Source: Niastella koreensis GR20-10
Lineage (GTDB): Bacteria > Bacteroidota > Bacteroidia > Chitinophagales > Chitinophagaceae
Direction of reading: 5' to 3'
Assembly (NCBI RefSeq): GCF_000246855.1
Contig: NC_016609.1
Location: 1,116,001 to 1,180,000 of the forward strand
DNA: 64,000 bases
In this document: positions 1 to 64,000 of the stretch, one piece after another
How the letters are laid out: every line of letters starts with the position of its first letter
Position numbering within the stretch: the stretch's first letter is position 1
Notes under the pieces: model-generated
The model's input: the letters and a program-made list of their open reading frames with translations, nothing else
Told to the model about the DNA's origin: nothing
The model's database searches: none
Translations under genes and position numbers: made by a program

Positions 1-641
1 GTCTTTCTCTTAGCGATCTGATCAACGAGGGTAACCTCGGTTTGATAAAAGCAGCCCAGCGTTTCGATGAAACCAAGGGTTTTAAATTCATCTCATACGC
101 CGTATGGTGGATCCGCCAGTCCATTTTACAAGCGTTGGCAGAGCAGGGTAGATTAGTCCGCCTGCCTCAAAACAAAATTGGCACCTATAACAAGGCTAAT
201 AAAGCGTACATGGCTTTTGAACAGGAACATGAGCGGGAGCCGAGTACAGAAGAATTAGCTGAGTTGCTGGAAATGAGTGAAACTGAGATCAACAACATTT
301 TCCAAAGCAATACCCGTCACACCTCGCTGGATGCTCCGGTTCACGAAGCTGAAGACGTGGCTATGGGCGATCTGCTGGAAGGTGGCGATGACACGGATGA
401 CGATGTAATGAAAGATTCATTACGTAACGAGATCCGCCGCGTGTTGAAATCACTCAGTCCCCGCGAAGCAGAGATTGTAAATGCTTACTTTGGCCTCGAT
501 GGCGAAAATGGTGTTACCATTGAGCAGATCGGGCAGAAATACGACCTTACCAAAGAGCGTATCCGCCAGATCAAGGAAAGAGCTATCAAGCGTTTACAGA
601 AAGCTCGCTATAGCAATGCATTGAAAGCATATTTAGGTTAG
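1..641 (+). CDS. rpoD: Primary RNA polymerase sigma factor (sigma-70/SigA), 5' truncated
   Basis: This is the C-terminal part of the housekeeping sigma factor that directs core RNA polymerase to most promoters. The reading frame is open from base 3, so the gene begins left of the window. The visible protein starts in region 2 (LINEGNLGLIKAAQRF, then KFISYAVWWIRQSI, the -10 recognition and melting segment). It continues through region 3 and ends in region 4 with the helix-turn-helix that reads the -35 element (TIEQIGQKYDLTKERIRQIKERA). Bacteroidota primary sigma factors are short, lack much of region 1, and read the TTTG/TAnnTTTG promoters seen across this window. A hairpin terminator follows 20 bases after the stop. 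Confidence 0.96.
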   Translation, partial: LSLSDLINEGNLGLIKAAQRFDETKGFKFISYAVWWIRQSILQALAEQGRLVRLPQNKIGTYNKANKAYMAFEQEHEREPSTEELAELLEMSETEINNIFQSNTRHTSLDAPVHEAEDVAMGDLLEGGDDTDDDVMKDSLRNEIRRVLKSLSPREAEIVNAYFGLDGENGVTIEQIGQKYDLTKERIRQIKERAIKRLQKARYSNALKAYLG

Positions 642-662
642 TATAAGTACTATAAAGTAACG

Positions 663-697
663 AACCCCGGTTGGCGTACTGCCTTCCGGGGTTTTTT
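663..697 (+). terminator. Rho-independent terminator of rpoD
   Basis: AACCCCGG (663-670) pairs with CCGGGGTT (686-693) around a 15-base loop and is followed by a T run. It lies directly downstream of the rpoD stop. Confidence 0.85.
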
Positions 698-771
698 GAT
701 GCATCAAAAGCTTTATATTTATCCGAACATTCATATATCTGGATCGTTATTTGAATGCTATAGTAAGTACG

Positions 772-1662
772 ATGAGAATGCGCATGGGGTTAGTAGCCAT
801 AGTACTGGGGACGATCATTTCTTCCTGCGAAAAAACGATCAACTTCAAGCCCAACGAAACGGAGCCTGAACTGGTTGTGGAAGCGTCTATTGAAAATGGT
901 AAAGGGCCGGTTGTTGTTTTGTCGCAAAGCCTTAATTATTTCAACCAGATCAGTACCGAATTACTCGCCAATTCTTTCGTGCACAATGCCGAGATCACCA
1001 TTTCAAACGGCACTAAAACCCACCGGTTAAAAGAGATCAAAGTGCCGGTAACAGGCGGTTACACCCTGTATTATTATACCACCGATTCCTCCAATTTAAG
1101 CACCGCCATTACCGGTGAGTTTGGAAAACAATACTCACTCAGTGTAAAAACCGATGCAAGAGAATATACGGCCACTACTACCATTCCCCTACTGGCTAAA
1201 AAAATTGACTCCCTTTGGTGGGTACAGGCGCCCAATAATCCCAATACCAAAAAAGTAATTGTGATGGGCCGGTTTGTTGACCCGCCGGGGCTTGGCAATT
1301 ATACCCGCTATTACACCTCGGTAGACGGCTGGCCGTTTTTGCCCGGGTTAAACTCGGTATATGACGATCAGCTGACCGATGGCACTACGTATGATATGCA
1401 GGTGGAGCAGGGGGTAGACCGGAACAAACAATACAACCTGGAGAATTATGCCTTTTTCGAGCACGGCGATTCCGTGGCGGTAAAGTATTGCAATATAGAT
1501 AAAGCCACTTTCGACTTCTGGCGAACCATGGAATACAGTTATACCAATATCGGCAACCCGTTTGCCTCGCCCAGCAAAGTTATCAGCAACATCCAGGGCG
1601 GCGGTTTGGGCTATTTCGGCGGATATGCGGTGCAATACAAGTCTATTGTTATTCCTCAATAG
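772..1662 (+). CDS. DUF4249 family lipoprotein
   Basis: This is a predicted exported lipoprotein of 296 residues. The N-terminus is a short basic, hydrophobic signal ending in a lipobox (TIISSC, Cys about residue 19), so it should be anchored in the outer membrane. The segment after the Cys (EPELVVEASIENGKGPVVVLSQS) is typical of DUF4249, a Bacteroidota family of beta-rich proteins often encoded next to TonB-dependent receptors; its function is unknown. Here it stands alone after rpoD with no receptor beside it. I chose the ATG at 772; an upstream in-frame TTG at 751 would put seven residues before the signal peptide. Confidence 0.82.
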   Translation: MRMRMGLVAIVLGTIISSCEKTINFKPNETEPELVVEASIENGKGPVVVLSQSLNYFNQISTELLANSFVHNAEITISNGTKTHRLKEIKVPVTGGYTLYYYTTDSSNLSTAITGEFGKQYSLSVKTDAREYTATTTIPLLAKKIDSLWWVQAPNNPNTKKVIVMGRFVDPPGLGNYTRYYTSVDGWPFLPGLNSVYDDQLTDGTTYDMQVEQGVDRNKQYNLENYAFFEHGDSVAVKYCNIDKATFDFWRTMEYSYTNIGNPFASPSKVISNIQGGGLGYFGGYAVQYKSIVIPQ

Positions 1663-1983
1663 GGACCTCCGGCCCCCTCCCGGCCTTCCGCCAGCTGGCG
1701 GAGAGGAGTCTGGTAACCTCACGACAAAACTTAACCTCTCCATTTTCTTACTTCCTATTTCTTACTTAGTTCTTCCTCTATCAACCCTATCAACATTATC
1801 AACCTTTTTCGTCCCTGTCAACTCGTCAACAAGTTAGCAGGTCAACCTGTTACTTGTAAAATAAGTGCCTTTGGTTAAGCTTATTAACCCGTTATCCAGA
1901 CCCCTGCGTCTTTATAACTTTCGTAACTCATTTTCAGTTAAATTTGTCAACTTTTCTTTAGAATAAGAGAGAATTATAGCATT
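1663..1983. other. Gene-free gap with palindrome and short repeats
   Basis: The left part holds a GC-rich palindrome family member (TCCGCCAGCTGGCGGA at 1687-1702). About 1780-1850 holds short imperfect direct repeats of the type TATCAACCC/GTCAACTCG, related to the TTGACAGG octamer family found elsewhere in the window. No credible gene or RNA was seen. No good TAnnTTTG box was found in front of trxB. Confidence 0.6.
1687..1702. repeat. 16-bp perfect palindrome, copy 1 of 3
   Basis: TCCGCCAGCTGGCGGA is its own reverse complement. The same 16 bases occur at 15954-15969 and inside the RNase P RNA gene at 17318-17333. Confidence 0.85.
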
Positions 1984-2922
1984 ATGGAAAGTGAAAAAAT
2001 ACATTGCCTGATAATTGGTAGCGGCCCGGCAGGATATACCGCCGCGGTTTATGCAGCCAGAGCAAACATGAAACCGGTTTTATACCAGGGTATACAACCG
2101 GGTGGTCAGTTAACCATCACTACAGAAGTAGAAAACTACCCCGGCTATCCCGATGGCGTACAGGGACCTGAAATGATGGTACATTTTGAAAAACAGGCAG
2201 CCCGCATGGGCGCCGACATTCGATATGGCCTGGCTACAAAAGTTGATTTTTCAGCACCGCCTTTCAAAGTCTGGATCGACGAAGAGAAACTGGTAGAAGC
2301 AGATTCGGTGATCATTGCCACCGGTGCTTCGGCCAAGTGGCTGGGTTTAGACAGCGAACAACGCCTGAATGGTTTTGGCGTTAGCGCCTGTGCCGTGTGT
2401 GATGGTTTCTTTTTCCGTGGAAAGGAAGTGGCCATCGTGGGCGCCGGCGATACAGCAGCGGAAGAAGCCCTGTATTTGTCGAAATTATGTTCTACCGTGC
2501 ACATGTTCATCCGCCGCGAAGAAATGCGCGCTTCCAAAGTAATGCAGGAACGTGTACAACGCACTCCAAATATCAAGGTTTACTGGAATACAAACACCGA
2601 CGAAATACTGGGTGAGAATAAAGTAGAATCGGTTCGGGTTAAAAATGTAAAAACCGGTGAATTACAAACCATTCCCATCAGCGGCTTTTTTGTAGCCATT
2701 GGCCACCAGCCCAATAGCGACATCTTTAAAGGATGGCTCGACATGGATGAGGCTGGCTATCTGAAAACCATTCCCGGTACCTCAAAAACCAATATCGAGG
2801 GCGTATTTGCCGCCGGCGATGTGCAGGATAAGATCTACCGCCAGGCAGTTACCGCCGCAGGAAGTGGTTGTATGGCCGCCCTGGATGCGGAACGCTATTT
2901 ATCGGCGAAAGGACTCGTTTAG
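1984..2922 (+). CDS. trxB: Thioredoxin-disulfide reductase
   Basis: This FAD enzyme uses NADPH to reduce thioredoxin in the cytoplasm. The 312 residues match the usual length of low-molecular-weight reductases. Visible elements are the FAD dinucleotide fold (IIGSGPAGYTAAVYAA, residues 10-25), the redox-active CAVC pair (136-139), the NADPH fold (GAGDTAAE, 153-160) and a C-terminal FAD-contact segment (GVFAAGDVQD). It is monocistronic in appearance. It is separated from folB by a 7-bp-period repeat region and shows no anomaly. Confidence 0.97.
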   Translation: MESEKIHCLIIGSGPAGYTAAVYAARANMKPVLYQGIQPGGQLTITTEVENYPGYPDGVQGPEMMVHFEKQAARMGADIRYGLATKVDFSAPPFKVWIDEEKLVEADSVIIATGASAKWLGLDSEQRLNGFGVSACAVCDGFFFRGKEVAIVGAGDTAAEEALYLSKLCSTVHMFIRREEMRASKVMQERVQRTPNIKVYWNTNTDEILGENKVESVRVKNVKTGELQTIPISGFFVAIGHQPNSDIFKGWLDMDEAGYLKTIPGTSKTNIEGVFAAGDVQDKIYRQAVTAAGSGCMAALDAERYLSAKGLV

Positions 2923-3105
2923 GCTGAACGCTTAACGTAGAACGCTTAACGCTGAAGGCTTAAGGCAGAAAGCCAAAAGCTATATACAAACGCTGAATGT
3001 CAATGCCTAAATTTGCTTTAGGCTTTGGACTTTCAGCGTTTGGCTTTTTGTATTTGGCTTTTAGCTTTAGGCTTATAGCTTTCAGCTTTTGGCTTTTGTG
3101 GCACT
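2923..3105. repeat. Heptamer tandem repeat region (GCTTAAC/GCTTTAG family)
   Basis: Starting straight after the trxB stop, the sequence reads as consecutive 7-base units (GCTGAAC, GCTTAAC, GTAGAAC, GCTTAAC, GCTGAAG, GCTTAAG and so on). It then continues with the complementary-type units GGCTTTA/GCTTTCA. The two halves can pair as an imperfect long hairpin. Confidence 0.8.
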
Positions 3106-3129
3106 GTTTTAGCAAAACAAAATAAGTTT

Positions 3130-3489
3130 ATGGTTGTTATCGAATTAAATCAGGTAAAGCTTCGTGCATTTCATGGCGTTTATGAAGGGGAAAAACTCAC
3201 AGGCAGTGAATATGAAGTAAATGTGCGGGTAGTGTATGAAGAAGGCGACAGCACATTTGACGATTTAAAAAATACGATCAATTACGTTGAAATTCTCGAT
3301 ATTGTAAAGCAACGGATGCGGATCCCTACAGGTCTTTTGGAAAAGGTGGCAGATAGCATTATCCGTAAGATCAGGCATCAGTATCCATTTAGTACCGAGA
3401 TCAGTATTTCAATCTATAAATTAGATGCCCCGGTGGAAAATTTCCAGGGAAAATTAGGCGTTACATTACATAAGAAATTTGATGGGTAA
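3130..3489 (+). CDS. folB: Dihydroneopterin aldolase
   Basis: This enzyme cleaves 7,8-dihydroneopterin to 6-hydroxymethyl-dihydropterin and glycolaldehyde in folate synthesis. The protein is 119 residues, the usual size for a subunit of the octameric tunnel-fold enzyme. It shows the family segments LRAFHGVYEGE near the N-terminus, TINYVEI in the middle, LLEKVAD with the conserved Glu, and a C-terminal beta strand. The next pathway enzyme, folK, lies at 42.6 kb, so the folate genes are dispersed. The stop overlaps the start of the TPR gene downstream. Confidence 0.93.
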   Translation: MVVIELNQVKLRAFHGVYEGEKLTGSEYEVNVRVVYEEGDSTFDDLKNTINYVEILDIVKQRMRIPTGLLEKVADSIIRKIRHQYPFSTEISISIYKLDAPVENFQGKLGVTLHKKFDG

Positions 3490-4246
3490 ACTAGGAAGTA
3501 CAATAGGGCTGTTGCTTTTGTTAATCCTGCCATTTGAAAACAATGCACAGGATATCAACGGGCAGTTGAAGGATGCTCAACAGCTGGAAAGTGCTTTTAA
3601 AGAGCCCGAAGCCCTTCAAAAGTACCTCGACGTGGTTCGCACGCAACCCACTAATTTAACTGCCCTTATCAAGATCAGCGAACTGTACAGCATCCTGGGC
3701 AAACACCAGGGAACAAAAGATAAACAAAAAGAATATTACTCGAACGCCCGCGTGTACGCGCAAAAGGCTTTGGCGGTAAACGCCAATAGTTCCGATGCCA
3801 ATGTGGTTATGGCGCTGGCCATGGGCCGCATGGCGCTCATCTCCTCTGGCGACGACAAAATAAAAGCGGTAAAAGATGTAAAAACCTATTCAGAAAAAGC
3901 CGTTCAGCTCGATCCCAATAATTTCAAAGCCTACCATGTGCTGGCCAAATGGCATTATGAAGTAAGCGATCTGAACTCCGTAGAAAAATGGCTGGTAAAA
4001 GTAGCTTATGAAGCCCTGCCCAAAGCCAGCCTGGATGAAGCCATCAGGTATTACGAAAAAAGCCGCCAGCTCAATCCCGCCTTCTTATTAAACTACCTCG
4101 AACTGGCCAAATCATACCACCGTAAAGACAATGATAAAAAGGCGGTGGAACTGCTGGACACCATGCTCAAAATGCCGGTTAAAATGAGCGAAGACAACAA
4201 TATAAAAGCCAAGGGTAAGAAGTTGCTTGAAGATTACAAAGACTAA
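3482..4246 (+). CDS. Exported tetratricopeptide-repeat protein
   Basis: This protein of about 254 residues has a cleavable signal peptide (hydrophobic LLLLLILPF, then NNAQ) and several TPR-like helical pairs. The clearest are YLDVVRTQPTNLTALIKISELY, AVQLDPNNFKAYHVLAKWHYE and SRQLNPAFLLNYLELAKSYHRK. TPR units usually bind other proteins; the partner here is unknown. The ATG at 3482 overlaps the folB stop by 8 bases, which suggests translational coupling. An in-frame TTG at 3479 is less likely. The TAA stop coincides with the first bases of the inverted repeat that follows. Confidence 0.85.
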   Translation: MGKLGSTIGLLLLLILPFENNAQDINGQLKDAQQLESAFKEPEALQKYLDVVRTQPTNLTALIKISELYSILGKHQGTKDKQKEYYSNARVYAQKALAVNANSSDANVVMALAMGRMALISSGDDKIKAVKDVKTYSEKAVQLDPNNFKAYHVLAKWHYEVSDLNSVEKWLVKVAYEALPKASLDEAIRYYEKSRQLNPAFLLNYLELAKSYHRKDNDKKAVELLDTMLKMPVKMSEDNNIKAKGKKLLEDYKD

Positions 4247-4383
4247 TGTGATAATTAGCTAATGTGATAATGTGATAATGGAATACAGGGCAGCCAGCCA
4301 CTGTAAATAAAATAACTCACGCAAAGCACTCACATCAGTTGTATTTCATTATCACATTATCGAATTGTCACATTATCAAATTA
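4244..4383. repeat. Inverted-arm repeat element with TGATAATG units (copy E)
   Basis: Arms at 4244-4287 and 4340-4383 are imperfect inverted copies of each other, each built from TGATAATG-type 8-base units and ending in AATACA/TGTATT. The core between them (about 4288-4339) matches the core of the element at 20329-20455. The element lies between two convergent genes. The TAA of the TPR gene and the TGA of the MATE gene both fall inside its arms. Confidence 0.88.
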
Positions 4384-5734
4384 CTTTATTCTTCCACTTC
4401 CCGCTTCGCATATACAAAAAAGAAGGCAGGAACAAACAGGTCCAGTACAACCACTCACTCATCCAGCCAAAGGTTATTGATAAAAAGAATTTATCTAAGG
4501 TGAGATAAATGTATACGCAGTAGAGTACAATGGCGAACATTTCGGCCAGCATGGAAATGCGGGTGTTGCCCGAACCAACAACGGCATTCAGGAATACCAC
4601 TGCGATCGACATCATTAAAATAGCAGCCGACATTACCCGCACCACGGGTATGGCCTGGGCCACAAACTCGCCCGACTGGCCATATACTGAAAACAACAGG
4701 CCTGGAAACAAATTGAGGAAAATGAAGATTAAAAAAGCGGAGCCCAGGCTTAGCCGGATCATTTTTTTAATCAGCGGCCACACCAGTTCCTGCTTACCCT
4801 GGCCAATGATGTTGGCCACCATGGCATTGGTGGTGGAGCCGAAAGCCCAGATCACAATCCCGGCAAGGCCAAGGATGTTTCGCATGGTATTGGAAACGGC
4901 CAGGGCAATTTCGCCATGTGCATCAATGAGCAGGAAAAAATACTCCCAGCTAAGCAAACTGATGCCATGCTGAAAGATCAGCGGGGCAGCCATGAGAAAG
5001 ATCAGCTTTGCATTGTACCCGTCCCACCCGAAGTTTTTGACCAAATGCAATTGGTTGCTGATGCCTTTTTTCCAGATCACCAGATAAACCACCAGCAACC
5101 CGGTAAACTCGGCAACGATGGAAGAAACTGCGGCCCCGTTCAGCCCCATTTCGGTAAAGCCACCACGGCCAAAGATCAGCAGGTAATCGAGCAGAATATT
5201 GGTAATGGCTTCGGCCAGGGCGCCGCCCACCAGGTATTTACTTTGGTTGGTGCCCACCAGCAAAGCATTGCGCATTTGATAAACATATAAAAACGGCAGC
5301 CCCCAGATGCGGATCTTGCAAAAAGAAACCGCCTGTTGCAGGCGCGCGGGTTCGTCAATAAATAAACTGAACAGGTGCGGCGTGGCCGTATAGGTGAGCA
5401 CAATGCCCAGTAAAGACGTGAAAAGCCCGATAAACACCGCCTGGCTGAACAATTTGCCAATTTCTTCCGGTCTGTTTTCGCCGGCCCTGCGGGCAATCAG
5501 CGCCTGCAGGCCATTGTTCAGCCCATAACCAATGGCAGAAAAAACAAGGTAGTACACGCCGGTAAGTCCGGCAATGGCCAGCGCCCCTTTGCTGTAATGC
5601 CCTAAAAAAATATTATTGGTAACAAAATTAACCTGGGGTATTAAAATGGAGAAGCTGATCGGTGCTGCCATTTTAATGATCTGCCGGGTGGTGAGTTGTA
5701 CCTGGAATGCCGTATTTTTAGATAAGGTGCTCAT
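4376..5734 (-). CDS. MATE family multidrug/cation efflux transporter
   Basis: This 452-residue integral membrane protein of the MATE (NorM-like) family exports organic cations or drugs in exchange for Na+ or H+. It has about 12 hydrophobic segments in two similar halves. The conserved N-terminal stretch (IKMAAPISFSILI, NNIFLGHYSKGALAIAGL) and the equivalent in the second half fit the family. The substrate cannot be read from the sequence. It is transcribed alone, and its TGA stop is formed by a TGATAAT unit of the adjacent repeat element. A -7-like box (TAACTTTG) lies 11-18 bases upstream of the ATG. Confidence 0.92.
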   Translation of the reverse strand: MSTLSKNTAFQVQLTTRQIIKMAAPISFSILIPQVNFVTNNIFLGHYSKGALAIAGLTGVYYLVFSAIGYGLNNGLQALIARRAGENRPEEIGKLFSQAVFIGLFTSLLGIVLTYTATPHLFSLFIDEPARLQQAVSFCKIRIWGLPFLYVYQMRNALLVGTNQSKYLVGGALAEAITNILLDYLLIFGRGGFTEMGLNGAAVSSIVAEFTGLLVVYLVIWKKGISNQLHLVKNFGWDGYNAKLIFLMAAPLIFQHGISLLSWEYFFLLIDAHGEIALAVSNTMRNILGLAGIVIWAFGSTTNAMVANIIGQGKQELVWPLIKKMIRLSLGSAFLIFIFLNLFPGLLFSVYGQSGEFVAQAIPVVRVMSAAILMMSIAVVFLNAVVGSGNTRISMLAEMFAIVLYCVYIYLTLDKFFLSITFGWMSEWLYWTCLFLPSFLYMRSGKWKNKVI

Positions 5735-5744
5735 AAAGGGGCAG

Positions 5745-5752
5745 CAAAGTTA
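5745..5752 (-). promoter_or_regulatory. Candidate -7 box (TAnnTTTG) for the MATE gene
   Basis: TAACTTTG on the minus strand lies just ahead of the ATG at 5734. No good TTTG lies at the expected distance upstream, so support is limited to the -7 box. Confidence 0.4.
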
Positions 5753-5868
5753 CAGGTTTCAGGTTACAAGGTTCAGGGCCGGGTTTGGGTTTGTCCGGAA
5801 ACTGGTAACCGGCAACCGGTAACTGTATTTCCCTGAAACCTGCAACTTGTAACCTGTAACTTGAATCT
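5753..5868. repeat. Heptamer repeat with inverted arms (GGTTACA/CCTGTAA family)
   Basis: The left arm carries GGTTTCA/GGTTACA units; the right arm carries the complementary CCTGAAA/CCTGCAA/CTTGTAA units. Together they form a long imperfect hairpin between the divergent MATE and DUF3822 genes. Confidence 0.75.
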
Positions 5869-5897
5869 TTTTAGTATCATTGCAACTTTTGATATCT

Positions 5898-6749
5898 ATG
5901 CTAAAGGCAAACTTTGATATTGTTCCTGAATTGAGGGATTCCGAAGAGCTTCGAAACAGCCAGCTGTTGATTGAAGTGGGGGAGAAAATGTTCAGCTTTG
6001 TTATCTACAACAAAGAACAAAAACGTTTTGTGGGGCTTAGGCAGTACAACCTCGATTATACGCCGGGCAAAACCATGCTGGAAAACCTGCTGGAAATTGT
6101 AACCAACGACGAGTGGTTGCAATCGCAGTTTAAGGAAGCCTTTATCATTTACAATTACACCGACAGTAATTTTTTACCGGAAAAGGTTTTTCACATTGAA
6201 CTGAACCAGCCGGTAACAGAGGTCTTATACGGAAATGCCAGGAAGGGCTTGTTGTTGAGCGAAAAGGTGATTGGCTATAAAATGTATAACATTTACCGGG
6301 TGCCCCGCGAAATACATGCCCTGTTGCAACGCAAATTCTCCAGCGGCAACTACTGGCACTATTATACACTGATGTTGTACGATCAGCAAACGCAGCCTTC
6401 GGCGGGTGAGCAGGTAATAAAAATGGTAATGCGGGCCGATCAGTTTTTGGTAGCCGTATACAATGGCGAGCAAATACAACTGATCCAGTCCTATGCCTAC
6501 CAAACGCCCGACGATGTATCGTACTACCTGCTGGGCATTTGCAACAAGTTTAAGATCAGCCAGGATAAAGTAACGTTGATAGTTTCCGGTTTGCTGGATG
6601 AGCAATCACGCCTGTACCAGGAACTGCTGAAATATTTCCTGCAGGTGCAGTGGGACCGCATGCCCGATACCATTAAGCTGGGCCAGGTTTTCTCGTCGTA
6701 TCCCATCCATTACTTTTCACCGCTTTTGAAAATGGCATTATGCGTATAA
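5898..6749 (+). CDS. DUF3822 family protein
   Basis: This 283-residue cytoplasmic protein of unknown function belongs to a Bacteroidota family commonly encoded directly upstream of rsmD, as here. The family resembles the actin/hexokinase-like ATPase fold in secondary-structure pattern, but no catalytic signature is obvious. The ATG at 5898 is preferred over a TTG at 5880 in the same frame. The end of the gene overlaps rsmD by 10 bases, so the two are probably translated from one message. Confidence 0.82.
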   Translation: MLKANFDIVPELRDSEELRNSQLLIEVGEKMFSFVIYNKEQKRFVGLRQYNLDYTPGKTMLENLLEIVTNDEWLQSQFKEAFIIYNYTDSNFLPEKVFHIELNQPVTEVLYGNARKGLLLSEKVIGYKMYNIYRVPREIHALLQRKFSSGNYWHYYTLMLYDQQTQPSAGEQVIKMVMRADQFLVAVYNGEQIQLIQSYAYQTPDDVSYYLLGICNKFKISQDKVTLIVSGLLDEQSRLYQELLKYFLQVQWDRMPDTIKLGQVFSSYPIHYFSPLLKMALCV

Positions 6750-7291
6750 TAGGAGGGGAGTTAGGAGGCAGAAGAATCAATCCGCCAGGTAACATGCCGT
6801 ATACCCGGCCCACCACGGATATTGCCAAGGAAGGACTTTTCAATATCATTGAGAACAATCTTGATATAACAGCCCTACATACACTCGATTTGTTTGGGGG
6901 CACCGGCAGCATCAGCTACGAGCTCAAATCACGTGGCGCTGCGGTTTGTACTATTGTGGAAAAGGATACTGCGATGTACGAGTTTATTAAAAAAACAGCT
7001 ACGGCCCTTCAGTTGGAAGACTTCAACGTGGTAAAGATGGATGTGTTCAAATTCATAGGCCAGTGCACCAGCAAATTCAATTTTATTTTTGCCGGTCCGC
7101 CCTATGCCCTGGGCGCCATCGACGATCTTCCGAAACTGATAGCAGAAAAACAACTGCTGCAACCCGGCGGCTGGTTTGTGCTGGAACATACCCCGCGTAA
7201 TAATTACGAAAAGTTTCCGCTCTTCGTTACTGCCCGCAATTATGGAACTACCATCTTCAGTATTTTTGTAAATAAAGAAAACCAAGGCTAA
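6740..7291 (+). CDS. rsmD: 16S rRNA (guanine966-N2)-methyltransferase RsmD, with altered motif IV
   Basis: RsmD methylates G966 of 16S rRNA using S-adenosylmethionine. The 183 residues fit the family. The N-terminal signature MRIIGGELGGRRI, RPTTDIAKEGLFNII and SAM-binding motif I (DLFGGTG, residues 50-56) are all present. The catalytic motif IV is normally (D/N)PPY; here it reads GPPY (Gly119-Tyr122) within FIFAGPPYAL, a single-base D-to-G change. The rest of the protein is intact, so either the enzyme tolerates this or its activity is reduced. The gene overlaps DUF3822 and is followed by heptamer repeats. Confidence 0.9.
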   Translation: MRIIGGELGGRRINPPGNMPYTRPTTDIAKEGLFNIIENNLDITALHTLDLFGGTGSISYELKSRGAAVCTIVEKDTAMYEFIKKTATALQLEDFNVVKMDVFKFIGQCTSKFNFIFAGPPYALGAIDDLPKLIAEKQLLQPGGWFVLEHTPRNNYEKFPLFVTARNYGTTIFSIFVNKENQG

Positions 7292-7370
7292 AGCCCAAAG
7301 GTTAAAGCTTAAAGCTGTATTTGCTTTCGGCTTTTAGCTTTCAGCTTTGAGCTGAAGAGCGTGAGTTTTA
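7292..7370. repeat. Heptamer repeat (CTAAAGC/GCTTTTA family)
   Basis: Units such as CTAAAGC, CCAAAGG, TTAAAGC and TTAAAGC are followed by the complementary GGCTTTT/AGCTTTC units. They fill most of the gap between rsmD and bioD and can fold back on themselves. Confidence 0.72.
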
Positions 7371-7391
7371 AAATACTTTAGAGTCTTGAAT

Positions 7392-8021
7392 ATGGAGAAG
7401 ATCTTCGTTACCGGCATTGGTACCGGAATAGGAAAAACCTTCGTTTCCGCCATCATAGCCAAAGCATTGAATGCCGATTACTGGAAGCCCATCCAGGCCG
7501 GATTTGAAGACGGTACGGATAGTGAGTGGGTATCGCGGTGGTTAAAAGAAAGCGGTTCGGTTATTCACCCAGAGGTGTACCGCCTTACCAAACCCGCCTC
7601 GCCACATATTGCCGCCCGCGAGGAAGGAATTACCATTGATATTCAACATATTCGCCAGCGAATTCCAAATATAAACCGCACTTTACTCATCGAAGGGGCG
7701 GGGGGATTACTGGTTCCGCTAAATAATACTACCTTTGTAGCTGATTTGATTAAAGCGCTGGACGCTAAAGTAATCCTGGTTAGCCGTAATTACCTTGGTA
7801 GCATAAACCATTCTTTGTTAACCGCGCGGGTGTGCCGCGAGCTGCAAATACCGGTAATTGGCTGGGTTTTTAACGACCAATACCTTGATTATGAAGATGA
7901 GATAGTACAATGGAGCAACTTTCCCAGGATAGCATCAATTCCCTATTCTGACAACGTAAACGGGACATTTATCAATTCTCAGGCAGCTGCTATTTCAAAG
8001 CAACTGAAAGAACTACTATGA
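7392..8021 (+). CDS. bioD: ATP-dependent dethiobiotin synthetase
   Basis: BioD closes the ureido ring of dethiobiotin from diaminopelargonic acid, CO2 and ATP. The 209-residue protein has the P-loop GIGTGIGKT (residues 8-16), the conserved Lys in YWKPIQAG (about residue 32) and the EGAGGLLVPLN segment that binds Mg-ATP. The ATG at 7392 is preferred to an upstream TTG. The stop overlaps the next start by 4 bases. The partner enzyme bioA lies far away at 53.4-54.6 kb with its own promoter, so the biotin genes are split; bioB and bioF are not in the window. Confidence 0.95.
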   Translation: MEKIFVTGIGTGIGKTFVSAIIAKALNADYWKPIQAGFEDGTDSEWVSRWLKESGSVIHPEVYRLTKPASPHIAAREEGITIDIQHIRQRIPNINRTLLIEGAGGLLVPLNNTTFVADLIKALDAKVILVSRNYLGSINHSLLTARVCRELQIPVIGWVFNDQYLDYEDEIVQWSNFPRIASIPYSDNVNGTFINSQAAAISKQLKELL

Positions 8022-8587
8022 TAAAAAATACCGTTAGAAAAGAATTTTTACAGCGCCGGATGAACTTGCCGGAAGATGAGCTGCAACAAAAAACTGCGTT
8101 GATCGCTTCTAACTTCAGGAAACTGGAACTTCCATCAGTTAATTATTTGTTATCGTATCATCCATTGGTAAACCGGCATGAGTTTGACGTGTCTGTTTGT
8201 GAAGAAATTCTGAAAGAACAGAACCTGATCATGCGGGTGGGGTGGCCCAAAATTCATATAGACCTGCTTGATATGGAAGCTGTGCTGGTTGAAAAAGACG
8301 GGCTTTTTATAAAAAACAAATTCAATATCCTGGAGCCCATCGGTGGCGTTATAATTCCACCGCAGCAAATAGATCTTTTCTTTGTTCCCCTGGTAGCTTT
8401 TGATGAACGCGGGTACCGGGTTGGTTATGGTAAAGGGTATTATGACCGGTACCTGGCGAAGTGCCGGCCGGAGGCTATTAAGATCGGTTTCTCATTTTTC
8501 GAGGCGGTAGAATACATTGAGGACATCGACGAATTTGATGTACCTTTAAATTTTTGCATTACACCGCATCGTATATATGAATTTTAA
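8018..8587 (+). CDS. 5-formyltetrahydrofolate cyclo-ligase
   Basis: This enzyme converts 5-formyl-THF to 5,10-methenyl-THF with ATP. The protein has 189 residues, the usual size. Diagnostic features are the basic N-terminal helix (VRKEFLQRRMNL), the central IIPPQQIDLFFVPLVAFDERGYRVGYGKGYYDRYL block that holds the ATP and folate sites, and a final short strand. It overlaps bioD by 4 bases upstream and lpxK by 11 bases downstream, so all three are probably one operon despite unrelated pathways. Confidence 0.94.
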   Translation: MIKNTVRKEFLQRRMNLPEDELQQKTALIASNFRKLELPSVNYLLSYHPLVNRHEFDVSVCEEILKEQNLIMRVGWPKIHIDLLDMEAVLVEKDGLFIKNKFNILEPIGGVIIPPQQIDLFFVPLVAFDERGYRVGYGKGYYDRYLAKCRPEAIKIGFSFFEAVEYIEDIDEFDVPLNFCITPHRIYEF

Positions 8588-9653
8588 TGCTCCGTTGCTG
8601 CGCCCTTTCCGCATATTGTTGTTCCCTTTTTCCCTGATCTATGGTGCCGCAATATGGTTACGTAACTTGTTGTACGACAAAAAGATACTTAGGTCAACCG
8701 GTTTTAATCTGCCAATAATCTGCATCGGTAACCTGTCTGTGGGCGGCACTGGTAAAAGTCCCATGGTAGAATGGATCGTAAAATTCCTGCACCCCCAAAT
8801 GGAAGTGGCCATTTTGAGCCGCGGGTATAAACGCCGCACCAAAGGTTATGCACTGGCGGGTGCCACTACAACAGCCCTCGATATTGGCGATGAACCCATG
8901 CAGTTTCATCAAAAATTTCCCGAAGTAAGCATTGCCGTAGGCGAAGAAAGGATTGTGGCCATACCGCAATTACTGCACGACAGGCCCAATACCAGGGTGG
9001 TTATACTCGACGATGCTTTTCAGCACCGCGCTATTAAAGCAGGCTTGAATATTGTATTAACCAATTACGACAACCTGTTTACCCGCGACTGGGTATTGCC
9101 AACCGGCGACCTGCGCGATGAACGGCGGTCGTACAAACGGGCCGATGTGATTGTGGTTACCAAATGCCCGGTGGTGTTGTCGGTAGAAGAAAAGCTGGCG
9201 TTTAAACAGGAAATAAAACCGCTGTCACACCAGCAGTTGTTCTTTACCACTATACGATATGGATTGCCTTATCACATTATCAGTAAAAAAGAAGTATCGC
9301 TGAATACATCTACCGAAGTGTTGCTGGTAAGCGGGATAGCCAATCCGTTGCCTTTGAAAAAATATTTACAGGATGCTACAAAAACCTACTACGAGATATT
9401 ATACGGCGACCACCACATATTTCGCATCGACGATTGGAACGAGATCGTAAAACGGTTTAATAACATCCCCGCAGAAAACAAAATTATACTTACTACTGAA
9501 AAGGATGCCGTTCGCCTCATAAAATTTGGACAAACCTTGCAAGATTACCCCATATACGTAATACCCATTGAAATCCAATTCCTTTTTAATGAGGGGCATC
9601 AGTTTATTGATATTATCAGTAAATTCATTACTGATTTCAGTATCACGAATTAA
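8577..9653 (+). CDS. lpxK: Tetraacyldisaccharide 4'-kinase
   Basis: LpxK phosphorylates the 4' position of the lipid A precursor at the inner face of the cytoplasmic membrane. The 358-residue protein begins with a hydrophobic membrane-associating helix (RILLFPFSLIYGAAIWLRN). It then carries the Walker A loop GNLSVGGTGKSP, the catalytic region around ILDDAFQHR, and RDWVLPTGDLRDE. This shows the organism makes lipid A. The start lies inside the preceding gene. Confidence 0.95.
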   Translation: MNFNAPLLRPFRILLFPFSLIYGAAIWLRNLLYDKKILRSTGFNLPIICIGNLSVGGTGKSPMVEWIVKFLHPQMEVAILSRGYKRRTKGYALAGATTTALDIGDEPMQFHQKFPEVSIAVGEERIVAIPQLLHDRPNTRVVILDDAFQHRAIKAGLNIVLTNYDNLFTRDWVLPTGDLRDERRSYKRADVIVVTKCPVVLSVEEKLAFKQEIKPLSHQQLFFTTIRYGLPYHIISKKEVSLNTSTEVLLVSGIANPLPLKKYLQDATKTYYEILYGDHHIFRIDDWNEIVKRFNNIPAENKIILTTEKDAVRLIKFGQTLQDYPIYVIPIEIQFLFNEGHQFIDIISKFITDFSITN

Positions 9654-9662
9654 AATGATTGA

Positions 9663-11762
9663 ATGAGCAGGAAACAAGCTAAGAAGAAAAAGAAGAAAGA
9701 CGCTTCCTCGCAACACACCTTGAAAGGTGTTTTAGATATTACCCGGTCAGGCATCGGGTATGTAATTGTCGATAATCTTCCGAATGATATACTCGTGCGC
9801 CCGGCAGATTTTAATACTGCCCTGCACGGCGATACGGTACGTGTACGCGTATTAAGCAGCTCCGCTAAAAAAAGCGGCCGTCAGCAGGGAGCCATTGTAG
9901 ATGTGTTACAGCGTAAACAAATGGAGTTCCTGGGTAAAATTGAAATAGGCAAATCGGCTGCATTCTTTACCGCAGATACCGAAAAGCCCATGCCCGATTT
10001 CTTCATTCCCGAAACAGCATTGAATGGCGCCAAAGACGGCGACCGCGTAATTGTTCGGATCACCGAATGGGAGAAGCAAAAGAAACCGGTAGGCGCCGTT
10101 ATCCAGATCATGGAAGCCGGTAACGAAGGCGATATGGCCATGAAGGAGATCCTGATGGAAAACGGGTTCCCTTTATTTTTCCCCGAAAATGTGATTGAAG
10201 AAACCGAAAGGATCCCCGATACCATTTCTCCCGACGAAATCAAATTAAGAAGAGATGTGCGCGAAGTGCTCACCTTCACCATTGACCCGGTTGACGCCAG
10301 GGACTTTGATGATGCCCTGAGTATTCGGTTGCTCAAAAACGGTTTGTACGAAATTGGCGTACACATTGCCGATGTGAGCCATTTTGTAGAACCCGATACC
10401 GCGTTGGACAAAGAAGCCTACGATCGCGCTACCTCTGTGTATTTGCCCGATCGCGTTGCGCCCATGTTGCCCGAACGCATCTCTAATGAATTGTGTTCTT
10501 TACGTCCGCATGAAGATAAACTGACCTTCTCCGCTATTTTTCAAATAACCGATGCGGGTGAAATAAGTCAGTACTGGTTAGGTAAAACGGTTATCCACAG
10601 CGATCACCGGTTTACGTATGAAGAAGTGCAGGAGATCATTGAAAAAGGCGAAGGCCTGTACCAGGGCGAAATATTGTTATTGAACAAGCTCGCCCAGCAG
10701 TTCCGCGCCAAACGTTTTAATAAAGGCGCTATTAATTTCTCTTCGCAGGAAGTACGCTTCAAGCTCGATGAAACCGGTAAGCCCATCGGCATTATGGTGA
10801 AAGAAAGCAAGGAAGCGCACCAGCTGATTGAAGAGTTCATGCTGCTGGCCAACCGTATTGTGGCGGAAAATGTTGGTAAGGTAAAGGTGAATAAAAAAGA
10901 CCTGCCCTTCCCGTACCGCGTGCACGATACGCCCGATGAACAAAAGCTGGCGCCGTTTGTGGAGTTTGCCAAAAAGTATGGCCATACCTTCGATACCAGC
11001 ACACCCGAAGGCATTGCCGCATCGTTTAACCAGATGTTGCAGGATGTGCAGGGCAAACCCGAACAACATGTTTTGGAGCAACTGGGTATCCGCACCATGG
11101 CAAAAGCCATTTATACCACGGAAAATATCGGGCACTATGGTTTAGGATTTAAACAATATTGCCACTTTACCTCGCCTATCCGCCGTTACCCAGACGTGAT
11201 GGTGCACCGCATATTGCAGGATGTGCTGAAAGGAAACCCAGAGCCTGAGAAAAAGCTGGAGCAGAAATGTAAACACTGCAGTGAGAAAGAACGTTCGGCT
11301 ATGGAAGCAGAACGCGCGGCCAACAAATACAAGCAGGTGGAATACATGAAGGAATTCCTCGGTGAAGAATTTGAAGGCGTTATCAGTGGCGTGGCCTCCT
11401 TTGGCTTTTGGGTAGAAACCATCGAGCACAAGTGCGAAGGTTTGGTAAGCATCAACAGCCTGTTGGATTACGATGATTTTCGCCATATAGAAAGCGATTA
11501 CAGCCTGGTTGGCATGCGCAGTGGCCGTAAGTTTGCCATGGGCGATAAGGTGCGCATAAAAGTGGTGGCAGCCAATTTAACCAAACGCCAGCTCGATTAT
11601 GAATGGGTTATTACCGCAGGGCTGAAGAGCAGTCAGGTAACTCCCGGAGCGCAGGCAACGCCTGGAACTCCTCAGGAGCAACCCAAGCGTCCAACTGAAA
11701 AGAAACCAGCTGGTGGAAGGAGTAAGTATATTCCGGCAAAGAAGAAAGGGGGGAAGAAGTAG
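9663..11762 (+). CDS. rnr: Ribonuclease R
   Basis: RNase R is a processive 3'-to-5' exoribonuclease that degrades structured RNA. The 699 residues contain cold-shock-like OB domains at the N-terminus. The RNB catalytic domain follows, with the metal-binding stretch DPVDARDFDDAL (about residues 210-222) and the FTSPIRRYPDVMVHR block. A C-terminal S1 RNA-binding domain begins near FEGVISGVASFGFWVE, and the protein ends in a Lys/Pro-rich tail. The gene starts 9 bases after lpxK and is likely part of the same transcript. Confidence 0.96.
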   Translation: MSRKQAKKKKKKDASSQHTLKGVLDITRSGIGYVIVDNLPNDILVRPADFNTALHGDTVRVRVLSSSAKKSGRQQGAIVDVLQRKQMEFLGKIEIGKSAAFFTADTEKPMPDFFIPETALNGAKDGDRVIVRITEWEKQKKPVGAVIQIMEAGNEGDMAMKEILMENGFPLFFPENVIEETERIPDTISPDEIKLRRDVREVLTFTIDPVDARDFDDALSIRLLKNGLYEIGVHIADVSHFVEPDTALDKEAYDRATSVYLPDRVAPMLPERISNELCSLRPHEDKLTFSAIFQITDAGEISQYWLGKTVIHSDHRFTYEEVQEIIEKGEGLYQGEILLLNKLAQQFRAKRFNKGAINFSSQEVRFKLDETGKPIGIMVKESKEAHQLIEEFMLLANRIVAENVGKVKVNKKDLPFPYRVHDTPDEQKLAPFVEFAKKYGHTFDTSTPEGIAASFNQMLQDVQGKPEQHVLEQLGIRTMAKAIYTTENIGHYGLGFKQYCHFTSPIRRYPDVMVHRILQDVLKGNPEPEKKLEQKCKHCSEKERSAMEAERAANKYKQVEYMKEFLGEEFEGVISGVASFGFWVETIEHKCEGLVSINSLLDYDDFRHIESDYSLVGMRSGRKFAMGDKVRIKVVAANLTKRQLDYEWVITAGLKSSQVTPGAQATPGTPQEQPKRPTEKKPAGGRSKYIPAKKKGGKK

Positions 11763-11912
11763 TTGACAGGTTGACAGGTTAACAAGTTGACGAGATAGAA
11801 GAAGGCTAAGTGAAATTAGGTGGAAGGTTGATAGAGTTGACAGGGTTGATAAAGGAGTGAGACTGCCTACTGCCTTTCACGTTTGCCGTTTCACGATTGC
11901 CGATTGCCGAAA
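11763..11912. repeat. Octamer (TTGACAGG) and heptamer (GATTGCC) repeat region
   Basis: From the rnr stop the sequence runs as 8-base units (TTGACAGG, TTGACAGG, TTAACAAG, TTGACGAG). It ends with 7-base units of the GTTTGCC/GATTGCC family just ahead of the polyprenyl synthase gene. The second family is the one that also appears inside gcvP. Confidence 0.78.
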
Positions 11913-11939
11913 AACACCGTATTCTACTATATAAAACAT

Positions 11940-12905
11940 ATGCAGAATTTCGAAAGCCTTTCAAAACAATTCAGCAACTACTTTAACGTAAGACACTTTC
12001 CAAAGGAACCCGCAACATTATACGATGCCGATGAATATTTTTTAAGCCTGGGTGGCAAACGTGTACGCCCGGTGATGTGTTTAATGGGCAATGAATTGTT
12101 CGATGAGATCAGTAAAGATGCATGGCCGGTGGCAGCAGCCATTGAACTGTTTCACAACTTCACGCTTATTCACGACGACATAATGGATAAGGCGCCCCTG
12201 CGCCGCAACAAGCCCACCGTGCATGCAAAGTATGGCGAGTCAACTGCTTTGCTTTCCGGCGATGTAATGCTTATTGTAGCGTATGATTATCTGAACAAAG
12301 TAAGCAACGATTACCTGCACAAAGTGATACACCTGTTTAATCAGACTGCCAAAGAAGTGTGCGAAGGACAGCAGATGGATATGGATTTTGAAAAACAGGA
12401 AGTGGTGAAAATGGATGAGTACATCCGCATGATTGAATTAAAAACTTCTGTACTGCTGGCTGCCAGTCTTCGCCTGGGTGCTATTTTAGGCGGGGCCGGA
12501 CAAGCCAACCAGGAACACATCTACGCTTTTGGCCGCAACCTGGGTATTGCTTTTCAGATCCAGGACGATTACCTGGATTGTTATGGTGATCCTGCCAAGT
12601 TTGGTAAACAACCCGGCGGCGATATCATGTCCAATAAAAAAACCTTCTTAATGATCAAGGCGCTGGAATCGGCTAACCCCGCCCAGTTAAAAGAATTAAA
12701 ACGCCTGATGCAGGAGAACCCGGAAGATAAGGTGGCCAGGGTATTATCGGTTTTTGATGATTGTGGGGTAAACAAATGGGCAGCAGGTCTTAAGGAAAAA
12801 TACATTGCCGAAGCCTTTGAACACCTCGAAGAAATGGCGGTGCTTACTTCCCGTAAAGAACCATTGCGGGAGTTAGCTCATTTTCTGGTACAAAGAGAAC
12901 ATTAA
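11940..12905 (+). CDS. Polyprenyl diphosphate synthase (trans-prenyltransferase)
   Basis: This isoprenoid chain-elongating enzyme condenses IPP with an allylic diphosphate. The 321-residue protein carries both Asp-rich motifs: HDDIMD with LRRNKPT after it, and QDDYLDCYGD. It also has GGKRVRPVMCLMG near the N-terminus. The product length (geranyl/farnesyl versus octaprenyl for quinones) cannot be told with confidence. I chose the ATG at 11940, where MQNFESLSKQF begins, because the longer frame from 11883 runs back into the repeat region. Confidence 0.9.
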   Translation: MQNFESLSKQFSNYFNVRHFPKEPATLYDADEYFLSLGGKRVRPVMCLMGNELFDEISKDAWPVAAAIELFHNFTLIHDDIMDKAPLRRNKPTVHAKYGESTALLSGDVMLIVAYDYLNKVSNDYLHKVIHLFNQTAKEVCEGQQMDMDFEKQEVVKMDEYIRMIELKTSVLLAASLRLGAILGGAGQANQEHIYAFGRNLGIAFQIQDDYLDCYGDPAKFGKQPGGDIMSNKKTFLMIKALESANPAQLKELKRLMQENPEDKVARVLSVFDDCGVNKWAAGLKEKYIAEAFEHLEEMAVLTSRKEPLRELAHFLVQREH

Positions 12906-13025
12906 GGCTTAACGCTGAACGCTTAATGCATAATGCCCTGTCCGGATTAAGGCTGTTTGCTTTTATTCGGAAAGAACCCATTGCTGAATGCAGCGTTGAG
13001 CGTTTTGCGTTAAGCGTTCAGCATT
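12906..13025. repeat. Heptamer repeat with inverted arms (CTTAACG family)
   Basis: GCTTAAC/GCTGAAC units lie after the polyprenyl synthase stop. Complementary GCGTTGA/GCGTTTT/GCGTTAA/GCGTTCA units lie at the far end, with a unique centre between them. Confidence 0.75.
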
Positions 13026-13090
13026 CTTTTAATATACTAACAAGCATTAGGTATTTTTAGTAATTTACCCGCCTAAAAACCCAGTACTGC

Positions 13091-14863
13091 ATGTCTAAAT
13101 CATTGTTTCGCACAAAAAAAATTGAATCGATCTTAAAAGAGGGAAGCGATGATGGGCATGGATCTTCAGGGTTAAAGCGGGTGTTAACAGTACGCGATCT
13201 TACCTTTTTCGGCATTGCAGCCATTTTGGGTGCAGGAAGTTTCAGCAGCCTGGGCGAAGCCTGTTTTAAAGGCGGTCCGGGAGTGGTGATCTTATTTATC
13301 ATCTGTGGAATTGCCTGCGCGTTCACCGCTTTTTGTTATTCAGAATTTGCCAGCCGTATTCCGGTTGCCGGAAGCGCTTATACATACGCATATGCCTCCT
13401 TTGGTGAACTATTTGCCTGGATCATTGGCTGGGCGCTCATTATGGAATATTCCATCGGCAATATTTACGTGGCATTCTCCTGGAGCGATTACTTTACTTC
13501 CTTTCTACATAAGATAAATGTACATATACCTGACTACCTCACCTGCAGTTACCAGGAAGCGAAAAAAGCATTTCTTAATTACAGCTCTCAAACATCGGCC
13601 GAACAACTGGAGTTTGTAAAGAATCAGGCGAATGTGGAGTTATTAAATGCGTGGAATAATCCGCCCAGGCTCGGGTCGCTTAGAATTATCTTTGATCTGC
13701 CGGCGCTGATTATCAATTTTTTAATCACTGTGCTGGTTTACATAGGTATAAAAGAATCGAAGAACTTCAGCAATGCCATGGTGATGTTAAAGCTGGCGGT
13801 GGTAGCATTGGTGATCATTGTAGGGGCGTATTACATCGATCCGGCCAACTGGTTGCCGGTAAATGACACCGGTTCAAAAGGATTTATGCCGAATGGTTTT
13901 GGTGGCGTGATGGCTGCCGTATCAAGCGTATTCTTTGCATATATTGGTTTTGATGCGGTAAGTGTACTGGCGGAGGAAAGTAAGAATCCCCAGCGCGATC
14001 TGCCCAAGGGGATGACTTATTCTTTGGTGATCTGCACTATCATATACATTTTACTGGCGCTTGTATTAACCGGCGTAGTCAATTACAAACAATTTGAGAA
14101 CGTGGGTGACCCGCTGGCCAAGATCTTTGAAGTAAAGAATGTAGGTTGGATGCAGATGCTGGTTTCCGTTTGTGCCGTAATTGCCATGACCAGTGTGTTA
14201 CTGGTGTTTCAAATGGGCCAGCCACGCATTTGGATGAGCATGAGCCGAGATGGCTTGTTACCACCTGTATTTCAAAAAATTCATAAGAAATATAAAACTC
14301 CTTCTTTTGCCACTATTATCACGGGAATGGTAGTGGGTATTCCTATCCTGTTTACCGATAAAACCTTTGTACTTGATTTTACCAGCATTGCCACCCTGTT
14401 TGCTTTTGTGCTGGTATGTGGTGGCGTGTTGCTGATACCTCAAAAAGAAAAAGTGGCCGGCCGGTTTAATATGCCTTATATAAATGGGCAATTCATTTTC
14501 CCTATACTGATAGTAGCTACCTTATTAATACTAATTAAATGGGTGCCGGGTTATTTTTCAGACATGTTCACCTATGATTTTTCTCGCGATGAAAGTTATA
14601 TAAAGGGCAAGGCAAGTTTTATGGATCTGGCCACACCCAAATTATCTCAGATAATTTTCTGGATTGCGTGCTTTATTATTAGCATAATGGCCTTTATGAA
14701 AAAATATTCCCTGATACCATTGATGGGAGTTGTTTCCTGTTTGTACCTGCTAACCGGGATGACAAAAAGCAACTGGGCCTGGTTTTTAGGCTGGCTGTTG
14801 CTGGGACTGATCATTTATATTTTTTATGGTTACAAAAAAAGCAGACTCGCAAGCGCCGGATAA
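13091..14863 (+). CDS. APC superfamily amino acid permease
   Basis: This 590-residue membrane protein resembles the YfnA/cationic amino acid transporter branch of the APC superfamily. The first transmembrane helix has the family pattern (LTFFGIAAILGAGSFSSLGEA). About 12-14 hydrophobic segments follow, with a soluble insertion of about 65 residues between early helices (around DYLTCSYQEAKKAF to NAWNNPPRLGS). The motif FFAYIGFDAVSVLAEESKNPQRDLP is typical. The specific amino acid is unknown. Its end overlaps the HD-type gene by 38 bases. Confidence 0.9.
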   Translation: MSKSLFRTKKIESILKEGSDDGHGSSGLKRVLTVRDLTFFGIAAILGAGSFSSLGEACFKGGPGVVILFIICGIACAFTAFCYSEFASRIPVAGSAYTYAYASFGELFAWIIGWALIMEYSIGNIYVAFSWSDYFTSFLHKINVHIPDYLTCSYQEAKKAFLNYSSQTSAEQLEFVKNQANVELLNAWNNPPRLGSLRIIFDLPALIINFLITVLVYIGIKESKNFSNAMVMLKLAVVALVIIVGAYYIDPANWLPVNDTGSKGFMPNGFGGVMAAVSSVFFAYIGFDAVSVLAEESKNPQRDLPKGMTYSLVICTIIYILLALVLTGVVNYKQFENVGDPLAKIFEVKNVGWMQMLVSVCAVIAMTSVLLVFQMGQPRIWMSMSRDGLLPPVFQKIHKKYKTPSFATIITGMVVGIPILFTDKTFVLDFTSIATLFAFVLVCGGVLLIPQKEKVAGRFNMPYINGQFIFPILIVATLLILIKWVPGYFSDMFTYDFSRDESYIKGKASFMDLATPKLSQIIFWIACFIISIMAFMKKYSLIPLMGVVSCLYLLTGMTKSNWAWFLGWLLLGLIIYIFYGYKKSRLASAG

Positions 14864-15494
14864 TCTCTGCGTCAGGTGGGTAAAGCTGTGCGAAAAGTAT
14901 TGTAATGACCGCGATTTAATTGACCGTTTCTTTAACGAGATAGTAAGAAAATATACCAGCTCCCGCCGGCATTACCACAACCTGCAACACATTCAGGCGC
15001 TGCTTGATCTTCGTGACAACTATGCCGCTCAATTGATGGATGCGGATGTAGTAGCCTTCTCTGTATTTTACCACGACATCATTTATAACGTGCTGCGAAA
15101 AGACAATGAACCCCGCAGTGCACAGGTGGCCATAAAACGGTTACAGGCATTATCGGTTCCACCCGAAAAAACAGAACAGGTTAAATTGTACATCGATGCC
15201 ACGCAAACCCATGCCATTACGGCCACAGTAACTCATACAGGCGATCTGCAGTTATTCCTTGATTTTGATATGTCGATTTTAGGAGCCGGTTGGGCGGCCT
15301 ATGAAGCCTATACGCAACAGGTTCGCCGCGAATACCGCATCTATCCCGATAAAATATATTACCCCGGCCGGAAACAGTTTTTACAGCATTGTCTGCAGGC
15401 GGGACACCTCTTTCAAACCCCTGTTTTTCGCGACCGGTACGAAGCCCGGGCCAGGGAAAATATAAAGCAGGAGCTGGCGGCAATGACTTCTTAA
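14826..15494 (+). CDS. HD-type predicted metal-dependent hydrolase (COG4339-like)
   Basis: This 222-residue cytoplasmic protein belongs to the family with conserved His/Asp pairs typical of HD phosphohydrolases. Examples are SRRHYHNLQHIQALL (residues about 39-53), VVAFSVFYHDIIYN, THAITATVTHTGDLQLFLDFDMSILG and EYRIYPDKIYYPGR. Substrate and role are unknown; some database entries of this family carry an erroneous NMDA-receptor name. The ATG is 38 bases inside the permease gene, so the two are probably co-translated. Directly after the stop comes the 20-bp phased array. Confidence 0.82.
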   Translation: MVTKKADSQAPDNLCVRWVKLCEKYCNDRDLIDRFFNEIVRKYTSSRRHYHNLQHIQALLDLRDNYAAQLMDADVVAFSVFYHDIIYNVLRKDNEPRSAQVAIKRLQALSVPPEKTEQVKLYIDATQTHAITATVTHTGDLQLFLDFDMSILGAGWAAYEAYTQQVRREYRIYPDKIYYPGRKQFLQHCLQAGHLFQTPVFRDRYEARARENIKQELAAMTS

Positions 15495-15500
15495 GCAAAT

Positions 15501-15780
15501 TCTTACAGGAAAAAGTAATTACCCATCGGGAAATCAGGTTTCCCGATGGGTAATTACTATTCCCGACGGGAAAAAACAAAACCCGGAAGGAATTAAGGAA
15601 AGCCGCTGGGAAATCAAAAAGCCCGGAAGGAAATCCCGTTTCCCGGCGGGAAATCTAAAAACCCGCTGGGAATTCACAAAACCCGGAAGGAATTGAGAAA
15701 ACCCACCAGGAAATAAAAAAAACGGGAAGGAAATCCCTTTTCCTTCCCGGAATTCCCAATTCTTTCAAAGAATTGGTCGT
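15501..15780. repeat. Phased tandem array, exact 20-bp period
   Basis: Units start at 15501 and every 20 bases to 15741, with a decayed unit at 15761. Each holds a 10-base semi-palindromic core close to WCCCGNNGGG, followed by AAAT or AATT and a variable A-rich stretch. Core examples are TCCCGATGGG (15541), TCCCGACGGG (15561), ACCCGGAAGG (15581, 15681) and TCCCGGCGGG (15641). The spacing is kept exactly although the unit sequences differ. No open frame spans it, since 20 is not a multiple of 3. Confidence 0.93.
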
Positions 15781-15883
15781 AAATAGCTGTAAGAGGTTGA
15801 TAAATAGCCGGGATATGGCTTAGATTTTAAAATGATGGTCGAAAACTACTCACTTTAGGGGGCAAATCAATCAGTATAGCCTC

Positions 15884-15899
15884 ACAACTGTGCAGTTGT
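15884..15899. promoter_or_regulatory. Small inverted repeat, possible operator
   Basis: ACAACTG and CAGTTGT are separated by TG. It lies in the gap upstream of the Smr-domain gene. No linked regulator is known, so an operator role is only a suggestion. Confidence 0.3.
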
Positions 15900-15953
15900 C
15901 CCCAATAATTGGCTAGTTACCAGGTAAAACTTTGAGGCTGCCCAACTCCCCCT

Positions 15954-15969
15954 TCCGCCAGCTGGCGGA
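15954..15969. repeat. 16-bp perfect palindrome, copy 2 of 3
   Basis: TCCGCCAGCTGGCGGA, flanked by CCCCCTT on the left and GACGGGGGAGG on the right, which extend the pairing. It is identical to the copies at 1687 and 17318. Confidence 0.85.
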
Positions 15970-15994
15970 GACGGGGGAGGCCTGAAGGCCGCGT

Positions 15995-16064
15995 AACCTG
16001 GAACCTGGAACCTGGAACCTGAAACCTGGAACCTAAACCCTGAAACTTGAAACCCGAAACTGTA
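15995..16064. repeat. Ten heptamer units (AACCTGG family)
   Basis: Consecutive 7-base units run AACCTGG x3, AACCTGA, AACCTGG, AACCTAA, ACCCTGA, AACTTGA, AACCCGA, AACTGTA. Decay increases toward the gene, and the array ends 10 bases before the -7 box of the Smr-domain gene. Confidence 0.88.
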
Positions 16065-16073
16065 AACTCTTTG

Positions 16074-16081
16074 TACCTTTG
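16074..16081 (+). promoter_or_regulatory. Candidate -7 box TACCTTTG of the DUF2027-Smr gene
   Basis: The sequence fits the Bacteroidota TAnnTTTG consensus, 40 bases ahead of the ATG at 16122. The upstream -33 element is poor. Confidence 0.45.
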
Positions 16082-16121
16082 CCCCTTCAAATATAAAAAA
16101 GCACCAATTAAATTATTACCC

Positions 16122-17150
16122 ATGAAATTTGAGGTTGGCGATAAGGTTGTGGTGAATCAAACGAATGAGGAAGGCGAAGTGATAGACATCATTAACGATA
16201 AAATGGTGATGGTAGAAGTGCGTGGGGTTAAATTTCCCGCTTACGTAGATCAGCTGGATTTTCCATATTTCAAGCGTTTTACCGAGAAAAAGCTGTTCCC
16301 GCCAAAAAAAGAGAAGACGTTTATCGATAATGTGCCCAAAGAAAAGAAAAAGATCATTCAGCGGGTGGTTGATGGGGTATGGCTTACTTTTATTCCCATA
16401 AGCGTGAATGATGAATTTGGCGACGACATTGTAACCGAATTAAAAGTTCACCTGGTAAACAGGACCGAACTGGATTATAAGTTTACTTATAAGCTGAGTT
16501 ATTTAGGCAACGAAGATTTTGAGCTGGTAAATTCTATCAGGGCGTTTGAAGATTTTTACCTGCACGATGTGCCGTTTGAAAATCTGAACGACAGTCCGGT
16601 TTTTAGTTTTGAGTTTTCCCTGGTTCAACCACTTAAACTCAAGGCCGATTATTATGAGTCTACCCTTAAGCTGAAGCCCAAACAGGTATTTACGCGCATT
16701 GAAGAAGTGCGCAAAAAAGGGGAGGCTACCTTCTCGTATAAGTTGTTCGAGGAGTATCCACCGCGGCCATACGAAGATAAACCAACAGGGCTCGACCTGT
16801 CGAGCCTGGCAAATGCCGGGTTTAAAATCTACGATGCCTCGAAGGTTCGTCAAAACCTGGAGCCGGCAAAAACGGAGCTCGATCTGCATATAGAAGCGCT
16901 CACGCCTGCCTGGGAGTCCATGAGCAACCTGGAGATCCTGAGTCTTCAGCTAAAGACCTTTGAAAAGTATTTCGATCTGGCCATAGTGCATCACCTTCCC
17001 TGGATGATCGTCATTCACGGGGTAGGCACTGGGAAGTTGCGGGATGAGATTCATGAAATAATCAGGTTACGCAAAGAAGTGAAAAGCTTTGCCAACCGTT
17101 ACCATCCCGCCTATGGTTATGGCGCAACAGAAATATATTTTGGGTATTGA
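16122..17150 (+). CDS. DUF2027 and Smr domain protein
   Basis: This 342-residue protein starts with a small beta-barrel region (FEVGDKVVVNQTNEEGEVIDI) like the DUF2027 N-terminus. A middle beta-rich region follows. The C-terminus has a Smr domain (ELDLHIEAL near residue 247, IVIHGVGTGKLRDEIHEIIR near residue 298), the domain found at the end of MutS2, where it has endonuclease activity in some proteins. The exact role in Bacteroidota is unknown; nucleic acid binding or cleavage is likely. I chose the ATG at 16122 because the longer frame begins inside the heptamer array. The RNase P RNA gene follows 14 bases after the stop. Confidence 0.86.
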   Translation: MKFEVGDKVVVNQTNEEGEVIDIINDKMVMVEVRGVKFPAYVDQLDFPYFKRFTEKKLFPPKKEKTFIDNVPKEKKKIIQRVVDGVWLTFIPISVNDEFGDDIVTELKVHLVNRTELDYKFTYKLSYLGNEDFELVNSIRAFEDFYLHDVPFENLNDSPVFSFEFSLVQPLKLKADYYESTLKLKPKQVFTRIEEVRKKGEATFSYKLFEEYPPRPYEDKPTGLDLSSLANAGFKIYDASKVRQNLEPAKTELDLHIEALTPAWESMSNLEILSLQLKTFEKYFDLAIVHHLPWMIVIHGVGTGKLRDEIHEIIRLRKEVKSFANRYHPAYGYGATEIYFGY

Positions 17151-17317
17151 TTACCTTCGCATTTAACTACAAACCGGGCTATCGCCCTCCCGACTTGTCG
17201 GGAGGGAGGAAAGTCTGGACAGCATAGGGCAATGTACCGGTGAACAGCCGGGTCTTTCCTGATTCGTTGGGAGGGAACAGACAGTGCCACAGAAAATTAC
17301 AGCTTTCATCCGCCTAC

Positions 17318-17333
17318 TCCGCCAGCTGGCGGA
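17318..17333. repeat. 16-bp perfect palindrome, copy 3 of 3, inside RNase P RNA
   Basis: TCCGCCAGCTGGCGGA forms the centre of a 32-base inverted repeat (17310-17341, one mismatch). It lies between the conserved ACAGAAAA and GTAAGAGC blocks, which is the P12 position of the RNA. Confidence 0.85.
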
Positions 17334-17556
17334 GCAGGCGGACTAGTCCCGATTAATCGGGAGAGTGATGGTGAAAACGTGGGGTAAGAGCCCACGGCTC
17401 TGGCAGGTGACTGCCGGGGCGGGTAAACCTTGCATGCTGAAATGCCATGTATACCAGCGTTGAAGGGCGGCTCGTCCGAATTCCTGCAAAGGATACGTTG
17501 GGTGGGTAGGCAGAATGATCCAGTCAGTAATGGCTGGACAAGATAAATGATAGCCT

Positions 17557-17592
17557 CCCGAACTTGTCTTGGCTAGCCAAGACAAGTTCGGG
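17557..17592. repeat. 36-bp perfect palindrome in the P18 position of RNase P RNA
   Basis: CCCGAACTTGTCTTGGCT is followed by its exact reverse complement with no loop base between. It sits just before the conserved CCGGCTTAC block. Confidence 0.9.
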
Positions 17593-17862
17593 ATACAAAA
17601 TCCGGCTTACAGGTTTGTAGTTATTTTTTTATTTATGTATACAGAACGTTTCCAATTCCACGCTCCCCACTTACCATTACTGAGTTATTAACAGTTTTCA
17701 TTTCAGGCATCATTTTTGGATTTTTTGAAATGTTGTACAACACGTTCATTGGTAATTTATCGCATACTCCCTCTCATTAGCACGCGCATCTTTATTTCAA
17801 AAAGTTGATCACTTCCCCTGCCTGTAACTGTGGGCCTATTTGTAAACGTAAAAATTCGCCTT

Positions 17863-18261
17863 ATGAGGAACATTTTCTTTATGCTGGGATGCGTCCTGGT
17901 AGCAGCACTTGCTGGTGTATTAATCTATCTCTACAACAAACCGGCTCGTAATGTGGTTGCAGAAGCCGGCATTCCTATTACTGCAAAAGAGTTATTTACC
18001 AAATTCTCAACCAATGAGCCGCAAGCCAACACTGCCTATTTAAATAAAGTATTACAGGTTAGCGGGCAGGTGCTTGATGTTAAACACAATTCAACGGCTG
18101 GCAGGGTGGTAATATTGAATACAGGAGATCCCCTGTTTGGCATTGCATGCACCCTGGATAAGCCGGCGACAGTGAATCCCGGCGAAAAGATCACTATCAA
18201 AGGCATTTGTACCGGTTATTTAAGCGACGTAGTACTTACCAACAGTTACCTGGTTAACTAA
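17863..18261 (+). CDS. Membrane-anchored OB-fold (tRNA_anti-like) protein
   Basis: This protein of 132 residues has an N-terminal hydrophobic helix (IFFMLGCVLVAALAGVLIYLY) and a C-terminal small beta-barrel. The barrel segment VLQVSGQVLDVKHNSTAGRVVILNTGDPLFGIACTLD, with KITIKGICTGYLSDVVL, matches the OB-fold family known as tRNA_anti-like. Despite that name, tRNA binding is not established. The ATG at 17863 fits the membrane helix; an upstream GTG at 17830 is possible. It is the first of four close genes with a haem c protein, a barrel and YceI, 23 bases before the next start. Confidence 0.78.
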   Translation: MRNIFFMLGCVLVAALAGVLIYLYNKPARNVVAEAGIPITAKELFTKFSTNEPQANTAYLNKVLQVSGQVLDVKHNSTAGRVVILNTGDPLFGIACTLDKPATVNPGEKITIKGICTGYLSDVVLTNSYLVN

Positions 18262-18284
18262 TTACTTAACATTTACTGTTTCTT

Positions 18285-18665
18285 ATGATGTGTGTATTGA
18301 AAATACGCAGCGGATGGTTATTGCTGTTACTTTTTTCAATGGCGTTTACCGGTTGTTATAAAAAGGGGGAGCCTGTTACCAGTGCTGCCACCTTTATACC
18401 GGCCGGTGTAACTGCCGCCAATGTAACCCATACCAATTACGTTGCCGGGGTATTGAAGAATAATTGCAGTACCTGCCATGGTAAAGGCGGGTCGGCCGAT
18501 GAATTCTGGTTGAATACCAATACCTATCAAAATGCATCGGAGTTTGGGGTGCGCATAGTAGAAACAATTGTAAACGGTTCTATGCCGCCTGTACCGCGAA
18601 AACCTTTTTCTGCAGCCGACAAAAAAATGCTGGAAGCCTGGATAAACCGGGGCATGCCGCAATAA
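18285..18665 (+). CDS. Small c-type cytochrome-like lipoprotein
   Basis: This 126-residue exported protein has a lipoprotein signal (LLLLLFSMAFTGC, Cys about residue 24) and one haem-attachment site CSTCH (about residues 62-66). It ends with a helix typical of cytochrome c class I domains (FSAADKKMLEAWINRGMPQ), and a Met (VNGSMPPVPRKPF) could be the distal ligand. It should carry electrons on the periplasmic side of a membrane. It is co-transcribed with the OB-fold protein upstream and the DUF5777 barrel downstream (21-base gap). Confidence 0.85.
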   Translation: MMCVLKIRSGWLLLLLFSMAFTGCYKKGEPVTSAATFIPAGVTAANVTHTNYVAGVLKNNCSTCHGKGGSADEFWLNTNTYQNASEFGVRIVETIVNGSMPPVPRKPFSAADKKMLEAWINRGMPQ

Positions 18666-18686
18666 GATTAATTACGCAAGAATACA

Positions 18687-19652
18687 ATGCTTATGGAAAT
18701 TAAAGATCACGTATCCTATATAGTTATGTTTGTAATGGCGCTTTGTTATTCGGGATTCAGCATAGCGCAAAGCAATCTGTCGAATATGCTGGATAAAGAA
18801 ATCAGTAACAAGGAAAATAACCGGCGGCATTTTGTGTATGCTACTTTCAAAGGTACTCACCTGGTTAATGCCAATACCATTGAAACCATCAAAGGCCGGG
18901 AGCTCGACTTCAGGGTATCACACCGCTTTGGTGATATTGGCGGAGAATTTGGTGGGGAGAAACGCTTTTTTGGATTGGATAATTCAACTGATATCAAGAT
19001 CTCTTTCGATTATGGCATCTCCGATCGTCTCAACTTTGGTATAGCCCGGGCAAAGGGGGCTACGGCGGTAAGACAGTTATATGAAGCATCGCTGAAATTT
19101 AAACTGATAAGGCAGGGAGAGGAGGAGGGGATGCCCATCACTGTAACTGCATTTTCCAATGTGGTGGCCACTTCCATGCCCTCGAACGTAAAACCAAATA
19201 CTCCCGATCATTTCGAGAAATTTCAAGACCGGTTATCCTTTGCCGGTGAGTTAATGATAGGCTGTAAGATCTCTGATGGGTTATCAATAATGGTGATGCC
19301 GGTTTTCGTACATACCAACTATGTAATTGCCAATGATGATAACAATGTATATGCCATAGGCGTGGCAGGCCGGTTGAAACTCACCAGGCGGATGTCGTTG
19401 GTGGCTGATTACTATAAAGTCTACCGCAGCCAGCAAAGCATCGATAAATTTAAAGCGGATGGATTAACATTTTATAACCCGCTGGGAGCCGGGTTTGAAT
19501 TTGAAACCGGCGGACATGTGTTTGACCTCACATTTACCAATTGCACCGCTATTCTCGAAAACCAGTTCATCCCTTATACCACTACTACCTGGAAAATGGG
19601 CCAGTTCAGATGGGGCTTTAACCTGTCGCGCATTTTTTCATTCAAAAAATAA
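18687..19652 (+). CDS. DUF5777 family outer membrane beta-barrel protein
   Basis: This 321-residue exported protein has a signal peptide (MFVMALCYSGFSIAQ) and alternating hydrophobic strands. It carries the family stretch FRVSHRFGDIGGEFGGEKRFFGLDNSTDIKISFDYGISDRLNFGIAR and ends in a short aromatic/basic strand. DUF5777 barrels are often encoded with c-type haem proteins and YceI, as here. The transported or bound compound is unknown. It lies 10 bases ahead of the YceI gene. Confidence 0.84.
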   Translation: MLMEIKDHVSYIVMFVMALCYSGFSIAQSNLSNMLDKEISNKENNRRHFVYATFKGTHLVNANTIETIKGRELDFRVSHRFGDIGGEFGGEKRFFGLDNSTDIKISFDYGISDRLNFGIARAKGATAVRQLYEASLKFKLIRQGEEEGMPITVTAFSNVVATSMPSNVKPNTPDHFEKFQDRLSFAGELMIGCKISDGLSIMVMPVFVHTNYVIANDDNNVYAIGVAGRLKLTRRMSLVADYYKVYRSQQSIDKFKADGLTFYNPLGAGFEFETGGHVFDLTFTNCTAILENQFIPYTTTTWKMGQFRWGFNLSRIFSFKK

Positions 19653-19662
19653 AACCTTATTT

Positions 19663-20223
19663 ATGAAAAACAGATCATCAATGGCAATAATTGCCGCCCT
19701 TCTTTTCTCTTTTCAGCTGAAAGCGCAGAACAAATTCATAACCCGTACCGGTTCCATTACATTTTTTTCTTCTTCGGGGGCAGAAAATATCGATGCCGTA
19801 AATAATGAAGCTTTTAGCCTGGTTGATTTTACAAGAGGGGAGGTAGCTTTCCAGGTATTGATAACCGGTTTTAAATTCAAAAAGGCATTGATGGAAGAAC
19901 ATTTCAACGAGAATTATATGGAGAGCACCAAATTTCCCAAGGCCGTTTTTCAGGGCACCATTGCTGACCTAAGCAAGTTGAACCTGAAAAACAACGGAAC
20001 TGTTACGGTTAATGTAACCGGCAACTTAACCATGCATGGTGTTACCAAGCAGGTAACCATTCCGGCAACTATAAATGTGCAGGGCAGTAAATTAAGCGCC
20101 AGTTCAAAGTTTGATGTACAATTACACGATTACAATATCAAGGTGCCGTCATTGGTATCGAAGCAGGTGGCGGAAAGTGTGGCGGTTACAGTTAACTGTG
20201 CGTATGAACCATACACAAAATAA
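19663..20223 (+). CDS. YceI family periplasmic lipid-binding protein
   Basis: This 186-residue exported protein has a signal peptide (AIIAALLFSFQLKAQ) and a lipocalin-like beta-barrel. Family segments are FITRTGSITFFSSSGAENIDAVN, MESTKFPKAVFQGTI and GTVTVNVTGNLTMHGVTKQVTIPATI. YceI relatives bind polyprenoid or amide lipids. The longer open frame from 19495 overlaps the DUF5777 gene, and I reject it because the signal peptide starts at 19663. It is the last gene of the four-gene set. Confidence 0.88.
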   Translation: MKNRSSMAIIAALLFSFQLKAQNKFITRTGSITFFSSSGAENIDAVNNEAFSLVDFTRGEVAFQVLITGFKFKKALMEEHFNENYMESTKFPKAVFQGTIADLSKLNLKNNGTVTVNVTGNLTMHGVTKQVTIPATINVQGSKLSASSKFDVQLHDYNIKVPSLVSKQVAESVAVTVNCAYEPYTK

Positions 20224-20248
20224 CCAGTAAAATACTTTTTTTTCGTAC

Positions 20249-20310
20249 CCAAAAAAGCCAGTGCAAAAGGCGGGCGTCACATGAGAGGGGGCGACCCACC
20301 TTTGCCTGGC
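20249..20310 (-). terminator. Rho-independent terminator of the minus-strand barrel gene
   Basis: On the minus strand GCCAGGCAAAGGTGGG (20310 down) pairs imperfectly with CCCGCCTTTTGCACTGGC and is followed by TTTTTT (20256-20251). A message from the gene ending at 20453 would cross the repeat element at 20329-20455 before ending here. Confidence 0.65.
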
Positions 20311-20328
20311 AACTAAAAACTAATTAGG

Positions 20329-20455
20329 TAATATGATAATTTGATAATGTGATAATGAAATACAGCGCTGCCAGCTTCTGTAAATAAAATAGCTCGCGCG
20401 AAGCACTCACATGAACCGTATTTCATTATCGAATTATCACATTATCGAATTATCA
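20329..20455. repeat. Inverted-arm repeat element with TGATAATG units (copy F)
   Basis: Arms at about 20329-20363 and 20418-20455 are imperfect inverted copies made of TGATAATG/TGATAATTC units. The core matches that of the element at 4244-4383 in the same orientation, sharing CTGTAAATAAAATA and AAGCACTCACAT. The TGA stop of the adjacent minus-strand gene is the last unit of the right arm. Confidence 0.87.
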
Positions 20456-21040
20456 CTTTATTCTTACCGCAATACCTACCTGTATGTGGCTCGATTTCCA
20501 GGTGTAGCGGTCATCAACATTATTAATATCATTAAGGCCTTTCACATAGCGGGCATAAAATCCTACAGTACCCAGGTTTACCTGTGCGCCGGCCGCAGCG
20601 CTTATTTCAGTTGTATTAAATGCCTTTTTACCTTCTTTTATCAGGTCTTCATCTTCATATACCCGGTAACCAAACTGAGGACCGGCCATAAAACTGAGCA
20701 CTTTATTAAGATTGTAACGCGCCAGCACAGGCACGCTGATATAAGCCAGGTTTATATTGGTGCCGGCAGCGCTTCTGCCTGAATTATTATAGTACGTAAG
20801 AAAATCATCTCCCTTTTTATAAGGGTTCCAGGTGTACAACAACTCCGGTTGAATGGCCCAGTGTTTGCCAAAACCTACTTCGGCAAAAGCTCCTGCCTCA
20901 AAGCCGGCTGAATATTTATTCTTCATACCCTCACCTTTAAGGGCAGAGTAGCTTAAAGCGAGTTTGGGACCAAAGTGAAAGCTTTGCGCGTTGGCTACAA
21001 ACGATAACAGCAGTGCAGTACATACCAGTGTATACTTCAT
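20453..21040 (-). CDS. Porin-family outer membrane beta-barrel protein (PorT-like)
   Basis: This 195-residue exported protein has a signal peptide (YTLVCTALLLSFVANAQ) and an eight-stranded barrel pattern. Its segments FHFGPKLALSYSAL, FEAGAFAEVGFGKHWAIQPELLYT, ISVPVLARYNLNKVLSFMAGPQFGYRV and VGFYARYVKGLNDI are the layout of OMP_b-brl_2 (PorT-like) proteins. The function of individual members is mostly unknown. A good promoter lies 28 bases upstream of the ATG, and the transcript runs into repeat element F. Confidence 0.88.
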   Translation of the reverse strand: MKYTLVCTALLLSFVANAQSFHFGPKLALSYSALKGEGMKNKYSAGFEAGAFAEVGFGKHWAIQPELLYTWNPYKKGDDFLTYYNNSGRSAAGTNINLAYISVPVLARYNLNKVLSFMAGPQFGYRVYEDEDLIKEGKKAFNTTEISAAAGAQVNLGTVGFYARYVKGLNDINNVDDRYTWKSSHIQVGIAVRIK

Positions 21041-21068
21041 CTTAATACGGAGTTTGATTATAGGGAGT

Positions 21069-21099
21069 CAAATATATCTACCTGTCCCTTTTAATTAAA
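21069..21099 (-). promoter_or_regulatory. Promoter of the PorT-like gene
   Basis: The minus strand reads TTTA (21099-21096), 19 bases, then TATATTTG (21076-21069), matching TTTG-N19-TAnnTTTG with one mismatch. The ATG is 28 bases further on. Confidence 0.6.
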
Positions 21100-21205
21100 G
21101 TTATAATCTATCAATTGCCAAAAAGAATAGACAAAAAACCCAATTGTTATGATTGTAGCAATAATTAAGCGGCCGCTTAACGAGGCATTAACTTATGTAA
21201 ATAGC

Positions 21206-21244
21206 AAAAAAAAAATCCCGCCCCGACTGAGCCGGAGCGGGATT
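21206..21244 (-). terminator. Rho-independent terminator of the Gly/Tyr-rich protein gene
   Basis: AATCCCGC (21244-21237 on the minus strand) pairs with GCGGGATT (21221-21214) and is followed by a T run complementary to the A run at 21206-21215. It lies 16 bases after the stop at 21260. Confidence 0.85.
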
Positions 21245-21259
21245 GTTAATCAGTTGTTA

Positions 21260-21778
21260 TCAAAGATTGGAATTGTTGCTGGAGCTGAAGTTATGCCGGC
21301 GTGGCTGTTGTTGTTGCTGCTGTTGCTGCGGCTGTTCCTGTTTCAGATAATAATCTCTTTGCGCCTGGATAATAGTCTTATCTCTTTGTATTTCCAGGTC
21401 GTGAACGAGTTGTTTGCGTTGCTTGCGCTTTACGTTTTTGTCGTGTTTTACCTGGTAGATCCGCTCATTGTAATCATCTTTGATGTCCTGTATCTGCAGG
21501 TCCAGTTTGGTAGGCCGGCTATAGCTTCGTTGATAACCATAACCATTTGGATAGCCATAATAACCACCATAACCATAAGGAGGATAAGCAAAATAAGGGG
21601 AATATCCATAACCATAATATGGATAGAATGGGCGATAATATGGACCAATGCCTAAACCTATGCCTACAGAAACGTGAGGGTGGGCATAATACCCGCCGCC
21701 TCCGTGAATATAAACCTGTGCCGATGTACTGGAGGCAAATGATAACAACAATCCATATACTAATAGGAGCTTTCTCAT
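21260..21778 (-). CDS. Secreted Gly/Tyr/Pro-rich protein with basic C-terminal helix (paralogue 1)
   Basis: This 172-residue protein has a signal peptide (LLLVYGLLLSFASSTSAQ). A low-complexity middle is dominated by Gly, Tyr and Pro (YYRPFYPYYGYGYSPYF and similar), followed by a charged helical part starting at SRPTKLDLQIQDI. It ends in a Gln run and an Asn/Ser-rich tail. No function is recognised. A paralogue at 26905-27309 shares the signal, the Gly/Tyr block and RPTKLDLQIQDI-DY. The layout suggests an extracellular or cell-surface structural protein. It has its own terminator. Confidence 0.75.
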   Translation of the reverse strand: MRKLLLVYGLLLSFASSTSAQVYIHGGGGYYAHPHVSVGIGLGIGPYYRPFYPYYGYGYSPYFAYPPYGYGGYYGYPNGYGYQRSYSRPTKLDLQIQDIKDDYNERIYQVKHDKNVKRKQRKQLVHDLEIQRDKTIIQAQRDYYLKQEQPQQQQQQQQPRRHNFSSSNNSNL

Positions 21779-22034
21779 ATATGTTGCATTTTAGAGGTAC
21801 ATCTAATACCCTACGAAGTTAAATTAAAGAGAGTTGGGAAAAATATATTTTTTCTTAAAGGGTACATTAACAACGAATTTGCAAAATATATCCATTAATT
21901 CTACGTTAATTTGCATCCTAGAACCAGACATCTAACGTTGTGCCAGGGCCGAAAGAAAAAGTGGATCAAATTTTTTTTGATTGATTGAATTAAACCTTCA
22001 GATCGAATCTTATTCAATGAAAAAAATTTGTTAA
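21779..22034. other. Divergent gap, nothing clear
   Basis: This AT-rich gap separates the minus-strand Gly/Tyr-rich gene from the plus-strand methyltransferase. I see no repeat of the families found elsewhere. A TTTG at 21878 and a TTAATTTG at 21906-21913 are spaced too widely for a good promoter. Confidence 0.4.
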
Positions 22035-23960
22035 ATGGAAGGCCGATACCTCTTGGACCAACAAACCAGGGTTTGTTTAAGGAAGAACTATGAGATCCAG
22101 ATAGAATACTCCGATGGTGCAGAAGTTGAGAACAGAATACTCAACGATCTGAAAAAATGTAAAGATGTTTCCGTATTATCTGAAGAGATAGAATCGTATA
22201 TTACCGATTGGCCCAGTATGTGTTTTTTCTCCAAAAAGCGGGCTAACCTGTTACGTCCTTTTGCAGATTTATTTAAAGGCAAAACCATTCTTGAAATTGG
22301 TTGCGGAGCCGGTTCAATAACCCGTTTCCTGGGTGAGTGCGGCGCTACCGTATATGCCATTGAACCCAGTTACCGCCGGGCAACCATTGCTGCCGAACGC
22401 TGTCGCGATTTGTTAAACGTTACCGTTTTTTGTGATGATGTTGCTCATTTTGAAAGCGACGTGATATTTGATGGCATCATACAGGTAGGTGTGTTGGAGT
22501 ATGCCACCAAATATTCCCAGGAAAGCGACGCCACGCTTAAATTCCTGCTTCATCTTAAAAAATATTTAGCCGACGATGGCTTTTTAATTACCGCCATAGA
22601 AAACCAGTTGGGCTTAAAATACTTTTCAGGTTTTCTCGAAGATCATAAGGGCGTGATGATGCACAGCATCAATAATAATTATAAACCGGGTGAGGCAACC
22701 ACACTGGGAAGAAAAAAACTGCTGGAAGTATTTGACAGCGCCGGGTTTGGTAAGAACGATGTGTTCCTGCCTTTTCCCGATTATAAAATGCCCTCACTGG
22801 TTTTTTACCCGGGGTTCAATGAAAAGAACACCACCTGTAAAGTAAGTATTGAAAGTATTCTTTCGAATATCTCTTACCAGGACCAGCAGCAATACATGCC
22901 ATTGTTTTCCCTTGATAAAGCGCTTCCCCTGATTGCTCAAAACGATCTTTTATACGATCTGAGTAATTCGTTTTGTATTCTTTCGCAGAATAAACCTGTT
23001 CACAAAGTAGAAGAGGATGTGCTTTTTGCCTTTTACCGTACTGACTTAAAAAAGGAATACTGTAAGCAGACTTTGTTCAAACAGGATGGTGATGCGGTGA
23101 AGGTAGTAAGGAGTTTCCTGGCCGATATTCCGGAAAGAAAAGGCGATGCCATTTTATTTGATGAGGAAGAAATTGCTTATTCAGGCATCCTGCATCATTA
23201 TTCCCTGGTTGATATTATTAACCGCGATAACTGGTCGATTGAGCAGGTGGGTGAGTGGCTGTTGACCTGGTTCAATTATTTAAAAAAGGAATTGAGTAAA
23301 AAGCATGGCTATACTGATGCCGATTTTCTGCGAAGCGATCTTGAAATAAAGAACAGGTATGCCGATGCGTTGCCTATAAACCTGATTATACAGGAGAATG
23401 GTTACCAGTTCATAGATCTTGAAATTAATTTACACAAAGGCGTTGAGCTGGGTTATGTAATTTTCAGGGCGGTGTATGTAAGTTTATCCAGGTTGTCGAG
23501 CGTGGCATTGCCCCGCGATTCAAAATATATTGAAACGGAGAACATCCTGTACGCCCTGTTTTCGCATTTAGGATTTACTTTAAATCCTGAGCAACTCGAA
23601 AGGTATTATGAATGGGAAGCCAACCTGGTGAATAATGTTACGCCCATGCAATTGGCTACCATGAAGGGGGCGGTGTCAAGGCTCAGGGTGCGGCCGGTAA
23701 TCACTGAAATAGGCGAATCGCATAATCGCATTCAATCATTGCAGTTGAAACTGCAATCGCTCGAAGGACAATTGCAGTCCATGGAAAATCAATTGGAGTC
23801 ACTGTCGGGAGAACTGCAATTTAAAACAGCTGATATCACCGAAAAACAAAACCATATTGCCAATTTGTACCACGAAATACATTCCCTGTCTACCAGCAGA
23901 AAAAGGATGTTGAAGCAGTTTATAAAAAGAACGTTGCCTTTTTTAAATCATTCGGTTTGA
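22035..23960 (+). CDS. Three-part protein: SAM methyltransferase, kinase-like domain and coiled coil (WbdD-like layout)
   Basis: In this 641-residue protein, residues about 55-260 are a class I methyltransferase with motif I ILEIGCGAGSITRFLG (85-100), an acidic VYAIEPS (motif II) and IIQVGVLEYA. Residues about 300-545 look like a degenerate small-molecule kinase. DALPIN (Asp444, Asn449) has the D-x4-N spacing of the catalytic loop, and FIDLE (Asp461) 17 residues on resembles the metal-binding DFG/DFE. Residues about 568-620 form a coiled coil (LKLQSLEGQLQSMENQLESL), and the end is basic (SRKRMLKQFIKR). The same order occurs in WbdD, which caps and measures O-antigen chains. No glycan genes adjoin it, so the role is inference. 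Confidence 0.72.
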   Translation: MEGRYLLDQQTRVCLRKNYEIQIEYSDGAEVENRILNDLKKCKDVSVLSEEIESYITDWPSMCFFSKKRANLLRPFADLFKGKTILEIGCGAGSITRFLGECGATVYAIEPSYRRATIAAERCRDLLNVTVFCDDVAHFESDVIFDGIIQVGVLEYATKYSQESDATLKFLLHLKKYLADDGFLITAIENQLGLKYFSGFLEDHKGVMMHSINNNYKPGEATTLGRKKLLEVFDSAGFGKNDVFLPFPDYKMPSLVFYPGFNEKNTTCKVSIESILSNISYQDQQQYMPLFSLDKALPLIAQNDLLYDLSNSFCILSQNKPVHKVEEDVLFAFYRTDLKKEYCKQTLFKQDGDAVKVVRSFLADIPERKGDAILFDEEEIAYSGILHHYSLVDIINRDNWSIEQVGEWLLTWFNYLKKELSKKHGYTDADFLRSDLEIKNRYADALPINLIIQENGYQFIDLEINLHKGVELGYVIFRAVYVSLSRLSSVALPRDSKYIETENILYALFSHLGFTLNPEQLERYYEWEANLVNNVTPMQLATMKGAVSRLRVRPVITEIGESHNRIQSLQLKLQSLEGQLQSMENQLESLSGELQFKTADITEKQNHIANLYHEIHSLSTSRKRMLKQFIKRTLPFLNHSV

Positions 23961-23990
23961 GGAATTAAAAAGCAATTAGAAAATTTTGCC

Positions 23991-24040
23991 GGCAGGCAGC
24001 AGGTTACTCTGGATTAAGGGTTTCTGCTGCCTGTTGTCTT
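23991..24040 (+). terminator. Terminator-like hairpin after the methyltransferase-kinase gene
   Basis: CAGGCAGCAG (23993-24002) pairs with CTGCTGCCTG (24024-24033) and is followed by TTGTCTTTCTT, a T-rich but interrupted run. Confidence 0.6.
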
Positions 24041-24118
24041 TCTTACACTTATTTTTTCTTTCATATTGGTTCCTGCTGATTTATTTATACATTTACTAGG
24101 GTTAGATTGCTTGTAATT

Positions 24119-25663
24119 ATGAATCATTTACCAACGGTCGATTTAATAATAATAACCGTATACTTTGCCGCTATGATAGCGGTGGGTATATTTCTGAGCA
24201 GGAAGAATAAGGGGTCTGAACAGTATACCGTTGCCTCGGGCGCCATTCCGGGCTGGGCGCTGGGCATGTCGTTTTACGCCACGTTTTTGAGCGCCATCAC
24301 TTTTTTGGGCGATCCTGGTAAATCCTTTGGCGCCAACTGGAATTCTTTTGTCTTCAGTTTATCCATGCCATTTGCAGCATTCATCGCTTCGCGGTTCTTT
24401 GTGCCTTTTTATCGCAACAGTGAGGCCATCAGTGCCTATACCCATCTCGAAGAACGGTTCGGGGCCTGGGCGCGCACTTATGCCATGATCTGTTTTGTAC
24501 TGATACAACTGGCGCGTATGGGAACCATTTTTTATTCCATTGCCTTAACGCTGAAAGCGCTCACGGGATATTCCATGCCGGCCATTATGATCTCCACCGG
24601 TATTTGCATCATAATTTATACCATGATGGGAGGGATGAAAGCCGTTATCTGGACCGAAGTGGTGCAGGCTATTATTAAAACGCTGGGCGCTTTACTTATT
24701 CTATATCTGATAGTAACCAACCTGAAAGGTGGGTTTAATTATATTCTGGAAACCGGAAAGGCCAATGATAAATTCAGCCTGGGCAGTTTTAAAGTGTCGG
24801 GGTTTTCCATGTCAACCTTTTGGGTGATCTTCCTGTACGGGTTTTTTATTAACCTGAATAATTTCGGCATCGATCAGAACTATATACAGCGGTATCATAC
24901 TGCCCGCAACAGCCGCGATGCCAGCCGCAGCATCTGGATGTGTGTATTGTTTTATGTGCCGGTGAGCATGCTGTTCTTTTTTATCGGCACGTCGTTGTTT
25001 GCGTATTATCATCAACATCCCGAACTGGTGCTGTCCCTGCAACAACAGGTGGCGGCGGAAAAACATATAGCCCTGAGCAACCTGACTCCCGCCGATTATG
25101 GCGACAGGGTGTTACCTTATTTCATGCGCAATGAAGTGCCCACCGGTTTACTGGGGCTGATCATTGCTGCCATTTTATCGGCTGCCATGAGCACCATGAG
25201 CAGTGGCATGAACAGTTCGGCCACCGTTTTTCTGAAAGACATTTACCTGCGGTATTTTAACAGAGAAGCTTCGCCCCGGGCGCAAATGCGGGTGCTGCAT
25301 ATAGCAACCGGCGTAATGGGGGTGCTGGCCATCAGTTTTGGCATAGCCATGATAGGGGTGAAAAGCCTGCTGGATGCCTGGTGGAAACTGGCGGGGATCT
25401 TCTCGGGGGGCATCTTAGGGCTGTTTTTACTGGGTTTACTGGCCCGTAAGGCAAAGAACATCGAAGCGGTGATTGCCGTGATTATTGGGGTGCTGGTGAT
25501 CCTGTGGATCACTTTTTCGCGCGAGCTGCCTGATAGTTATGCCTGGCTGCGCACCAACCTGCACGCCAATATGACCATTGTCATAGGGACCTTAACCATA
25601 TTTTTAACCGGTAAATTGCTGTCGGGGCTTCGATCCCTCGACTCCGCTCAGCATAAAAAATAA
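24119..25663 (+). CDS. Sodium:solute symporter family (SSS) transporter
   Basis: This 514-residue protein has about 13 transmembrane helices. It has the SSS start (DLIIITVYFAAMIAVGIFLSRK), the GMSFYATFLSAITFLGDPGKSF region of helix 2, and AAILSAAMSTMSSGMNSSATVFLKDIYLRY, the SSS signature near helix 8 that holds Na+ ligands. The substrate is unknown. The next gene is a DapA/NanA-superfamily lyase, which hints at a keto-acid sugar or related compound. The last codons (LRSLDSAQHKK) are encoded by a dispersed CGACTCCGCTCAG repeat. The ATG at 24119 is preferred over a TTG at 24107. Confidence 0.88.
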   Translation: MNHLPTVDLIIITVYFAAMIAVGIFLSRKNKGSEQYTVASGAIPGWALGMSFYATFLSAITFLGDPGKSFGANWNSFVFSLSMPFAAFIASRFFVPFYRNSEAISAYTHLEERFGAWARTYAMICFVLIQLARMGTIFYSIALTLKALTGYSMPAIMISTGICIIIYTMMGGMKAVIWTEVVQAIIKTLGALLILYLIVTNLKGGFNYILETGKANDKFSLGSFKVSGFSMSTFWVIFLYGFFINLNNFGIDQNYIQRYHTARNSRDASRSIWMCVLFYVPVSMLFFFIGTSLFAYYHQHPELVLSLQQQVAAEKHIALSNLTPADYGDRVLPYFMRNEVPTGLLGLIIAAILSAAMSTMSSGMNSSATVFLKDIYLRYFNREASPRAQMRVLHIATGVMGVLAISFGIAMIGVKSLLDAWWKLAGIFSGGILGLFLLGLLARKAKNIEAVIAVIIGVLVILWITFSRELPDSYAWLRTNLHANMTIVIGTLTIFLTGKLLSGLRSLDSAQHKK

Positions 25664-25668
25664 TTGTC

Positions 25669-25698
25669 TTGTATACAGTATATAATTTATTAATTTTA
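25669..25698 (+). promoter_or_regulatory. Weak promoter candidate ahead of the lyase gene
   Basis: TTG (25669-25671) is followed after 19 bases by TAATTTTA (25691-25698), which differs from TAnnTTTG at the last base. The spacing is right but the -7 box is imperfect. Confidence 0.3.
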
Positions 25699-25749
25699 AA
25701 GGGGTAGAAAAACCTGTATTTTTAATAACAACAATCAAAAATAAACGGG

Positions 25750-26718
25750 ATGGAAAAAAGATTTGTTCCGGTAATGATAACGCCGTTCAACCTGAAGGCA
25801 AAGATCGATTTCGATATGGTGGAACGGTTGATTGATTTTTACCTGGCAGCCGGAGTGAGTGGTTTTTTTGCCAACTGCCTCAGCAGTGAAATGTACAGCA
25901 TCAGTGAAGATGAACGCCTTGAACTTACCAATCACATTGTGCGGTATGTAAATGGCCGGGTACCGGTGGTGGCTACCGGTTCGTTTGGCCTCACCATTGA
26001 AGACAAAGCAGAGTTCAGTAAAAAGATCTACGATACAGGTATCGATGCGGTGGTGTTAATTACCGGGCATTATGCCAACGTAGATGATAATGACGACGTA
26101 TTGTTGAAGCGGTTCGATAAAATGTTCTCATTAACGCCTGGCATTCCCATGGGTACTTATGAATGTCCGGCGCCATATAAACGTATTTTATCAGCCAATG
26201 TATTTAAATCCCTGTTGAGTACAGGCCGGTTAAAATACCATAAAGACACAAGCATTGACCTGGAAAAAGTAAAAGAGAAGCTGCAGATAGCCGATGTACC
26301 GGGCTTCGACTTTTTTGATGCGCACACACCCAATGCCATGTACAGTTTGCAAATGGGCGCCCGTGGCATGTCGTCTATCAGTGGTAATTTTTATCCGGAG
26401 GCGCTGGTATGGATGTGTAACAACGCCAACGACCCTGCCAAACAGGCTGATGTGCAATGGCTGCAATCTGAATTAACGCGGGTTGATCCGCTGATACACC
26501 AGGCGTATCCCATGAGCGCGAAATACTTCCTGCAATTGCGCGGTTTACCGGTTCGTACCATTAGCCGGGCTTATGTGCAGGAGCTTACGCCCGATCAGAA
26601 AAATGTACTGAAGGGCATTTATGAAAGCTTTACGCAGTGGTGCAGCCGGTTGAATATAACGCCGGTAGATCTTCGTTCAATTATGGAACCGAGGATTTTG
26701 CCAGATCCGGCGATTTAA
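25750..26718 (+). CDS. Dihydrodipicolinate synthase/N-acetylneuraminate lyase superfamily protein
   Basis: This 322-residue TIM-barrel aldolase or lyase forms a Schiff base. The N-terminus PVMITPFNLKAKIDFDMVERLIDFYLAAGVSGFFA fits the family. The Tyr-containing segment is GTYECPAP and the Schiff-base Lys is in YHKDTS (Lys165). The usual GTTGE loop is replaced by ANCLSSEMYSIS, so it is probably not a DapA for lysine synthesis. Pairing with an SSS symporter suggests catabolism of a sialic-acid-like or other 2-keto acid; this is inference. Its stop is followed 3 bases later by a long inverted repeat. Confidence 0.8.
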   Translation: MEKRFVPVMITPFNLKAKIDFDMVERLIDFYLAAGVSGFFANCLSSEMYSISEDERLELTNHIVRYVNGRVPVVATGSFGLTIEDKAEFSKKIYDTGIDAVVLITGHYANVDDNDDVLLKRFDKMFSLTPGIPMGTYECPAPYKRILSANVFKSLLSTGRLKYHKDTSIDLEKVKEKLQIADVPGFDFFDAHTPNAMYSLQMGARGMSSISGNFYPEALVWMCNNANDPAKQADVQWLQSELTRVDPLIHQAYPMSAKYFLQLRGLPVRTISRAYVQELTPDQKNVLKGIYESFTQWCSRLNITPVDLRSIMEPRILPDPAI

Positions 26719-26720
26719 TT

Positions 26721-26814
26721 GTGAGTTGTGAGTTGTCAGTTGTGAGTGGATTCCCGAATGTTCAGAAGTCTAAATAATCGCGAGCTCACTCACAACTGAC
26801 AACTCACAACTGAC
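26721..26814. repeat. Inverted-arm heptamer element (GTGAGTT family, copy C)
   Basis: Arms at 26721-26748 and 26787-26814 (28 bases each) pair with a single mismatch and consist of 7-base units GTGAGTT/GTCAGTT. The 38-base centre (CCCGAATGTTCAGAA ... AATAATCGCGAG) is found in reverse orientation in the element at 27958-28070. Confidence 0.92.
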
Positions 26815-26830
26815 TATTTCTTCTTAGCAT

Positions 26831-26858
26831 AAAAAAAGCCCCACTAAAAGTGAGGCTT
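26831..26858 (-). terminator. Rho-independent terminator of the second Gly/Tyr-rich gene
   Basis: On the minus strand AAGCCTCACT pairs with AGTGGGGCTT around TTTT and is followed by a T run (complement of the A run at 26831-26837). Confidence 0.85.
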
Positions 26859-26904
26859 GTCCACATAACCTAAACAACCAATACCTGCTGCAGGATTATT
26901 TTAA

Positions 26905-27309
26905 TTATCGTTTGTAATAATCCTTCTTGGCCTGCAGAATATCATTATCCCGTTGATGTTTCAGATCGTGTACTTCCTGCCGCCTTTGTTTACGGCTCAG
27001 GCTTTCATCGTGGCGTGCCGACCAGATTTTATCCTTATAGTCATTATTGATATCCTGGATCTGAAGGTCAAGTTTTGTTGGCCTTGAACGATAACCATAT
27101 CCATATCCATATCCTGGAGGATAAGCATACCATGGATTATAAAAGGGTGAATAAGGATAATATCCGTAACCATATCCATAGCCAAGTCCTACACCTACTG
27201 AAACGTGGGTTCTAGGGTGCGGCGCAACTCGCACCACTTTTTGGGCCGACGCACTCAGTGTTAAGCCCAGCGCACAGATTGCTATTAATACCGTTTTCAT
27301 CTTTCTCAA
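26905..27309 (-). CDS. Secreted Gly/Tyr/Pro-rich protein with basic C-terminal helix (paralogue 2)
   Basis: This 134-residue protein has the signal peptide TVLIAICALGLTLSASAQ. A Gly/Tyr block (GYGYGYGYYPYSPFYNPW) is followed by SRPTKLDLQIQDINNDYKDKI and a charged helix rich in Arg, Lys, His and Asp that ends QAKKDYYKR. It is a shorter version of the protein at 21260-21778, without the Gln-rich tail. The function is unknown. The gene pair 26905-27959 is bracketed by two inverted copies of one repeat element. Confidence 0.76.
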   Translation of the reverse strand: MRKMKTVLIAICALGLTLSASAQKVVRVAPHPRTHVSVGVGLGYGYGYGYYPYSPFYNPWYAYPPGYGYGYGYRSRPTKLDLQIQDINNDYKDKIWSARHDESLSRKQRRQEVHDLKHQRDNDILQAKKDYYKR

Positions 27310-27512
27310 TTTTTATTTTCACTTATTAGACGGCAAAAAGTACGCTAGGTATAAAGCCCGAAAAAAACGATAACTTTTCAATAACATAATGGATTTTAAC
27401 AATTTATACGTTCACAGGAAACCCCATGATGGAATATGCCGTATAATTCTTTTCTTTAATGGGTTTTATGATTATTTTAGTCTACCAGATTAACATAATT
27501 TAAGTTTTTCCT

Positions 27513-27959
27513 ATGAATGATCAACAGTTATGTGGTAAATGGACTGGCACCTATACCTATGGAAATGAATACGATGAGCCGTTAAAAGGCAAAACCGTAT
27601 CTTTTGAAATGGAACTGACCGTTGTTAACGGTTTCATAAAAGGCAGATGCACCGATGCTGAATCAACCAGGCATTTTCAGGCGCCGGCAACTATTGAAGG
27701 AATTATAGTTGATGACAATACAGTCAGATTTGTAAAACGGTATCCGCACTACTGGCAGCACGAAAAGTCAGGCCCGCGCTTTCTGCCAAAATTACCTTCG
27801 CAGGAGATCAATTATTCCGGAGAGTTCGGTAATAACGAATTTGAAGGAGAATGGGAGATCGTTACCGTTCTGGTAGATGCCCATGGGGAAATGGTAAATT
27901 ATAGAGGAGTAGGTAATTGGATTATGAGGAGGGTAGAAGTTGATCAGTTAACTTCGTGA
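27513..27959 (+). CDS. Hypothetical protein, small beta-rich, no signal peptide
   Basis: I do not recognise this 148-residue protein. It has no signal peptide or membrane helix. The pattern of alternating strands (LCGKWTGTYTYGNEY, KTVSFEMELTVVNGFIKGRC, TIEGIIVDDNTVRFVKRY, INYSGEFGNNEFEGEWEIV, GVGNWIMRRV) suggests a lipocalin-like or similar ligand-binding barrel in the cytoplasm. It is transcribed divergently from paralogue 2. Its TGA stop lies at the first bases of the heptamer element that follows. Confidence 0.7.
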   Translation: MNDQQLCGKWTGTYTYGNEYDEPLKGKTVSFEMELTVVNGFIKGRCTDAESTRHFQAPATIEGIIVDDNTVRFVKRYPHYWQHEKSGPRFLPKLPSQEINYSGEFGNNEFEGEWEIVTVLVDAHGEMVNYRGVGNWIMRRVEVDQLTS

Positions 27960-28070
27960 GTAGTCGGTAGTGAGTAGTGAGTTGTAAGTAGTGAGTTGGC
28001 TCGCGATTATTTAGTTTTCTGAACATTCGGGAACCCACTCACTACTGACTACTCACTACTGACTACTTAC
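27958..28070. repeat. Inverted-arm heptamer element (GTGAGTA family, copy D)
   Basis: The left arm of GTGAGTA/GTCGGTA/GTAAGTA units starts inside the stop codon of the upstream gene. The right arm (about 28035-28070) has the complementary CACTACTGACTA units. The centre is the reverse complement of the centre of copy C with only about two differences in 33 bases. Confidence 0.9.
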
Positions 28071-28076
28071 AATGTA

Positions 28077-28622
28077 TTATTTCTTCCCCAGCGCTTCATT
28101 AATGGGTGCCCGGTCAATATATTGTATTACTTCATCGATCAGGTTATCGTTGGTAAAGTGCATATCGGTATGCACCCAGAAGGAGAGCGTTTTTTTGTTC
28201 TTATAGGTGGCTTTTACCTTATACCAGTTTAAAAGCCAAACGCCTTTTTGTTCTATGCTTTGTGGTTGATTAACGTTTAAGGGCAGCCAGATCTCATTGC
28301 TGAAATGCAGGCTGTCAATTACATTCGTTCTGCGGTCTTTCCAGTATTTAACAATGGCTGCTTTACCTGCCAGGCTATCGCCCGCTGACCAGCGGAAGAT
28401 GGCATTATCGGCAAATTTACCCGCCCAGCCATCAATATCACCTGCTTCAAAAAGTTCCCAGGCTTTCTTACCGAGATCAACATACTTCTGATCGGCAAAC
28501 GCTACAGGGCCGGGCGTCGTTGTTGTTTCACCGGCTATCGCTGTTTGCGTTGTTTTATCAGGTTCATTTTTACAGGCTGCGACTACAACCAGGCAGATTG
28601 CTGCCAACAGGAATTGTTTCAT
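28077..28622 (-). CDS. NTF2-like (SnoaL/DUF4440-type) lipoprotein
   Basis: This 181-residue lipoprotein has the lipobox CLVVVAAC (Cys about residue 17). A short Thr-rich linker is followed by an NTF2-like cone domain: GKKAWELFEAGDIDGWAGKFADNAIFRWSAGDSLAGKAAIVKYWKDR, then WVHTDMHFTNDNLIDEVIQYI. Such domains bind small ligands or act as hydrolases/isomerases; no specific role can be named. It should face the periplasm or be on the outer membrane. It is convergent with the hypothetical gene upstream, with repeat element D between them. Confidence 0.8.
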   Translation of the reverse strand: MKQFLLAAICLVVVAACKNEPDKTTQTAIAGETTTTPGPVAFADQKYVDLGKKAWELFEAGDIDGWAGKFADNAIFRWSAGDSLAGKAAIVKYWKDRRTNVIDSLHFSNEIWLPLNVNQPQSIEQKGVWLLNWYKVKATYKNKKTLSFWVHTDMHFTNDNLIDEVIQYIDRAPINEALGKK

Positions 28623-28898
28623 AAAATGTTTGTTTATGGGTTAAAAATGGGCAGGGACCTGTTTTTTAGAGAAGGATTGGCCGGATTAGCAGGATGGAGG
28701 CCCGGCTAAAGTAGGGATATTATTACAGTTGGTCAAAATTATAATATCGTAACCTGCTTTAAAAGAGTGATTTATGATTTGCGTCATGAAAACGCGGGGT
28801 GGAATATAAGAAAATAAACAAACAATCGCTTGCAACTGCCTTTTTTAATTATTAAATTCACTTGTACCTATTCTGAATCCTTTAAAAATTCCCCCCGT
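28623..28898. other. Divergent gap, no clear element
   Basis: This gap lies between the NTF2-like lipoprotein (minus) and the next lipoprotein (plus). I see a CT/GA-rich region but no repeat family, RNA gene or convincing promoter. Confidence 0.35.
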
Positions 28899-29534
28899 AT
28901 GAAAATCCAACACTACGCTATTTGCACATGGGTTTTATTAGCTTCCTGCGCTTCAGGTGATAAAACCAACATTCCTGCAATTGGTAACAACGCTGCTTTA
29001 AATGCTCCCCCTCCTGCTGCTGATGAAGCATTTAAAAAACAACCTGCAGGCACCATTCTTAGCTTTGCCAGATGGTATCGTTCAAATGTAAATGAGCTTA
29101 AAAAGATCGAACTGGTAAAACATTCCTCCAATCCCGATTCAGCGCAGTATTATGTTGTAAATACTGAAGGAACAGAAAAACTCCTTGGCGCTTTACAACA
29201 AAGCGGGTTTGTTACAGATTCTTATATTAACAGATGGCGCGCTTATTTCAGGAAGTGCAATGACAACCTGAGAAAAACGCCCACCACGCAAGCACCGGTT
29301 GAAGGGCTCGACTTTGACCTGGTGATGTTATCTAAAGATTATGACGAAGACCTGAATGGCTTTGAAAAATCAACAGTGGATAACGTAAAGCTTTCTGATG
29401 ACAAAGGCAGCATTACCGTTGGGTTACCTACTGTTGGCCGATTGAAGTACTGGGTCACCAAACAGGATGGCAAATGGCAGATAGAAGATATTAAAGATAT
29501 GCGCAGCGCTCTTGACCAGGCGCAGAATGATTAA
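28899..29534 (+). CDS. Hypothetical lipoprotein
   Basis: This 211-residue protein has a lipoprotein signal (YAICTWVLLASC, Cys about residue 17). An Ala/Pro-rich linker is followed by a domain of mixed helix and strand: TILSFARWYRSNVNELKKIELVKH, then INRWRAYFRKCNDNLRKT and LKYWVTKQDGKWQIEDIKDM. The last part resembles the end of DUF3828-type proteins (substrate-binding-like, unknown function), but this is a weak match. The ATG at 28899 is chosen because it gives the signal peptide directly. A strong bidirectional terminator follows. Confidence 0.7.
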   Translation: MKIQHYAICTWVLLASCASGDKTNIPAIGNNAALNAPPPAADEAFKKQPAGTILSFARWYRSNVNELKKIELVKHSSNPDSAQYYVVNTEGTEKLLGALQQSGFVTDSYINRWRAYFRKCNDNLRKTPTTQAPVEGLDFDLVMLSKDYDEDLNGFEKSTVDNVKLSDDKGSITVGLPTVGRLKYWVTKQDGKWQIEDIKDMRSALDQAQND

Positions 29535-29557
29535 CACAGCTGTCGGTATACTACAAC

Positions 29558-29592
29558 AAAGCCCTCCCCGTTCATGGGAGGGCTTTTATTTA
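29558..29592. terminator. Bidirectional rho-independent terminator
   Basis: AAAGCCCTCCC (29558-29568) pairs perfectly with GGGAGGGCTTT (29576-29586) around a 7-base loop. A T run follows on the plus strand and an interrupted T-rich stretch on the minus strand. It separates the lipoprotein from the convergent gcvP. Confidence 0.88.
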
Positions 29593-29614
29593 TAAATACT
29601 ATTTTATTACTTTA

Positions 29615-32545
29615 TTACGCTTCTGCTTCTACATACGAACTAACCGGCTCACAGGTACAGATCAGGTTCCGGTCGCCATACGTGTTGTTCACTCTTGCCA
29701 CACTTGGCCAGAATTTGTTTTCACGAATGTATGACAGCGGGAACGCAGCCTGTTCGCGGGTGTAACCGTGTTTCCAGTCAGAGCTGATAACCACGTGTTG
29801 CGTATGCGGTGCATTTTTTAATGCATTGTCTTTTTTATCGGCCTTGCCTTCTTCAATGGCGCGGATCTCTTCGCGGATGCTTAACATGGCATCGCAGAAG
29901 CGGTCCAGCTCGGCTTTGTCCTCGCTCTCTGTAGGCTCAATCATGATGGTGCCTGGCACAGGGAAGCTGAGGGTAGGAGCGTGGAAGCCATAGTCCATTA
30001 AACGTTTGGCTACGTCTTCGGCTTCAATTTCTGCACTCTTTTTGAACGGACGCAGGTCAACAATAAACTCGTGCGCACATTCGCCATTGTGGTTGGTGTA
30101 CAGGATATCGTACTGACCTTCCAGGCGGGCACGCATATAATTCGCATTCAGGATAGCATATTCAGTGGCTTTGCGAACGCCAACAGCGCCCAGCATTCTG
30201 ATGTATGCATAGCTGATGAGCAGAATGGAAGCGCTGCCATAGGGGGCTGCACTAACCGCATGATGAAAACTGTCGGAATTTTCGGCTTTCAGTTGGCCAT
30301 TGCCCATTGCCGATTGTTGATTGCCGATTGATACGTGGCCTGGTAAGAACTTAGCCAAATGCGCTTTTACACAAATGGGACCCATGCCGGGCCCGCCGCC
30401 GCCGTGGGGGATTGCGAATGTTTTATGCAGGTTCAGGTGACATACATCGGCGCCAATTAAACCAGGGGCAGTTAAACCTACCTGGGCGTTCATGTTGGCC
30501 CCGTCCATGTAAACCTGCCCACCGTGCTGGTGAATGATCTGTGTGATCTCTTTTACGGTTTCTTCATACACCCCATATGTGCTTGGGTAAGTGATCATGA
30601 TACCGGCCAGGTTCTTACTGTATTGTTCAGCCTTTGCTTTCAGGTCTTCTACATCGATGTAACCATTCTCCAATGCTTTTACCACCACTACTTTCATGCC
30701 TACCATTACTGCGCTGGCAGGGTTGGTGCCGTGTGCAGAGATAGGAATGAGCATTACATTACGATGTGATTCATTGCGGCTGGCGTGGTAAGCACGGATC
30801 ACTAACAAGCCGGCATATTCACCCTGGGCGCCGCTGTTGGGCTGCAGGCTGCAGGCGTCAAAGGCGGTAATGTCGCACAGGTAGCTGCTCAGTTCATCGG
30901 TGATTTGTTTGTAGCCTTGTGTTTGATCGGCTGGTGCAAAGGGGTGCATTTTGCTCCAGTGCTGCCAGCTTAAAGGAATCATTTCACTGGCGGCATTCAA
31001 CTTCATGGTACAGCTGCCGAGTGAGATCATTGAAGTGTTCAGTGACAGGTCTTTGTTCTCCAAACGCTTGATGTACCGCATCATTTCTGTTTCACTGTGG
31101 TGGCTGTTGAACACCGGGTGCGTTAAGAAACTGCTGGTACGGGTTAAGTTGTTGGGTATGTTATACAACACGGCATCTTCGCTTACACTGAAGCTGGCCA
31201 CGCTGTGGTCGTTCGGTTGATCGAGGAGCAATAGAATATCCAGCACTTCGCTGAGGGTAGTGGTTTCATCGAGTGAAATCCCTACCAGGTTATTGCCATA
31301 GTAGCGGAAGTTGATTTCTGCTGCTTCGGCTTTTTGACGGATAGCGTCTGCGTTTGGTGCTCTAAATACAATGGTATCGAAGAAGTTTTTGTGCAACAGC
31401 TCATAGCCTTCCGCTTCCAGTTCTTCAGCCAGGGCATTGGCCAGCACAGTCACTCTTTTAGCGATCTTGATCAAACCATCAGGACCATGGTACACGGCAT
31501 ACATGGCAGCCATATTGGCCAGCAGGGCCTGGGCGGTACAAATGTTACTGGTGGCTTTTTCGCGTTTGATGTGTTGTTCACGGGTTTGCAATGCCATGCG
31601 CAGGGCGCGGTTGTTCTGGGCATCTATGCTCACCCCAATGATACGGCCGGGAATGCTGCGTTTGAAATCGTCTTTGGCAGAAAAGAAGGCAGCGTGCGGG
31701 CCACCAAAACCCAATGGAACACCAAAACGTTGGGCAGAACCGAAGGCCACATCGGCGCCCAGTTCGCCGGGAGGTGTTAACAGGGTAAGCGCCAGCAGAT
31801 CGGTAGCCATGGCTACATAACCACCAGCCTGGTGCACTTTATTGATAAAGTCGCGGTAGTCTTCTATGGCGCCTTTGTCGTTTGGATATTGTACCAGTGC
31901 GCCGAAATAAGTTTCGTCGATGCTGGCAGTGCGATAATCGCCAAACACTACTTCAATGCCTACAGGTATCCCGCGGGTAACCACTACATCTTTTGTTTGG
32001 GGATAGGTATCGTTGTCAACAAAGAATTTGGGGCGAACGATGTGCTCATGGTCCTTGTTCAGTAAATTGAAGAACATGGTCATGGCTTCGGCGGCGGCAG
32101 TTGCTTCGTCGAGCAGCGAAGCGTTGGTAAGCGGTAAAGCAGTGAGGTCGCTTACCATGGTTTGAAAGTTCAACAGGCTTTCGAGGCGGCCCTGTGAAAT
32201 TTCAGCCTGGTACGGCGTGTATTGGGTATACCAGCCTGGGTTTTCAAAAATGTTGCGCAAAATAACGCTGGGCGTTATGGTGTCGTAATACCCCTGGCCG
32301 ATATAGGTTTTGTATACTTTGTTTTTTAACGAGATGTCTTTGATCAGTTGCAGGTACTCATACTCGCTGATGGAAGGAGGAATGCTGAGCGATTCGGCCA
32401 TTCTTATTCCGGCGGGCACTGTTTTATCAACCAGAGCATCCAGGCTGGTTTCACCAATGACCTGCAGCATTTGGCGGGTTTCAGATTCAGTGGGTCCAAT
32501 GTGTCGACGGATGAATTCTGTATTCTGTTGTTCAAAAAGATTCAT
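29615..32545 (-). CDS. gcvP: Glycine dehydrogenase (decarboxylating), P protein
   Basis: This PLP enzyme of the glycine cleavage system decarboxylates glycine and passes the aminomethyl group to the lipoylated H protein. It is the long single-chain form (976 residues) with two homologous halves. The PLP Lys is Lys708 in [16 protein letters not shown]. The loop after FLPGH is about 12 residues longer than usual and reads [14 protein letters not shown] (about residues 738-752); it is encoded by five 7-bp repeat units (30295-30329), after which [20 protein letters not shown] resumes. The other gcv genes are not in the window. A TAACTTTG box lies 66 bases upstream. Confidence 0.96.
30295..30329. 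repeat. Five heptamer units inside gcvP
   Basis: The plus strand reads GGCCATT, GCCCATT, GCCGATT, GTTGATT, GCCGATT without interruption. This is the GCCGATT/GCCGTTT family seen in gaps at 11880-11912, 42520-42540, 44975-45010 and 63010-63030. The gcvP frame stays open through it. Confidence 0.9.
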
Positions 32546-32610
32546 AATCCCGTTTATGTTTGTAGTTTGTTGTTTCTTAACTGACAGTTGCTCGTTTTCT
32601 TATAAGGCCG

Positions 32611-32618
32611 CAAAGTTA
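32611..32618 (-). promoter_or_regulatory. Candidate -7 box TAACTTTG of gcvP
   Basis: It matches TAnnTTTG on the minus strand, 66 bases ahead of the ATG. The -33 position reads GTGT at 19 bases, a poor match. Confidence 0.42.
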
Positions 32619-32873
32619 CTATTTACCTGCCGAACTAACACCTGTTTGCGACAGAGGGTGGGGAAAATGTGCAAATGTGCCCGGCCGGCGCCGCAATAAA
32701 AAAACGTGGCAGCCTGCAAATGGTTCAATAACGGGCTGTTCAACGGGTTAAGATGGCTGGTGTATTTCAGTAAATAATTGAAAATCAGGTATTCAATAGA
32801 ATGGCCTGAAAAGCCGGAAAGGCTTTCCTGAATTTGTAGTTTCAACACTTTTATGGTGCTGCAAGGTAAACGA

Positions 32874-33812
32874 CTATCGCTTCATGGCGATAACCGGCTC
32901 CTCTTGTAAAGAAGCAGTGGGTTGACCGTTCTCTTCTGCCCGCATTTCTTCGCTGGTTTGGCGGCTGCCATCATGGCTCCAGCCGGGCGGGCCAAACAGG
33001 TAATTCCATTTGTCCTTAAAGCCAATGTCTTTACGGGTAATGTCTTTCCAAATGGCCACCCATTCATGAAAGATGATGGTAGAAGGCGTTTCTTTTTCAA
33101 TTGGCTTGGTTAAGCCAAATTTTATGGGCTGGTAATCGGTGTCGACTAATTCAGGTTGAAAGGTACCGAACATTTTATCCCAGATAATCAGGAACATACC
33201 CATGTTCTTATCCAGGTATTTGGCATTTGAAGCATGGTGTACCCGGTGGTGGGAAGGTGTTACCAGGAAGTATTCCAGGAAGCCCATTTTGTTGATGAGC
33301 TTGGTATGTACAAAAATGCCCCAGATCTGCGTGGCTGAATAAATGAAAATAATGTCTATTGGTTTAAAGCCCATGTAGGCCAGGGGAATAAAGTAAATGA
33401 ACCGGTATAAGGGTTGAAATACCGAAGACCGGAAGCCTACGGTGAAATTAAAATGTTCTGATGAGTGATGCGTAACATGCACGGCCCAGAAGAAACGGAC
33501 TTCATGATCGAACCGGTGCAGCCAGTAGTACATAAAATCTTCCAGCAACAACAACATCACCCAGTATACCACTACATGGCTAAAGGAAAATATGCTATGG
33601 CGATAACAGTAATCCAGTACCACTAAATAAAATCCGCGAAGCAACAGGTCAAGAGCGCCGTTCATCAACATCAGGTAAACATTGGCGGCGGTATCTTTCC
33701 AGGTATACAGCTTTCGGTGGTGGTAGTTACTTAACAGCAGCTCTAACCCGATAATAATCGCGTAGATAGGCGTACTGGTAAGAATCAATATTTGTTCACG
33801 CAGGGAATTCAT
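32874..33812 (-). CDS. Sterol desaturase/fatty acid hydroxylase family protein (copy 1)
   Basis: This 312-residue membrane protein is a di-iron hydroxylase family member. It has at least four hydrophobic segments and the histidine clusters HRFDHEVRFFWAVHVTHHSSEHFN and HHRVHHASN (HxxxH, HxxHH, HxxHH pattern) that bind iron. The C-terminus has FGPPGWSHDG. Relatives hydroxylate sterols, carotenoids, sphingolipids or alkylglycerols; the substrate here is not known. The next gene upstream is a paralogue of similar length. It has its own promoter directly ahead of the ATG. Confidence 0.88.
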   Translation of the reverse strand: MNSLREQILILTSTPIYAIIIGLELLLSNYHHRKLYTWKDTAANVYLMLMNGALDLLLRGFYLVVLDYCYRHSIFSFSHVVVYWVMLLLLEDFMYYWLHRFDHEVRFFWAVHVTHHSSEHFNFTVGFRSSVFQPLYRFIYFIPLAYMGFKPIDIIFIYSATQIWGIFVHTKLINKMGFLEYFLVTPSHHRVHHASNAKYLDKNMGMFLIIWDKMFGTFQPELVDTDYQPIKFGLTKPIEKETPSTIIFHEWVAIWKDITRKDIGFKDKWNYLFGPPGWSHDGSRQTSEEMRAEENGQPTASLQEEPVIAMKR

Positions 33813-33822
33813 AGAAGCGGGG

Positions 33823-33853
33823 CAAAAATAAAGTAAGTGGATGAATAATCACA
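33823..33853 (-). promoter_or_regulatory. Promoter of hydroxylase copy 1
   Basis: The minus strand reads TGTG (33853-33850), 19 bases, then TATTTTTG (33830-33823). The transcript would start only a few bases ahead of the ATG at 33812, giving a very short leader. Confidence 0.55.
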
Positions 33854-33910
33854 CTACGACTATCCGGGTATTTTATTGTTTAATGCCTGGATTCGGGGAT
33901 TTTCAATTCA

Positions 33911-34825
33911 TTAACAACCGGTGGAAGGATTTTTTTTAATATGTTCCTGTAACCGCAGCTCCCTACTTGTCATGCTGTGTCCGTCGTGGCTCCAGCCGGG
34001 CGGCCCAAAAAGATACATTAATCTTTGTTTTAAACTGAGATCCTTCCGGCGCATATCCCGTACTATGGCCCGCCATTCATGAAAAATAAGGGTAGGGATG
34101 TTGTCATTTTCCAGTTCGTGGGTAATGCCATACCGGATGGGTTCATATTGTTGCGCGGGTAATTCCTGTTGAAAAGTGCCGAATAATTTATCCCAGAAAA
34201 TGAACACAGTACCCATGTTCCTGTCGAGGTATCTGGGGTTGGATGCATGGTGAACGCGGTGGTGACTGGGGGTAACGAAGATGTATTCGAGCCAGCCCAG
34301 TTTTTTTATTTTCTCTGTATGGGTGAGTATGGCCCATACCTGTCCAACTGAATAGATGAAGAAGATATCAATAGGCCTGAACCCGGCGAATGCGATGGGC
34401 ACAAAGAACAGGAAACTATAAAAGGGTTCCAGCACGCCAGTGCGAAAGCCAACGGTGAAATTATACTGTTTACTGCTATGATGGTTCACATGCACTGCCC
34501 AGAAGAACCGGGAATAATGTCCCAGCCGGTGCAGCCAGTAATGCATTCCATCTACCAACAATAAGAGTATAACCCAATAGGCAATGGAATGCTGCCATGT
34601 AAAAAAGCTGATACTGAAAAAGAAGGTGAGTACGATGAGGCTTATCCCGCGCATGGCGAGATCGGTTAAACCGGTTAAGATGCTCAGGAGAAAATTATGA
34701 AAAGTATTTTTCCAGGTATATGATTTAACGCCCTCCAGGTGACTGATCAGTAATTCTGCGCCAATGATCAGTACATACAGTGGTGTTGTTAAAAGCAACA
34801 TGATCTGGTCGTACAATACATGCAT
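33911..34825 (-). CDS. Sterol desaturase/fatty acid hydroxylase family protein (copy 2)
   Basis: This 304-residue paralogue of the preceding gene has the same topology and His clusters (HYWLHRLGHYSRFFWAVHVNHHSS, HHRVHHASNPRYLDRNMG) and the same FGPPGWSHDG near the end. The two proteins are alike along the whole length but clearly diverged, so the duplication is not recent. They may act on different positions or chain lengths of one lipid class. No other lipid gene is next to them. Confidence 0.88.
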   Translation of the reverse strand: MHVLYDQIMLLLTTPLYVLIIGAELLISHLEGVKSYTWKNTFHNFLLSILTGLTDLAMRGISLIVLTFFFSISFFTWQHSIAYWVILLLLVDGMHYWLHRLGHYSRFFWAVHVNHHSSKQYNFTVGFRTGVLEPFYSFLFFVPIAFAGFRPIDIFFIYSVGQVWAILTHTEKIKKLGWLEYIFVTPSHHRVHHASNPRYLDRNMGTVFIFWDKLFGTFQQELPAQQYEPIRYGITHELENDNIPTLIFHEWRAIVRDMRRKDLSLKQRLMYLFGPPGWSHDGHSMTSRELRLQEHIKKNPSTGC

Positions 34826-34936
34826 ATGAATAAAACGACAAAAACCAAACCATTACGCCGTGGATGGTTTAACTTGCAGATGAATACGTTGTATACAGAA
34901 TGATAGGTTGGCTGAACGTTAAAAAAAAGCCAATAG

Positions 34937-34998
34937 ACCTGTCAGGTTCGCTTTAACAGCCTGAATGTTTAGCGTGCCGATGCGGACCTGACAGGTCC
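34937..34998. repeat. Pair of ACCTGNCAGGT palindromes
   Basis: ACCTGTCAGGT (34937-34947) and GGACCTGACAGGTCC (34984-34998) are each near-palindromic. As a pair they form an inverted repeat around about 36 bases. They lie in the divergent gap between hydroxylase copy 2 and the YkgJ gene. Confidence 0.7.
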
Positions 34999-35031
34999 GG
35001 CCGGTAATTTTTAATTATAGAAAACTAGTTA

Positions 35032-35547
35032 ATGGCAGCGCATCGTGACAATAATGAGCAGATTGGGGGCCTGGAAGATGGCATCTGGAAAAAGAAAAGT
35101 GCTGAGCATCAGAAACAGTACAGTAATATGCTGAAACGGGCAGACCGCAACAAAGTGTTGAAAAAATTGCCCGATCTGCATGAGGAAGCTTTTTCAAAAA
35201 TTGATTGTCTGCAATGTGCGGCCTGTTGTAAAAATTATTCACCGCGTTTTAAGACGCCTGATATCAAGCGTATCAGCAAGCACCTTAAAATGAAGGAGAG
35301 CGTGTTTATTGAAACTTACCTGCGTTTGGATGAAGAAGGGGATTATGTGGTAAAACAAACGCCCTGCGCGTTTTTAGGAGCAGATAATTATTGCAGTATT
35401 TATGAAGTTCGCCCGTCTGATTGCGAACGGTTCCCATATACCGATGAAGACGTGATTTTGAAGCGGCAGCCGCTTACGTTGAAGAATTCAACATTCTGTC
35501 CTGCCGTTTATTATGTGTTGGAGAGGTTATTGAAGGAGGAGAAGTAG
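35032..35547 (+). CDS. YkgJ family cysteine cluster protein
   Basis: This 171-residue cytoplasmic protein has a Cys cluster that probably binds zinc or an Fe-S cluster: CLQCAACCKNYSPRF, then TPCAFLGADNYCSIYEVRPSDCERFP and FCPAVYYVLERL. The family is widespread and its function is unresolved. It is transcribed alone, divergent from the hydroxylase pair. The ATG at 35032 lies soon after the ACCTGNCAGGT palindromes. An octamer repeat region starts just after the stop. Confidence 0.88.
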   Translation: MAAHRDNNEQIGGLEDGIWKKKSAEHQKQYSNMLKRADRNKVLKKLPDLHEEAFSKIDCLQCAACCKNYSPRFKTPDIKRISKHLKMKESVFIETYLRLDEEGDYVVKQTPCAFLGADNYCSIYEVRPSDCERFPYTDEDVILKRQPLTLKNSTFCPAVYYVLERLLKEEK

Positions 35548-35690
35548 TTAACCAGTTGATCAGTTAACCAGTTAACCAGGAAAGTTGATAGAGTTGACAG
35601 GGTTGATATAGTTGATAATGGTGTATTGCTTTTTGCTTTAACCTTTCGGCTTTGAGCCCTGTATTTGCTTATAGCTTACAGCCTGCCATT
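35548..35690. repeat. Octamer (GTTAACCA/GTTGACAG) and heptamer (GCTTTTA) repeats
   Basis: From the stop of the YkgJ gene the sequence reads GTTAACCA, GTTGATCA, GTTAACCA, GTTAACCA. It then runs through GTTGATAG/GTTGACAG forms and GCTTTTT/GCTTTAA/CTTTCGG/CTTTGAG units. Confidence 0.75.
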
Positions 35691-35737
35691 TCAAATTGCT
35701 GAATACCAATTAAAGAATATACCTACTAAGAAACCGC

Positions 35738-37972
35738 ATGTCCCACTTACCAACGCTTATACGAGATCTTGCGCTGATACTGGCTATTGCCGGTGTAACC
35801 ACCCTGTTATTTAAAAAATTAAAACAACCCGTTGTGCTGGGATATATCCTGGCGGGGATACTGGTAGGGCCTAATTTCTCCTTACTGCCTTCTATCAGTG
35901 ATCTCGATGGCGTAAAAGTTTGGGCCGATATCGGGGTGATCTTCCTGTTATTCAGCCTGGGTTTGGAGTTTAGTTTTAAAAAGCTGGTGAATATTGGCGG
36001 TACAGCCGGCGTTACCGGCATCTTCGAAATCATTTGTATGGTGGGGTTAGGGTTTGTAACCGGTAAGCTGATGGGCTGGCCGTTTATGGATTGTATTTTC
36101 CTCGGTGGCATCATTGCTATTTCTTCTACTACCATCATTATACGGGCATTTGATGAATTAGGTGTAAAAACAAGAAAATTCGCCAGTGTGGTGTTGGGGG
36201 TACTGGTAGTGGAAGACCTGATGGCGGTATTGCTGATGGTAGTGCTGTCTACTTTGGCTGTAAGCCGTGAGTTTGCGGGCATGGAAATGCTGTATTCGGT
36301 ATTGAAGCTGGTGTTCTTTTTATTTCTCTGGTTCCTCTCCGGGATCTTCCTGATCCCCGGTTTTTTGAAATGGGGCCGTAAAATAATGAATGACGAAACC
36401 ATGCTCGTTATTTCATTAGGGCTGTGTTTGATGATGGTGGTGGCTGCTACCTATGCCGGGTTTTCGGCCCCGTTAGGCGCTTTTATTATGGGGTCTATCC
36501 TCGCCGAAACACCGCAGGCGGAAAAGATCGAGCACCTGGTTCAACCCGTAAAGAATTTATTCGGCGCGGTATTTTTTGTATCTGTAGGATTGCTGATAGA
36601 ACCGGATATGTTGATGAAATACATCGGGCCGGTATTTATATTGTCGTTTGTTGTGATCCTTGGTAAAACAATCAACGTAACATTTGGCGCCCTGTTATCG
36701 GGGCAGCCATTAAAGCAATCGCTGCAGTCGGGCATGAGCCTGGCGCAGATTGGGGAGTTCTCCTTTATCATTGCCACGCTGGGGTTGACGTTACAGGTAA
36801 CCAGCGATTATTTATATCCGATAGCTGTTGGCGTGTCGGTGATTACCACATTTACCACGCCGTATATGATCAGGCTGGCCGATCCGTTTTTTAACTGGCT
36901 GGCGCCCAAACTGCCAATAAAATGGCGAATGGCCATTAACCAGTACAGTACCGGTGCACAGACCATTCAGGCCGAAAGCGAATGGCGCATTGTATTGCGA
37001 TCGTACCTGACAGTGATGGCCACCAATTCGGTGATCGTGATTGCCATGGTTTTATTATCGGGCACATATTTGTTGCCTTTTATCAGGCAAAGTGTACATG
37101 GCGATGTATTGTCGAGCATCATCACGATTGTAATAACGTTGATGGCCGCCGCCCCGTTCTTATGGGCCCTGGCGATACGTAAAATGCATTCCCTCTCTTA
37201 CCGCAATTTGTGGCTCGATAAAAAGTATAACCATGGGCCGCTGGTGATGCTGGAAGTAGTGCGGAACGTGATATTAGTGGTGCTGGTAGGTTTTATGGTA
37301 GACCAGTTGTTCAGCACTTTTATTGCTTTTGTGGCCATACTACCGGTGATTGTAGTGGTATTGCTGGTATTCTCCCGCAGGCTGAATTCATTTTATGCAC
37401 GGATTGAAAAACGCTTTTTAACGAACCTGAATCAACGGGAACAAATGCAAAGCTCGGCCTCAGGCGATCTAACGCCCTGGGATGCGCACATGGCCTTTTT
37501 TACCATGCCGCCCGAAAGCACCGTGGTGGGCAAATCGCTGAAAGACCTGGCCTGGCGGGAACAATACGGTATTAACATCGCTTATATTGAACGCGGTTCT
37601 ATTACCATTACGGCGCCCGAGCGTACCGATGTGTTATATCCCTTCGACAAGATAGCAGTGATTGGTACCGATGTTCAACTGGAGCAGTTCCGTTCTATTC
37701 TTGAATCGGCGATCCTGCCTGCGAAGAACGGTGAAGAAGAGATCACACTTACCCGGGTGATCGTAGATGAACACATTGCGGTGCGGGGAAAGACTTTACG
37801 TAATTCCGGCATCCGGGAAGCTACCAACGGGTTGATAGTGGGTATTGAGCGCAATGGGCAGCGCATTCTGAACCCTGATTCCACTACCGTTTTTGAATGG
37901 GATGATATTGTGTGGATCGTAGGGGATAGGAAGAAGATAGAAGACCTGAAGGAGTCGGGGATGAAGCAATAA
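35738..37972 (+). CDS. CPA2 family cation:proton antiporter (KefB-like) with two RCK-C domains
   Basis: This 744-residue protein has a membrane domain of about 12-13 helices (RDLALILAIAGVTTLLFKKLKQPVVLGYILAGILVGP, GVIFLLFSLGLEFSFKKL), a second shorter membrane stretch, and a cytoplasmic tail. The tail has two TrkA-C (RCK-C) units, at about residues 585-655 (FFTMPPESTVVGKSLKDLAWREQYGINIAYIERG) and 665-740 (VDEHIAVRGKTLRNSGIREATNGLIVGIERNG). The NAD-binding RCK-N domain of KefB/C is missing. The ion is K+ or Na+ and cannot be decided. Role: pH or osmotic control. Confidence 0.9.
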   Translation: MSHLPTLIRDLALILAIAGVTTLLFKKLKQPVVLGYILAGILVGPNFSLLPSISDLDGVKVWADIGVIFLLFSLGLEFSFKKLVNIGGTAGVTGIFEIICMVGLGFVTGKLMGWPFMDCIFLGGIIAISSTTIIIRAFDELGVKTRKFASVVLGVLVVEDLMAVLLMVVLSTLAVSREFAGMEMLYSVLKLVFFLFLWFLSGIFLIPGFLKWGRKIMNDETMLVISLGLCLMMVVAATYAGFSAPLGAFIMGSILAETPQAEKIEHLVQPVKNLFGAVFFVSVGLLIEPDMLMKYIGPVFILSFVVILGKTINVTFGALLSGQPLKQSLQSGMSLAQIGEFSFIIATLGLTLQVTSDYLYPIAVGVSVITTFTTPYMIRLADPFFNWLAPKLPIKWRMAINQYSTGAQTIQAESEWRIVLRSYLTVMATNSVIVIAMVLLSGTYLLPFIRQSVHGDVLSSIITIVITLMAAAPFLWALAIRKMHSLSYRNLWLDKKYNHGPLVMLEVVRNVILVVLVGFMVDQLFSTFIAFVAILPVIVVVLLVFSRRLNSFYARIEKRFLTNLNQREQMQSSASGDLTPWDAHMAFFTMPPESTVVGKSLKDLAWREQYGINIAYIERGSITITAPERTDVLYPFDKIAVIGTDVQLEQFRSILESAILPAKNGEEEITLTRVIVDEHIAVRGKTLRNSGIREATNGLIVGIERNGQRILNPDSTTVFEWDDIVWIVGDRKKIEDLKESGMKQ

Positions 37973-38030
37973 GTTCCAGGTTCAGAGTTCCAAGTTCCAG
38001 GTTCCAGGTTTCATGTTTCTGTTCAAAGTT
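37973..38030. repeat. Heptamer repeat (GGTTCCA family)
   Basis: Units GTTCCAG, GTTCAGA, GTTCCAA, GTTCCAG, GTTCCAG, GTTTCAT, GTTTCTG, TTCAAAG follow each other at a 7-base step after the antiporter stop. No matching inverted arm is seen nearby. Confidence 0.8.
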
Positions 38031-38129
38031 CAACGCCCCTCATCGCGGCAACCCCGGTATCCGAATCCTGTCCGCAATCAGTTTTTTTGGGTAGCGATTA
38101 TGCAGTAACTTAAATGTAAATTAATTGCT

Positions 38130-38405
38130 ATGCCAAAATTCGTCATCGAAAGGGAAATGCCCGGAGCAGGAGATCTTTCACAAGAACAACTACGCGACGC
38201 TTCTCAACACTCATGCGAGGTTTTAACTGATATGGGTCCACAGATACAATGGGTGCATAGTTATGTAACCGACAACAAGATCTATTGTATTTATAACGCT
38301 CCGGATGAAGCTGCCATTAAGCAACATGCGCAACAGGCAGGGTTTCCAGCCAATAAAATAAGCCGGGTGAAGGCGATTATTGATCCAACTACTGCGGAGG
38401 TGTGA
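38130..38405 (+). CDS. DUF4242 (nickel-binding-type) small protein
   Basis: This 91-residue cytoplasmic protein of the DUF4242 family is a ferredoxin-like fold recently linked in databases to nickel binding. Its pattern MPKFVIEREMPGAGDLSQEQL, then GPQIQWVHSYVTDNKIYCIYNAPDEAAIKQHAQQAGFPANKI is the full family domain. The role is unknown. It stands alone between repeat regions and is convergent with the membrane protein at 38631. Confidence 0.88.
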   Translation: MPKFVIEREMPGAGDLSQEQLRDASQHSCEVLTDMGPQIQWVHSYVTDNKIYCIYNAPDEAAIKQHAQQAGFPANKISRVKAIIDPTTAEV

Positions 38406-38410
38406 GGGCA

Positions 38411-38625
38411 GCCGCAAGCTTCAGGCTGTAAGCTATAAGCAATACACCTCAGCGCGGCAACAAATACAGCTAAAAGCTATAAGCTCAAAGCCAAAAGCAA
38501 AACACAGAACTAAGAACTGAGAACTCTGAACTTGGAACTCTGAACTCTGAACTTGGAACTCTGAACTTGGAACTCTGAACTTGGAACTCTGAACTTGGAA
38601 CTCTGAACTTGGAACTATTCGACCA
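38411..38625. repeat. Compound heptamer repeat region G, with 96-bp inverted repeat copy
   Basis: 38436-38531 is the exact reverse complement of 41718-41813. It contains a unique core (CAATACACCTCAGCGCGGCA), then AGCTATA/AGCTCAA/AGCCAAA heptamers. The region continues with a regular run of alternating AACTCTG and AACTTGG heptamers to about 38625. Confidence 0.93.
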
Positions 38626-38630
38626 ATTAT

Positions 38631-39248
38631 TTATTTACTTTTTACTTCTTCTTTTACTTTTATCTGAGGTGCCTGTATTTTAGTTGGCTTACCATTGCCA
38701 TTGGCCGCATTCGTATTGCTATTGATAGCAGGGTTGTTTTTTACCTGAACTGTGTGATTGCTGCCCATTTTAAACGCCACATACAGCAGGCACCCGGTAA
38801 CCAGGAATTGTATTACTGTTAATGAATTGGATACTACATGCATGGCCGGACTGATGGCCTTTTTCATTTGTGCCTCACTCATGGCTGAGAGCGGAGGGAA
38901 CACGGCAGAACCGCCAAAATATACCATTTCAGAAATGATCACCTGCTTGTTGATAGTGGCTATCAACAGGATGAGAATGGACCCTGCCACCAGCATAATT
39001 ACATTGGAGGCTTTGCGGGTGAACTGATGCCGGATCTCTTTTACGAGGTAAATAAAAAAGGCAAAGAATACATATAACGGCAGGACTATTTTCCAGGAAG
39101 AAATGGTAAAATAGGTTTCGTGCAGGCGAATGTCGAAGTTATTGCTAAGGAAAGTCCAGCCAAATACAAATATGGTGACCAACACGGTTGCGTTGAGGAT
39201 CATACCCAACCAGATCAATTCAATGAGTAACGGCTTAAATTTTTGCAT
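38631..39248 (-). CDS. Hypothetical membrane protein
   Basis: This 205-residue protein has four hydrophobic segments (about residues 8-32, 50-72, 80-102 and 145-165) and a polar C-terminal tail rich in Asn and Lys. After the first helix it has DIRLHETYFTISSWKIVLPLYVFFA. This resembles the DxxxHDTYFVxxxF stretch of haem-copper oxidase subunit I, with Glu for Asp and without the later metal ligands. It is not an oxidase. I do not recognise a family with certainty. Confidence 0.68.
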   Translation of the reverse strand: MQKFKPLLIELIWLGMILNATVLVTIFVFGWTFLSNNFDIRLHETYFTISSWKIVLPLYVFFAFFIYLVKEIRHQFTRKASNVIMLVAGSILILLIATINKQVIISEMVYFGGSAVFPPLSAMSEAQMKKAISPAMHVVSNSLTVIQFLVTGCLLYVAFKMGSNHTVQVKNNPAINSNTNAANGNGKPTKIQAPQIKVKEEVKSK

Positions 39249-39282
39249 AGGTTAATCAGGCTTAACCTAAATATACAAAAAC

Positions 39283-39325
39283 CGTGCAATCCTGAGCTGA
39301 GCCGAAGGACGAGCGGAGTCGAAGG
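39283..39325. repeat. Dispersed GAGCGGAGTCGAAGG repeat
   Basis: The segment CCTGAGCTGAGCCGAAGG / ACGAGCGGAGTCGAAGGG lies downstream of cysM. Related sequences occur at the 3' end of the SSS symporter gene (25622-25655) and in the hairpin at 47341-47365. Confidence 0.6.
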
Positions 39326-39333
39326 GTCGAAGA

Positions 39334-40206
39334 TTAGCCAAACAGCTCGCTGCTGAGGTACCTGTCGCCCCGGTCGCAAACGATGAACACGATCACGCCT
39401 TCCTTCAACTCTTTGGCCAGTCTGAATGCGGCAGAGGCGGCGCCGCCACTGCTCATTCCGGCAAAAACGCCTTCCACCTTTGCCAGTTGGCGGGTGGTAA
39501 GGGTAGCCTCCTGTTGCGATACGTCTATGATGCGGTCAACCCGGCTGGGATCGAAGATCCTGGGCAGATATTCCTTAGGCCAGCGGCGAATACCGGGAAT
39601 AGAGGAGTCTTCAGTTGGCTGGCAACCTACTATCTGTATGTTGGGGTTCTTTTCTTTAAAAAACATGGAACAGCCCATAATGGTGCCGGTAGTACCCATG
39701 GAGCTTACAAAATGGGTGATGCTTTGGTTGGTATCACGCCAGATTTCAGGACCGGTGGTTTTTATATGGGCTTTATAGTTATCCGGATTACTGAACTGGT
39801 TCAGGATCACATATTCACCGGTGGCTGCTTTCTCTTCAGCATAATCGCGGCATTTTTCAATGCTGTCCAGCAAGGTTACTTTGGCGCCATAGGCTTCCAT
39901 GGTAAGCGTACGTTCGCGGGTGGAGGTGGAAGGCATTACCAGCTCAATATCAAGGTTGAATAAGGTAGCCACCATGGCCAGGGCAATGCCGGTGTTACCA
40001 CTTGTAGCCTCAATCAATTTTGAACCTGGTTTAATATCACCCCGTTCCAGCGCCGATCTGATCATATTTAGCGCCGGCCGGTCCTTCACACTTCCCCCCG
40101 GGTTATTCCCTTCCAGTTTGGCGTAAATGGTTACATTGGGATTGGGATTGAGCTGTTTGATCTCCACCATCGGGGTATTGCCTACCAGGTCTATAATGCT
40201 TGCCAT
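39334..40206 (-). CDS. cysM: Cysteine synthase B (O-acetylserine sulfhydrylase)
   Basis: This PLP enzyme makes cysteine from O-acetylserine and sulfide. The 290 residues contain IIDLVGNTPMVEI, the PLP Lys41 in GGSVKDRPA, the substrate loop EATSGNTGIALA, the PLP phosphate-binding SSMGTTGTIMG and the late PSRVDRIIDV/FAGMSSGGA. The length and the PKEYLPRIFDPSRVD region favour CysM over CysK. It is transcribed alone. It lies inside the 3.2-kb segment flanked by perfect inverted repeats. Confidence 0.93.
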   Translation of the reverse strand: MASIIDLVGNTPMVEIKQLNPNPNVTIYAKLEGNNPGGSVKDRPALNMIRSALERGDIKPGSKLIEATSGNTGIALAMVATLFNLDIELVMPSTSTRERTLTMEAYGAKVTLLDSIEKCRDYAEEKAATGEYVILNQFSNPDNYKAHIKTTGPEIWRDTNQSITHFVSSMGTTGTIMGCSMFFKEKNPNIQIVGCQPTEDSSIPGIRRWPKEYLPRIFDPSRVDRIIDVSQQEATLTTRQLAKVEGVFAGMSSGGAASAAFRLAKELKEGVIVFIVCDRGDRYLSSELFG

Positions 40207-40451
40207 TGTTTTATAATTAATCAGGAGGTTGAAATTACCACTTTTATAAGTTAATCTACCACGGCGATAGAATATAATGTTATTCTAATATGCGCATTGG
40301 TGCCAAATTATATATGTGGAATACTGGCTATACAACTGCCTGAATGAATTGGTTCAAACGCATTTTAAATTTTCTGCGCCTTACATATAAGCAATAACAG
40401 TTACTTTTGCTTTCGATTTTAAAGGTTTGTTGAACGTCAAATTGTTATAGC
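40207..40451. other. Divergent gap between cysM and the MFS gene
   Basis: This gap is AT-rich and without repeats. A -7-like TACTTTTG (40402-40409) lies 43 bases before the MFS start but lacks a well-spaced -33 element. Nothing else stands out. Confidence 0.4.
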
Positions 40452-41708
40452 ATGTCAGCCGATCCGGTAGCCAATGATCAATCAAGTCCCTTTGTAGCAA
40501 TACGCATAAAAGAGTTTCGCCTGTTTATTATTCAGCGGTTTTTCTTCATCATGGCCATGCGTATGATTGCTACCGTAATAGGCTGGAAGATGTATCAACT
40601 TACTAAAAATCCGCTGGCGCTTGCCTTCGTAGGATTGTCGGAAGCCGTTCCTGCCATTTCACTGGCTTTGTATTCGGGGCACGTGGTTGACAAAAGCGAC
40701 AAACGCACCCTGTTATTAAGAAATCTGATATTTTACTTCCTCTGTTCTACTGCCTTCCTGTTTATCACATTTCAGCATACCGAAGTAAGCCTGGGGAAGA
40801 AATTCGTTCAGTTTGCCATTTACGGGGTCATGTTCTGTACCGGCGTGGTGCGTTCATTTACAGGACCAGCCACCAGTTCTATTTTAGCACAGCTGGTACC
40901 CAAAACAATTTTACCTAATGCGGTTACCTGGAGCTCTACTACCTGGTTAACGGCCTCTGTACTGGGACATGCTTCAGCGGGTTTCCTGGTTGCCTATACA
41001 GGTTATACCGGTACCTTTTCGTTGATAATGCTTTATATAGGCATTGCAGCTGTTGCGCTGTTCCAGGTAGAACGCAAACCTATTTTGCATTCCGATAAGG
41101 GGCAGGCAACATGGGAAAGTGTAAAGGAAGGCGTACGGTATGTTTTTAGAACAAGAGAGTTGCTGGGCGCGTTATCGCTGGATATGCTGGCTGTTTTGTT
41201 TGGCGGCACTACTGCTATGATCCCCTTCTTTGCAGGTGATATTCTGCATGTAGGCGCCATAGGATTTGGCTGGTTGAATGCCGCAGCTGATATCGGCTCC
41301 ATGATCATTATTTTAACGCTCACGTTCTTTCCGCTTCGTAAAAAGCAGGGCCTGATCCTGCTGTTTGTGGTGGCGGGTTTTGGGTTAAGTATTATAACTT
41401 TCGGCATCTCTGCCATCTACTGGCTCTCTTTCTTTGCTTTACTGGTGAGCGGCGCCCTCGATGGCATCAGTGTGGTAATACGCGGTACTATTCTGCAATT
41501 AAAAACGCCCGATGAAATGCGCGGGCGGGTATCTGCAGTAAACTCCATGTTCATTAACTCTTCCAATGAAATTGGCGCTTTTGAAAGCGGGGCAGCTGCC
41601 AAATTATTAGGCATTGTTCCTTCTGTGATCTTTGGCGGCGCCATGACCTTGTTGGTAGTGGGGACTATGTGGTTTAAAGCGCCAACTTTACGCAAATTTG
41701 AATATTGA
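40452..41708 (+). CDS. Major facilitator superfamily transporter
   Basis: This 418-residue protein with about 12 transmembrane helices is close to the DHA/enterobactin-exporter-like (MFS_3) group. It opens with FRLFIIQRFFFIMAMRMIATVIGWKMYQLTKNPLALAFVGLSEAVP, has the motif-A-like GHVVDKSDKRTLLLR after helix 2, and has RGTILQLKTPDEMRGRVSAVNSMFI in the second half. It is probably an exporter; the substrate is unknown. It is convergent with the nucleoside kinase, with repeat region H between them. Confidence 0.9.
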   Translation: MSADPVANDQSSPFVAIRIKEFRLFIIQRFFFIMAMRMIATVIGWKMYQLTKNPLALAFVGLSEAVPAISLALYSGHVVDKSDKRTLLLRNLIFYFLCSTAFLFITFQHTEVSLGKKFVQFAIYGVMFCTGVVRSFTGPATSSILAQLVPKTILPNAVTWSSTTWLTASVLGHASAGFLVAYTGYTGTFSLIMLYIGIAAVALFQVERKPILHSDKGQATWESVKEGVRYVFRTRELLGALSLDMLAVLFGGTTAMIPFFAGDILHVGAIGFGWLNAAADIGSMIIILTLTFFPLRKKQGLILLFVVAGFGLSIITFGISAIYWLSFFALLVSGALDGISVVIRGTILQLKTPDEMRGRVSAVNSMFINSSNEIGAFESGAAAKLLGIVPSVIFGGAMTLLVVGTMWFKAPTLRKFEY

Positions 41709-41840
41709 TAGTTCCAGGTTCAGAGTTCTCAGTTCTTAGTTCTGTGTTTTGCTTTTGGCTTTGAGCTTATAGCTTTTAGCTGTATTTGTTGCCGCGCTGA
41801 GGTGTATTGCTTACAGCTTGCGGCTTACAGCTTGAAGCTG
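41709..41840. repeat. Compound heptamer repeat region H, inverted partner of region G
   Basis: 41718-41813 is identical to the reverse complement of 38436-38531 over 96 bases. Similarity continues with a few changes on both sides (GTTCCAGGTT; ACAGCTTGCGGCTTACAGCTT). Confidence 0.94.
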
Positions 41841-41844
41841 TTTT

Positions 41845-42477
41845 CTACGGCAACGTAAAATAATGCTGCCCCTGCTCATACTCCTGGTCAAGCGCATCTA
41901 TGATCACCTGCAGGTGTTGGGGATTGCCCAGAAAATCGGCATTGCCGGCATCCACGAACAAGGTCTTTATGTTATGCTGCTTTATATAATGCGTATAGGT
42001 TTGCTGAATGTTCAACAGGTATTCGTCGGGGATATGTTGTTCGTAGGAGCGGTTACGCTTTTTTATATTCGCCTGTAGGCGGTCAACCGGCGCATGCAGG
42101 TAAATAAGCAGTTCGGGTTGCACCAGCTGCTGATGAATGATCTCAAACAGTTTTTGATAAAGCCTGTATTCTTCTTCGGGCAAATTGATCTTGGCAAATA
42201 ACAGGCATTTGGTGAACAGGTAATCGGTGATGGTAGTTCGCTGAAACATATCGCTGGTATGTATCAGTTCCTTCAGTTGTTTATAGCGTTCGGCCATAAA
42301 GAACAGTTCCAGCGGGAACGCATATTGCTGCGGGTTTTCATAGAACTTGGGCAGAAAAGGATTATCGGCAAATTCTTCCAGGATCAACCGGGCATTGTAA
42401 TGCCTTGACAGCATATTAGCCAGCGTTGTTTTTCCCGCGCCAATATTTCCTTCGATGGTGATGAAATGATATTTCAT
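41845..42477 (-). CDS. Deoxynucleoside kinase family protein
   Basis: This 210-residue enzyme phosphorylates deoxyribonucleosides for salvage. It starts with the P-loop FITIEGNIGAGKTTLA (residues about 5-20). The substrate-binding segment LILEEFADNPFLPKFYENPQQYAFPLELFFMAERYKQL follows, then LIYLHAPVDRLQANIKKRNRSYEQHIPDEYL with the LID Arg residues. The specificity (dG/dA versus dC) is not clear. I chose the ATG at 42477 (MKYHFITIEG); the longer open frame starts in a repeat-derived region. Confidence 0.92.
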   Translation of the reverse strand: MKYHFITIEGNIGAGKTTLANMLSRHYNARLILEEFADNPFLPKFYENPQQYAFPLELFFMAERYKQLKELIHTSDMFQRTTITDYLFTKCLLFAKINLPEEEYRLYQKLFEIIHQQLVQPELLIYLHAPVDRLQANIKKRNRSYEQHIPDEYLLNIQQTYTHYIKQHNIKTLFVDAGNADFLGNPQHLQVIIDALDQEYEQGQHYFTLP

Positions 42478-42595
42478 GTATGAATCGTAATCAATAGTGA
42501 ATGGATAATTGTGAATCGGCAAACGGCAGACGGCAAACATCGCCCGCACCATTCCGGATGAACCCAATAACTTAAAAACCTAAGAACTCAATAAT
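42478..42595. repeat. Short gap with heptamer-type units
   Basis: It contains GGCAAAC, GGCAGAC, GGCAAAC (complement of the GTTTGCC family) and AACTTAA/AACCTAA/AACTCAA units between the kinase and folK. Confidence 0.6.
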
Positions 42596-43084
42596 TTATG
42601 AACCTGCTAACTTATTGACCGCAAGATCATCCCTACACTCCGAAAGCAACTCTATTAATGTCTTATGTAACACCGGATGAACTAAATCCGGGGCAATTTC
42701 AATTAACGGTATTAATACAAAACGGCGGTTTTGCAATTGCGGGTGCGGGATGGTAAGATGCGGTTCATGCATTACCAAATCGTTATAAAAAATAATGTCT
42801 ATGTCTATCACCCGCGGGCCGTTCTTTTCCATACGCCGGCGGCCCAATTGTTCTTCTACCGATAAAATGGTGGTGATAAGCTCCTGCGGCGTTAACAAAG
42901 TGTGTAACAACAGCGCCTGGTTTAAAAATGCAGCCTGATCGGTTTTGCCCCAGGCGGCAGTTTCGTACACGGCCGATTGTTGGGTTACCGGCCCGCAGGT
43001 AGCCGCTAAAAGCGCAATAGCCTGGTGCAGGTTTTGCAACCGGTCGCCCATATTGCCGCCTATCAGTAAAAAGACTTTATTCAT
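42596..43084 (-). CDS. folK: 2-amino-4-hydroxy-6-hydroxymethyldihydropteridine pyrophosphokinase
   Basis: HPPK transfers pyrophosphate from ATP to hydroxymethyl-dihydropterin in folate synthesis, acting after FolB. It has 162 residues. The N-terminus KVFLLIGGNMGDRLQNL, the LSVEEQLGRRRMEKNGPRVIDIDIIFYNDLVM block with the metal-binding Asp residues, and TIPHPQLQNRRFVLIPLIEIAPDLVHP are diagnostic. An ATG three codons further upstream (43093) is equally possible. The gene is divergent from sppA, and the -7 boxes overlap. Confidence 0.93.
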   Translation of the reverse strand: MNKVFLLIGGNMGDRLQNLHQAIALLAATCGPVTQQSAVYETAAWGKTDQAAFLNQALLLHTLLTPQELITTILSVEEQLGRRRMEKNGPRVIDIDIIFYNDLVMHEPHLTIPHPQLQNRRFVLIPLIEIAPDLVHPVLHKTLIELLSECRDDLAVNKLAGS

Positions 43085-43086
43085 AT

Positions 43087-43118
43087 ATTGCATTCCCTCG
43101 AAGGGTCAAATATCTTTG
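43087..43118 (+). promoter_or_regulatory. Promoter of sppA
   Basis: ATTG (43087-43090), 20 bases, then TATCTTTG (43111-43118) fits TTTG-N19/20-TAnnTTTG. The ATG is at 43144. On the other strand the same bases read GATATTTG, a possible weak -7 box for folK. Confidence 0.7.
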
Positions 43119-43143
43119 AATTTCGTTTAAAATAAATTTGTTA

Positions 43144-44901
43144 ATGAAGAGCTTTTTTAAAATATTCCTGGCTTCGCTACTGGCATTCTTCGTGTTATGC
43201 GTCATTTTGTTCTTCGTTTTTGTGGGTTTGATAACCGGTTTGACCTCCTCGGAAAGGGTAACTACAGGGTCAAAGGCTGTGTTGGTGCTTGATCTGAGCC
43301 GTACCTATAAGGAAATCGGGGAAGAAAACCCATTATCCCGTTTTACCGATAAGGAAGATGGCGATATACCCTCCCTGTATGACGTAATGCGGATGATCCG
43401 CTACGCAAAATCAGACAGCGCTGTAAAAGGTATTTATCTCAAATGCGGCAGCAATGGCAACGGCATGGGCGCCAGCCAGGAGATCCGGAATGCCCTCATT
43501 GACTTTAAAAGTACCGGCAAATTTGTGTATGCCTACGGCGATGTAATTACCCAGGGCGGTTATTCGGTGGGTAATATCGCCGACAAAATATATTGTAATC
43601 CCAAGGGTGGGGTAGACTGGCGCGGGTTTGCCATACAACTCGCCTTTTTGAAAGGACTGCTGCAAAAGCTGGAAATTGAACCCCAGATCTTTTATGCAGG
43701 CAAATTCAAAAGTGCTACTGAGCCTTTCCGCGAAACGCAAATGACCGAAGCCAACCGGCTGCAGTTGTCGGTTATGCTGGGTGATTTTTACAACCGCTTA
43801 TTACTGCAAACCGCCGAAGCGCGTAAGTTAGACACCGCTACCCTGCATCAATATGCCAACGACTACAAGATCCGGTTTGCAGCAGATGCGGTGACTTATA
43901 AACTGATTGACGGCCTGAAATACGATGATGAGGTAAAGAACGAGATTGCCACCAGGCTGGGCAGGGTAAAGCTGGACAAGATCAATTTTATTACCATGCA
44001 GAAATATGCCAAAGCGGTGGACTTTAAACGTGATGGCAAGGAGAAGATCGCTGTTATTTATGCGCAGGGCGATATCATCGATGGCAAAGGCGACCGCGAT
44101 ATGATAGGCAGTGTTACTTACCGCGAATTGTTCCGCAAGGCCCGCCTCGATGACAATATAAAAGCCATTGTGGTACGTATTAATTCCGGCGGCGGCAGCG
44201 CCCTGGCCAGTGAAAATATGTGGCGCGAACTGACGCTGGCCCGCAAAGGCGGCAAACCTGTAGTGGTTAGCTTTGGCGATGTGGCCGCTTCCGGCGCTTA
44301 TTATTTGTCGTGCAATGCCGACAGTATATTTGCCCAAACCAATACCATTACCGGTTCTATTGGGGTTTTTACGATGTTGCCCAACCTGGAGAAATTCTTT
44401 AACAACAAACTGGGCGTAACCTTCGATGGGGTGAAGACTGCACCGCAGGCCGATATGCTGGTAGCCACCAAACCATTAACGCCTGCGCAAAGAACCTGGC
44501 TGCAAAACAGCGTGGATTCTACTTATTATACTTTCAAACAAAGAGTGGCTGAAGGCCGCAGAAAAGACATCAGCTATATCGACAGCATTGGGCAGGGTCG
44601 TGTATGGAGCGGTTCCCGCGCATTGGAACTGGGCCTGGTTGACCGTCTCGGTGGCCTGGATGACGCCATTGCCTGCGCTGCCCGTATGGCCAAAATAAGC
44701 GATTACCGGTTACGGGAATATCCTGAGCCGCACAATTTTCTGGAGGTTCTCCTGGGTAATGCTGAAAAAGACAATACGCAATCAGCCATTCAGAAAGAAT
44801 TTGGTGAAGAGGGTATGAAAACCTGGCAAACCATGAAGCGGGTAAAAACCATGATGGGGGTAACGCAAGCGAGGATACCCTTTGAAATAGCTATTCAGTA
44901 A
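43144..44901 (+). CDS. sppA: Signal peptide peptidase SppA, 67-kDa type
   Basis: This membrane-anchored serine protease removes cleaved signal peptides. It has 585 residues with one N-terminal transmembrane helix (LASLLAFFVLCVILFFVFVGLI) and two tandem S49 domains. The catalytic Lys187 is in YAGKFKSATEPFR in the first domain. The nucleophile Ser383 is in VAASGAYYLS in the second. The 196-residue separation matches the roughly 200 of E. coli SppA. An in-frame TTG at 43138 is ignored in favour of the ATG. Confidence 0.95.
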   Translation: MKSFFKIFLASLLAFFVLCVILFFVFVGLITGLTSSERVTTGSKAVLVLDLSRTYKEIGEENPLSRFTDKEDGDIPSLYDVMRMIRYAKSDSAVKGIYLKCGSNGNGMGASQEIRNALIDFKSTGKFVYAYGDVITQGGYSVGNIADKIYCNPKGGVDWRGFAIQLAFLKGLLQKLEIEPQIFYAGKFKSATEPFRETQMTEANRLQLSVMLGDFYNRLLLQTAEARKLDTATLHQYANDYKIRFAADAVTYKLIDGLKYDDEVKNEIATRLGRVKLDKINFITMQKYAKAVDFKRDGKEKIAVIYAQGDIIDGKGDRDMIGSVTYRELFRKARLDDNIKAIVVRINSGGGSALASENMWRELTLARKGGKPVVVSFGDVAASGAYYLSCNADSIFAQTNTITGSIGVFTMLPNLEKFFNNKLGVTFDGVKTAPQADMLVATKPLTPAQRTWLQNSVDSTYYTFKQRVAEGRRKDISYIDSIGQGRVWSGSRALELGLVDRLGGLDDAIACAARMAKISDYRLREYPEPHNFLEVLLGNAEKDNTQSAIQKEFGEEGMKTWQTMKRVKTMMGVTQARIPFEIAIQ

Positions 44902-44905
44902 GACA

Positions 44906-45003
44906 TGGTGAGTGGTGAGTAGTGAGTTGTGAGTGGGCTCGCGAAATGGCAGCTATCTGAAAAATCGCGAGTCGTTTGCCGTTTCACGTTTGCCGTTTGC
45001 CGA
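44906..45003. repeat. Heptamer repeats: GTGAGTA arm, hairpin core and GTTTGCC array
   Basis: The region starts with GTGAGTG, GTGAGTA, GTGAGTT, GTGAGTG. A centre with GGCTCGCGA ... TCGCGAG resembles that of elements C and D. It then changes to GTTTGCC, GTTTCAC, GTTTGCC, GTTTGCC, GACTGCC units. Confidence 0.82.
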
Positions 45004-45019
45004 CTGCCGATTACCTTTG
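44989..45019 (+). promoter_or_regulatory. Promoter of the ABC-2 permease, with -33 element in the repeat
   Basis: TTTG (44989-44992), exactly 19 bases, then TACCTTTG (45012-45019) is a full match to the Bacteroidota consensus. The ATG is at 45042. The TTTG is part of a GTTTGCC heptamer. Confidence 0.75.
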
Positions 45020-45041
45020 CGCCTAATTTTAGCAATAAACT

Positions 45042-46139
45042 ATGTCGGGTCAATACAACCAATGGACGGCCATGTGGGCTATTTGCAGGGCCACGCTGCG
45101 GGCGATCTTTAAAAGCCCTCAGGCCATTTTCTTTAGCCTGTTCTTCCCCATTGTGCTTATTATGGTTTTTGGGGCGTTAACGGGCGGGGGCGGAAAGGCC
45201 TATGATGTGGCTTTTGACGCCAAAAGCGATACCACCAACAATATTTATTATATTCTCCGGTCAATAAATGCATTCGACGTTCATAGAGGAAGTGAGGCAG
45301 AATTGATGGACCAGTTGAAGAAAGGACGCATTACAGCCCTGATAGATATAAGAAAGCTTCCTGCCAATACAGCGGGCACGCAATACGATATTCATTTAAA
45401 AACTACTTCTGCCAGTCAAAAGGACCTGCCGGCCGTTCAGGCCCTGTTGAAAAGCTTTTTGGATGAAATGACTGCAAATACAGTAACTAATAAAATTGCT
45501 ACTGTTTCTGTTGAAGAGATCAAGGGCCGGCCTTACCATATGATCGACTTTTATTTGCCCGGTATGCTGGGTTTCTCCCTGATCGGTTCTGCCGTTTTTG
45601 GCGTGGCATTCGTTTTCTTTACCCTGCGGGAAACCCTGGTGTTGAAACGGATGTTTGCCACTCCTGTGCGCAAAACATTTATTGTACTGGGCGAAAGCCT
45701 GGCGCGGGTGGCGTTCCAACTTTCGACTTCTATCATTCTGATCCTTTTCGGTACCTTCTTTTATCATTTTACCCTGGCGCATGGGTTTGTTACCTTTCTG
45801 GAATTGCTGGTATTGAGCTTCCTGGGGGTAACGGTGTTTATGGGTTTTGGTTTTATCATCAGCAGTGTGGCCAAAAACCAGAATGTGATTCCCATTTATG
45901 CCAACCTGTTCATGTTCCCACAGTACTTTTTATCAGGCACCTTTTTCCCAAAGGGCTTATTGCCCGAAAGTATGCAGGCCATCATCAATTACCTGCCCTT
46001 AACGGCACTGAACGATGCCATGCGTAAGGTATCGTTTGAAGGCATGCATTTACTGGGCGTGGGCAAAGAGATCACCATTTTAATTGTGTGGTGTTTGCTG
46101 GCCTATAGCATCTTAATTAGAATTTTTAGATGGGAATAA
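45042..46139 (+). CDS. ABC-2 type transporter permease
   Basis: This 365-residue protein has one N-terminal helix (FFSLFFPIVLIMVFGAL). A periplasmic domain of about 130 residues follows, then five or six helices at the C-terminus with the ABC-2 pattern (LPGMLGFSLIGSAVFGVAFVFFTLRETLVLKRMFATPVRKTFIVLGE; FPQYFLSGTFFPKGLLPESMQAIINYLPLTALNDAMR). It would form the channel of an exporter for a drug, lipid or polysaccharide. No ATPase gene is next to it, so the partner is encoded elsewhere. Confidence 0.88.
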   Translation: MSGQYNQWTAMWAICRATLRAIFKSPQAIFFSLFFPIVLIMVFGALTGGGGKAYDVAFDAKSDTTNNIYYILRSINAFDVHRGSEAELMDQLKKGRITALIDIRKLPANTAGTQYDIHLKTTSASQKDLPAVQALLKSFLDEMTANTVTNKIATVSVEEIKGRPYHMIDFYLPGMLGFSLIGSAVFGVAFVFFTLRETLVLKRMFATPVRKTFIVLGESLARVAFQLSTSIILILFGTFFYHFTLAHGFVTFLELLVLSFLGVTVFMGFGFIISSVAKNQNVIPIYANLFMFPQYFLSGTFFPKGLLPESMQAIINYLPLTALNDAMRKVSFEGMHLLGVGKEITILIVWCLLAYSILIRIFRWE

Positions 46140-46255
46140 AGGGCAGCTGTAAGCTTTAAGGTATAAGCTGAAAGCAAATACAGGGCAGAAAGCCCAAAGG
46201 ATAAAGCCTAAAGCAAAACTTAGAACTCTGAACCCGGAACTCTGAACTCAATAAC
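46140..46255. repeat. Heptamer repeats (AGCTGTA/AAAGCCT and GAACTCT families)
   Basis: AGCTGTA, AGCTTTA, AGGTATA, AGCTGAA, AGCAAAT, and later GAACTCT, GAACCCG, GAACTCT, GAACTCA fill the gap between the permease and the SRPBCC gene up to 7 bases before the ATG. Confidence 0.75.
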
Positions 46256-46261
46256 TAATTT

Positions 46262-46759
46262 ATGCGAATAGTGAAACTGGCCATCATCAGTTTGGTGGTG
46301 TTATTTCTGGTCACGTACTTTTTTTCTTTAATAATACCCTCAACTATCAGGGTGTCACGGGCAATGAATATTGCTGTATCAAAAGACAGTTTGCGTGCCA
46401 TGGTAACTGATCTTCGTCAGTGGCACCTGTGGAACGAACTGGTAGAGAACCCCGAACTTACCCATGCTCAATTCAGCCAAAACGAATTTTCGAGCGATCA
46501 GTTACAGGTAACCAGTTTGCCATCAACCGGCGATACCCTGAAAACTGCCTGGCGTCAGCAAAAAAATGCGCAGGTACTTGCCAGTGGGTTTACCTGGGAG
46601 GGTAACGACGATCAGTTGGTGATACAATGGTATTTTGATATAAAGTTGCACTGGTATCCCTGGGAAAAATTTGGTAGCATAGTTTTTGATAAGCAAATGG
46701 GGCCGCCTATGGAGAAATCGCTGGGCAATCTGAAAAAGTTGCTCGAAAGAAATCCATAA
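46262..46759 (+). CDS. SRPBCC (START-like) domain protein with N-terminal membrane helix
   Basis: This 165-residue protein has one transmembrane helix (IISLVVLFLVTYFFSLIIPS). A polyketide cyclase/START-like domain follows: TIRVSRAMNIAVSKDSLRAMVTDLRQWHLWNELVENPE, then TAWRQQ and a final helix MGPPMEKSLGNLKKLLERNP. Such domains bind hydrophobic ligands in a deep pocket. The specific ligand is unknown. It is followed 32 bases later by the DUF2911 gene, perhaps in one transcript. Confidence 0.84.
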   Translation: MRIVKLAIISLVVLFLVTYFFSLIIPSTIRVSRAMNIAVSKDSLRAMVTDLRQWHLWNELVENPELTHAQFSQNEFSSDQLQVTSLPSTGDTLKTAWRQQKNAQVLASGFTWEGNDDQLVIQWYFDIKLHWYPWEKFGSIVFDKQMGPPMEKSLGNLKKLLERNP

Positions 46760-46791
46760 AGGCTTACATTTCATCTCAAAAAAGAAATAGT

Positions 46792-47304
46792 ATGAAAAAA
46801 TTGTTGCTTTTGTCTGCCATAGCATTGGTAGCAATAGGCGTTCGGGCACAACAGGGTGATAAATCACAACGCCCCAGTCCGCCTGCTAAAGTATCAGAAA
46901 CAACCAGCAAAGGAGTTACCATTTCTATTGATTACAGCCAGCCAGCTGTAAAGGGCCGTACAATCGGAAACGATATTGCGCCTTATGGAAAAGTATGGAG
47001 AACCGGCGCCAATGAAGCTACCGTGTTTGAAGTAAACAAAGATGTAAAGGTAGAAGGCAAGGCCCTGCCTGCCGGCAAATATGGTTTATACAGCATTCCG
47101 GGTAAAGATGAGTGGGTTATCATCTTTAATAAAACCTGGAAGCAATGGGGAACCAACTATACGGAAGCAGATGATGCATTACGGGTAAAAGTAAAACCCG
47201 GTAAAGCACCCAGCTTCACCGAACGTATGACCTTCACAGTTGATAAAAGCGGTAAAGTATCATTACTGTGGGGTAATGATGAAGTAGACTTCAAAGTTCA
47301 GTAA
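46792..47304 (+). CDS. DUF2911 family exported protein
   Basis: This 170-residue protein has a signal peptide (LLLLSAIALVAIGVRAQ) and a full DUF2911 domain: GVTISIDYSQPAVKGRTIGNDIAPYGKVWRTGANEATVFEVNKDVKVEGKALPAGKYGLYSIPGKDEWVIIFNKTWKQWGTNY. This is a beta-sandwich family common in Bacteroidota and of unknown function. It is expected in the periplasm. A strong terminator follows, so it ends its transcription unit. Confidence 0.92.
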   Translation: MKKLLLLSAIALVAIGVRAQQGDKSQRPSPPAKVSETTSKGVTISIDYSQPAVKGRTIGNDIAPYGKVWRTGANEATVFEVNKDVKVEGKALPAGKYGLYSIPGKDEWVIIFNKTWKQWGTNYTEADDALRVKVKPGKAPSFTERMTFTVDKSGKVSLLWGNDEVDFKVQ

Positions 47305-47330
47305 GGTTAAGCGTATATAAGAGTAAAGTA

Positions 47331-47380
47331 AGCAAAGAGCTGTCCTGAGCGTTAGCAAAGGATGGCTCTTTGCTTTTTTT
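47331..47380 (+). terminator. Rho-independent terminator after the DUF2911 gene
   Basis: AGCAAAGAGC (47331-47340) pairs with GCTCTTTGCT (47364-47373), supported by TGTCC/GGATG inside the stem, and is followed by a T run. The loop contains GAGCGTTAGCAAAGGA, a form of a dispersed repeat. Confidence 0.88.
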
Positions 47381-47831
47381 AACCCCCTGCCCACTCACCA
47401 CTCACCACTCACGATTCAGCTATTCTTTCCAAGTTCTGCATGGTTTAGCAGGAAAGGCAAGTATTACTAATTAGTTTAATTTTATTCCCGCATAAACATG
47501 CAGCATAGTGCATTTTGTTTTGGTAATTTGCGCTTTAATGCTGAATTTGGTGTTAACTAACTGTATCGCCATGCTTTACACCATCAGAAAGGCAATTCAT
47601 TTGCTCGGAATTGATCGCTGGAATGGTACCTGCCATCCTGAAATTTCTACCGGGAAAACGTACATCATCCCAATTAATCCAACACATTATTTTTTATTGT
47701 CACTACCAGGTCACTGAAATCACTGACAGTTACCGGCCCTGTTACAACTACTACCGGAAATAATTGAAAGAGCATAAACCTGTCCTTCAAATGATTCATG
47801 GTACTTAATTATTAATTCGAAAAAAAGGATT
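47381..47831. other. Upstream region of the SusC gene, no gene called
   Basis: This stretch of about 450 bases starts with CACTCAC-type heptamers (47393-47415) and is then AT-rich and unique. A 69-codon open frame (47508-47717) has no supporting feature. A regulated promoter for the SusC/SusD pair is expected here, but I find no good TTTG/TAnnTTTG pair. Confidence 0.45.
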
Positions 47832-50800
47832 ATGACCCAATTTTCATCATTGAGTAGTCGATCAGTAAAAGCAGTTGGCTTATTACTGTTCTGCCAGCTG
47901 ATAGTGAGCCTGACCTTTGCCCAGGTTCGTATTAGTGGAAAGGTAACCGGAGCGGGCAATCAGCCGCTGACCGGGATTTCTGTGACTGTTAAAAACACTA
48001 CGTTTGGTTCAGCTACCGATCCATCGGGCAATTACACCATCAATGGAGCGCTGAAACCAGGCAGTTATACCGTGGAGTTTTCGGGCGTTGGTTTTAAAAA
48101 ATCTTCCCAGAGCCTGCAGATTGGCGGTGGTGAAAGTTATACCGTAAACGTTACCCTGGCTGAAGATGCGTTGGGTTTGGAAGAAGTAGTGGTTACAGGT
48201 ACCTCTGAAGGTACTACCCGTAAACAAATTGGTAGTTATATCAGCACCATAAAAGCCGATGAGCTTAATAAAGGCGCTACGAGTAACGTACTGGCGTCTT
48301 TACAGGGAAAAACAGCAGGTGCGCAGATCATTCAAAACTCGGGCGACCCGGCCGGCGGTCTTTCTGTACGCCTGCGAGGTGTTAGTTCGTTAAATGGTTC
48401 TTCAGAACCCCTGTATATTGTGGATGGAGTGATCATTAATAATGCCACTAACAGGGTTACCAATACGCAGAGCGGGTACGACGGCGGTAATTTTGTGGGA
48501 ACCGTTGGCCAAAGCAGGATAGTGGATATTAACCCGGCCGATATAGATCATATTGAAGTACTGAACGGCGCGGCTGCATCGGCTACTTATGGATCAAGGG
48601 CCAATAGCGGGGTTATTCAAATATTCACCAAACGCGGCAGCACGGGTGCGCCGATCGTGAACTTCTCCACCAGTATTATGGTGAACCACCTGCGTAAGAA
48701 GATTGATGTGAACCAGGCGCCGGTAAAGTTTGGTGGCCCTACCGACGGACCGGGCGCCTTAACACAGGACCTTATTTCGCCTGTAGGCACCCCGCCGGCA
48801 CTACCAACCACTACCACGCCGGTAACACGCTACGATTACCAGGATTATATTTTTCAAACCGGGTTGGGAACCGATAACAACGTATCGGTAAGCGGCGGAA
48901 AAGATAAGACCAAGTATTTTACCTCTGCCTCTTATTTCTATAATGAAGGCATTATTAAGCATACCGATTTCAAACGCTTCAGCTTCCGCACCAACCTCGA
49001 CCAGGAATTGACAAGCTGGGCCAACATGAGCGTTGGTTTGAACTATATAAACAGTGCAGCTGATGAAAAGCCGGATGGCAACCAGTTTTTCTCGCCCATG
49101 AACTCGGTAACCATCCTGGGTAATTTCCACAACATCTGGCAACGCGATGCCCTGGGCAATTTGATGGCAGTAGGCGAACGTGGCCGCGTGAACCCGGTTT
49201 CGGTAATCGAAGACTTTAAACAAAGACAGGAAACCAACCGGTTGATCGCAAGCGCCAAATTGAAAGTTAAACCAGCAAAAGGGTTAAGCTTCGATTATAC
49301 CCTGGGTATTGATAATTACAGCCAGCGCGGTACTACCTATATGCCTCCTTTCGCGTATAATGCAAGTACAGCCTTTTGGGGCGGTGGTCCCTCATTGGAC
49401 CCTGCATTGAACGGTTATGCCAGTAACGGGGCCAATACCTTCTTTCAAATAAACCATGAAGTAAATGGAACTTACCAGGTTAATATAACCGACGATTGGG
49501 CATCTACTACCCAGGTTGGGTATTCGGCCCAGTACGAAAAAAATAACCTGAGCATAGTGCAGGGCAGGGGTTTGACGCCTTTTGTTCAAACAGCCAACAG
49601 CGCCAGTACGGCTTTGCCCAGCACAGATGTACGGTCGGAATTTTCTATATCAGGTTTCTATTTGCAACAGAATTTTAAATTCAAGGACCAGTTATTCCTT
49701 ACCGGTGCTGTGCGGGTAGATGAATCATCGGTATTCAGTGCAAGCGAGCGCAGCCAGGTATATGCAAAAGCAAGCGGCAGTTACCTGTTGTCAGGGACCG
49801 AGTTCTGGGATAAACTTTCTATTGCCAAGTGGTGGAATGTGGCCAAGCTGCGGTTGGCTTATGGGCAATCGGGAAATATGACAGGTATTGGGGCCTACGA
49901 CCGGTTTAACAACTTTACCACAAGTACATTTTTGGGAAGAACAGCTATGTATACCGGTGCGCGGTTATCAAACACCAGTTTAAGACCGGAACGGCAACAG
50001 GAAACAGAAATGGGAACCGATCTGTCGTTCTTAAACAGCCGCGTGGGTTTACAGTTCAACTATTACATTAAGAAGGTAAGCAATCTGCTCATTCAACGCA
50101 ATATTGCCCCTACCAATGGCTATTCGAGCCTGCTGGACAATTATGGCTCACTGGAAAATAAAGGATTTGAAATTGTGTTAACCGGTACACCAGTGAAGAA
50201 TAAAGACCTCACCTGGGATGTTACTGCTATTTATAACCACAACCGCAATAAAGCCGTGAACGTTGGTCAGGCAGCCTCCTTCAGTACCAACGCCGGCGCA
50301 CCCATCTGGTTAATAGAAGGACAGCCCGTTGGTGTTTTTTACGGATCATTTTTTGCCAAGGATGCCAATGGCGGCCAGATCAAAAATCCTGCAGGATTTC
50401 CCCTAACAGAAAGAGGTGTGCAGAACAGTACTTTATCGTATACCACACAACGCGATGCCAATGGCTTGCCAACAGGTAACGCGTTGTTAAGGGTAATAGG
50501 TAACCCCAACCCGGATTATACAGCTTCGTTAGTAAATGAAGTAAGCTATAAGAAATTCGGATTGCGGGTGCAGTTCGACGCGGTACAGGGACTGAATGTT
50601 TGGAATGCCGATTTCAGAACAAGACAGGGTGTGGGCAATGGTAAAGTAGCTGAGCAGGAAGACCTGGGTTTATTGCCCCGTGGTTATGTCAACAGCGTAT
50701 ACCAGATTGAAGAATGGCGGGTAGATGATGGTTCGTTTGTTAAACTGCGTGAAGTAAGTTTGAGCTACCGGATGGGAAAAGTAAAGATCTTTAATGATCT

Positions 50801-50963
50801 CACCTTTAGTTTAAGCGGCCGTAACCTTATTTCCTGGGATAACTATAAGGGATATGACCCTGAGGTGAACTCGGGCGGACAAAGCACCTTATTACGGGCT
50901 ATTGATTTTGGTACCGTGCCTATTCCCCGCACGTTCAGTTTTAACATAGCCGCAAAATTCTAA
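47832..50963 (+). CDS. SusC/RagA family TonB-linked outer membrane receptor
   Basis: This 1043-residue outer membrane protein imports nutrients (usually glycans, sometimes peptides) with TonB energy. It has a signal peptide ending SLTFAQ. A carboxypeptidase-regulatory-like domain follows (VRISGKVTGAGNQPLTGISVTVKNTTFGSATDPSGNYTI). The TonB box region LEEVVVTGTS comes next, then the plug (GVSSLNGSSEPLYIVDGVIINN, IEVLNGAAASATYGSRANSGVIQIFTKRG) and a 22-strand barrel ending SFNIAAKF. It lacks an N-terminal STN domain, so it is probably not controlled by a FecR-type anti-sigma factor. The SusD partner is 17 bases downstream. Confidence 0.95.
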   Translation: MTQFSSLSSRSVKAVGLLLFCQLIVSLTFAQVRISGKVTGAGNQPLTGISVTVKNTTFGSATDPSGNYTINGALKPGSYTVEFSGVGFKKSSQSLQIGGGESYTVNVTLAEDALGLEEVVVTGTSEGTTRKQIGSYISTIKADELNKGATSNVLASLQGKTAGAQIIQNSGDPAGGLSVRLRGVSSLNGSSEPLYIVDGVIINNATNRVTNTQSGYDGGNFVGTVGQSRIVDINPADIDHIEVLNGAAASATYGSRANSGVIQIFTKRGSTGAPIVNFSTSIMVNHLRKKIDVNQAPVKFGGPTDGPGALTQDLISPVGTPPALPTTTTPVTRYDYQDYIFQTGLGTDNNVSVSGGKDKTKYFTSASYFYNEGIIKHTDFKRFSFRTNLDQELTSWANMSVGLNYINSAADEKPDGNQFFSPMNSVTILGNFHNIWQRDALGNLMAVGERGRVNPVSVIEDFKQRQETNRLIASAKLKVKPAKGLSFDYTLGIDNYSQRGTTYMPPFAYNASTAFWGGGPSLDPALNGYASNGANTFFQINHEVNGTYQVNITDDWASTTQVGYSAQYEKNNLSIVQGRGLTPFVQTANSASTALPSTDVRSEFSISGFYLQQNFKFKDQLFLTGAVRVDESSVFSASERSQVYAKASGSYLLSGTEFWDKLSIAKWWNVAKLRLAYGQSGNMTGIGAYDRFNNFTTSTFLGRTAMYTGARLSNTSLRPERQQETEMGTDLSFLNSRVGLQFNYYIKKVSNLLIQRNIAPTNGYSSLLDNYGSLENKGFEIVLTGTPVKNKDLTWDVTAIYNHNRNKAVNVGQAASFSTNAGAPIWLIEGQPVGVFYGSFFAKDANGGQIKNPAGFPLTERGVQNSTLSYTTQRDANGLPTGNALLRVIGNPNPDYTASLVNEVSYKKFGLRVQFDAVQGLNVWNADFRTRQGVGNGKVAEQEDLGLLPRGYVNSVYQIEEWRVDDGSFVKLREVSLSYRMGKVKIFNDLTFSLSGRNLISWDNYKGYDPEVNSGGQSTLLRAIDFGTVPIPRTFSFNIAAKF

Positions 50964-50980
50964 CACGCAAATTTGATTTT

Positions 50981-52291
50981 ATGAAGCTAATAAGTATAAA
51001 ATATACAACCTGTTTTGCCATGGCTGCGGTGATGTTGTTAGCCGTTGCCTGTAAAAAAGAATATACCGATCCCAACACTGCCAATTCAGACCAGGTAGTT
51101 AAATCTGCGGTTGGGTTAACCGGTGTGGTCATTGGAATACAAAAGAATTATACCTCTACCCGTGCCGGTGCGGTGTACAACCTGATAACCACAGATGGGT
51201 TTCTAACCAAACAGTTGCTCATCGTTAACCAGGGTAATACGGCCGAATACCAGTTTTATTTAGGAGGTAACCAGGTGTTTAACACCAATTCCATTGTGAT
51301 ATCGTTCTGGACAACCTGCAACAAGGTAATATACGATGCCAATACAGTGCTTACCAATGCGCCGCAACTGGGCGATAAAGGTTATGCCAGCGGGTTAATT
51401 GCCTATGCCAGTATATTTAAAGCACTGGCTATTGCAGACCTTTCCATGTTCTGGGAAAAAGTGCCTGATACAACCGGGATTAATATACCTGTAAATTTCA
51501 TTGCCAATACAGAAGGGTATAACAAGGCGTTGAACATTATCAACAATGCGTTGAATACTGTTGCCGCCAATCCTATCAGTGCTTCCTTTCAGTCGAACAT
51601 ACCTGCGGGCATCGATATTGTAAACACGCTGCATGCACTGAAGGCGCGTTTCTCTTTGTACACAGGAAATTATGCGCAGGCGCTGGCAGAAGCAAACGCG
51701 GTTGATCTTACTAAAAAATCAACCTTCAATTACGATCTGCAGAACCTGAACCCCATTTTTGAAACTGCCACCAGCACCAATAACGTGTATCAACCCCTGG
51801 ATTCTACTATGGGTTTACCACCAGCACTGGCGCCTAATTTAGCCGATAAGCGGGAACCGTTCTATATTTCCATTTCTGCATCGGCGCCCCGCTTCCGGAT
51901 CAATGGTTTTTATGCTACCTCCACGCAGCCAATACCTGTTTATTTACCGGGTGAAATGATATTGACAAAATCAGAAGCGTATGCCCGGATGGCATCGCCC
52001 GACCTGGTGAATGCACAGATTCAATTAAACAATGTAATTACCAAGCAACCCGCCAGTGACCCATTTGGGGTAGGGGCAGGGCTGCCGGCTGATAATACAC
52101 CGTATAACCAGGCACAGCTGCTCGACCAGATCTATCGTCACCGGGCAATAGAATTGTATATGTCGGGTTTGCGTATAACTGACCAGCGTCGTTTTAACCG
52201 GCCTACAGCAGAGCGCACGCGTAATTATTTGCCTTATCCCAATGTGGAACGTAACAGTAACCCCAACACCCCCGACGATCCTGCTTTTTAA
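50981..52291 (+). CDS. SusD/RagB family nutrient-binding lipoprotein
   Basis: This surface lipoprotein sits over the SusC barrel and captures the substrate. It has 436 residues with the lipobox AVMLLAVAC (Cys about residue 24) and the N-terminal SusD segment YTDPNTANSDQVVKSAVGLTGVVIG. TPR-like helices follow (ALKARFSLYTGNYAQALAEANAV), and the C-terminal family block LLDQIYRHRAIELYMSGLRITDQRRF precedes the end. It is at the short end of the family. No glycoside hydrolase or protease is in the same operon, so the substrate is open. Confidence 0.93.
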   Translation: MKLISIKYTTCFAMAAVMLLAVACKKEYTDPNTANSDQVVKSAVGLTGVVIGIQKNYTSTRAGAVYNLITTDGFLTKQLLIVNQGNTAEYQFYLGGNQVFNTNSIVISFWTTCNKVIYDANTVLTNAPQLGDKGYASGLIAYASIFKALAIADLSMFWEKVPDTTGINIPVNFIANTEGYNKALNIINNALNTVAANPISASFQSNIPAGIDIVNTLHALKARFSLYTGNYAQALAEANAVDLTKKSTFNYDLQNLNPIFETATSTNNVYQPLDSTMGLPPALAPNLADKREPFYISISASAPRFRINGFYATSTQPIPVYLPGEMILTKSEAYARMASPDLVNAQIQLNNVITKQPASDPFGVGAGLPADNTPYNQAQLLDQIYRHRAIELYMSGLRITDQRRFNRPTAERTRNYLPYPNVERNSNPNTPDDPAF

Positions 52292-52321
52292 TAATTTTTA
52301 ATATAAGAGATCGATTTAGTA

Positions 52322-52356
52322 AAAACCCTGCTGTTTTACGGCAGGGTTTTGTTTTT
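52322..52356 (+). terminator. Rho-independent terminator of the SusC/SusD operon
   Basis: AAAACCCTGC (52322-52331) pairs with GCAGGGTTTT (52341-52350) and a T run follows. Confidence 0.88.
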
Positions 52357-52388
52357 CTTTAGTATTTGATTGAATATTTTTGCCCCCT

Positions 52389-52658
52389 ATGACAATGTAT
52401 ACCATAGGATTGACAGCAGCCCTGCTCACCACAGCGGCTTATGTTCCACAGGCTTATAAAACTATCAAAACCAGGTCTGCCGGCGACCTGTCAATTGTTA
52501 CTTTTTCAATGCTTTTTTTGGGAACTATCCTTTGGTTCGTTTATGGGTTGTATATTCACGATACGCCCATCATGCTGGCCAATGGTGTAACGGCCACATT
52601 GTCGGGCATAATTTTTTTTCTAAAAATCGGGTCTTTCAAAAAAAGAAGACGCAGATAA
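52389..52658 (+). CDS. SemiSWEET (PQ-loop) family sugar transporter
   Basis: This 89-residue protein has three transmembrane helices and is the bacterial half-size version of SWEET transporters; it works as a dimer. The first helix has the PQ motif (AAYVPQAYKTIKTRSAGDLSIVTF), helix 2 has WFVYGLYI and helix 3 has NGVTATLSGIIFFLKI with the conserved Asn. The C-terminus is very basic. Sugars or sugar derivatives are likely substrates. It follows the SusC/SusD pair but beyond a terminator. A TATTTTTG box at 52375-52382 is only 7 bases before the ATG. Confidence 0.88.
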   Translation: MTMYTIGLTAALLTTAAYVPQAYKTIKTRSAGDLSIVTFSMLFLGTILWFVYGLYIHDTPIMLANGVTATLSGIIFFLKIGSFKKRRRR

Positions 52659-52668
52659 AAAATATTAC

Positions 52669-53103
52669 ATGAATTTCAGAGAAGCCTCAGTCTCCGATAT
52701 ACCCCAACTGTCGAAAGTACGCCTGGCCGTAAAAGAAAATGCTTTGAGCAACCCGGCATTGGTCACTGAACAGGATTATGTAGATTATTTGTCTAAACGT
52801 GGAAAAGGCTGGGTGTGTGAGCTGGACAACCATGTGGTAGGGTTTGCCATTGGCGACCTGGAAAAACACAATGTGTGGGCCTTGTTTGTACAACCTGATT
52901 TTGAAGGGCAGGGAATTGGCCGTGAACTGCTGATCATGTTATTGGACTGGTATTATAGTCAAACAACCGATACTATCTGGTTAAGTACAGCGCCCAATAC
53001 GCGTGCTGCCGACTTCTATAAAAGTTTTGGCTGGAAGGAAACCGGTAAAATGCCCAATGGAGAATTGAAGTTTGAATTATCTGCAGATGATTGGGGCGTG
53101 TAA
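52669..53103 (+). CDS. GNAT family N-acetyltransferase
   Basis: This 144-residue enzyme transfers an acetyl group from acetyl-CoA to an amine. The motif A region is NVWALFVQPDFEGQGIGRELLIMLLDWY (residues about 65-92, with Q/GxGxG/A), and the late strand is IWLSTAPNTRAADFYKSFGWKETG. The acceptor is unknown. It starts 10 bases after the SemiSWEET gene and is convergent with bioA; the 21-bp phased array lies between them. Confidence 0.9.
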   Translation: MNFREASVSDIPQLSKVRLAVKENALSNPALVTEQDYVDYLSKRGKGWVCELDNHVVGFAIGDLEKHNVWALFVQPDFEGQGIGRELLIMLLDWYYSQTTDTIWLSTAPNTRAADFYKSFGWKETGKMPNGELKFELSADDWGV

Positions 53104-53164
53104 TGTCAATATGCTAATGTGGTAATGTGCTAATAGGCTAGTATAAGTTTTGATGCCGGTATTT

Positions 53165-53374
53165 TCATAGGATCTTACTATGTATTCCTGGGAAATCACT
53201 TTGAAATCCCAGGATTTTATATTGTTTTCCCAGGATTTAGCCCTGTTTTCCCAGGATTTAGCCCTGTTTTCCCAGGATTTCACTATGAAATCCCAGGATT
53301 TTAGATCATTTTCCCAGGATTCTGTTATGTTTTCCTGGGATTTTATACCATTTTCCCAGGATTTCAACTCACTC
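53165..53374. repeat. Phased tandem array, exact 21-bp period
   Basis: Cores TCCCAGGA or its reverse complement TCCTGGGA start at 53186, 53207, 53228, 53249, 53270, 53291, 53312, 53333 and 53354, each exactly 21 bases apart. A decayed TCATAGGA sits one step earlier at 53165. Units at 53186 and 53333 have the inverted core. The 13-base spacers end in AAA or TTT and otherwise vary; only units at 53228 and 53249 are identical. The last unit reaches the bioA stop codon. Confidence 0.95.
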
Positions 53375-54637
53375 TATGGTAGCCAGAATATTAATGATCG
53401 CGTTATGAACTTTATCTAACTGTTCGGCTGTTATACAAAAAGGGGGCATAATGTATACAGTATTCCCCAGCGGACGCAAATACACGCCCTGTGCCAGCGC
53501 TTTACGGGTTACATCCATACCTATCGTGTTCAAATATCCATCACGGCCCGATTCAATTTCAAATGCCATAATGGTGCCAATAGATCGCACGTTCTTCACC
53601 TGCGTTTCAAAGCGTTTATCGGTACTTAATTGCAGAACAAATTGTTGTTGCTGCTCACTGATGCGCGCTATTTGCTGTTGGCAATCCGGCTTCAATAACA
53701 GGTCCATACTGGCCAGGGCAGCCGCGCAGGCGAGGGGGTTGGCCGTGAAAGAATGGCCATGGAAAAATGTTTTGGTGCGGTCATCATCTACATAGGCTGC
53801 GTGGATCTTATCTGTACAGGCAGTAACGCCCAGCGCCATGGTGCCGCCGGTTATTCCTTTCGACAAACAAATAATATCCGGTTTTTCTTCTGCATACAAA
53901 CTGGAAAACAGTTTCCCGGTTCTGCCAAAACCCGTCATTACTTCATCGGCAATACAGATCACGTCTTGCGCATGGCATTGCTGTAACAATTTATTAAGCG
54001 CTGAAGCATCGTAGATATTCATGCTGCCAACTCCCTGTAACAGGGGTTCATAAATAAAACAGGCTATCTCGTCCCAGGGGCCATCGTAGAGGGGCGAATC
54101 CTTAGTGGGCGCATCTGTGAAAATAACATCGAACAGTTTGTCCTGAAAGGCAAGGGTGAACACACTGCGGTTGCTGAGGCTCATGGTGCCAAATGTATCG
54201 CCATGATACGAATGGTTTAACGCCAGGATCTTGTTGCGTTTGCCGTTGCCTTTGTTCCACCAGTATTGCAGGGCCATTTTAACACCCACTTCCACAGCGG
54301 TAGAACCATTATCGGAATAGAATATTTTAGCAAAATCACCTGGTAAAATCTCCAGCAGGCGTTCAGCCAGCCGTACCGCCGGTTCATGGGTGAACCCGGC
54401 AAATATTACCTGTTCCAGGTTTTTGGCCTGTTCATATATTTTTTCGGCGATATAGGGATTGGCGTGTCCGTGAATGGTGACCCACCAGCTGCTGATGGCG
54501 TCGATGTAGGCTTTTCCGTTCTCATCAATGATATATGTTCCGTCGCCTTTTGCCACCGGAATGGGTTCTGGCATCGACTTTTGCGGTGTATAGGGATGCC
54601 AAACTGCTTTTTTATCTCTTTCAATAAGTGTTGCCAT
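53369..54637 (-). CDS. bioA: Adenosylmethionine-8-amino-7-oxononanoate transaminase
   Basis: BioA makes diaminopelargonic acid using SAM as amino donor, the step before BioD. It is a fold-type I PLP enzyme with 422 residues. It shows VWHPYTPQKSMPEPIPV at the N-terminus, ISSWWVTIHGHANP, NHSYHGDTFGTMS, the DEVMTGFGRTG stretch that holds the PLP-binding Asp, and the PLP Lys in CLSKGITGG. I place the start at 54637 (MATLIERDK). The longer frame to 54766 crosses the promoter and is not credible. bioD is 46 kb away. Confidence 0.95.
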   Translation of the reverse strand: MATLIERDKKAVWHPYTPQKSMPEPIPVAKGDGTYIIDENGKAYIDAISSWWVTIHGHANPYIAEKIYEQAKNLEQVIFAGFTHEPAVRLAERLLEILPGDFAKIFYSDNGSTAVEVGVKMALQYWWNKGNGKRNKILALNHSYHGDTFGTMSLSNRSVFTLAFQDKLFDVIFTDAPTKDSPLYDGPWDEIACFIYEPLLQGVGSMNIYDASALNKLLQQCHAQDVICIADEVMTGFGRTGKLFSSLYAEEKPDIICLSKGITGGTMALGVTACTDKIHAAYVDDDRTKTFFHGHSFTANPLACAAALASMDLLLKPDCQQQIARISEQQQQFVLQLSTDKRFETQVKNVRSIGTIMAFEIESGRDGYLNTIGMDVTRKALAQGVYLRPLGNTVYIMPPFCITAEQLDKVHNAIINILATIE

Positions 54638-54644
54638 AGGGCGG

Positions 54645-54675
54645 CAAAGGTAAGTTCTTGAGAGCCTCCCCCCAA
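54645..54675 (-). promoter_or_regulatory. Promoter of bioA
   Basis: The minus strand reads TTG (54675-54673), 20 bases, then TACCTTTG (54652-54645), with the ATG 8 bases further. The transcript would be almost leaderless. Confidence 0.68.
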
Positions 54676-54915
54676 CCCCCTCCGGTGGAGGGGAGTTAGA
54701 CAGCCTCTCAATTAAGTTCTGGTATTCTGATGATCGGTTTCCCTTTACCCTTTGCCCTTTCACCACTGCCTACTTCCTTTCATCTCTGCTTCTACCCTGA
54801 TAATTAGGTATTTATAATAAACGCTATATGAAAATGTCCGAATAAATAATAAACTTGCATTTTCCCAGGTCAATGCAACGGTATGACGTCGATCATTGTC
54901 ACCACATAACTAGAA
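54676..54915. other. Divergent gap between bioA and the ECF sigma gene
   Basis: It starts with a GC-rich hairpin (CCCCCTCC / GGAGGGG, about 54676-54694). It then has a C/T-rich stretch with CCCTTT-type units and an AT-rich part. No convincing promoter was read for the sigma gene. Confidence 0.4.
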
Positions 54916-55476
54916 ATGGATTATAACAGGCTGGTAAAAGATTGTTTGAAGGGGCTGCCGGAGGCCCAGCGACAGCTCTACGAGCATTTTGCTGAGAGTA
55001 TGTTGGGGGTATGCTATCGCTATACCAAGTCTATTGCCGATGCAGAAGATGTGCTGCAGGAAGGGTTTATAAAAATATTCCGCAACCTGCACCAGTTTAA
55101 GTTTGAAGGGGAATTAGGTGGCTGGATCCGCCGGATTATGGTGAATACAGCCCTGAACTATCTGAAAAAGAACAGCCGGTATCAAACTGATCTATCCTTT
55201 CCTGAAACAAGCCTGCACCCGGTGTCAGACGATAACCCCGAAGTGACACTGCAGGCAAAAGACCTGGCTGAACTGATCCGCCAGTTACCGGCGGGTTATC
55301 AAACGGTTTTCAACCTGCATGCTGTTGAAGGATTTTCACATGTGGAAATTGGAAAAATGCTTGGTATCAATGAGGGAACTTCCCGGTCACAATATGCCCG
55401 TGCACGTGCGTTATTGATAACGTGGTTAAAAAAAACGAGCGTAGAAACAAAAAAGGAATCGTATGTCCGACCATGA
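54916..55476 (+). CDS. ECF-type RNA polymerase sigma factor
   Basis: This 186-residue sigma-70 family factor of the extracytoplasmic-function group has region 2 (LYEHFAESMLGVCYRYTKSIADAEDVLQEGFIKIFRNLHQFK) and WIRRIMVNTALNYLKK. Region 4 follows (LPAGYQTVFNLHAVEGFSHVEIGKMLGINEGTSRSQYARARALL), with no regions 1 or 3. The next gene overlaps it by 14 bases and starts like a membrane anti-sigma factor. The pair probably responds to a cell-envelope signal. Confidence 0.93.
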   Translation: MDYNRLVKDCLKGLPEAQRQLYEHFAESMLGVCYRYTKSIADAEDVLQEGFIKIFRNLHQFKFEGELGGWIRRIMVNTALNYLKKNSRYQTDLSFPETSLHPVSDDNPEVTLQAKDLAELIRQLPAGYQTVFNLHAVEGFSHVEIGKMLGINEGTSRSQYARARALLITWLKKTSVETKKESYVRP

Positions 55477-57205
55477 ATTTGAGAAACAGGTACATCAGAA
55501 GCTGCAGGAGCTAAAGCTGCGTCCTTCCGATGGAGTATGGATGGAGGTGGAAAAAAGCATCCGCCAGGGTAATAACCGTCGCCGCTTTATGTGGTGGTGG
55601 ATGGCCGCGCTTTTTGTTGGCTTAACCGCCAGCGGCATTGTGCTGTATAACTATACAACTGAAACCCATAATGCTACTGCTGCCGTTGCAAGGGCAACAG
55701 CTACTGCACGGTCAACTGCCAAACCCGCTGAAACAGCTCCTCATTCTACCAATCAAATAATTACCAAACTACCCGTAACTGATAATTCAACAACCGGCGA
55801 AGAAAAAGCCGGTAACCATTCAATAGTTCAAAACAACAAACAGGAACCAGCCAATGAATCGCCTGTAGTTGCTCCTGTAACTTCAAAAAATAATCAACCG
55901 GTAATTACAGCTGCTGAAAACAGCACCGCTGTCAAAACAACTATCAATAAAAATAAAAAGCCGCTACAATCACCGCTTGCCTATAATCCCGGAAATACAA
56001 ATCCGGGTGAACCGATCAATACCACTAAGCTAACCCATGAAAAACAGCGTACTGCCAAAAAGAAAGGCCGGGGAGAAGAAATCGTAATTGCCGCGATGCC
56101 TGTGCAACCCCATGATGGGGGGGCAGGTTCTGAAACCATAGCAACAGTTGAAACTAAAAAAACGGAACCGGATGTATTGAACAGCATTATGCCTGTACGG
56201 GTAAATAACCCCGACAGCGCTATTACTACCAATAAAGCGGCGACCACGCCATTTAAAACGATGGCCCTGTCTATGATGGTTGCCGATCCGGAGATCGGAC
56301 TTGCAGCTGCGCCTATTATCCGTAAAAAACCTGTTTTATGGCATTGGGGCGTTTCAGCCGATGCCGGTTACTCGCGCATTGCCGAAAGTAAACTGTTCCA
56401 GTTAAAAGGTTTGTTGGGAAAAGATAAATATTATGCTGAAGACCTGTCGGCCCGCAGCAGCGCCACGCCAAGTACCAGCAATAATAATACGGTGAATTAT
56501 AATAGCAGTGCCAATAGTCAGTTGGTAAACTGGTCGGCTTATACTGCGCCTCCTAAGAAAGCTTCACCTATTCAGGCTGATAAATCTTTTTCATTAGGCG
56601 TGTTTGTGCAACGCACGGTGTCGCCACGGTTAAAGTTAACGCTGGGGCTTGAATACTCTTATATTAGTGTACATACCCAGGTGGGGCAAAAAGTAGTGGC
56701 GCCCAATAACCCCATTGTGGTGAATTATGGTACTTCGCAGGCTGCGCTTGTAAAGGAATATTATAAATACCCCGGCAGCGATACCGCACAATCTATCAGT
56801 GCGGCTGCATATGCCCAGGGTTTAACCTACAGTCAGAGATATACCTATCGTTTTCATTACCTCGAAATACCATTAACAGTCAGCTGGCAGATCAATAAAG
56901 GAAGAAAATTGCCACCGTTCCAACTGGAAGGCGGTTTTTCCATGGCCCGTTTGCTGTCGGTAGATGCCCTGCATTATGAAGGCATAAAAGGCGTTTACTA
57001 TAAAGACAACGATCTGTTCAATAAAACCCAGTTCAATTTTGTGGCCGGCCTCAGTGTTGGTTTATTACAACAGAGTAAACATCCCCTTTGGATAGGACCT
57101 AATCTGCGCTATGCACTCAATGGATTAGTTAATAAAGAAGTTTCAACCGGGCAATATGCCTGGTCAGCCGGCATTGGCATAAAAGTGCTGCTGGGAAAAT
57201 TATAA
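55463..57205 (+). CDS. Anti-sigma-like N-terminus fused to an outer-membrane-type beta-barrel domain
   Basis: In this 580-residue protein, residues 1-40 are cytoplasmic and charged (FEKQVHQKLQELKLRPSDGVWMEVEKSI), as in small anti-sigma modules. Residues about 42-64 form one transmembrane helix (WWWMAALFVGLTASGIVLYNY). Residues about 65-285 are a Thr/Asn/Lys-rich linker of low complexity. The rest (from LWHWGVSADAGYSRIAESK) has the strand pattern of a PorT-like barrel (YRFHYLEIPLTVSWQINKG, FNFVAGLSVGLLQQSKHPLWIGPNLRY). Overlap with the sigma gene implies co-translation. A bridge between inner and outer membrane is an inference. Confidence 0.78.
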   Translation: MSDHEFEKQVHQKLQELKLRPSDGVWMEVEKSIRQGNNRRRFMWWWMAALFVGLTASGIVLYNYTTETHNATAAVARATATARSTAKPAETAPHSTNQIITKLPVTDNSTTGEEKAGNHSIVQNNKQEPANESPVVAPVTSKNNQPVITAAENSTAVKTTINKNKKPLQSPLAYNPGNTNPGEPINTTKLTHEKQRTAKKKGRGEEIVIAAMPVQPHDGGAGSETIATVETKKTEPDVLNSIMPVRVNNPDSAITTNKAATTPFKTMALSMMVADPEIGLAAAPIIRKKPVLWHWGVSADAGYSRIAESKLFQLKGLLGKDKYYAEDLSARSSATPSTSNNNTVNYNSSANSQLVNWSAYTAPPKKASPIQADKSFSLGVFVQRTVSPRLKLTLGLEYSYISVHTQVGQKVVAPNNPIVVNYGTSQAALVKEYYKYPGSDTAQSISAAAYAQGLTYSQRYTYRFHYLEIPLTVSWQINKGRKLPPFQLEGGFSMARLLSVDALHYEGIKGVYYKDNDLFNKTQFNFVAGLSVGLLQQSKHPLWIGPNLRYALNGLVNKEVSTGQYAWSAGIGIKVLLGKL

Positions 57206-57279
57206 GGATAATCTTCGAAAATTACAGGAAGAGGCAACGCTTGATTTCTGACGTTTGTCAGAGATAAAAAGCTAAACTT

Positions 57280-58542
57280 ATGAAACGGCATCTAATGTCG
57301 GTATTACAGTTAGGGATAACTGTAATCCTAACTGCTTCTTTGTCTGGTTGCGACAAAGAGAAAGTAACCCGCTCGTATACCTGGTATACACCTGTATACA
57401 GAGCCCTTCCTGAAGTGCGTGCCGAAATGAAAAGCAGCCCGGCCCGGGCTGTGAAAAATCCCGGCAAAATATACATCTATCAAAACTACATTTTTCTGAA
57501 TGAGTTTGATGAAGGAATTCACATCTTTGATAACACGAATCCTGCATCACCCAGGAACATTGGATTTATTCCAATTCCCGGTACGGAAGAGCTGGCGGTG
57601 CGGAACAACGTTTTATTCGCCGATTCATACAGCGATCTCGTAAGTTTTGATATCAGTGACCCCAAAGCTGTAACGGCCATCAGGTTTACCGAAAATGCTT
57701 TTCCATACCGCAATGTCTATTATAGTTATAATTCTTATAACGGTACACGCCCGCCTGTTGATTCCATTAAGGTAACGGTAAGCTGGATCCGCCATGATAC
57801 AACAGTTACCTATTCCTCTAACCCGAACGTTTATTATGATTTTGTGACGCTGGCCGGTTCAAGTGCCCAGCCTTCAAAAAGCAGTACAGGTCAGGGCGGT
57901 TCCACTGCACGGTTCACCCTTATCAATGATTATCTGTATACCGTATCAACCAGCGACCTGTACACGTATAATGTTACCAATCCTGCCGATCCAAAATATG
58001 TTAATAAAACCACGATAGGTAACTGGACCATAGAAACCATCTATCCGTTTAAGAACAAACTGTTCATTGGCTCCACTCAGGGGATGTATATTTACGATGT
58101 GTCAACACCTGCTAACCCCGTTCAACAGGGGCAGTTTACACATGTTCGGAGCTGCGATCCTGTTATCGCCGATGAGAGCAGGGCCTGGGTTACCTTACGT
58201 ACGGGTTCAAGCTGTGGCGGCAATGTAAACCGGCTGGAAGTGGTGAATATAGAAAATCTTGCCAGCCCCTCCCTGGTAAAACAGTATGACATGACCAACC
58301 CCTATGGTTTGGGCAAGGAAGGGAATACCTTGTTCATTTGTGATGGTAAAGACGGGATAAAAGTATATGATGCTGCCGATGCCAATAACCTGAAGCTGAT
58401 AAAGAAAATAGATGGGATGGAACCCTATGATGTAATTGCTTCAAAGAACATAGCATTGGTAGTGGCGAAAGACGGGTTGTATCAGTTTGATTATTCCAAT
58501 GTCAATAATATCCGTTTACTCAGTAAAATAGGCATAGAATAA
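57280..58542 (+). CDS. LVIVD-repeat beta-propeller lipoprotein
   Basis: This 420-residue lipoprotein has the lipobox LTASLSGC (Cys about residue 24). Repeated beta-propeller blades of the LVIVD type follow, each with a strand pair and a D-(I/V)-S/T-(D/N)-P motif. Examples are IHIFDNTNPASPRNIGFIP, LVSFDISDPKAVTAIRF, LYTYNVTNPADPKYVNKT, MYIYDVSTPANPVQQGQF and VVNIENLASPSLVKQY. Such proteins sit on the cell surface; binding partners are unknown. It lies 74 bases after the anti-sigma-barrel gene and may be a member of the same unit. Confidence 0.86.
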   Translation: MKRHLMSVLQLGITVILTASLSGCDKEKVTRSYTWYTPVYRALPEVRAEMKSSPARAVKNPGKIYIYQNYIFLNEFDEGIHIFDNTNPASPRNIGFIPIPGTEELAVRNNVLFADSYSDLVSFDISDPKAVTAIRFTENAFPYRNVYYSYNSYNGTRPPVDSIKVTVSWIRHDTTVTYSSNPNVYYDFVTLAGSSAQPSKSSTGQGGSTARFTLINDYLYTVSTSDLYTYNVTNPADPKYVNKTTIGNWTIETIYPFKNKLFIGSTQGMYIYDVSTPANPVQQGQFTHVRSCDPVIADESRAWVTLRTGSSCGGNVNRLEVVNIENLASPSLVKQYDMTNPYGLGKEGNTLFICDGKDGIKVYDAADANNLKLIKKIDGMEPYDVIASKNIALVVAKDGLYQFDYSNVNNIRLLSKIGIE

Positions 58543-58549
58543 CCGGGAT

Positions 58550-59143
58550 ATGCAAAAAATATCATTACTACTTTGGATAGTTCTTTCGGGATCAATTCTT
58601 AGATCTGATGCACAGGTTAAAAACCAGGAACAGCCCCAAAAAGGTTGTTCCTGTTCTTTCTCTTCTATTAATCAAACAGGACTCCTGTATGGTACAAAAG
58701 GTGCCTATTATCTGCTGGAAACCATTAATGGGATCAAATATAAAACCTGGTTTACCGGAATAGGAGTGGGCGTGGACCCGTATTTCCGTACCGGCTATCC
58801 GGTGTTCTTTGATCTGCGAAAAGATCTTATTAATAAAAACTCCAGCCCTTTTCTGTATGCCGATGTTGGCGTTCATATTGTGAAGGATAAGAACGACCAG
58901 GTAAATCAGTGGTATGAAAATATTTATAGTAACGGGGCATATACCAATGCAGGTATAGGATATAAGTTCGCTATTTTTTCAAAATTTAAGGGCGTGATCA
59001 GCGCGGGTTACAGCTATAAGAATGTAGTGCGAAAGAATGTATACCTGGGTAACAACTGCACTTCGGGCCGGTGCTATGATAATTATGATACGTACAAAGA
59101 TTATTTACACCGGGGAACTATAAAGCTGGGATTTCAATTTTAA
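58550..59143 (+). CDS. Hypothetical exported protein, barrel-like
   Basis: I do not recognise this 197-residue protein. It has a signal peptide (LLLWIVLSGSILRSDAQ) and a Cys pair (CSCSF) shortly after. The rest has repeated beta strands of a small outer membrane barrel type (TWFTGIGVGVDPYFRTG, SPFLYADVGVHIVKDKN, TNAGIGYKFAIFSKFKGVISAGYSYKNV) and ends in a typical barrel terminus (TIKLGFQF). It is 7 bases after the propeller lipoprotein gene and almost certainly co-transcribed. It ends only 9 bases from the convergent queG stop. Confidence 0.74.
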   Translation: MQKISLLLWIVLSGSILRSDAQVKNQEQPQKGCSCSFSSINQTGLLYGTKGAYYLLETINGIKYKTWFTGIGVGVDPYFRTGYPVFFDLRKDLINKNSSPFLYADVGVHIVKDKNDQVNQWYENIYSNGAYTNAGIGYKFAIFSKFKGVISAGYSYKNVVRKNVYLGNNCTSGRCYDNYDTYKDYLHRGTIKLGFQF

Positions 59144-59152
59144 CAGCCAGGC

Positions 59153-60082
59153 CTAGCCTTTCAGGAATTTTACATTTCGCTGAATGCCCTGAAATTTGGC
59201 CCGCTTTAAAGGAGAGTGCCGGAAGATCTGTTTGAAGGCATCTTCGGTTAACGATTCCCATTCCTTGGTAGTGAAGTTCAGGATCTCGGGAATGGGTTTG
59301 AAGCCGGCTTCGCTGGTTGGTTTGGCAAACCGGTTCCAGGGGCAAACATCCTGGCAAACATCGCAACCAAACATCCAGTCGGCAAACTGTCCTTTTTTAT
59401 CATCGGGCAGCAGCAGGTCTTTTAATTCAATAGTATAGTACGAAATGCACTGGCTGCCATTGATCACTTTGCCTTCGGTGATAGCGCCGGTAGGGCAGGC
59501 CTCAATACATTTACGGCAGCTGCCGCAATAATCTTTGGCAATGGGATCATCATATTCCAGCTCTATGTCAACAATGAGTGTAGCTATGAAAAAGAACGAC
59601 CCCTGTTGTTTGTTGATGAGGTTGCCGTTTTTGCCTATCCAGCCGAGCCCGCTCCGGTGGGCCCAGCTGCGTTCCAGTACCGGGGCCGAATCAACAAAAC
59701 CCCTTCCCTGAACTTCCCCAATGTGTTCGTTGATGAGCGCCATCAGGGTATGCAGCTTTTTTTTGATCACCTCGTGGTAATCATTCCCATAAGCATATTT
59801 TGAAATATTGGGCGTGTCGCTTTGTTGCGTTTGTTGCGGAAAATAGTTTAGTAATACGGTAATTACCGATTTGGCGCCGGGCACCAGTTTGGTAGGATCT
59901 ATCCGCAGGTCGAAATAATTCTCCATATACTGCATGTTGCCATGCAGGCCTTTATTAAGCCACTGCTCCAGCCGCCGGGCTTCTTCGTCTAACTGCTGCG
60001 CCCGGGCAATGCCGCAGAAATCAAAACCTAATTCGCGAACGAACGATTTTATTTGTTGGGTATGTTGGAGTTTAAAGTTCAA
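59153..60082 (-). CDS. queG: Epoxyqueuosine reductase
   Basis: QueG reduces epoxyqueuosine in tRNA to queuosine, using cobalamin and two 4Fe-4S clusters. It has 309 residues with the N-terminal IKSFVRELGFDFCGIARA and the cobalamin-binding domain. The ferredoxin-type motifs are CGSCRKCIEACPTGA and GCDVCQDVCPWNRFA. It lacks the longer C-terminal HEAT-like part of the E. coli enzyme. There is no ATG in the right place. The first available start after an in-frame stop is a TTG at 60082, which lies in a heptamer repeat region (GTTCAAA units). Confidence 0.9.
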   Translation of the reverse strand: MNFKLQHTQQIKSFVRELGFDFCGIARAQQLDEEARRLEQWLNKGLHGNMQYMENYFDLRIDPTKLVPGAKSVITVLLNYFPQQTQQSDTPNISKYAYGNDYHEVIKKKLHTLMALINEHIGEVQGRGFVDSAPVLERSWAHRSGLGWIGKNGNLINKQQGSFFFIATLIVDIELEYDDPIAKDYCGSCRKCIEACPTGAITEGKVINGSQCISYYTIELKDLLLPDDKKGQFADWMFGCDVCQDVCPWNRFAKPTSEAGFKPIPEILNFTTKEWESLTEDAFKQIFRHSPLKRAKFQGIQRNVKFLKG

Positions 60083-60215
60083 AGTTTATAGTTCAAAGTT
60101 CCATGTTACCGGTTACCGGTTTCCTGTTACCGGGGAATACACCGCGTCGCGGTTTTTGCCTTGCCGCGCAGCGGTGTATTGCTTACAGCTTATTCCGCCA
60201 GCCGAAGGATGTGGC
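60083..60215. repeat. Heptamer repeats (AGTTCAA and GGTTACC) with a CAATACACCGC core
   Basis: AGTTTAT, AGTTCAA, AGTTCCA, then GTTACCG, GTTACCG units are followed by an inverted repeat around AATACACCGCGTCGCGG ... CCGCGCAGCGGTGTATT. The part TTGCCGCGCAGCGGTGTATT closely resembles the core of repeat region H. Confidence 0.78.
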
Positions 60216-60222
60216 TGGCTGT

Positions 60223-61116
60223 TTATGCGTTAAGCGTTCTGTATTCATCAGGTAAATATGCCGAGGGTTCCTGGATCCGGAATTGCTTCCTGAAACCCGA
60301 TGGGGTTAGCTGCTTTAATTTTAAAAACTGTTTATTAAAATTGGCCAGGGTGTTGAACCCGCTTTCGATGCTGATTTCCAGAACGGTTTTCTGGGTATCT
60401 ATCAACAGCTTGCAGGCATGGCCAATACGCACTTCATTCAAAAAGTCAACATAGGTTTTCTTGGTGCATTTTTTAAAATAACTGCAGAACGCCGGAATGC
60501 TCATACCGGCGGTGACCGCTACATCACAAAGCGCTATGGATTCCTGAAAGTTATCGATGGTGAACTGGAAGATGCGGTCGATGCGGTCTTTGTTCTTTGC
60601 CTGGAAGGTTTTTACTTCCTGCGTGCTTACCGTTTCATAGTCATGCGCGCCTGCTATTATTTGTAAACACTCGCACAGGCGGATGATGCGGGCAAAACCC
60701 TGTAAATGTTCCAGCTCAATCAGCAATGGTTTTAATTGCTGCCGGGTGGCGCCCTGTATTTTCAGCCCCTGCATAGCTACCGAAAACAGTTTTAGAATGT
60801 GTTTGCTTTCGGGGAGCTGCATAAATCCCGGTCCCCAGAAATCATCGGTAAACTGAACCACCACTGCAGCGGTTATAAGTTCTTTATGGGCCTTTTGAAA
60901 GGTATGGGGCAGGTTGCTGCCAAGGAAAAAGATATCATCGGTTTTAAACTCTCCTATATAATTACCAATAAAGGCCGAGCCCTCGCCTTCGAGAAACAGG
61001 ATGAGCTCATATTCAATGTGCTGGTGCCAGGGCACTTCAAAATGTGGCGTGCGGTAGGTGCGCGCCACAAAAGAGGTGTTTTGAGAAAGCGGTAATTTTT
61101 CAACTAAAGGTTTCAT
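60223..61116 (-). CDS. AraC family transcriptional regulator, probable xylose regulator
   Basis: This 297-residue protein has an N-terminal cupin-type sensor domain (TPHFEVPWHQHIEYELILFLEGEGSAFIGNY) and a C-terminal double helix-turn-helix. The first helix-turn-helix is about residues 205-235 (IALCDVAVTAGMSIPAFCSYFKKCTKKTYVDFLNEVRIGHACKLL), the second about 245-280 (VLEISIESGFNTLANFNKQFLKLKQLTPSGFRKQF). It is divergent from xylB-xylA, so it probably senses xylose or a related sugar; this rests on position only. The last codons (RTLNA and stop) are written in GAACGCTTAACGC, a heptamer repeat sequence. Confidence 0.88.
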   Translation of the reverse strand: MKPLVEKLPLSQNTSFVARTYRTPHFEVPWHQHIEYELILFLEGEGSAFIGNYIGEFKTDDIFFLGSNLPHTFQKAHKELITAAVVVQFTDDFWGPGFMQLPESKHILKLFSVAMQGLKIQGATRQQLKPLLIELEHLQGFARIIRLCECLQIIAGAHDYETVSTQEVKTFQAKNKDRIDRIFQFTIDNFQESIALCDVAVTAGMSIPAFCSYFKKCTKKTYVDFLNEVRIGHACKLLIDTQKTVLEISIESGFNTLANFNKQFLKLKQLTPSGFRKQFRIQEPSAYLPDEYRTLNA

Positions 61117-61441
61117 GACCTGGCTGCTTAACCACTATTTTAAGCAAAAATAAACATATATCTTATCGAATATATTAAAATAGTTTAGGTTTTTGTAAAT
61201 AAAGTGGTAGGCTATATGACTAATATCCAATAATTTCGAGTCTTCGATAAAGGTTTTTGGTTAACAGGCAGCAGGTGTAGGGCCTAGAATCAGATCTCCG
61301 TCTAAAGCTTGCTGCCTTTTCAGAATCTGCAGATCATATACCCTGAACATGTGTCCGCCTTTGGCGGAAAGTCGAAGGCGCTGGCGCGCTGCTGACAACA
61401 TCGAATTACAATTTCTCAACCTAGAAGTATTAAGCTGCCAT
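61117..61441. other. Divergent control region between the AraC gene and xylB
   Basis: It holds a TATTTTTG box for the AraC gene (61152-61145). An AT-rich stretch follows. A hairpin AGGCAGCA (61266-61273) / TGCTGCCT (61311-61318) may be a terminator or attenuator. A small palindrome GTCCGCCTTTGGCGGA lies at about 61353-61368. A binding site for the regulator is expected here but I cannot assign it. Confidence 0.45.
61145..61152 (-). promoter_or_regulatory. Candidate -7 box TATTTTTG of the AraC gene
   Basis: It lies 29 bases upstream of the ATG at 61116 on the minus strand. No TTTG is found at 19-20 bases further upstream, as might be the case for an activator-dependent promoter. Confidence 0.4.
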
Positions 61442-62920
61442 ATGTTATTGCTTGGAATTGATGTAGGTACGTCCTCTATTAAAGTTTCTGTCGTAGACGC
61501 CCAAACACAGCAGTGTAAAGCATCTGCCCAATACCCCGAAACAGAATCACCCATCATTTCTCCCCAACCCGGCTGGGCCGAACAAAGCCCTGAAATGTGG
61601 TGGGAGCATGTACAGCAGGCTATTAAAAAAGCACACGCTACCAATAATTATAATCCTGCCGATATTGGCGCCATTGGTATTTCGTACCAGATGCACGGAT
61701 TGGTGATGGTTGATAGTAATCAACAGGTATTGCGCAATTCTATTATCTGGTGCGATAGCCGTGCGGTTGAAATTGGCGAGAAAGCATTCAAGGCCATTGG
61801 CAAAAAACAAAGTCTTTCCCATTTGTTGAATTCACCCGGCAATTTTACCGCCTCCAAGCTGGCGTGGGTAAAAGAAGAAGAACCGGATACTTATAAAAAA
61901 GCAAAGCGCATTATGCTGCCCGGCGATTTCATTGCCATGAAGATGACGGGCGAGATCACCACCAGCATTTCCGCATTATCGGAAGGTATATTCTGGGATT
62001 TCAAAAAAGACAGGATCAGCAAGGATGTAATGGAGCATTACGGTTTTGACGATGAACTGATCCCTGAAATCCAGGATGTATTTTCAGACCATGGACGTTT
62101 AAAAGAAAGCATTGCCGCTTCCTTATCGTTAAAGGCCGGTATTCCGGTAACTTATAAAGCAGGCGACCAGCCCAATAATGCCTTGTCGTTAAATGTGCTG
62201 GAACCTGGTGAGGTGGCCGCCACCGCTGGTACCTCCGGCGTTATTTATGGCGTAAGCGACGAACTTACCTACGATCCCGAATCGCGTGTAAATACTTTTG
62301 CGCACGTTAACTATACCAATGATGAAAAGCGGTTGGGCGTACTGTTATGCATTAACGGCACTGGTATTTTGAACCGTTGGGTTAAAAATATCTTTACACC
62401 CGCCATCAGTTATAGCCAAATGAACAGCGAAGCGTCTAAAGTGCCCATTGGGGCCGATGGTTTACGCGTGCTGCCTTTTGGCAATGGCGCTGAACGCATG
62501 CTGAACAACCAGATCATTGGCGTGCATTTCCATCATATTGATTTAAACCTGCATACACAGGCGCATTTGTTCCGCGCCGCCCAGGAAGGTATTGCCTGCG
62601 CATTCCGCTACGGACTGGATATCATGCGCGAGAATGGCATGAACCCACAGGTGATACGGGCTGGTAAAGCCAACCTGTTCCTGAGCGACCTGTTTGTAGA
62701 AGCCTTTGTAAATACCACACATGTACCGGTTGAATTGTACAACTGCGATGGCAGTGTGGGCGCCGCCATAGGCGCGGGCATTGGCGCAGGCGTTTATAAA
62801 ACTCCAAAAGAAGCATTCACCCAGGTAAAACCATTGACAGTAATTGAGCCGGATAAGAAGAAGGAGTATAAAGTAGTGTATGAAGAGTGGAAGGGTTTAT
62901 TGGACAATATACTGAAGTAA
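61442..62920 (+). CDS. xylB: Xylulokinase
   Basis: XylB phosphorylates D-xylulose with ATP, feeding the pentose phosphate pathway. It is a FGGY-family kinase of 492 residues. The N-terminus LLLGIDVGTSSIKVSVVD is the phosphate-1 motif. YQMHGLVMVDSNQQVLRNSIIWCDSRA holds the substrate-binding residues and the catalytic Asp region; AGDQPNNALSLNVLEPGEVAATAGTSGVIYGV follows, and the C-terminus has the FGGY signature region around RAGKANLFLSDLFVEAF. The ATG at 61442 is right before this N-terminus; a longer frame from 61349 is not credible. xylA follows after a repeat-filled gap. Confidence 0.95.
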   Translation: MLLLGIDVGTSSIKVSVVDAQTQQCKASAQYPETESPIISPQPGWAEQSPEMWWEHVQQAIKKAHATNNYNPADIGAIGISYQMHGLVMVDSNQQVLRNSIIWCDSRAVEIGEKAFKAIGKKQSLSHLLNSPGNFTASKLAWVKEEEPDTYKKAKRIMLPGDFIAMKMTGEITTSISALSEGIFWDFKKDRISKDVMEHYGFDDELIPEIQDVFSDHGRLKESIAASLSLKAGIPVTYKAGDQPNNALSLNVLEPGEVAATAGTSGVIYGVSDELTYDPESRVNTFAHVNYTNDEKRLGVLLCINGTGILNRWVKNIFTPAISYSQMNSEASKVPIGADGLRVLPFGNGAERMLNNQIIGVHFHHIDLNLHTQAHLFRAAQEGIACAFRYGLDIMRENGMNPQVIRAGKANLFLSDLFVEAFVNTTHVPVELYNCDGSVGAAIGAGIGAGVYKTPKEAFTQVKPLTVIEPDKKKEYKVVYEEWKGLLDNILK

Positions 62921-63035
62921 GTTGACCAGTTAACAAGTTAACACGTTGACGGAGTTGACAGGGTTGATAACGTTGATAAGGTAGGTGGAATGCCCGCCTG
63001 AGGGGAATTGTTTGCCGTTTGCCGTCTGCGGGAAC
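62921..63035. repeat. Octamer (GTTAACAA/GTTGACAG) and heptamer (GTTTGCC) repeats
   Basis: From the xylB stop the sequence reads GTTGACCA, GTTAACAA, GTTAACAC, GTTGACGG, AGTTGACA, GGGTTGAT. Later it reads GTTTGCC, GTTTGCC, GTCTGCG. This is the same double composition as at 11763-11912. Confidence 0.8.
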
Positions 63036-63085
63036 GGCTACTTAAAATCGAAAAATCTTCTCACGTAAATAATAAACACAAGAAT

Positions 63086-64000
63086 ATGAAAATCATTACA
63101 GGCGAAAAAGAATTCTTTAAAGGCATTGGCCAAATCAAATATGAAGGCGTGGAGAGCGATAACCCACTGGCCTTTAAATGGTATGATGAAAACAGGGTAG
63201 TGGCTGGTAAAACCATGAAAGAGCATTTACGTTTTGCAGTGTGCTACTGGCATACGTTCTGTAACACGGGAGCCGATCCGTTTGGTCCAGGTACAAAACA
63301 TTTTGCGTGGGATGCAAATACCGATGCCGTAGCACGTGCTAAAGATAAAATGGATGCTGCGTTTGAATTCATCACCAAACTGGGTGTTCCTTATTATTGT
63401 TTTCACGATATCGACCTGGTTGATGAAGGCGCCAACATCAAGGAATATGAAAGCCGTTTGCAAACTATTGTAGATTACGCCAAACAAAAACAGGCTGCCA
63501 GCGGTGTGAAATTATTATGGGGAACTGCCAATGTGTTCAGTAATCCCCGTTACATGAACGGTGCTTCTACCAATCCTGATTTTGCTGCAGTAGCTTATGC
63601 GGGTACGCAGGTAAAAAATGCGCTGGATGCTACCATCGCCCTGGGTGGTGAGAATTATGTGTTCTGGGGTGGCCGCGAAGGTTATATGAGCCTGCTGAAC
63701 ACGAACATGAAACGTGAGCTCGATCACCTGGCGCAATTCCTCACTATGGCGCGTGATTATGCCCGCAAACAGGGTTTCAAAGGTGTGTTCTTTATTGAAC
63801 CCAAACCTTGCGAACCTACCAAGCACCAATACGATTATGACAGCGCAACCGTGATCGGTTTCCTGCGTCATTACGGGCTTGATAAAGACTTTAAACTGAA
63901 TATTGAGGTAAACCATGCCACGCTGGCCGGGCATACCTTCCAGCACGAATTACAGGTAGCTGCCGATGCAGGTATGCTGGGCAGCATCGATGCCAACCGC
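63086..64000 (+). CDS. xylA: Xylose isomerase, 3' truncated by the window end
   Basis: XylA converts D-xylose to D-xylulose with divalent metal ions. The first 305 residues are visible and the frame is open to the last base. They show [23 protein letters not shown] (class II type N-terminus), the catalytic His in [26 protein letters not shown], and the metal ligand Glu in [17 protein letters not shown]. The start of the second metal site is in [18 protein letters not shown], ahead of GSIDANR. The ATG at 63086 is the obvious start. With xylB and the AraC gene it forms a xylose-use locus; a transporter may follow outside the window. Confidence 0.96.

Follow-up and report, generated by a model that had tools for sequence, protein, structure and literature searches.

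Between two genes of Niastella koreensis GR20-10 lies a stretch of about 200 bp in which a short palindrome recurs every 21 bp while the letters in between differ, raising the question of what kind of element keeps such a rhythm. The locus belongs to a 64-kb window, the whole stretch of DNA analysed here (bases 1116001-1180000 of a genome represented by a single contig of 9,033,684 bp). The phased array occupies positions 53162..53371 of the window and is composed of ten 21-bp units, each comprising a W3-TCCYRGGA-W3 segment followed by a 7-nt linker. Nine exact TCCYRGGA cores follow one another at 21-bp spacing over 53186..53361 (TCCTGGGA at 53186 and 53333, TCCCAGGA at 53312 and 53354, and further exact cores at 53207, 53228, 53249, 53270 and 53291), seven in one orientation and two reversed, and are preceded in phase by one decayed core, TCATAGGA, at 53165..53172; none of these features is assigned a strand. 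This layout, along with the identical linkers of the pair at 53228 and 53249, had been described in the initial annotation and is confirmed by the sequence and the unit table. Periods of 21, 42, 63 and 84 were detected by TRF, and identity at lag 21 reaches 0.73 in a lag scan. The array sits between convergent genes: on the left, a GNAT acetyltransferase gene (52669..53103, plus strand; PF00583, E=5.3e-15) whose 3' end faces the array, and on the right a class-III aminotransferase gene (53369..54766, minus strand; PF00202, E=4.2e-93), bioA-like by reading, which is read towards it and whose stop codon starts 8 bp past the last core.

A pattern search of the whole N. koreensis genome has revealed eight TCCYRGGA arrays, located at 0.109, 0.321, 0.665, 1.169 (the window array), 2.258, 2.549, 6.075 and 6.621 Mb. 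The 57 three-core matches obtained with up to two mismatches are exactly the number that eight such arrays yield, and a reversed-pattern control gave no match in this genome. Cores are exact in 68 of the 73 units, every one of the 65 core-to-core steps measures 21 bp, unit positions 4, 5 and 11 are invariant, and the arms are 90-100% A/T at every position. A pyrimidine-purine step stands at the core centre in all 73 units (CA 32, TG 32, TA 7, CG 2), with such steps also found at the first (55/65) and last (54/65) step of the linker. The variant TCCTAGGA makes up 4 of the 73 cores, although CCTAGG has no occurrence in 400 kb of sampled N. koreensis DNA, where its Markov expectation is only 1.9. 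Conservation within an array is uneven, unit-to-unit identity being 0.81-0.94 for cores and falling to 0.33-0.52 for the 7-nt linkers, whereas tandem duplicates arising from mutation alone would be expected to diverge evenly along the unit. Ectopic gene conversion has also been considered in N. koreensis; in a set of 65 linkers of 15 nt, only four sequences are present twice, which in this informal test speaks against recent copying.

A symmetric core in which CA and TG are equally frequent, and which is specific to a species yet common to dispersed arrays, could be taken for an array of operator sites bound by a sequence-specific regulator of the neighbouring genes, with no architectural role. 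Against this, the proteins encoded beside the eight N. koreensis loci do not match one another in blastp, and the flanking proteins that were scanned fall into unrelated Pfam families, with two of ten belonging to none. The loci that carry a different array sequence in another species, described below, would moreover require a swap of regulator. The orientation of the neighbours points the same way, since 4 arrays lie between convergent, 12 between co-directional and 3 between divergent genes among 19 arrays for which the contig includes both neighbours (longest-ORF gene calls, classified manually, ignoring ORFs below 84 aa at the array except for a 65-aa gene beside array C30 of N. yeongjuensis), so that many arrays are not at a promoter only. 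Promoter-like sites between 52600 and 53900 number 7 against 2.6 expected, as consensus matches in A/T-rich DNA, one of them (10/12) lying inside the window array on the minus strand. We regard the operator reading as improbable. The orientation count also speaks against a plain terminator, and placement between convergent genes, which had been suggested from the window array, does not hold as a rule.

A terminator or 3' stabiliser built of pairing units, acting as RNA, would suit the many arrays found at gene ends, and the window array does fold far better than its shuffles on both strands (z -6.2 and -6.7). Such scores are explained by the self-complementarity of the cores, while the arms behave in the opposite way: complementarity is avoided between arms that face each other over a linker (0.846 of 3 versus 1.074, p 0.0035), and no significant pairing was detected between the arms of a unit (p 0.12) or between neighbouring linkers (p 0.09). 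No terminator-like site of the intrinsic kind, a GC-rich stem followed by a T run, was found in 52600-53900, against 1.3 expected. Hairpins do not need an exact 21-bp spacing, and the AT cores of related arrays (CATATG, CTATATA) would pair weakly, which leaves the RNA reading with a slim chance. An even slighter one, close to nil, is given to a coding origin as heptapeptide repeats, 21 bp being seven codons. Some frames do remain open through an array, such as one of 96 aa in the window. In N. koreensis, however, stops occur in all six frames in five of eight arrays, 24 of 25 arrays from several species are no more open than their column shuffles, and periods of 20 and 41 exist. The one array with fewer stops than its column shuffles is that of G007 at rpiA, and apart from it no frame is both kept open and conserved; the possibility that the region is translated and conserved as protein, raised in the initial annotation as a refutation, thus finds no conserved reading frame behind it. 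This exception, a 21/63-bp array in stretch L177 (800-1450) of G007, has one frame open over about 20 units.

Among ten Niastella genomes, a two-core pattern was detected in two, N. koreensis and N. yeongjuensis (G009), the latter carrying at least six TCCYRGGA arrays in which 42 of 49 steps measure 21 bp and the remainder 20, 41, 42 or 72 bp. No match to the pattern was found in G005, whose distance to N. koreensis is similar to that of N. yeongjuensis, and the three-core pattern with up to one mismatch was absent from all 293 other genomes of the family in a sample that left out G009. Three arrays occupy loci common to the two species (XdhC-MocA, LacI-rpiA and the locus of gene 2257), where the matching neighbour proteins are 77-98% identical, with one gene further off at 53%. 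The 2257 locus is preserved between the two species only in its left gene, in an inverted repeat and in a short segment past it, the right gene having no match; terminator-like inverted repeats precede the array at this locus in three species, as judged by reading. By eye, the linkers at shared loci lack any unit-by-unit correspondence, and in one of the three syntenic pairs (kor664 and C15 of N. yeongjuensis) a gap of about six units is present. An origin as a mobile-repeat product, put forward for the window array, is unlikely given these shared loci and neighbour proteins that are unrelated by blastp, and transposition is left without support. A scan of public genomes with three cores returned at least 118 stretches; among the matches listed, linkers are nearly identical in most, and a majority fall within open frames 100 codons or more in length, so that they say little about the Niastella element. 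Many metagenome-assembled genomes of several phyla with JAIR, JAIS and JAIT accessions, which we take to be of termite-gut origin, contain 21-bp minisatellites with a 14-bp palindrome (L025, L042, L074, L081, L095 and others). Fully palindromic arms were observed among the matches listed in 19 of 54 from these genomes, in none of 60 other matches and in none of four from Niastella.

Related species carry arrays with other cores. In G004 a family with CATATG every 21 bp gives 64 three-core matches at at least eight loci, all 58 steps examined being 21 bp; the same pattern is absent from the other nine Niastella genomes, and its reversed control gave one match on each strand, in G000. Linker centres common to N. 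koreensis and G004 number six against about two expected, but a common linker vocabulary is not claimed, since 300 shuffles reach seven. The G004 arrays include those at rpiA, at the 2257 locus and before an Smr-domain gene, the last two ending at contig ends with four cores seen in each, and G006 has a CTATATA array at the gene-2257 locus. In N. koreensis, the rpiA and 2257 loci carry TCCYRGGA arrays and the Smr locus an array with a 20-bp period.

When the flanks corresponding to six N. koreensis loci were compared in other Niastella, a two-turn array of different sequence was found in 12 of 35, compared with 20 of 2535 random background windows of like length, a flank being counted if its best lag was 20-22, 41-43 or 62-63. 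By locus, these amount to 3/7 at rpiA, 5/7 at MocA, 3/7 at moeB, 1/2 at 2257 and 0/6 at both bioA and Smr; the count leaves out N. yeongjuensis, G004 at the two loci where its contig ends, distant matches at 2257, and G007 at bioA, whose best match reaches only 39% identity. The 2257 and Smr loci entered the comparison after G004 arrays had been noticed at them; without these two, 11 of 27 flanks remain positive. The excess corresponds to a binomial P of 4e-17, or 5e-9 with a fivefold background, values that serve as guides because the species are not independent and the background windows include coding DNA. The comparison of loci between relatives, proposed from the window array, has given a divided answer, with arrays of other sequence at several loci and no conservation at the window's own: no array was found at the bioA locus in seven other species (the six flanks and N. 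yeongjuensis). Since at several loci different species share the location and periodicity of an array but not its sequence, it is probably shape, or evenly spaced protein binding, that matters in these arrays. Two further repeats were observed in G004, a degenerate 42-bp array of another sequence downstream of a second gene-2257-like gene (L249), and a 64-bp exact tandem repeat downstream of moeB, where N. koreensis has a phased array (L304).

A second array of the wider class lies in the window at 15566..15765 (extent from the unit table, no strand assigned), upstream of an Smr-domain gene at 16122. It had been considered to share the design of the first, which is true in part, as its period is 20 and its core, approximately CCCGNNGGGAAA, is looser. 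A search of the genome for CCCGNNGGGAAA occurring twice at about that spacing, with up to three mismatches, found this array and one weak place, against one match for the reversed control. Upstream of the Smr-domain gene in G009, G003 and G002 there are instead arrays of 11 bp, one helical turn, with units of approximately ACATGTACGAG (L231 1100-1300; L233 1050-1250; L237, minus strand), where N. koreensis has its 20-bp array. At 3.2086 Mb, N. koreensis also carries a 42-bp alternating array with AACTGAAA and TTTCAGTT (L148 8598-8874). Elsewhere in the window many degenerate 7- and 8-bp arrays occur (for instance 20321-20461, 26719-26814 and 27956-28067), several of which form inverted pairs tens of bases apart, and Rfam at the gathering threshold reported over the 64-kb window only a bacterial class A RNase P RNA, at 17166-17625.

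Arrays were also sought without any prior sequence, by a scan of lags 12-79 with short periods masked. In 400 kb of N. koreensis outside the window, five arrays were found, four of them at 21 or 42 bp; 380 kb of G007 contained eight, five at 20 or 21 bp (one with a top lag of 60, three times 20), and 400 kb from five other Niastella contained seven, one at 42. Two arrays, both in open frames, were detected in 366 kb from 20 other genomes of the family (one 1.1-kb stretch being skipped), and none in 50 kb of Escherichia coli. When arrays in open frames of at least 130 codons are set aside, the two-turn share is 3/4 in N. koreensis, 2/3 in G007 and 1/4 in the other five Niastella. This mask, which runs from stop to stop, flags some arrays as coding, the 15.5-kb one included; no large gene lies at the latter, whereas L143 and L200 each overlap an ORF, of 183 aa and 167 aa respectively. 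Four arrays in 400 kb, when extrapolated, suggest a total of perhaps some tens for N. koreensis. The window array is accordingly one member of a class, as the initial annotation had supposed, with further two-turn arrays both in its own genome and in related ones.

Predicted curvature was calculated with two wedge models, using angle values from the literature. Under both, none of the eight N. koreensis arrays ranks below the 99.3 percentile among 303 intergenic windows. Because a 21-bp period alone yields some coherence, columns were permuted alike in all units, and the mean curvature of the eight arrays was exceeded by none of 500 such permutations in either model; single arrays were exceeded by 0/500 in one model and 0-6/500 in the other. 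All six N. yeongjuensis arrays are at the 100th percentile of 1092 windows and are reached by 0-1 of 300 permutations. A/T power at 10.5 bp lies above the 99th percentile in six of the eight N. koreensis arrays, those at 6.075 and 6.621 Mb being the other two. In the wider class, the 15.5-kb, L152, L205, G001 rpiA and G007 rpiA arrays are not exceptionally curved, and the mocA arrays of G008, G003, G001 and G002 have low or model-dependent curvature. The 3.208-Mb, G004 and G006 arrays are curved above most windows and do not surpass their own column permutations in the second model (67-275/500), the 42-bp alternating array at 3.2086 Mb doing so in one model only and array C253 of G004 in neither. 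Since several arrays of the wider class, including the 15.5-kb one, are unexceptional, phasing is more general than curvature. The combination of A/T tracts in helical phase with a predicted bend above background, which characterises phased A-tracts, is found in the TCCYRGGA arrays and in part of the wider class.

The main rival to an architectural role is a mutational origin, in which a habit of replication or repair would generate degenerate tandem repeats at particular places between genes, preferring units of 7, 8, 14, 16 and 21 bp and serving no function. The same genomes do contain many degenerate 7/8-bp arrays, arrays appear and vanish between species, one G004 locus carries a plain 64-bp exact tandem, and the gap of about six units in one of three syntenic pairs is the kind of unit-length indel between relatives that a neutral minisatellite would display. 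At a looser threshold of 0.5, lags of 14, 16 and 28, belonging to 7/8-bp repeats, make up 14 of 32 noncoding arrays, and lags of 21, 22, 42 and 60 another 13. Apart from the multiples of 7 and 8 bp, it is lags near two turns and their multiples that recur, other lags between 12 and 79 occurring once each. To this must be added the uneven divergence along the unit, the sharing of one core by eight dispersed loci with differing linkers, and the column permutations, which mark the unit layout as special for bending. On balance, a purely mutational product seems unlikely, if still a serious contender.

None of the known repeat families considered passed all its tests. To our knowledge, phased A-tract clusters contain neither a recurring palindromic core nor a unit of exactly two turns, and their dispersed loci do not share a core; intrinsically curved intergenic DNA of prokaryotes was reportedly treated by Kozobay-Avraham in 2006. 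The resemblance to such clusters lies in intergenic A/T tracts at the helical period with a predicted bend, as far as the accessible part of the source goes (Tong and Mrazek, PMC3940949); the Niastella class differs in that not every array is strongly curved. CRISPR arrays consist of near-identical repeats of at least 23 bp with unique spacers of similar length, whereas the Niastella unit is 21 bp long and its linker 7 nt. Phased sites of about 20 bp on one face of the DNA are likewise found in iterons and operator arrays, but the Niastella arrays occupy at least eight dispersed loci per genome with no neighbour protein common to the N. koreensis loci. BIMEs are palindromic repeats alongside REP; in place of a palindrome of 20-40 bp, the Niastella unit is a 14-bp near-palindrome, often with TTT...TTT arms, set in phase with 7-nt linkers. 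The likeness to REP and BIME, from what is accessible of the source, concerns short palindromes between genes, often at gene ends, numerous per genome and variable between species (PMC3733652). TAACTGA heptamer repeats, on a similarly partial view of their description, also form many intergenic direct-repeat arrays (PMC4679880), and Niastella has 7-bp arrays as well; the unit discussed here measures 21 bp and combines a conserved palindrome with linkers that vary freely. Similar in mode of action is the pinning of plectonemes by curved DNA. In the accessible part of the report, intrinsic curvature alone is shown on single DNA molecules to pin supercoil tips, a bent segment some 70 bp long fixing the tip, and pinning is placed upstream of prokaryotic promoters (Kim et al., 2018, PMC6301789); from the same part, pinning appears as a physical effect, as opposed to a repeat family.

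These observations lead us to propose, as the best explanation and one that could well be correct without yet being probable, that the array is an architectural element acting at the level of DNA, in which a putative dimeric protein contacts one face of bent DNA at intervals of two turns. As read from the sequence, palindromic cores recur every 21 bp, corresponding to two turns of B-DNA, with A/T arms at intervals of about 10.5 bp and pyrimidine-purine steps lying between these arms, with nearly free linkers and with fixed intergenic loci in several species; for the TCCYRGGA family, calculation predicts that the segment of about 200 bp is strongly and coherently bent. A putative dimeric protein of nucleoid type would sit on each core, placing about ten dimers on one face, and the aligned dimers would wrap the DNA or stabilise its bend, giving a fixed kink, a plectoneme tip or a boundary between neighbouring genes. 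The core preference of this protein would drift between species. Linkers would drift freely because only phase and bend matter in detail, and each family would have one core, shifting between species together with the protein, because the same protein would serve all arrays of a cell. A conserved palindrome, two-turn spacing, free linkers, a single core for all the dispersed loci of a family, and its replacement between species at an unchanged place and rhythm fit cooperative dimer binding on one face of bent DNA, with an architectural role where genes meet.

A bolder and rather doubtful extension is that these arrays are a bacterial counterpart of satellite DNA, with conserved loci and a kept architecture (two-turn phasing, often with a strong bend), with each lineage exchanging the sequence family as a rapidly evolving dimeric protein that organises the chromosome changes; as far as searches show, they would be the first bacterial loci conserved by helical phase and not by sequence. 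A description of such arrays was not found in the open-access literature, and one study, in its accessible part, describes as not clear what role helical periodicity plays in prokaryotes (PMC3940949). Sequence searches are blind to an element of this kind, in which location and helical phase persist and the letters do not. If the arrays are functional, they would constitute natural replicated experiments, with the same locus, another sequence and the same phase, on whether shape alone can organise bacterial chromosomes; if they are mutational, they would point to a process generating repeats whose unit length follows the helical period.
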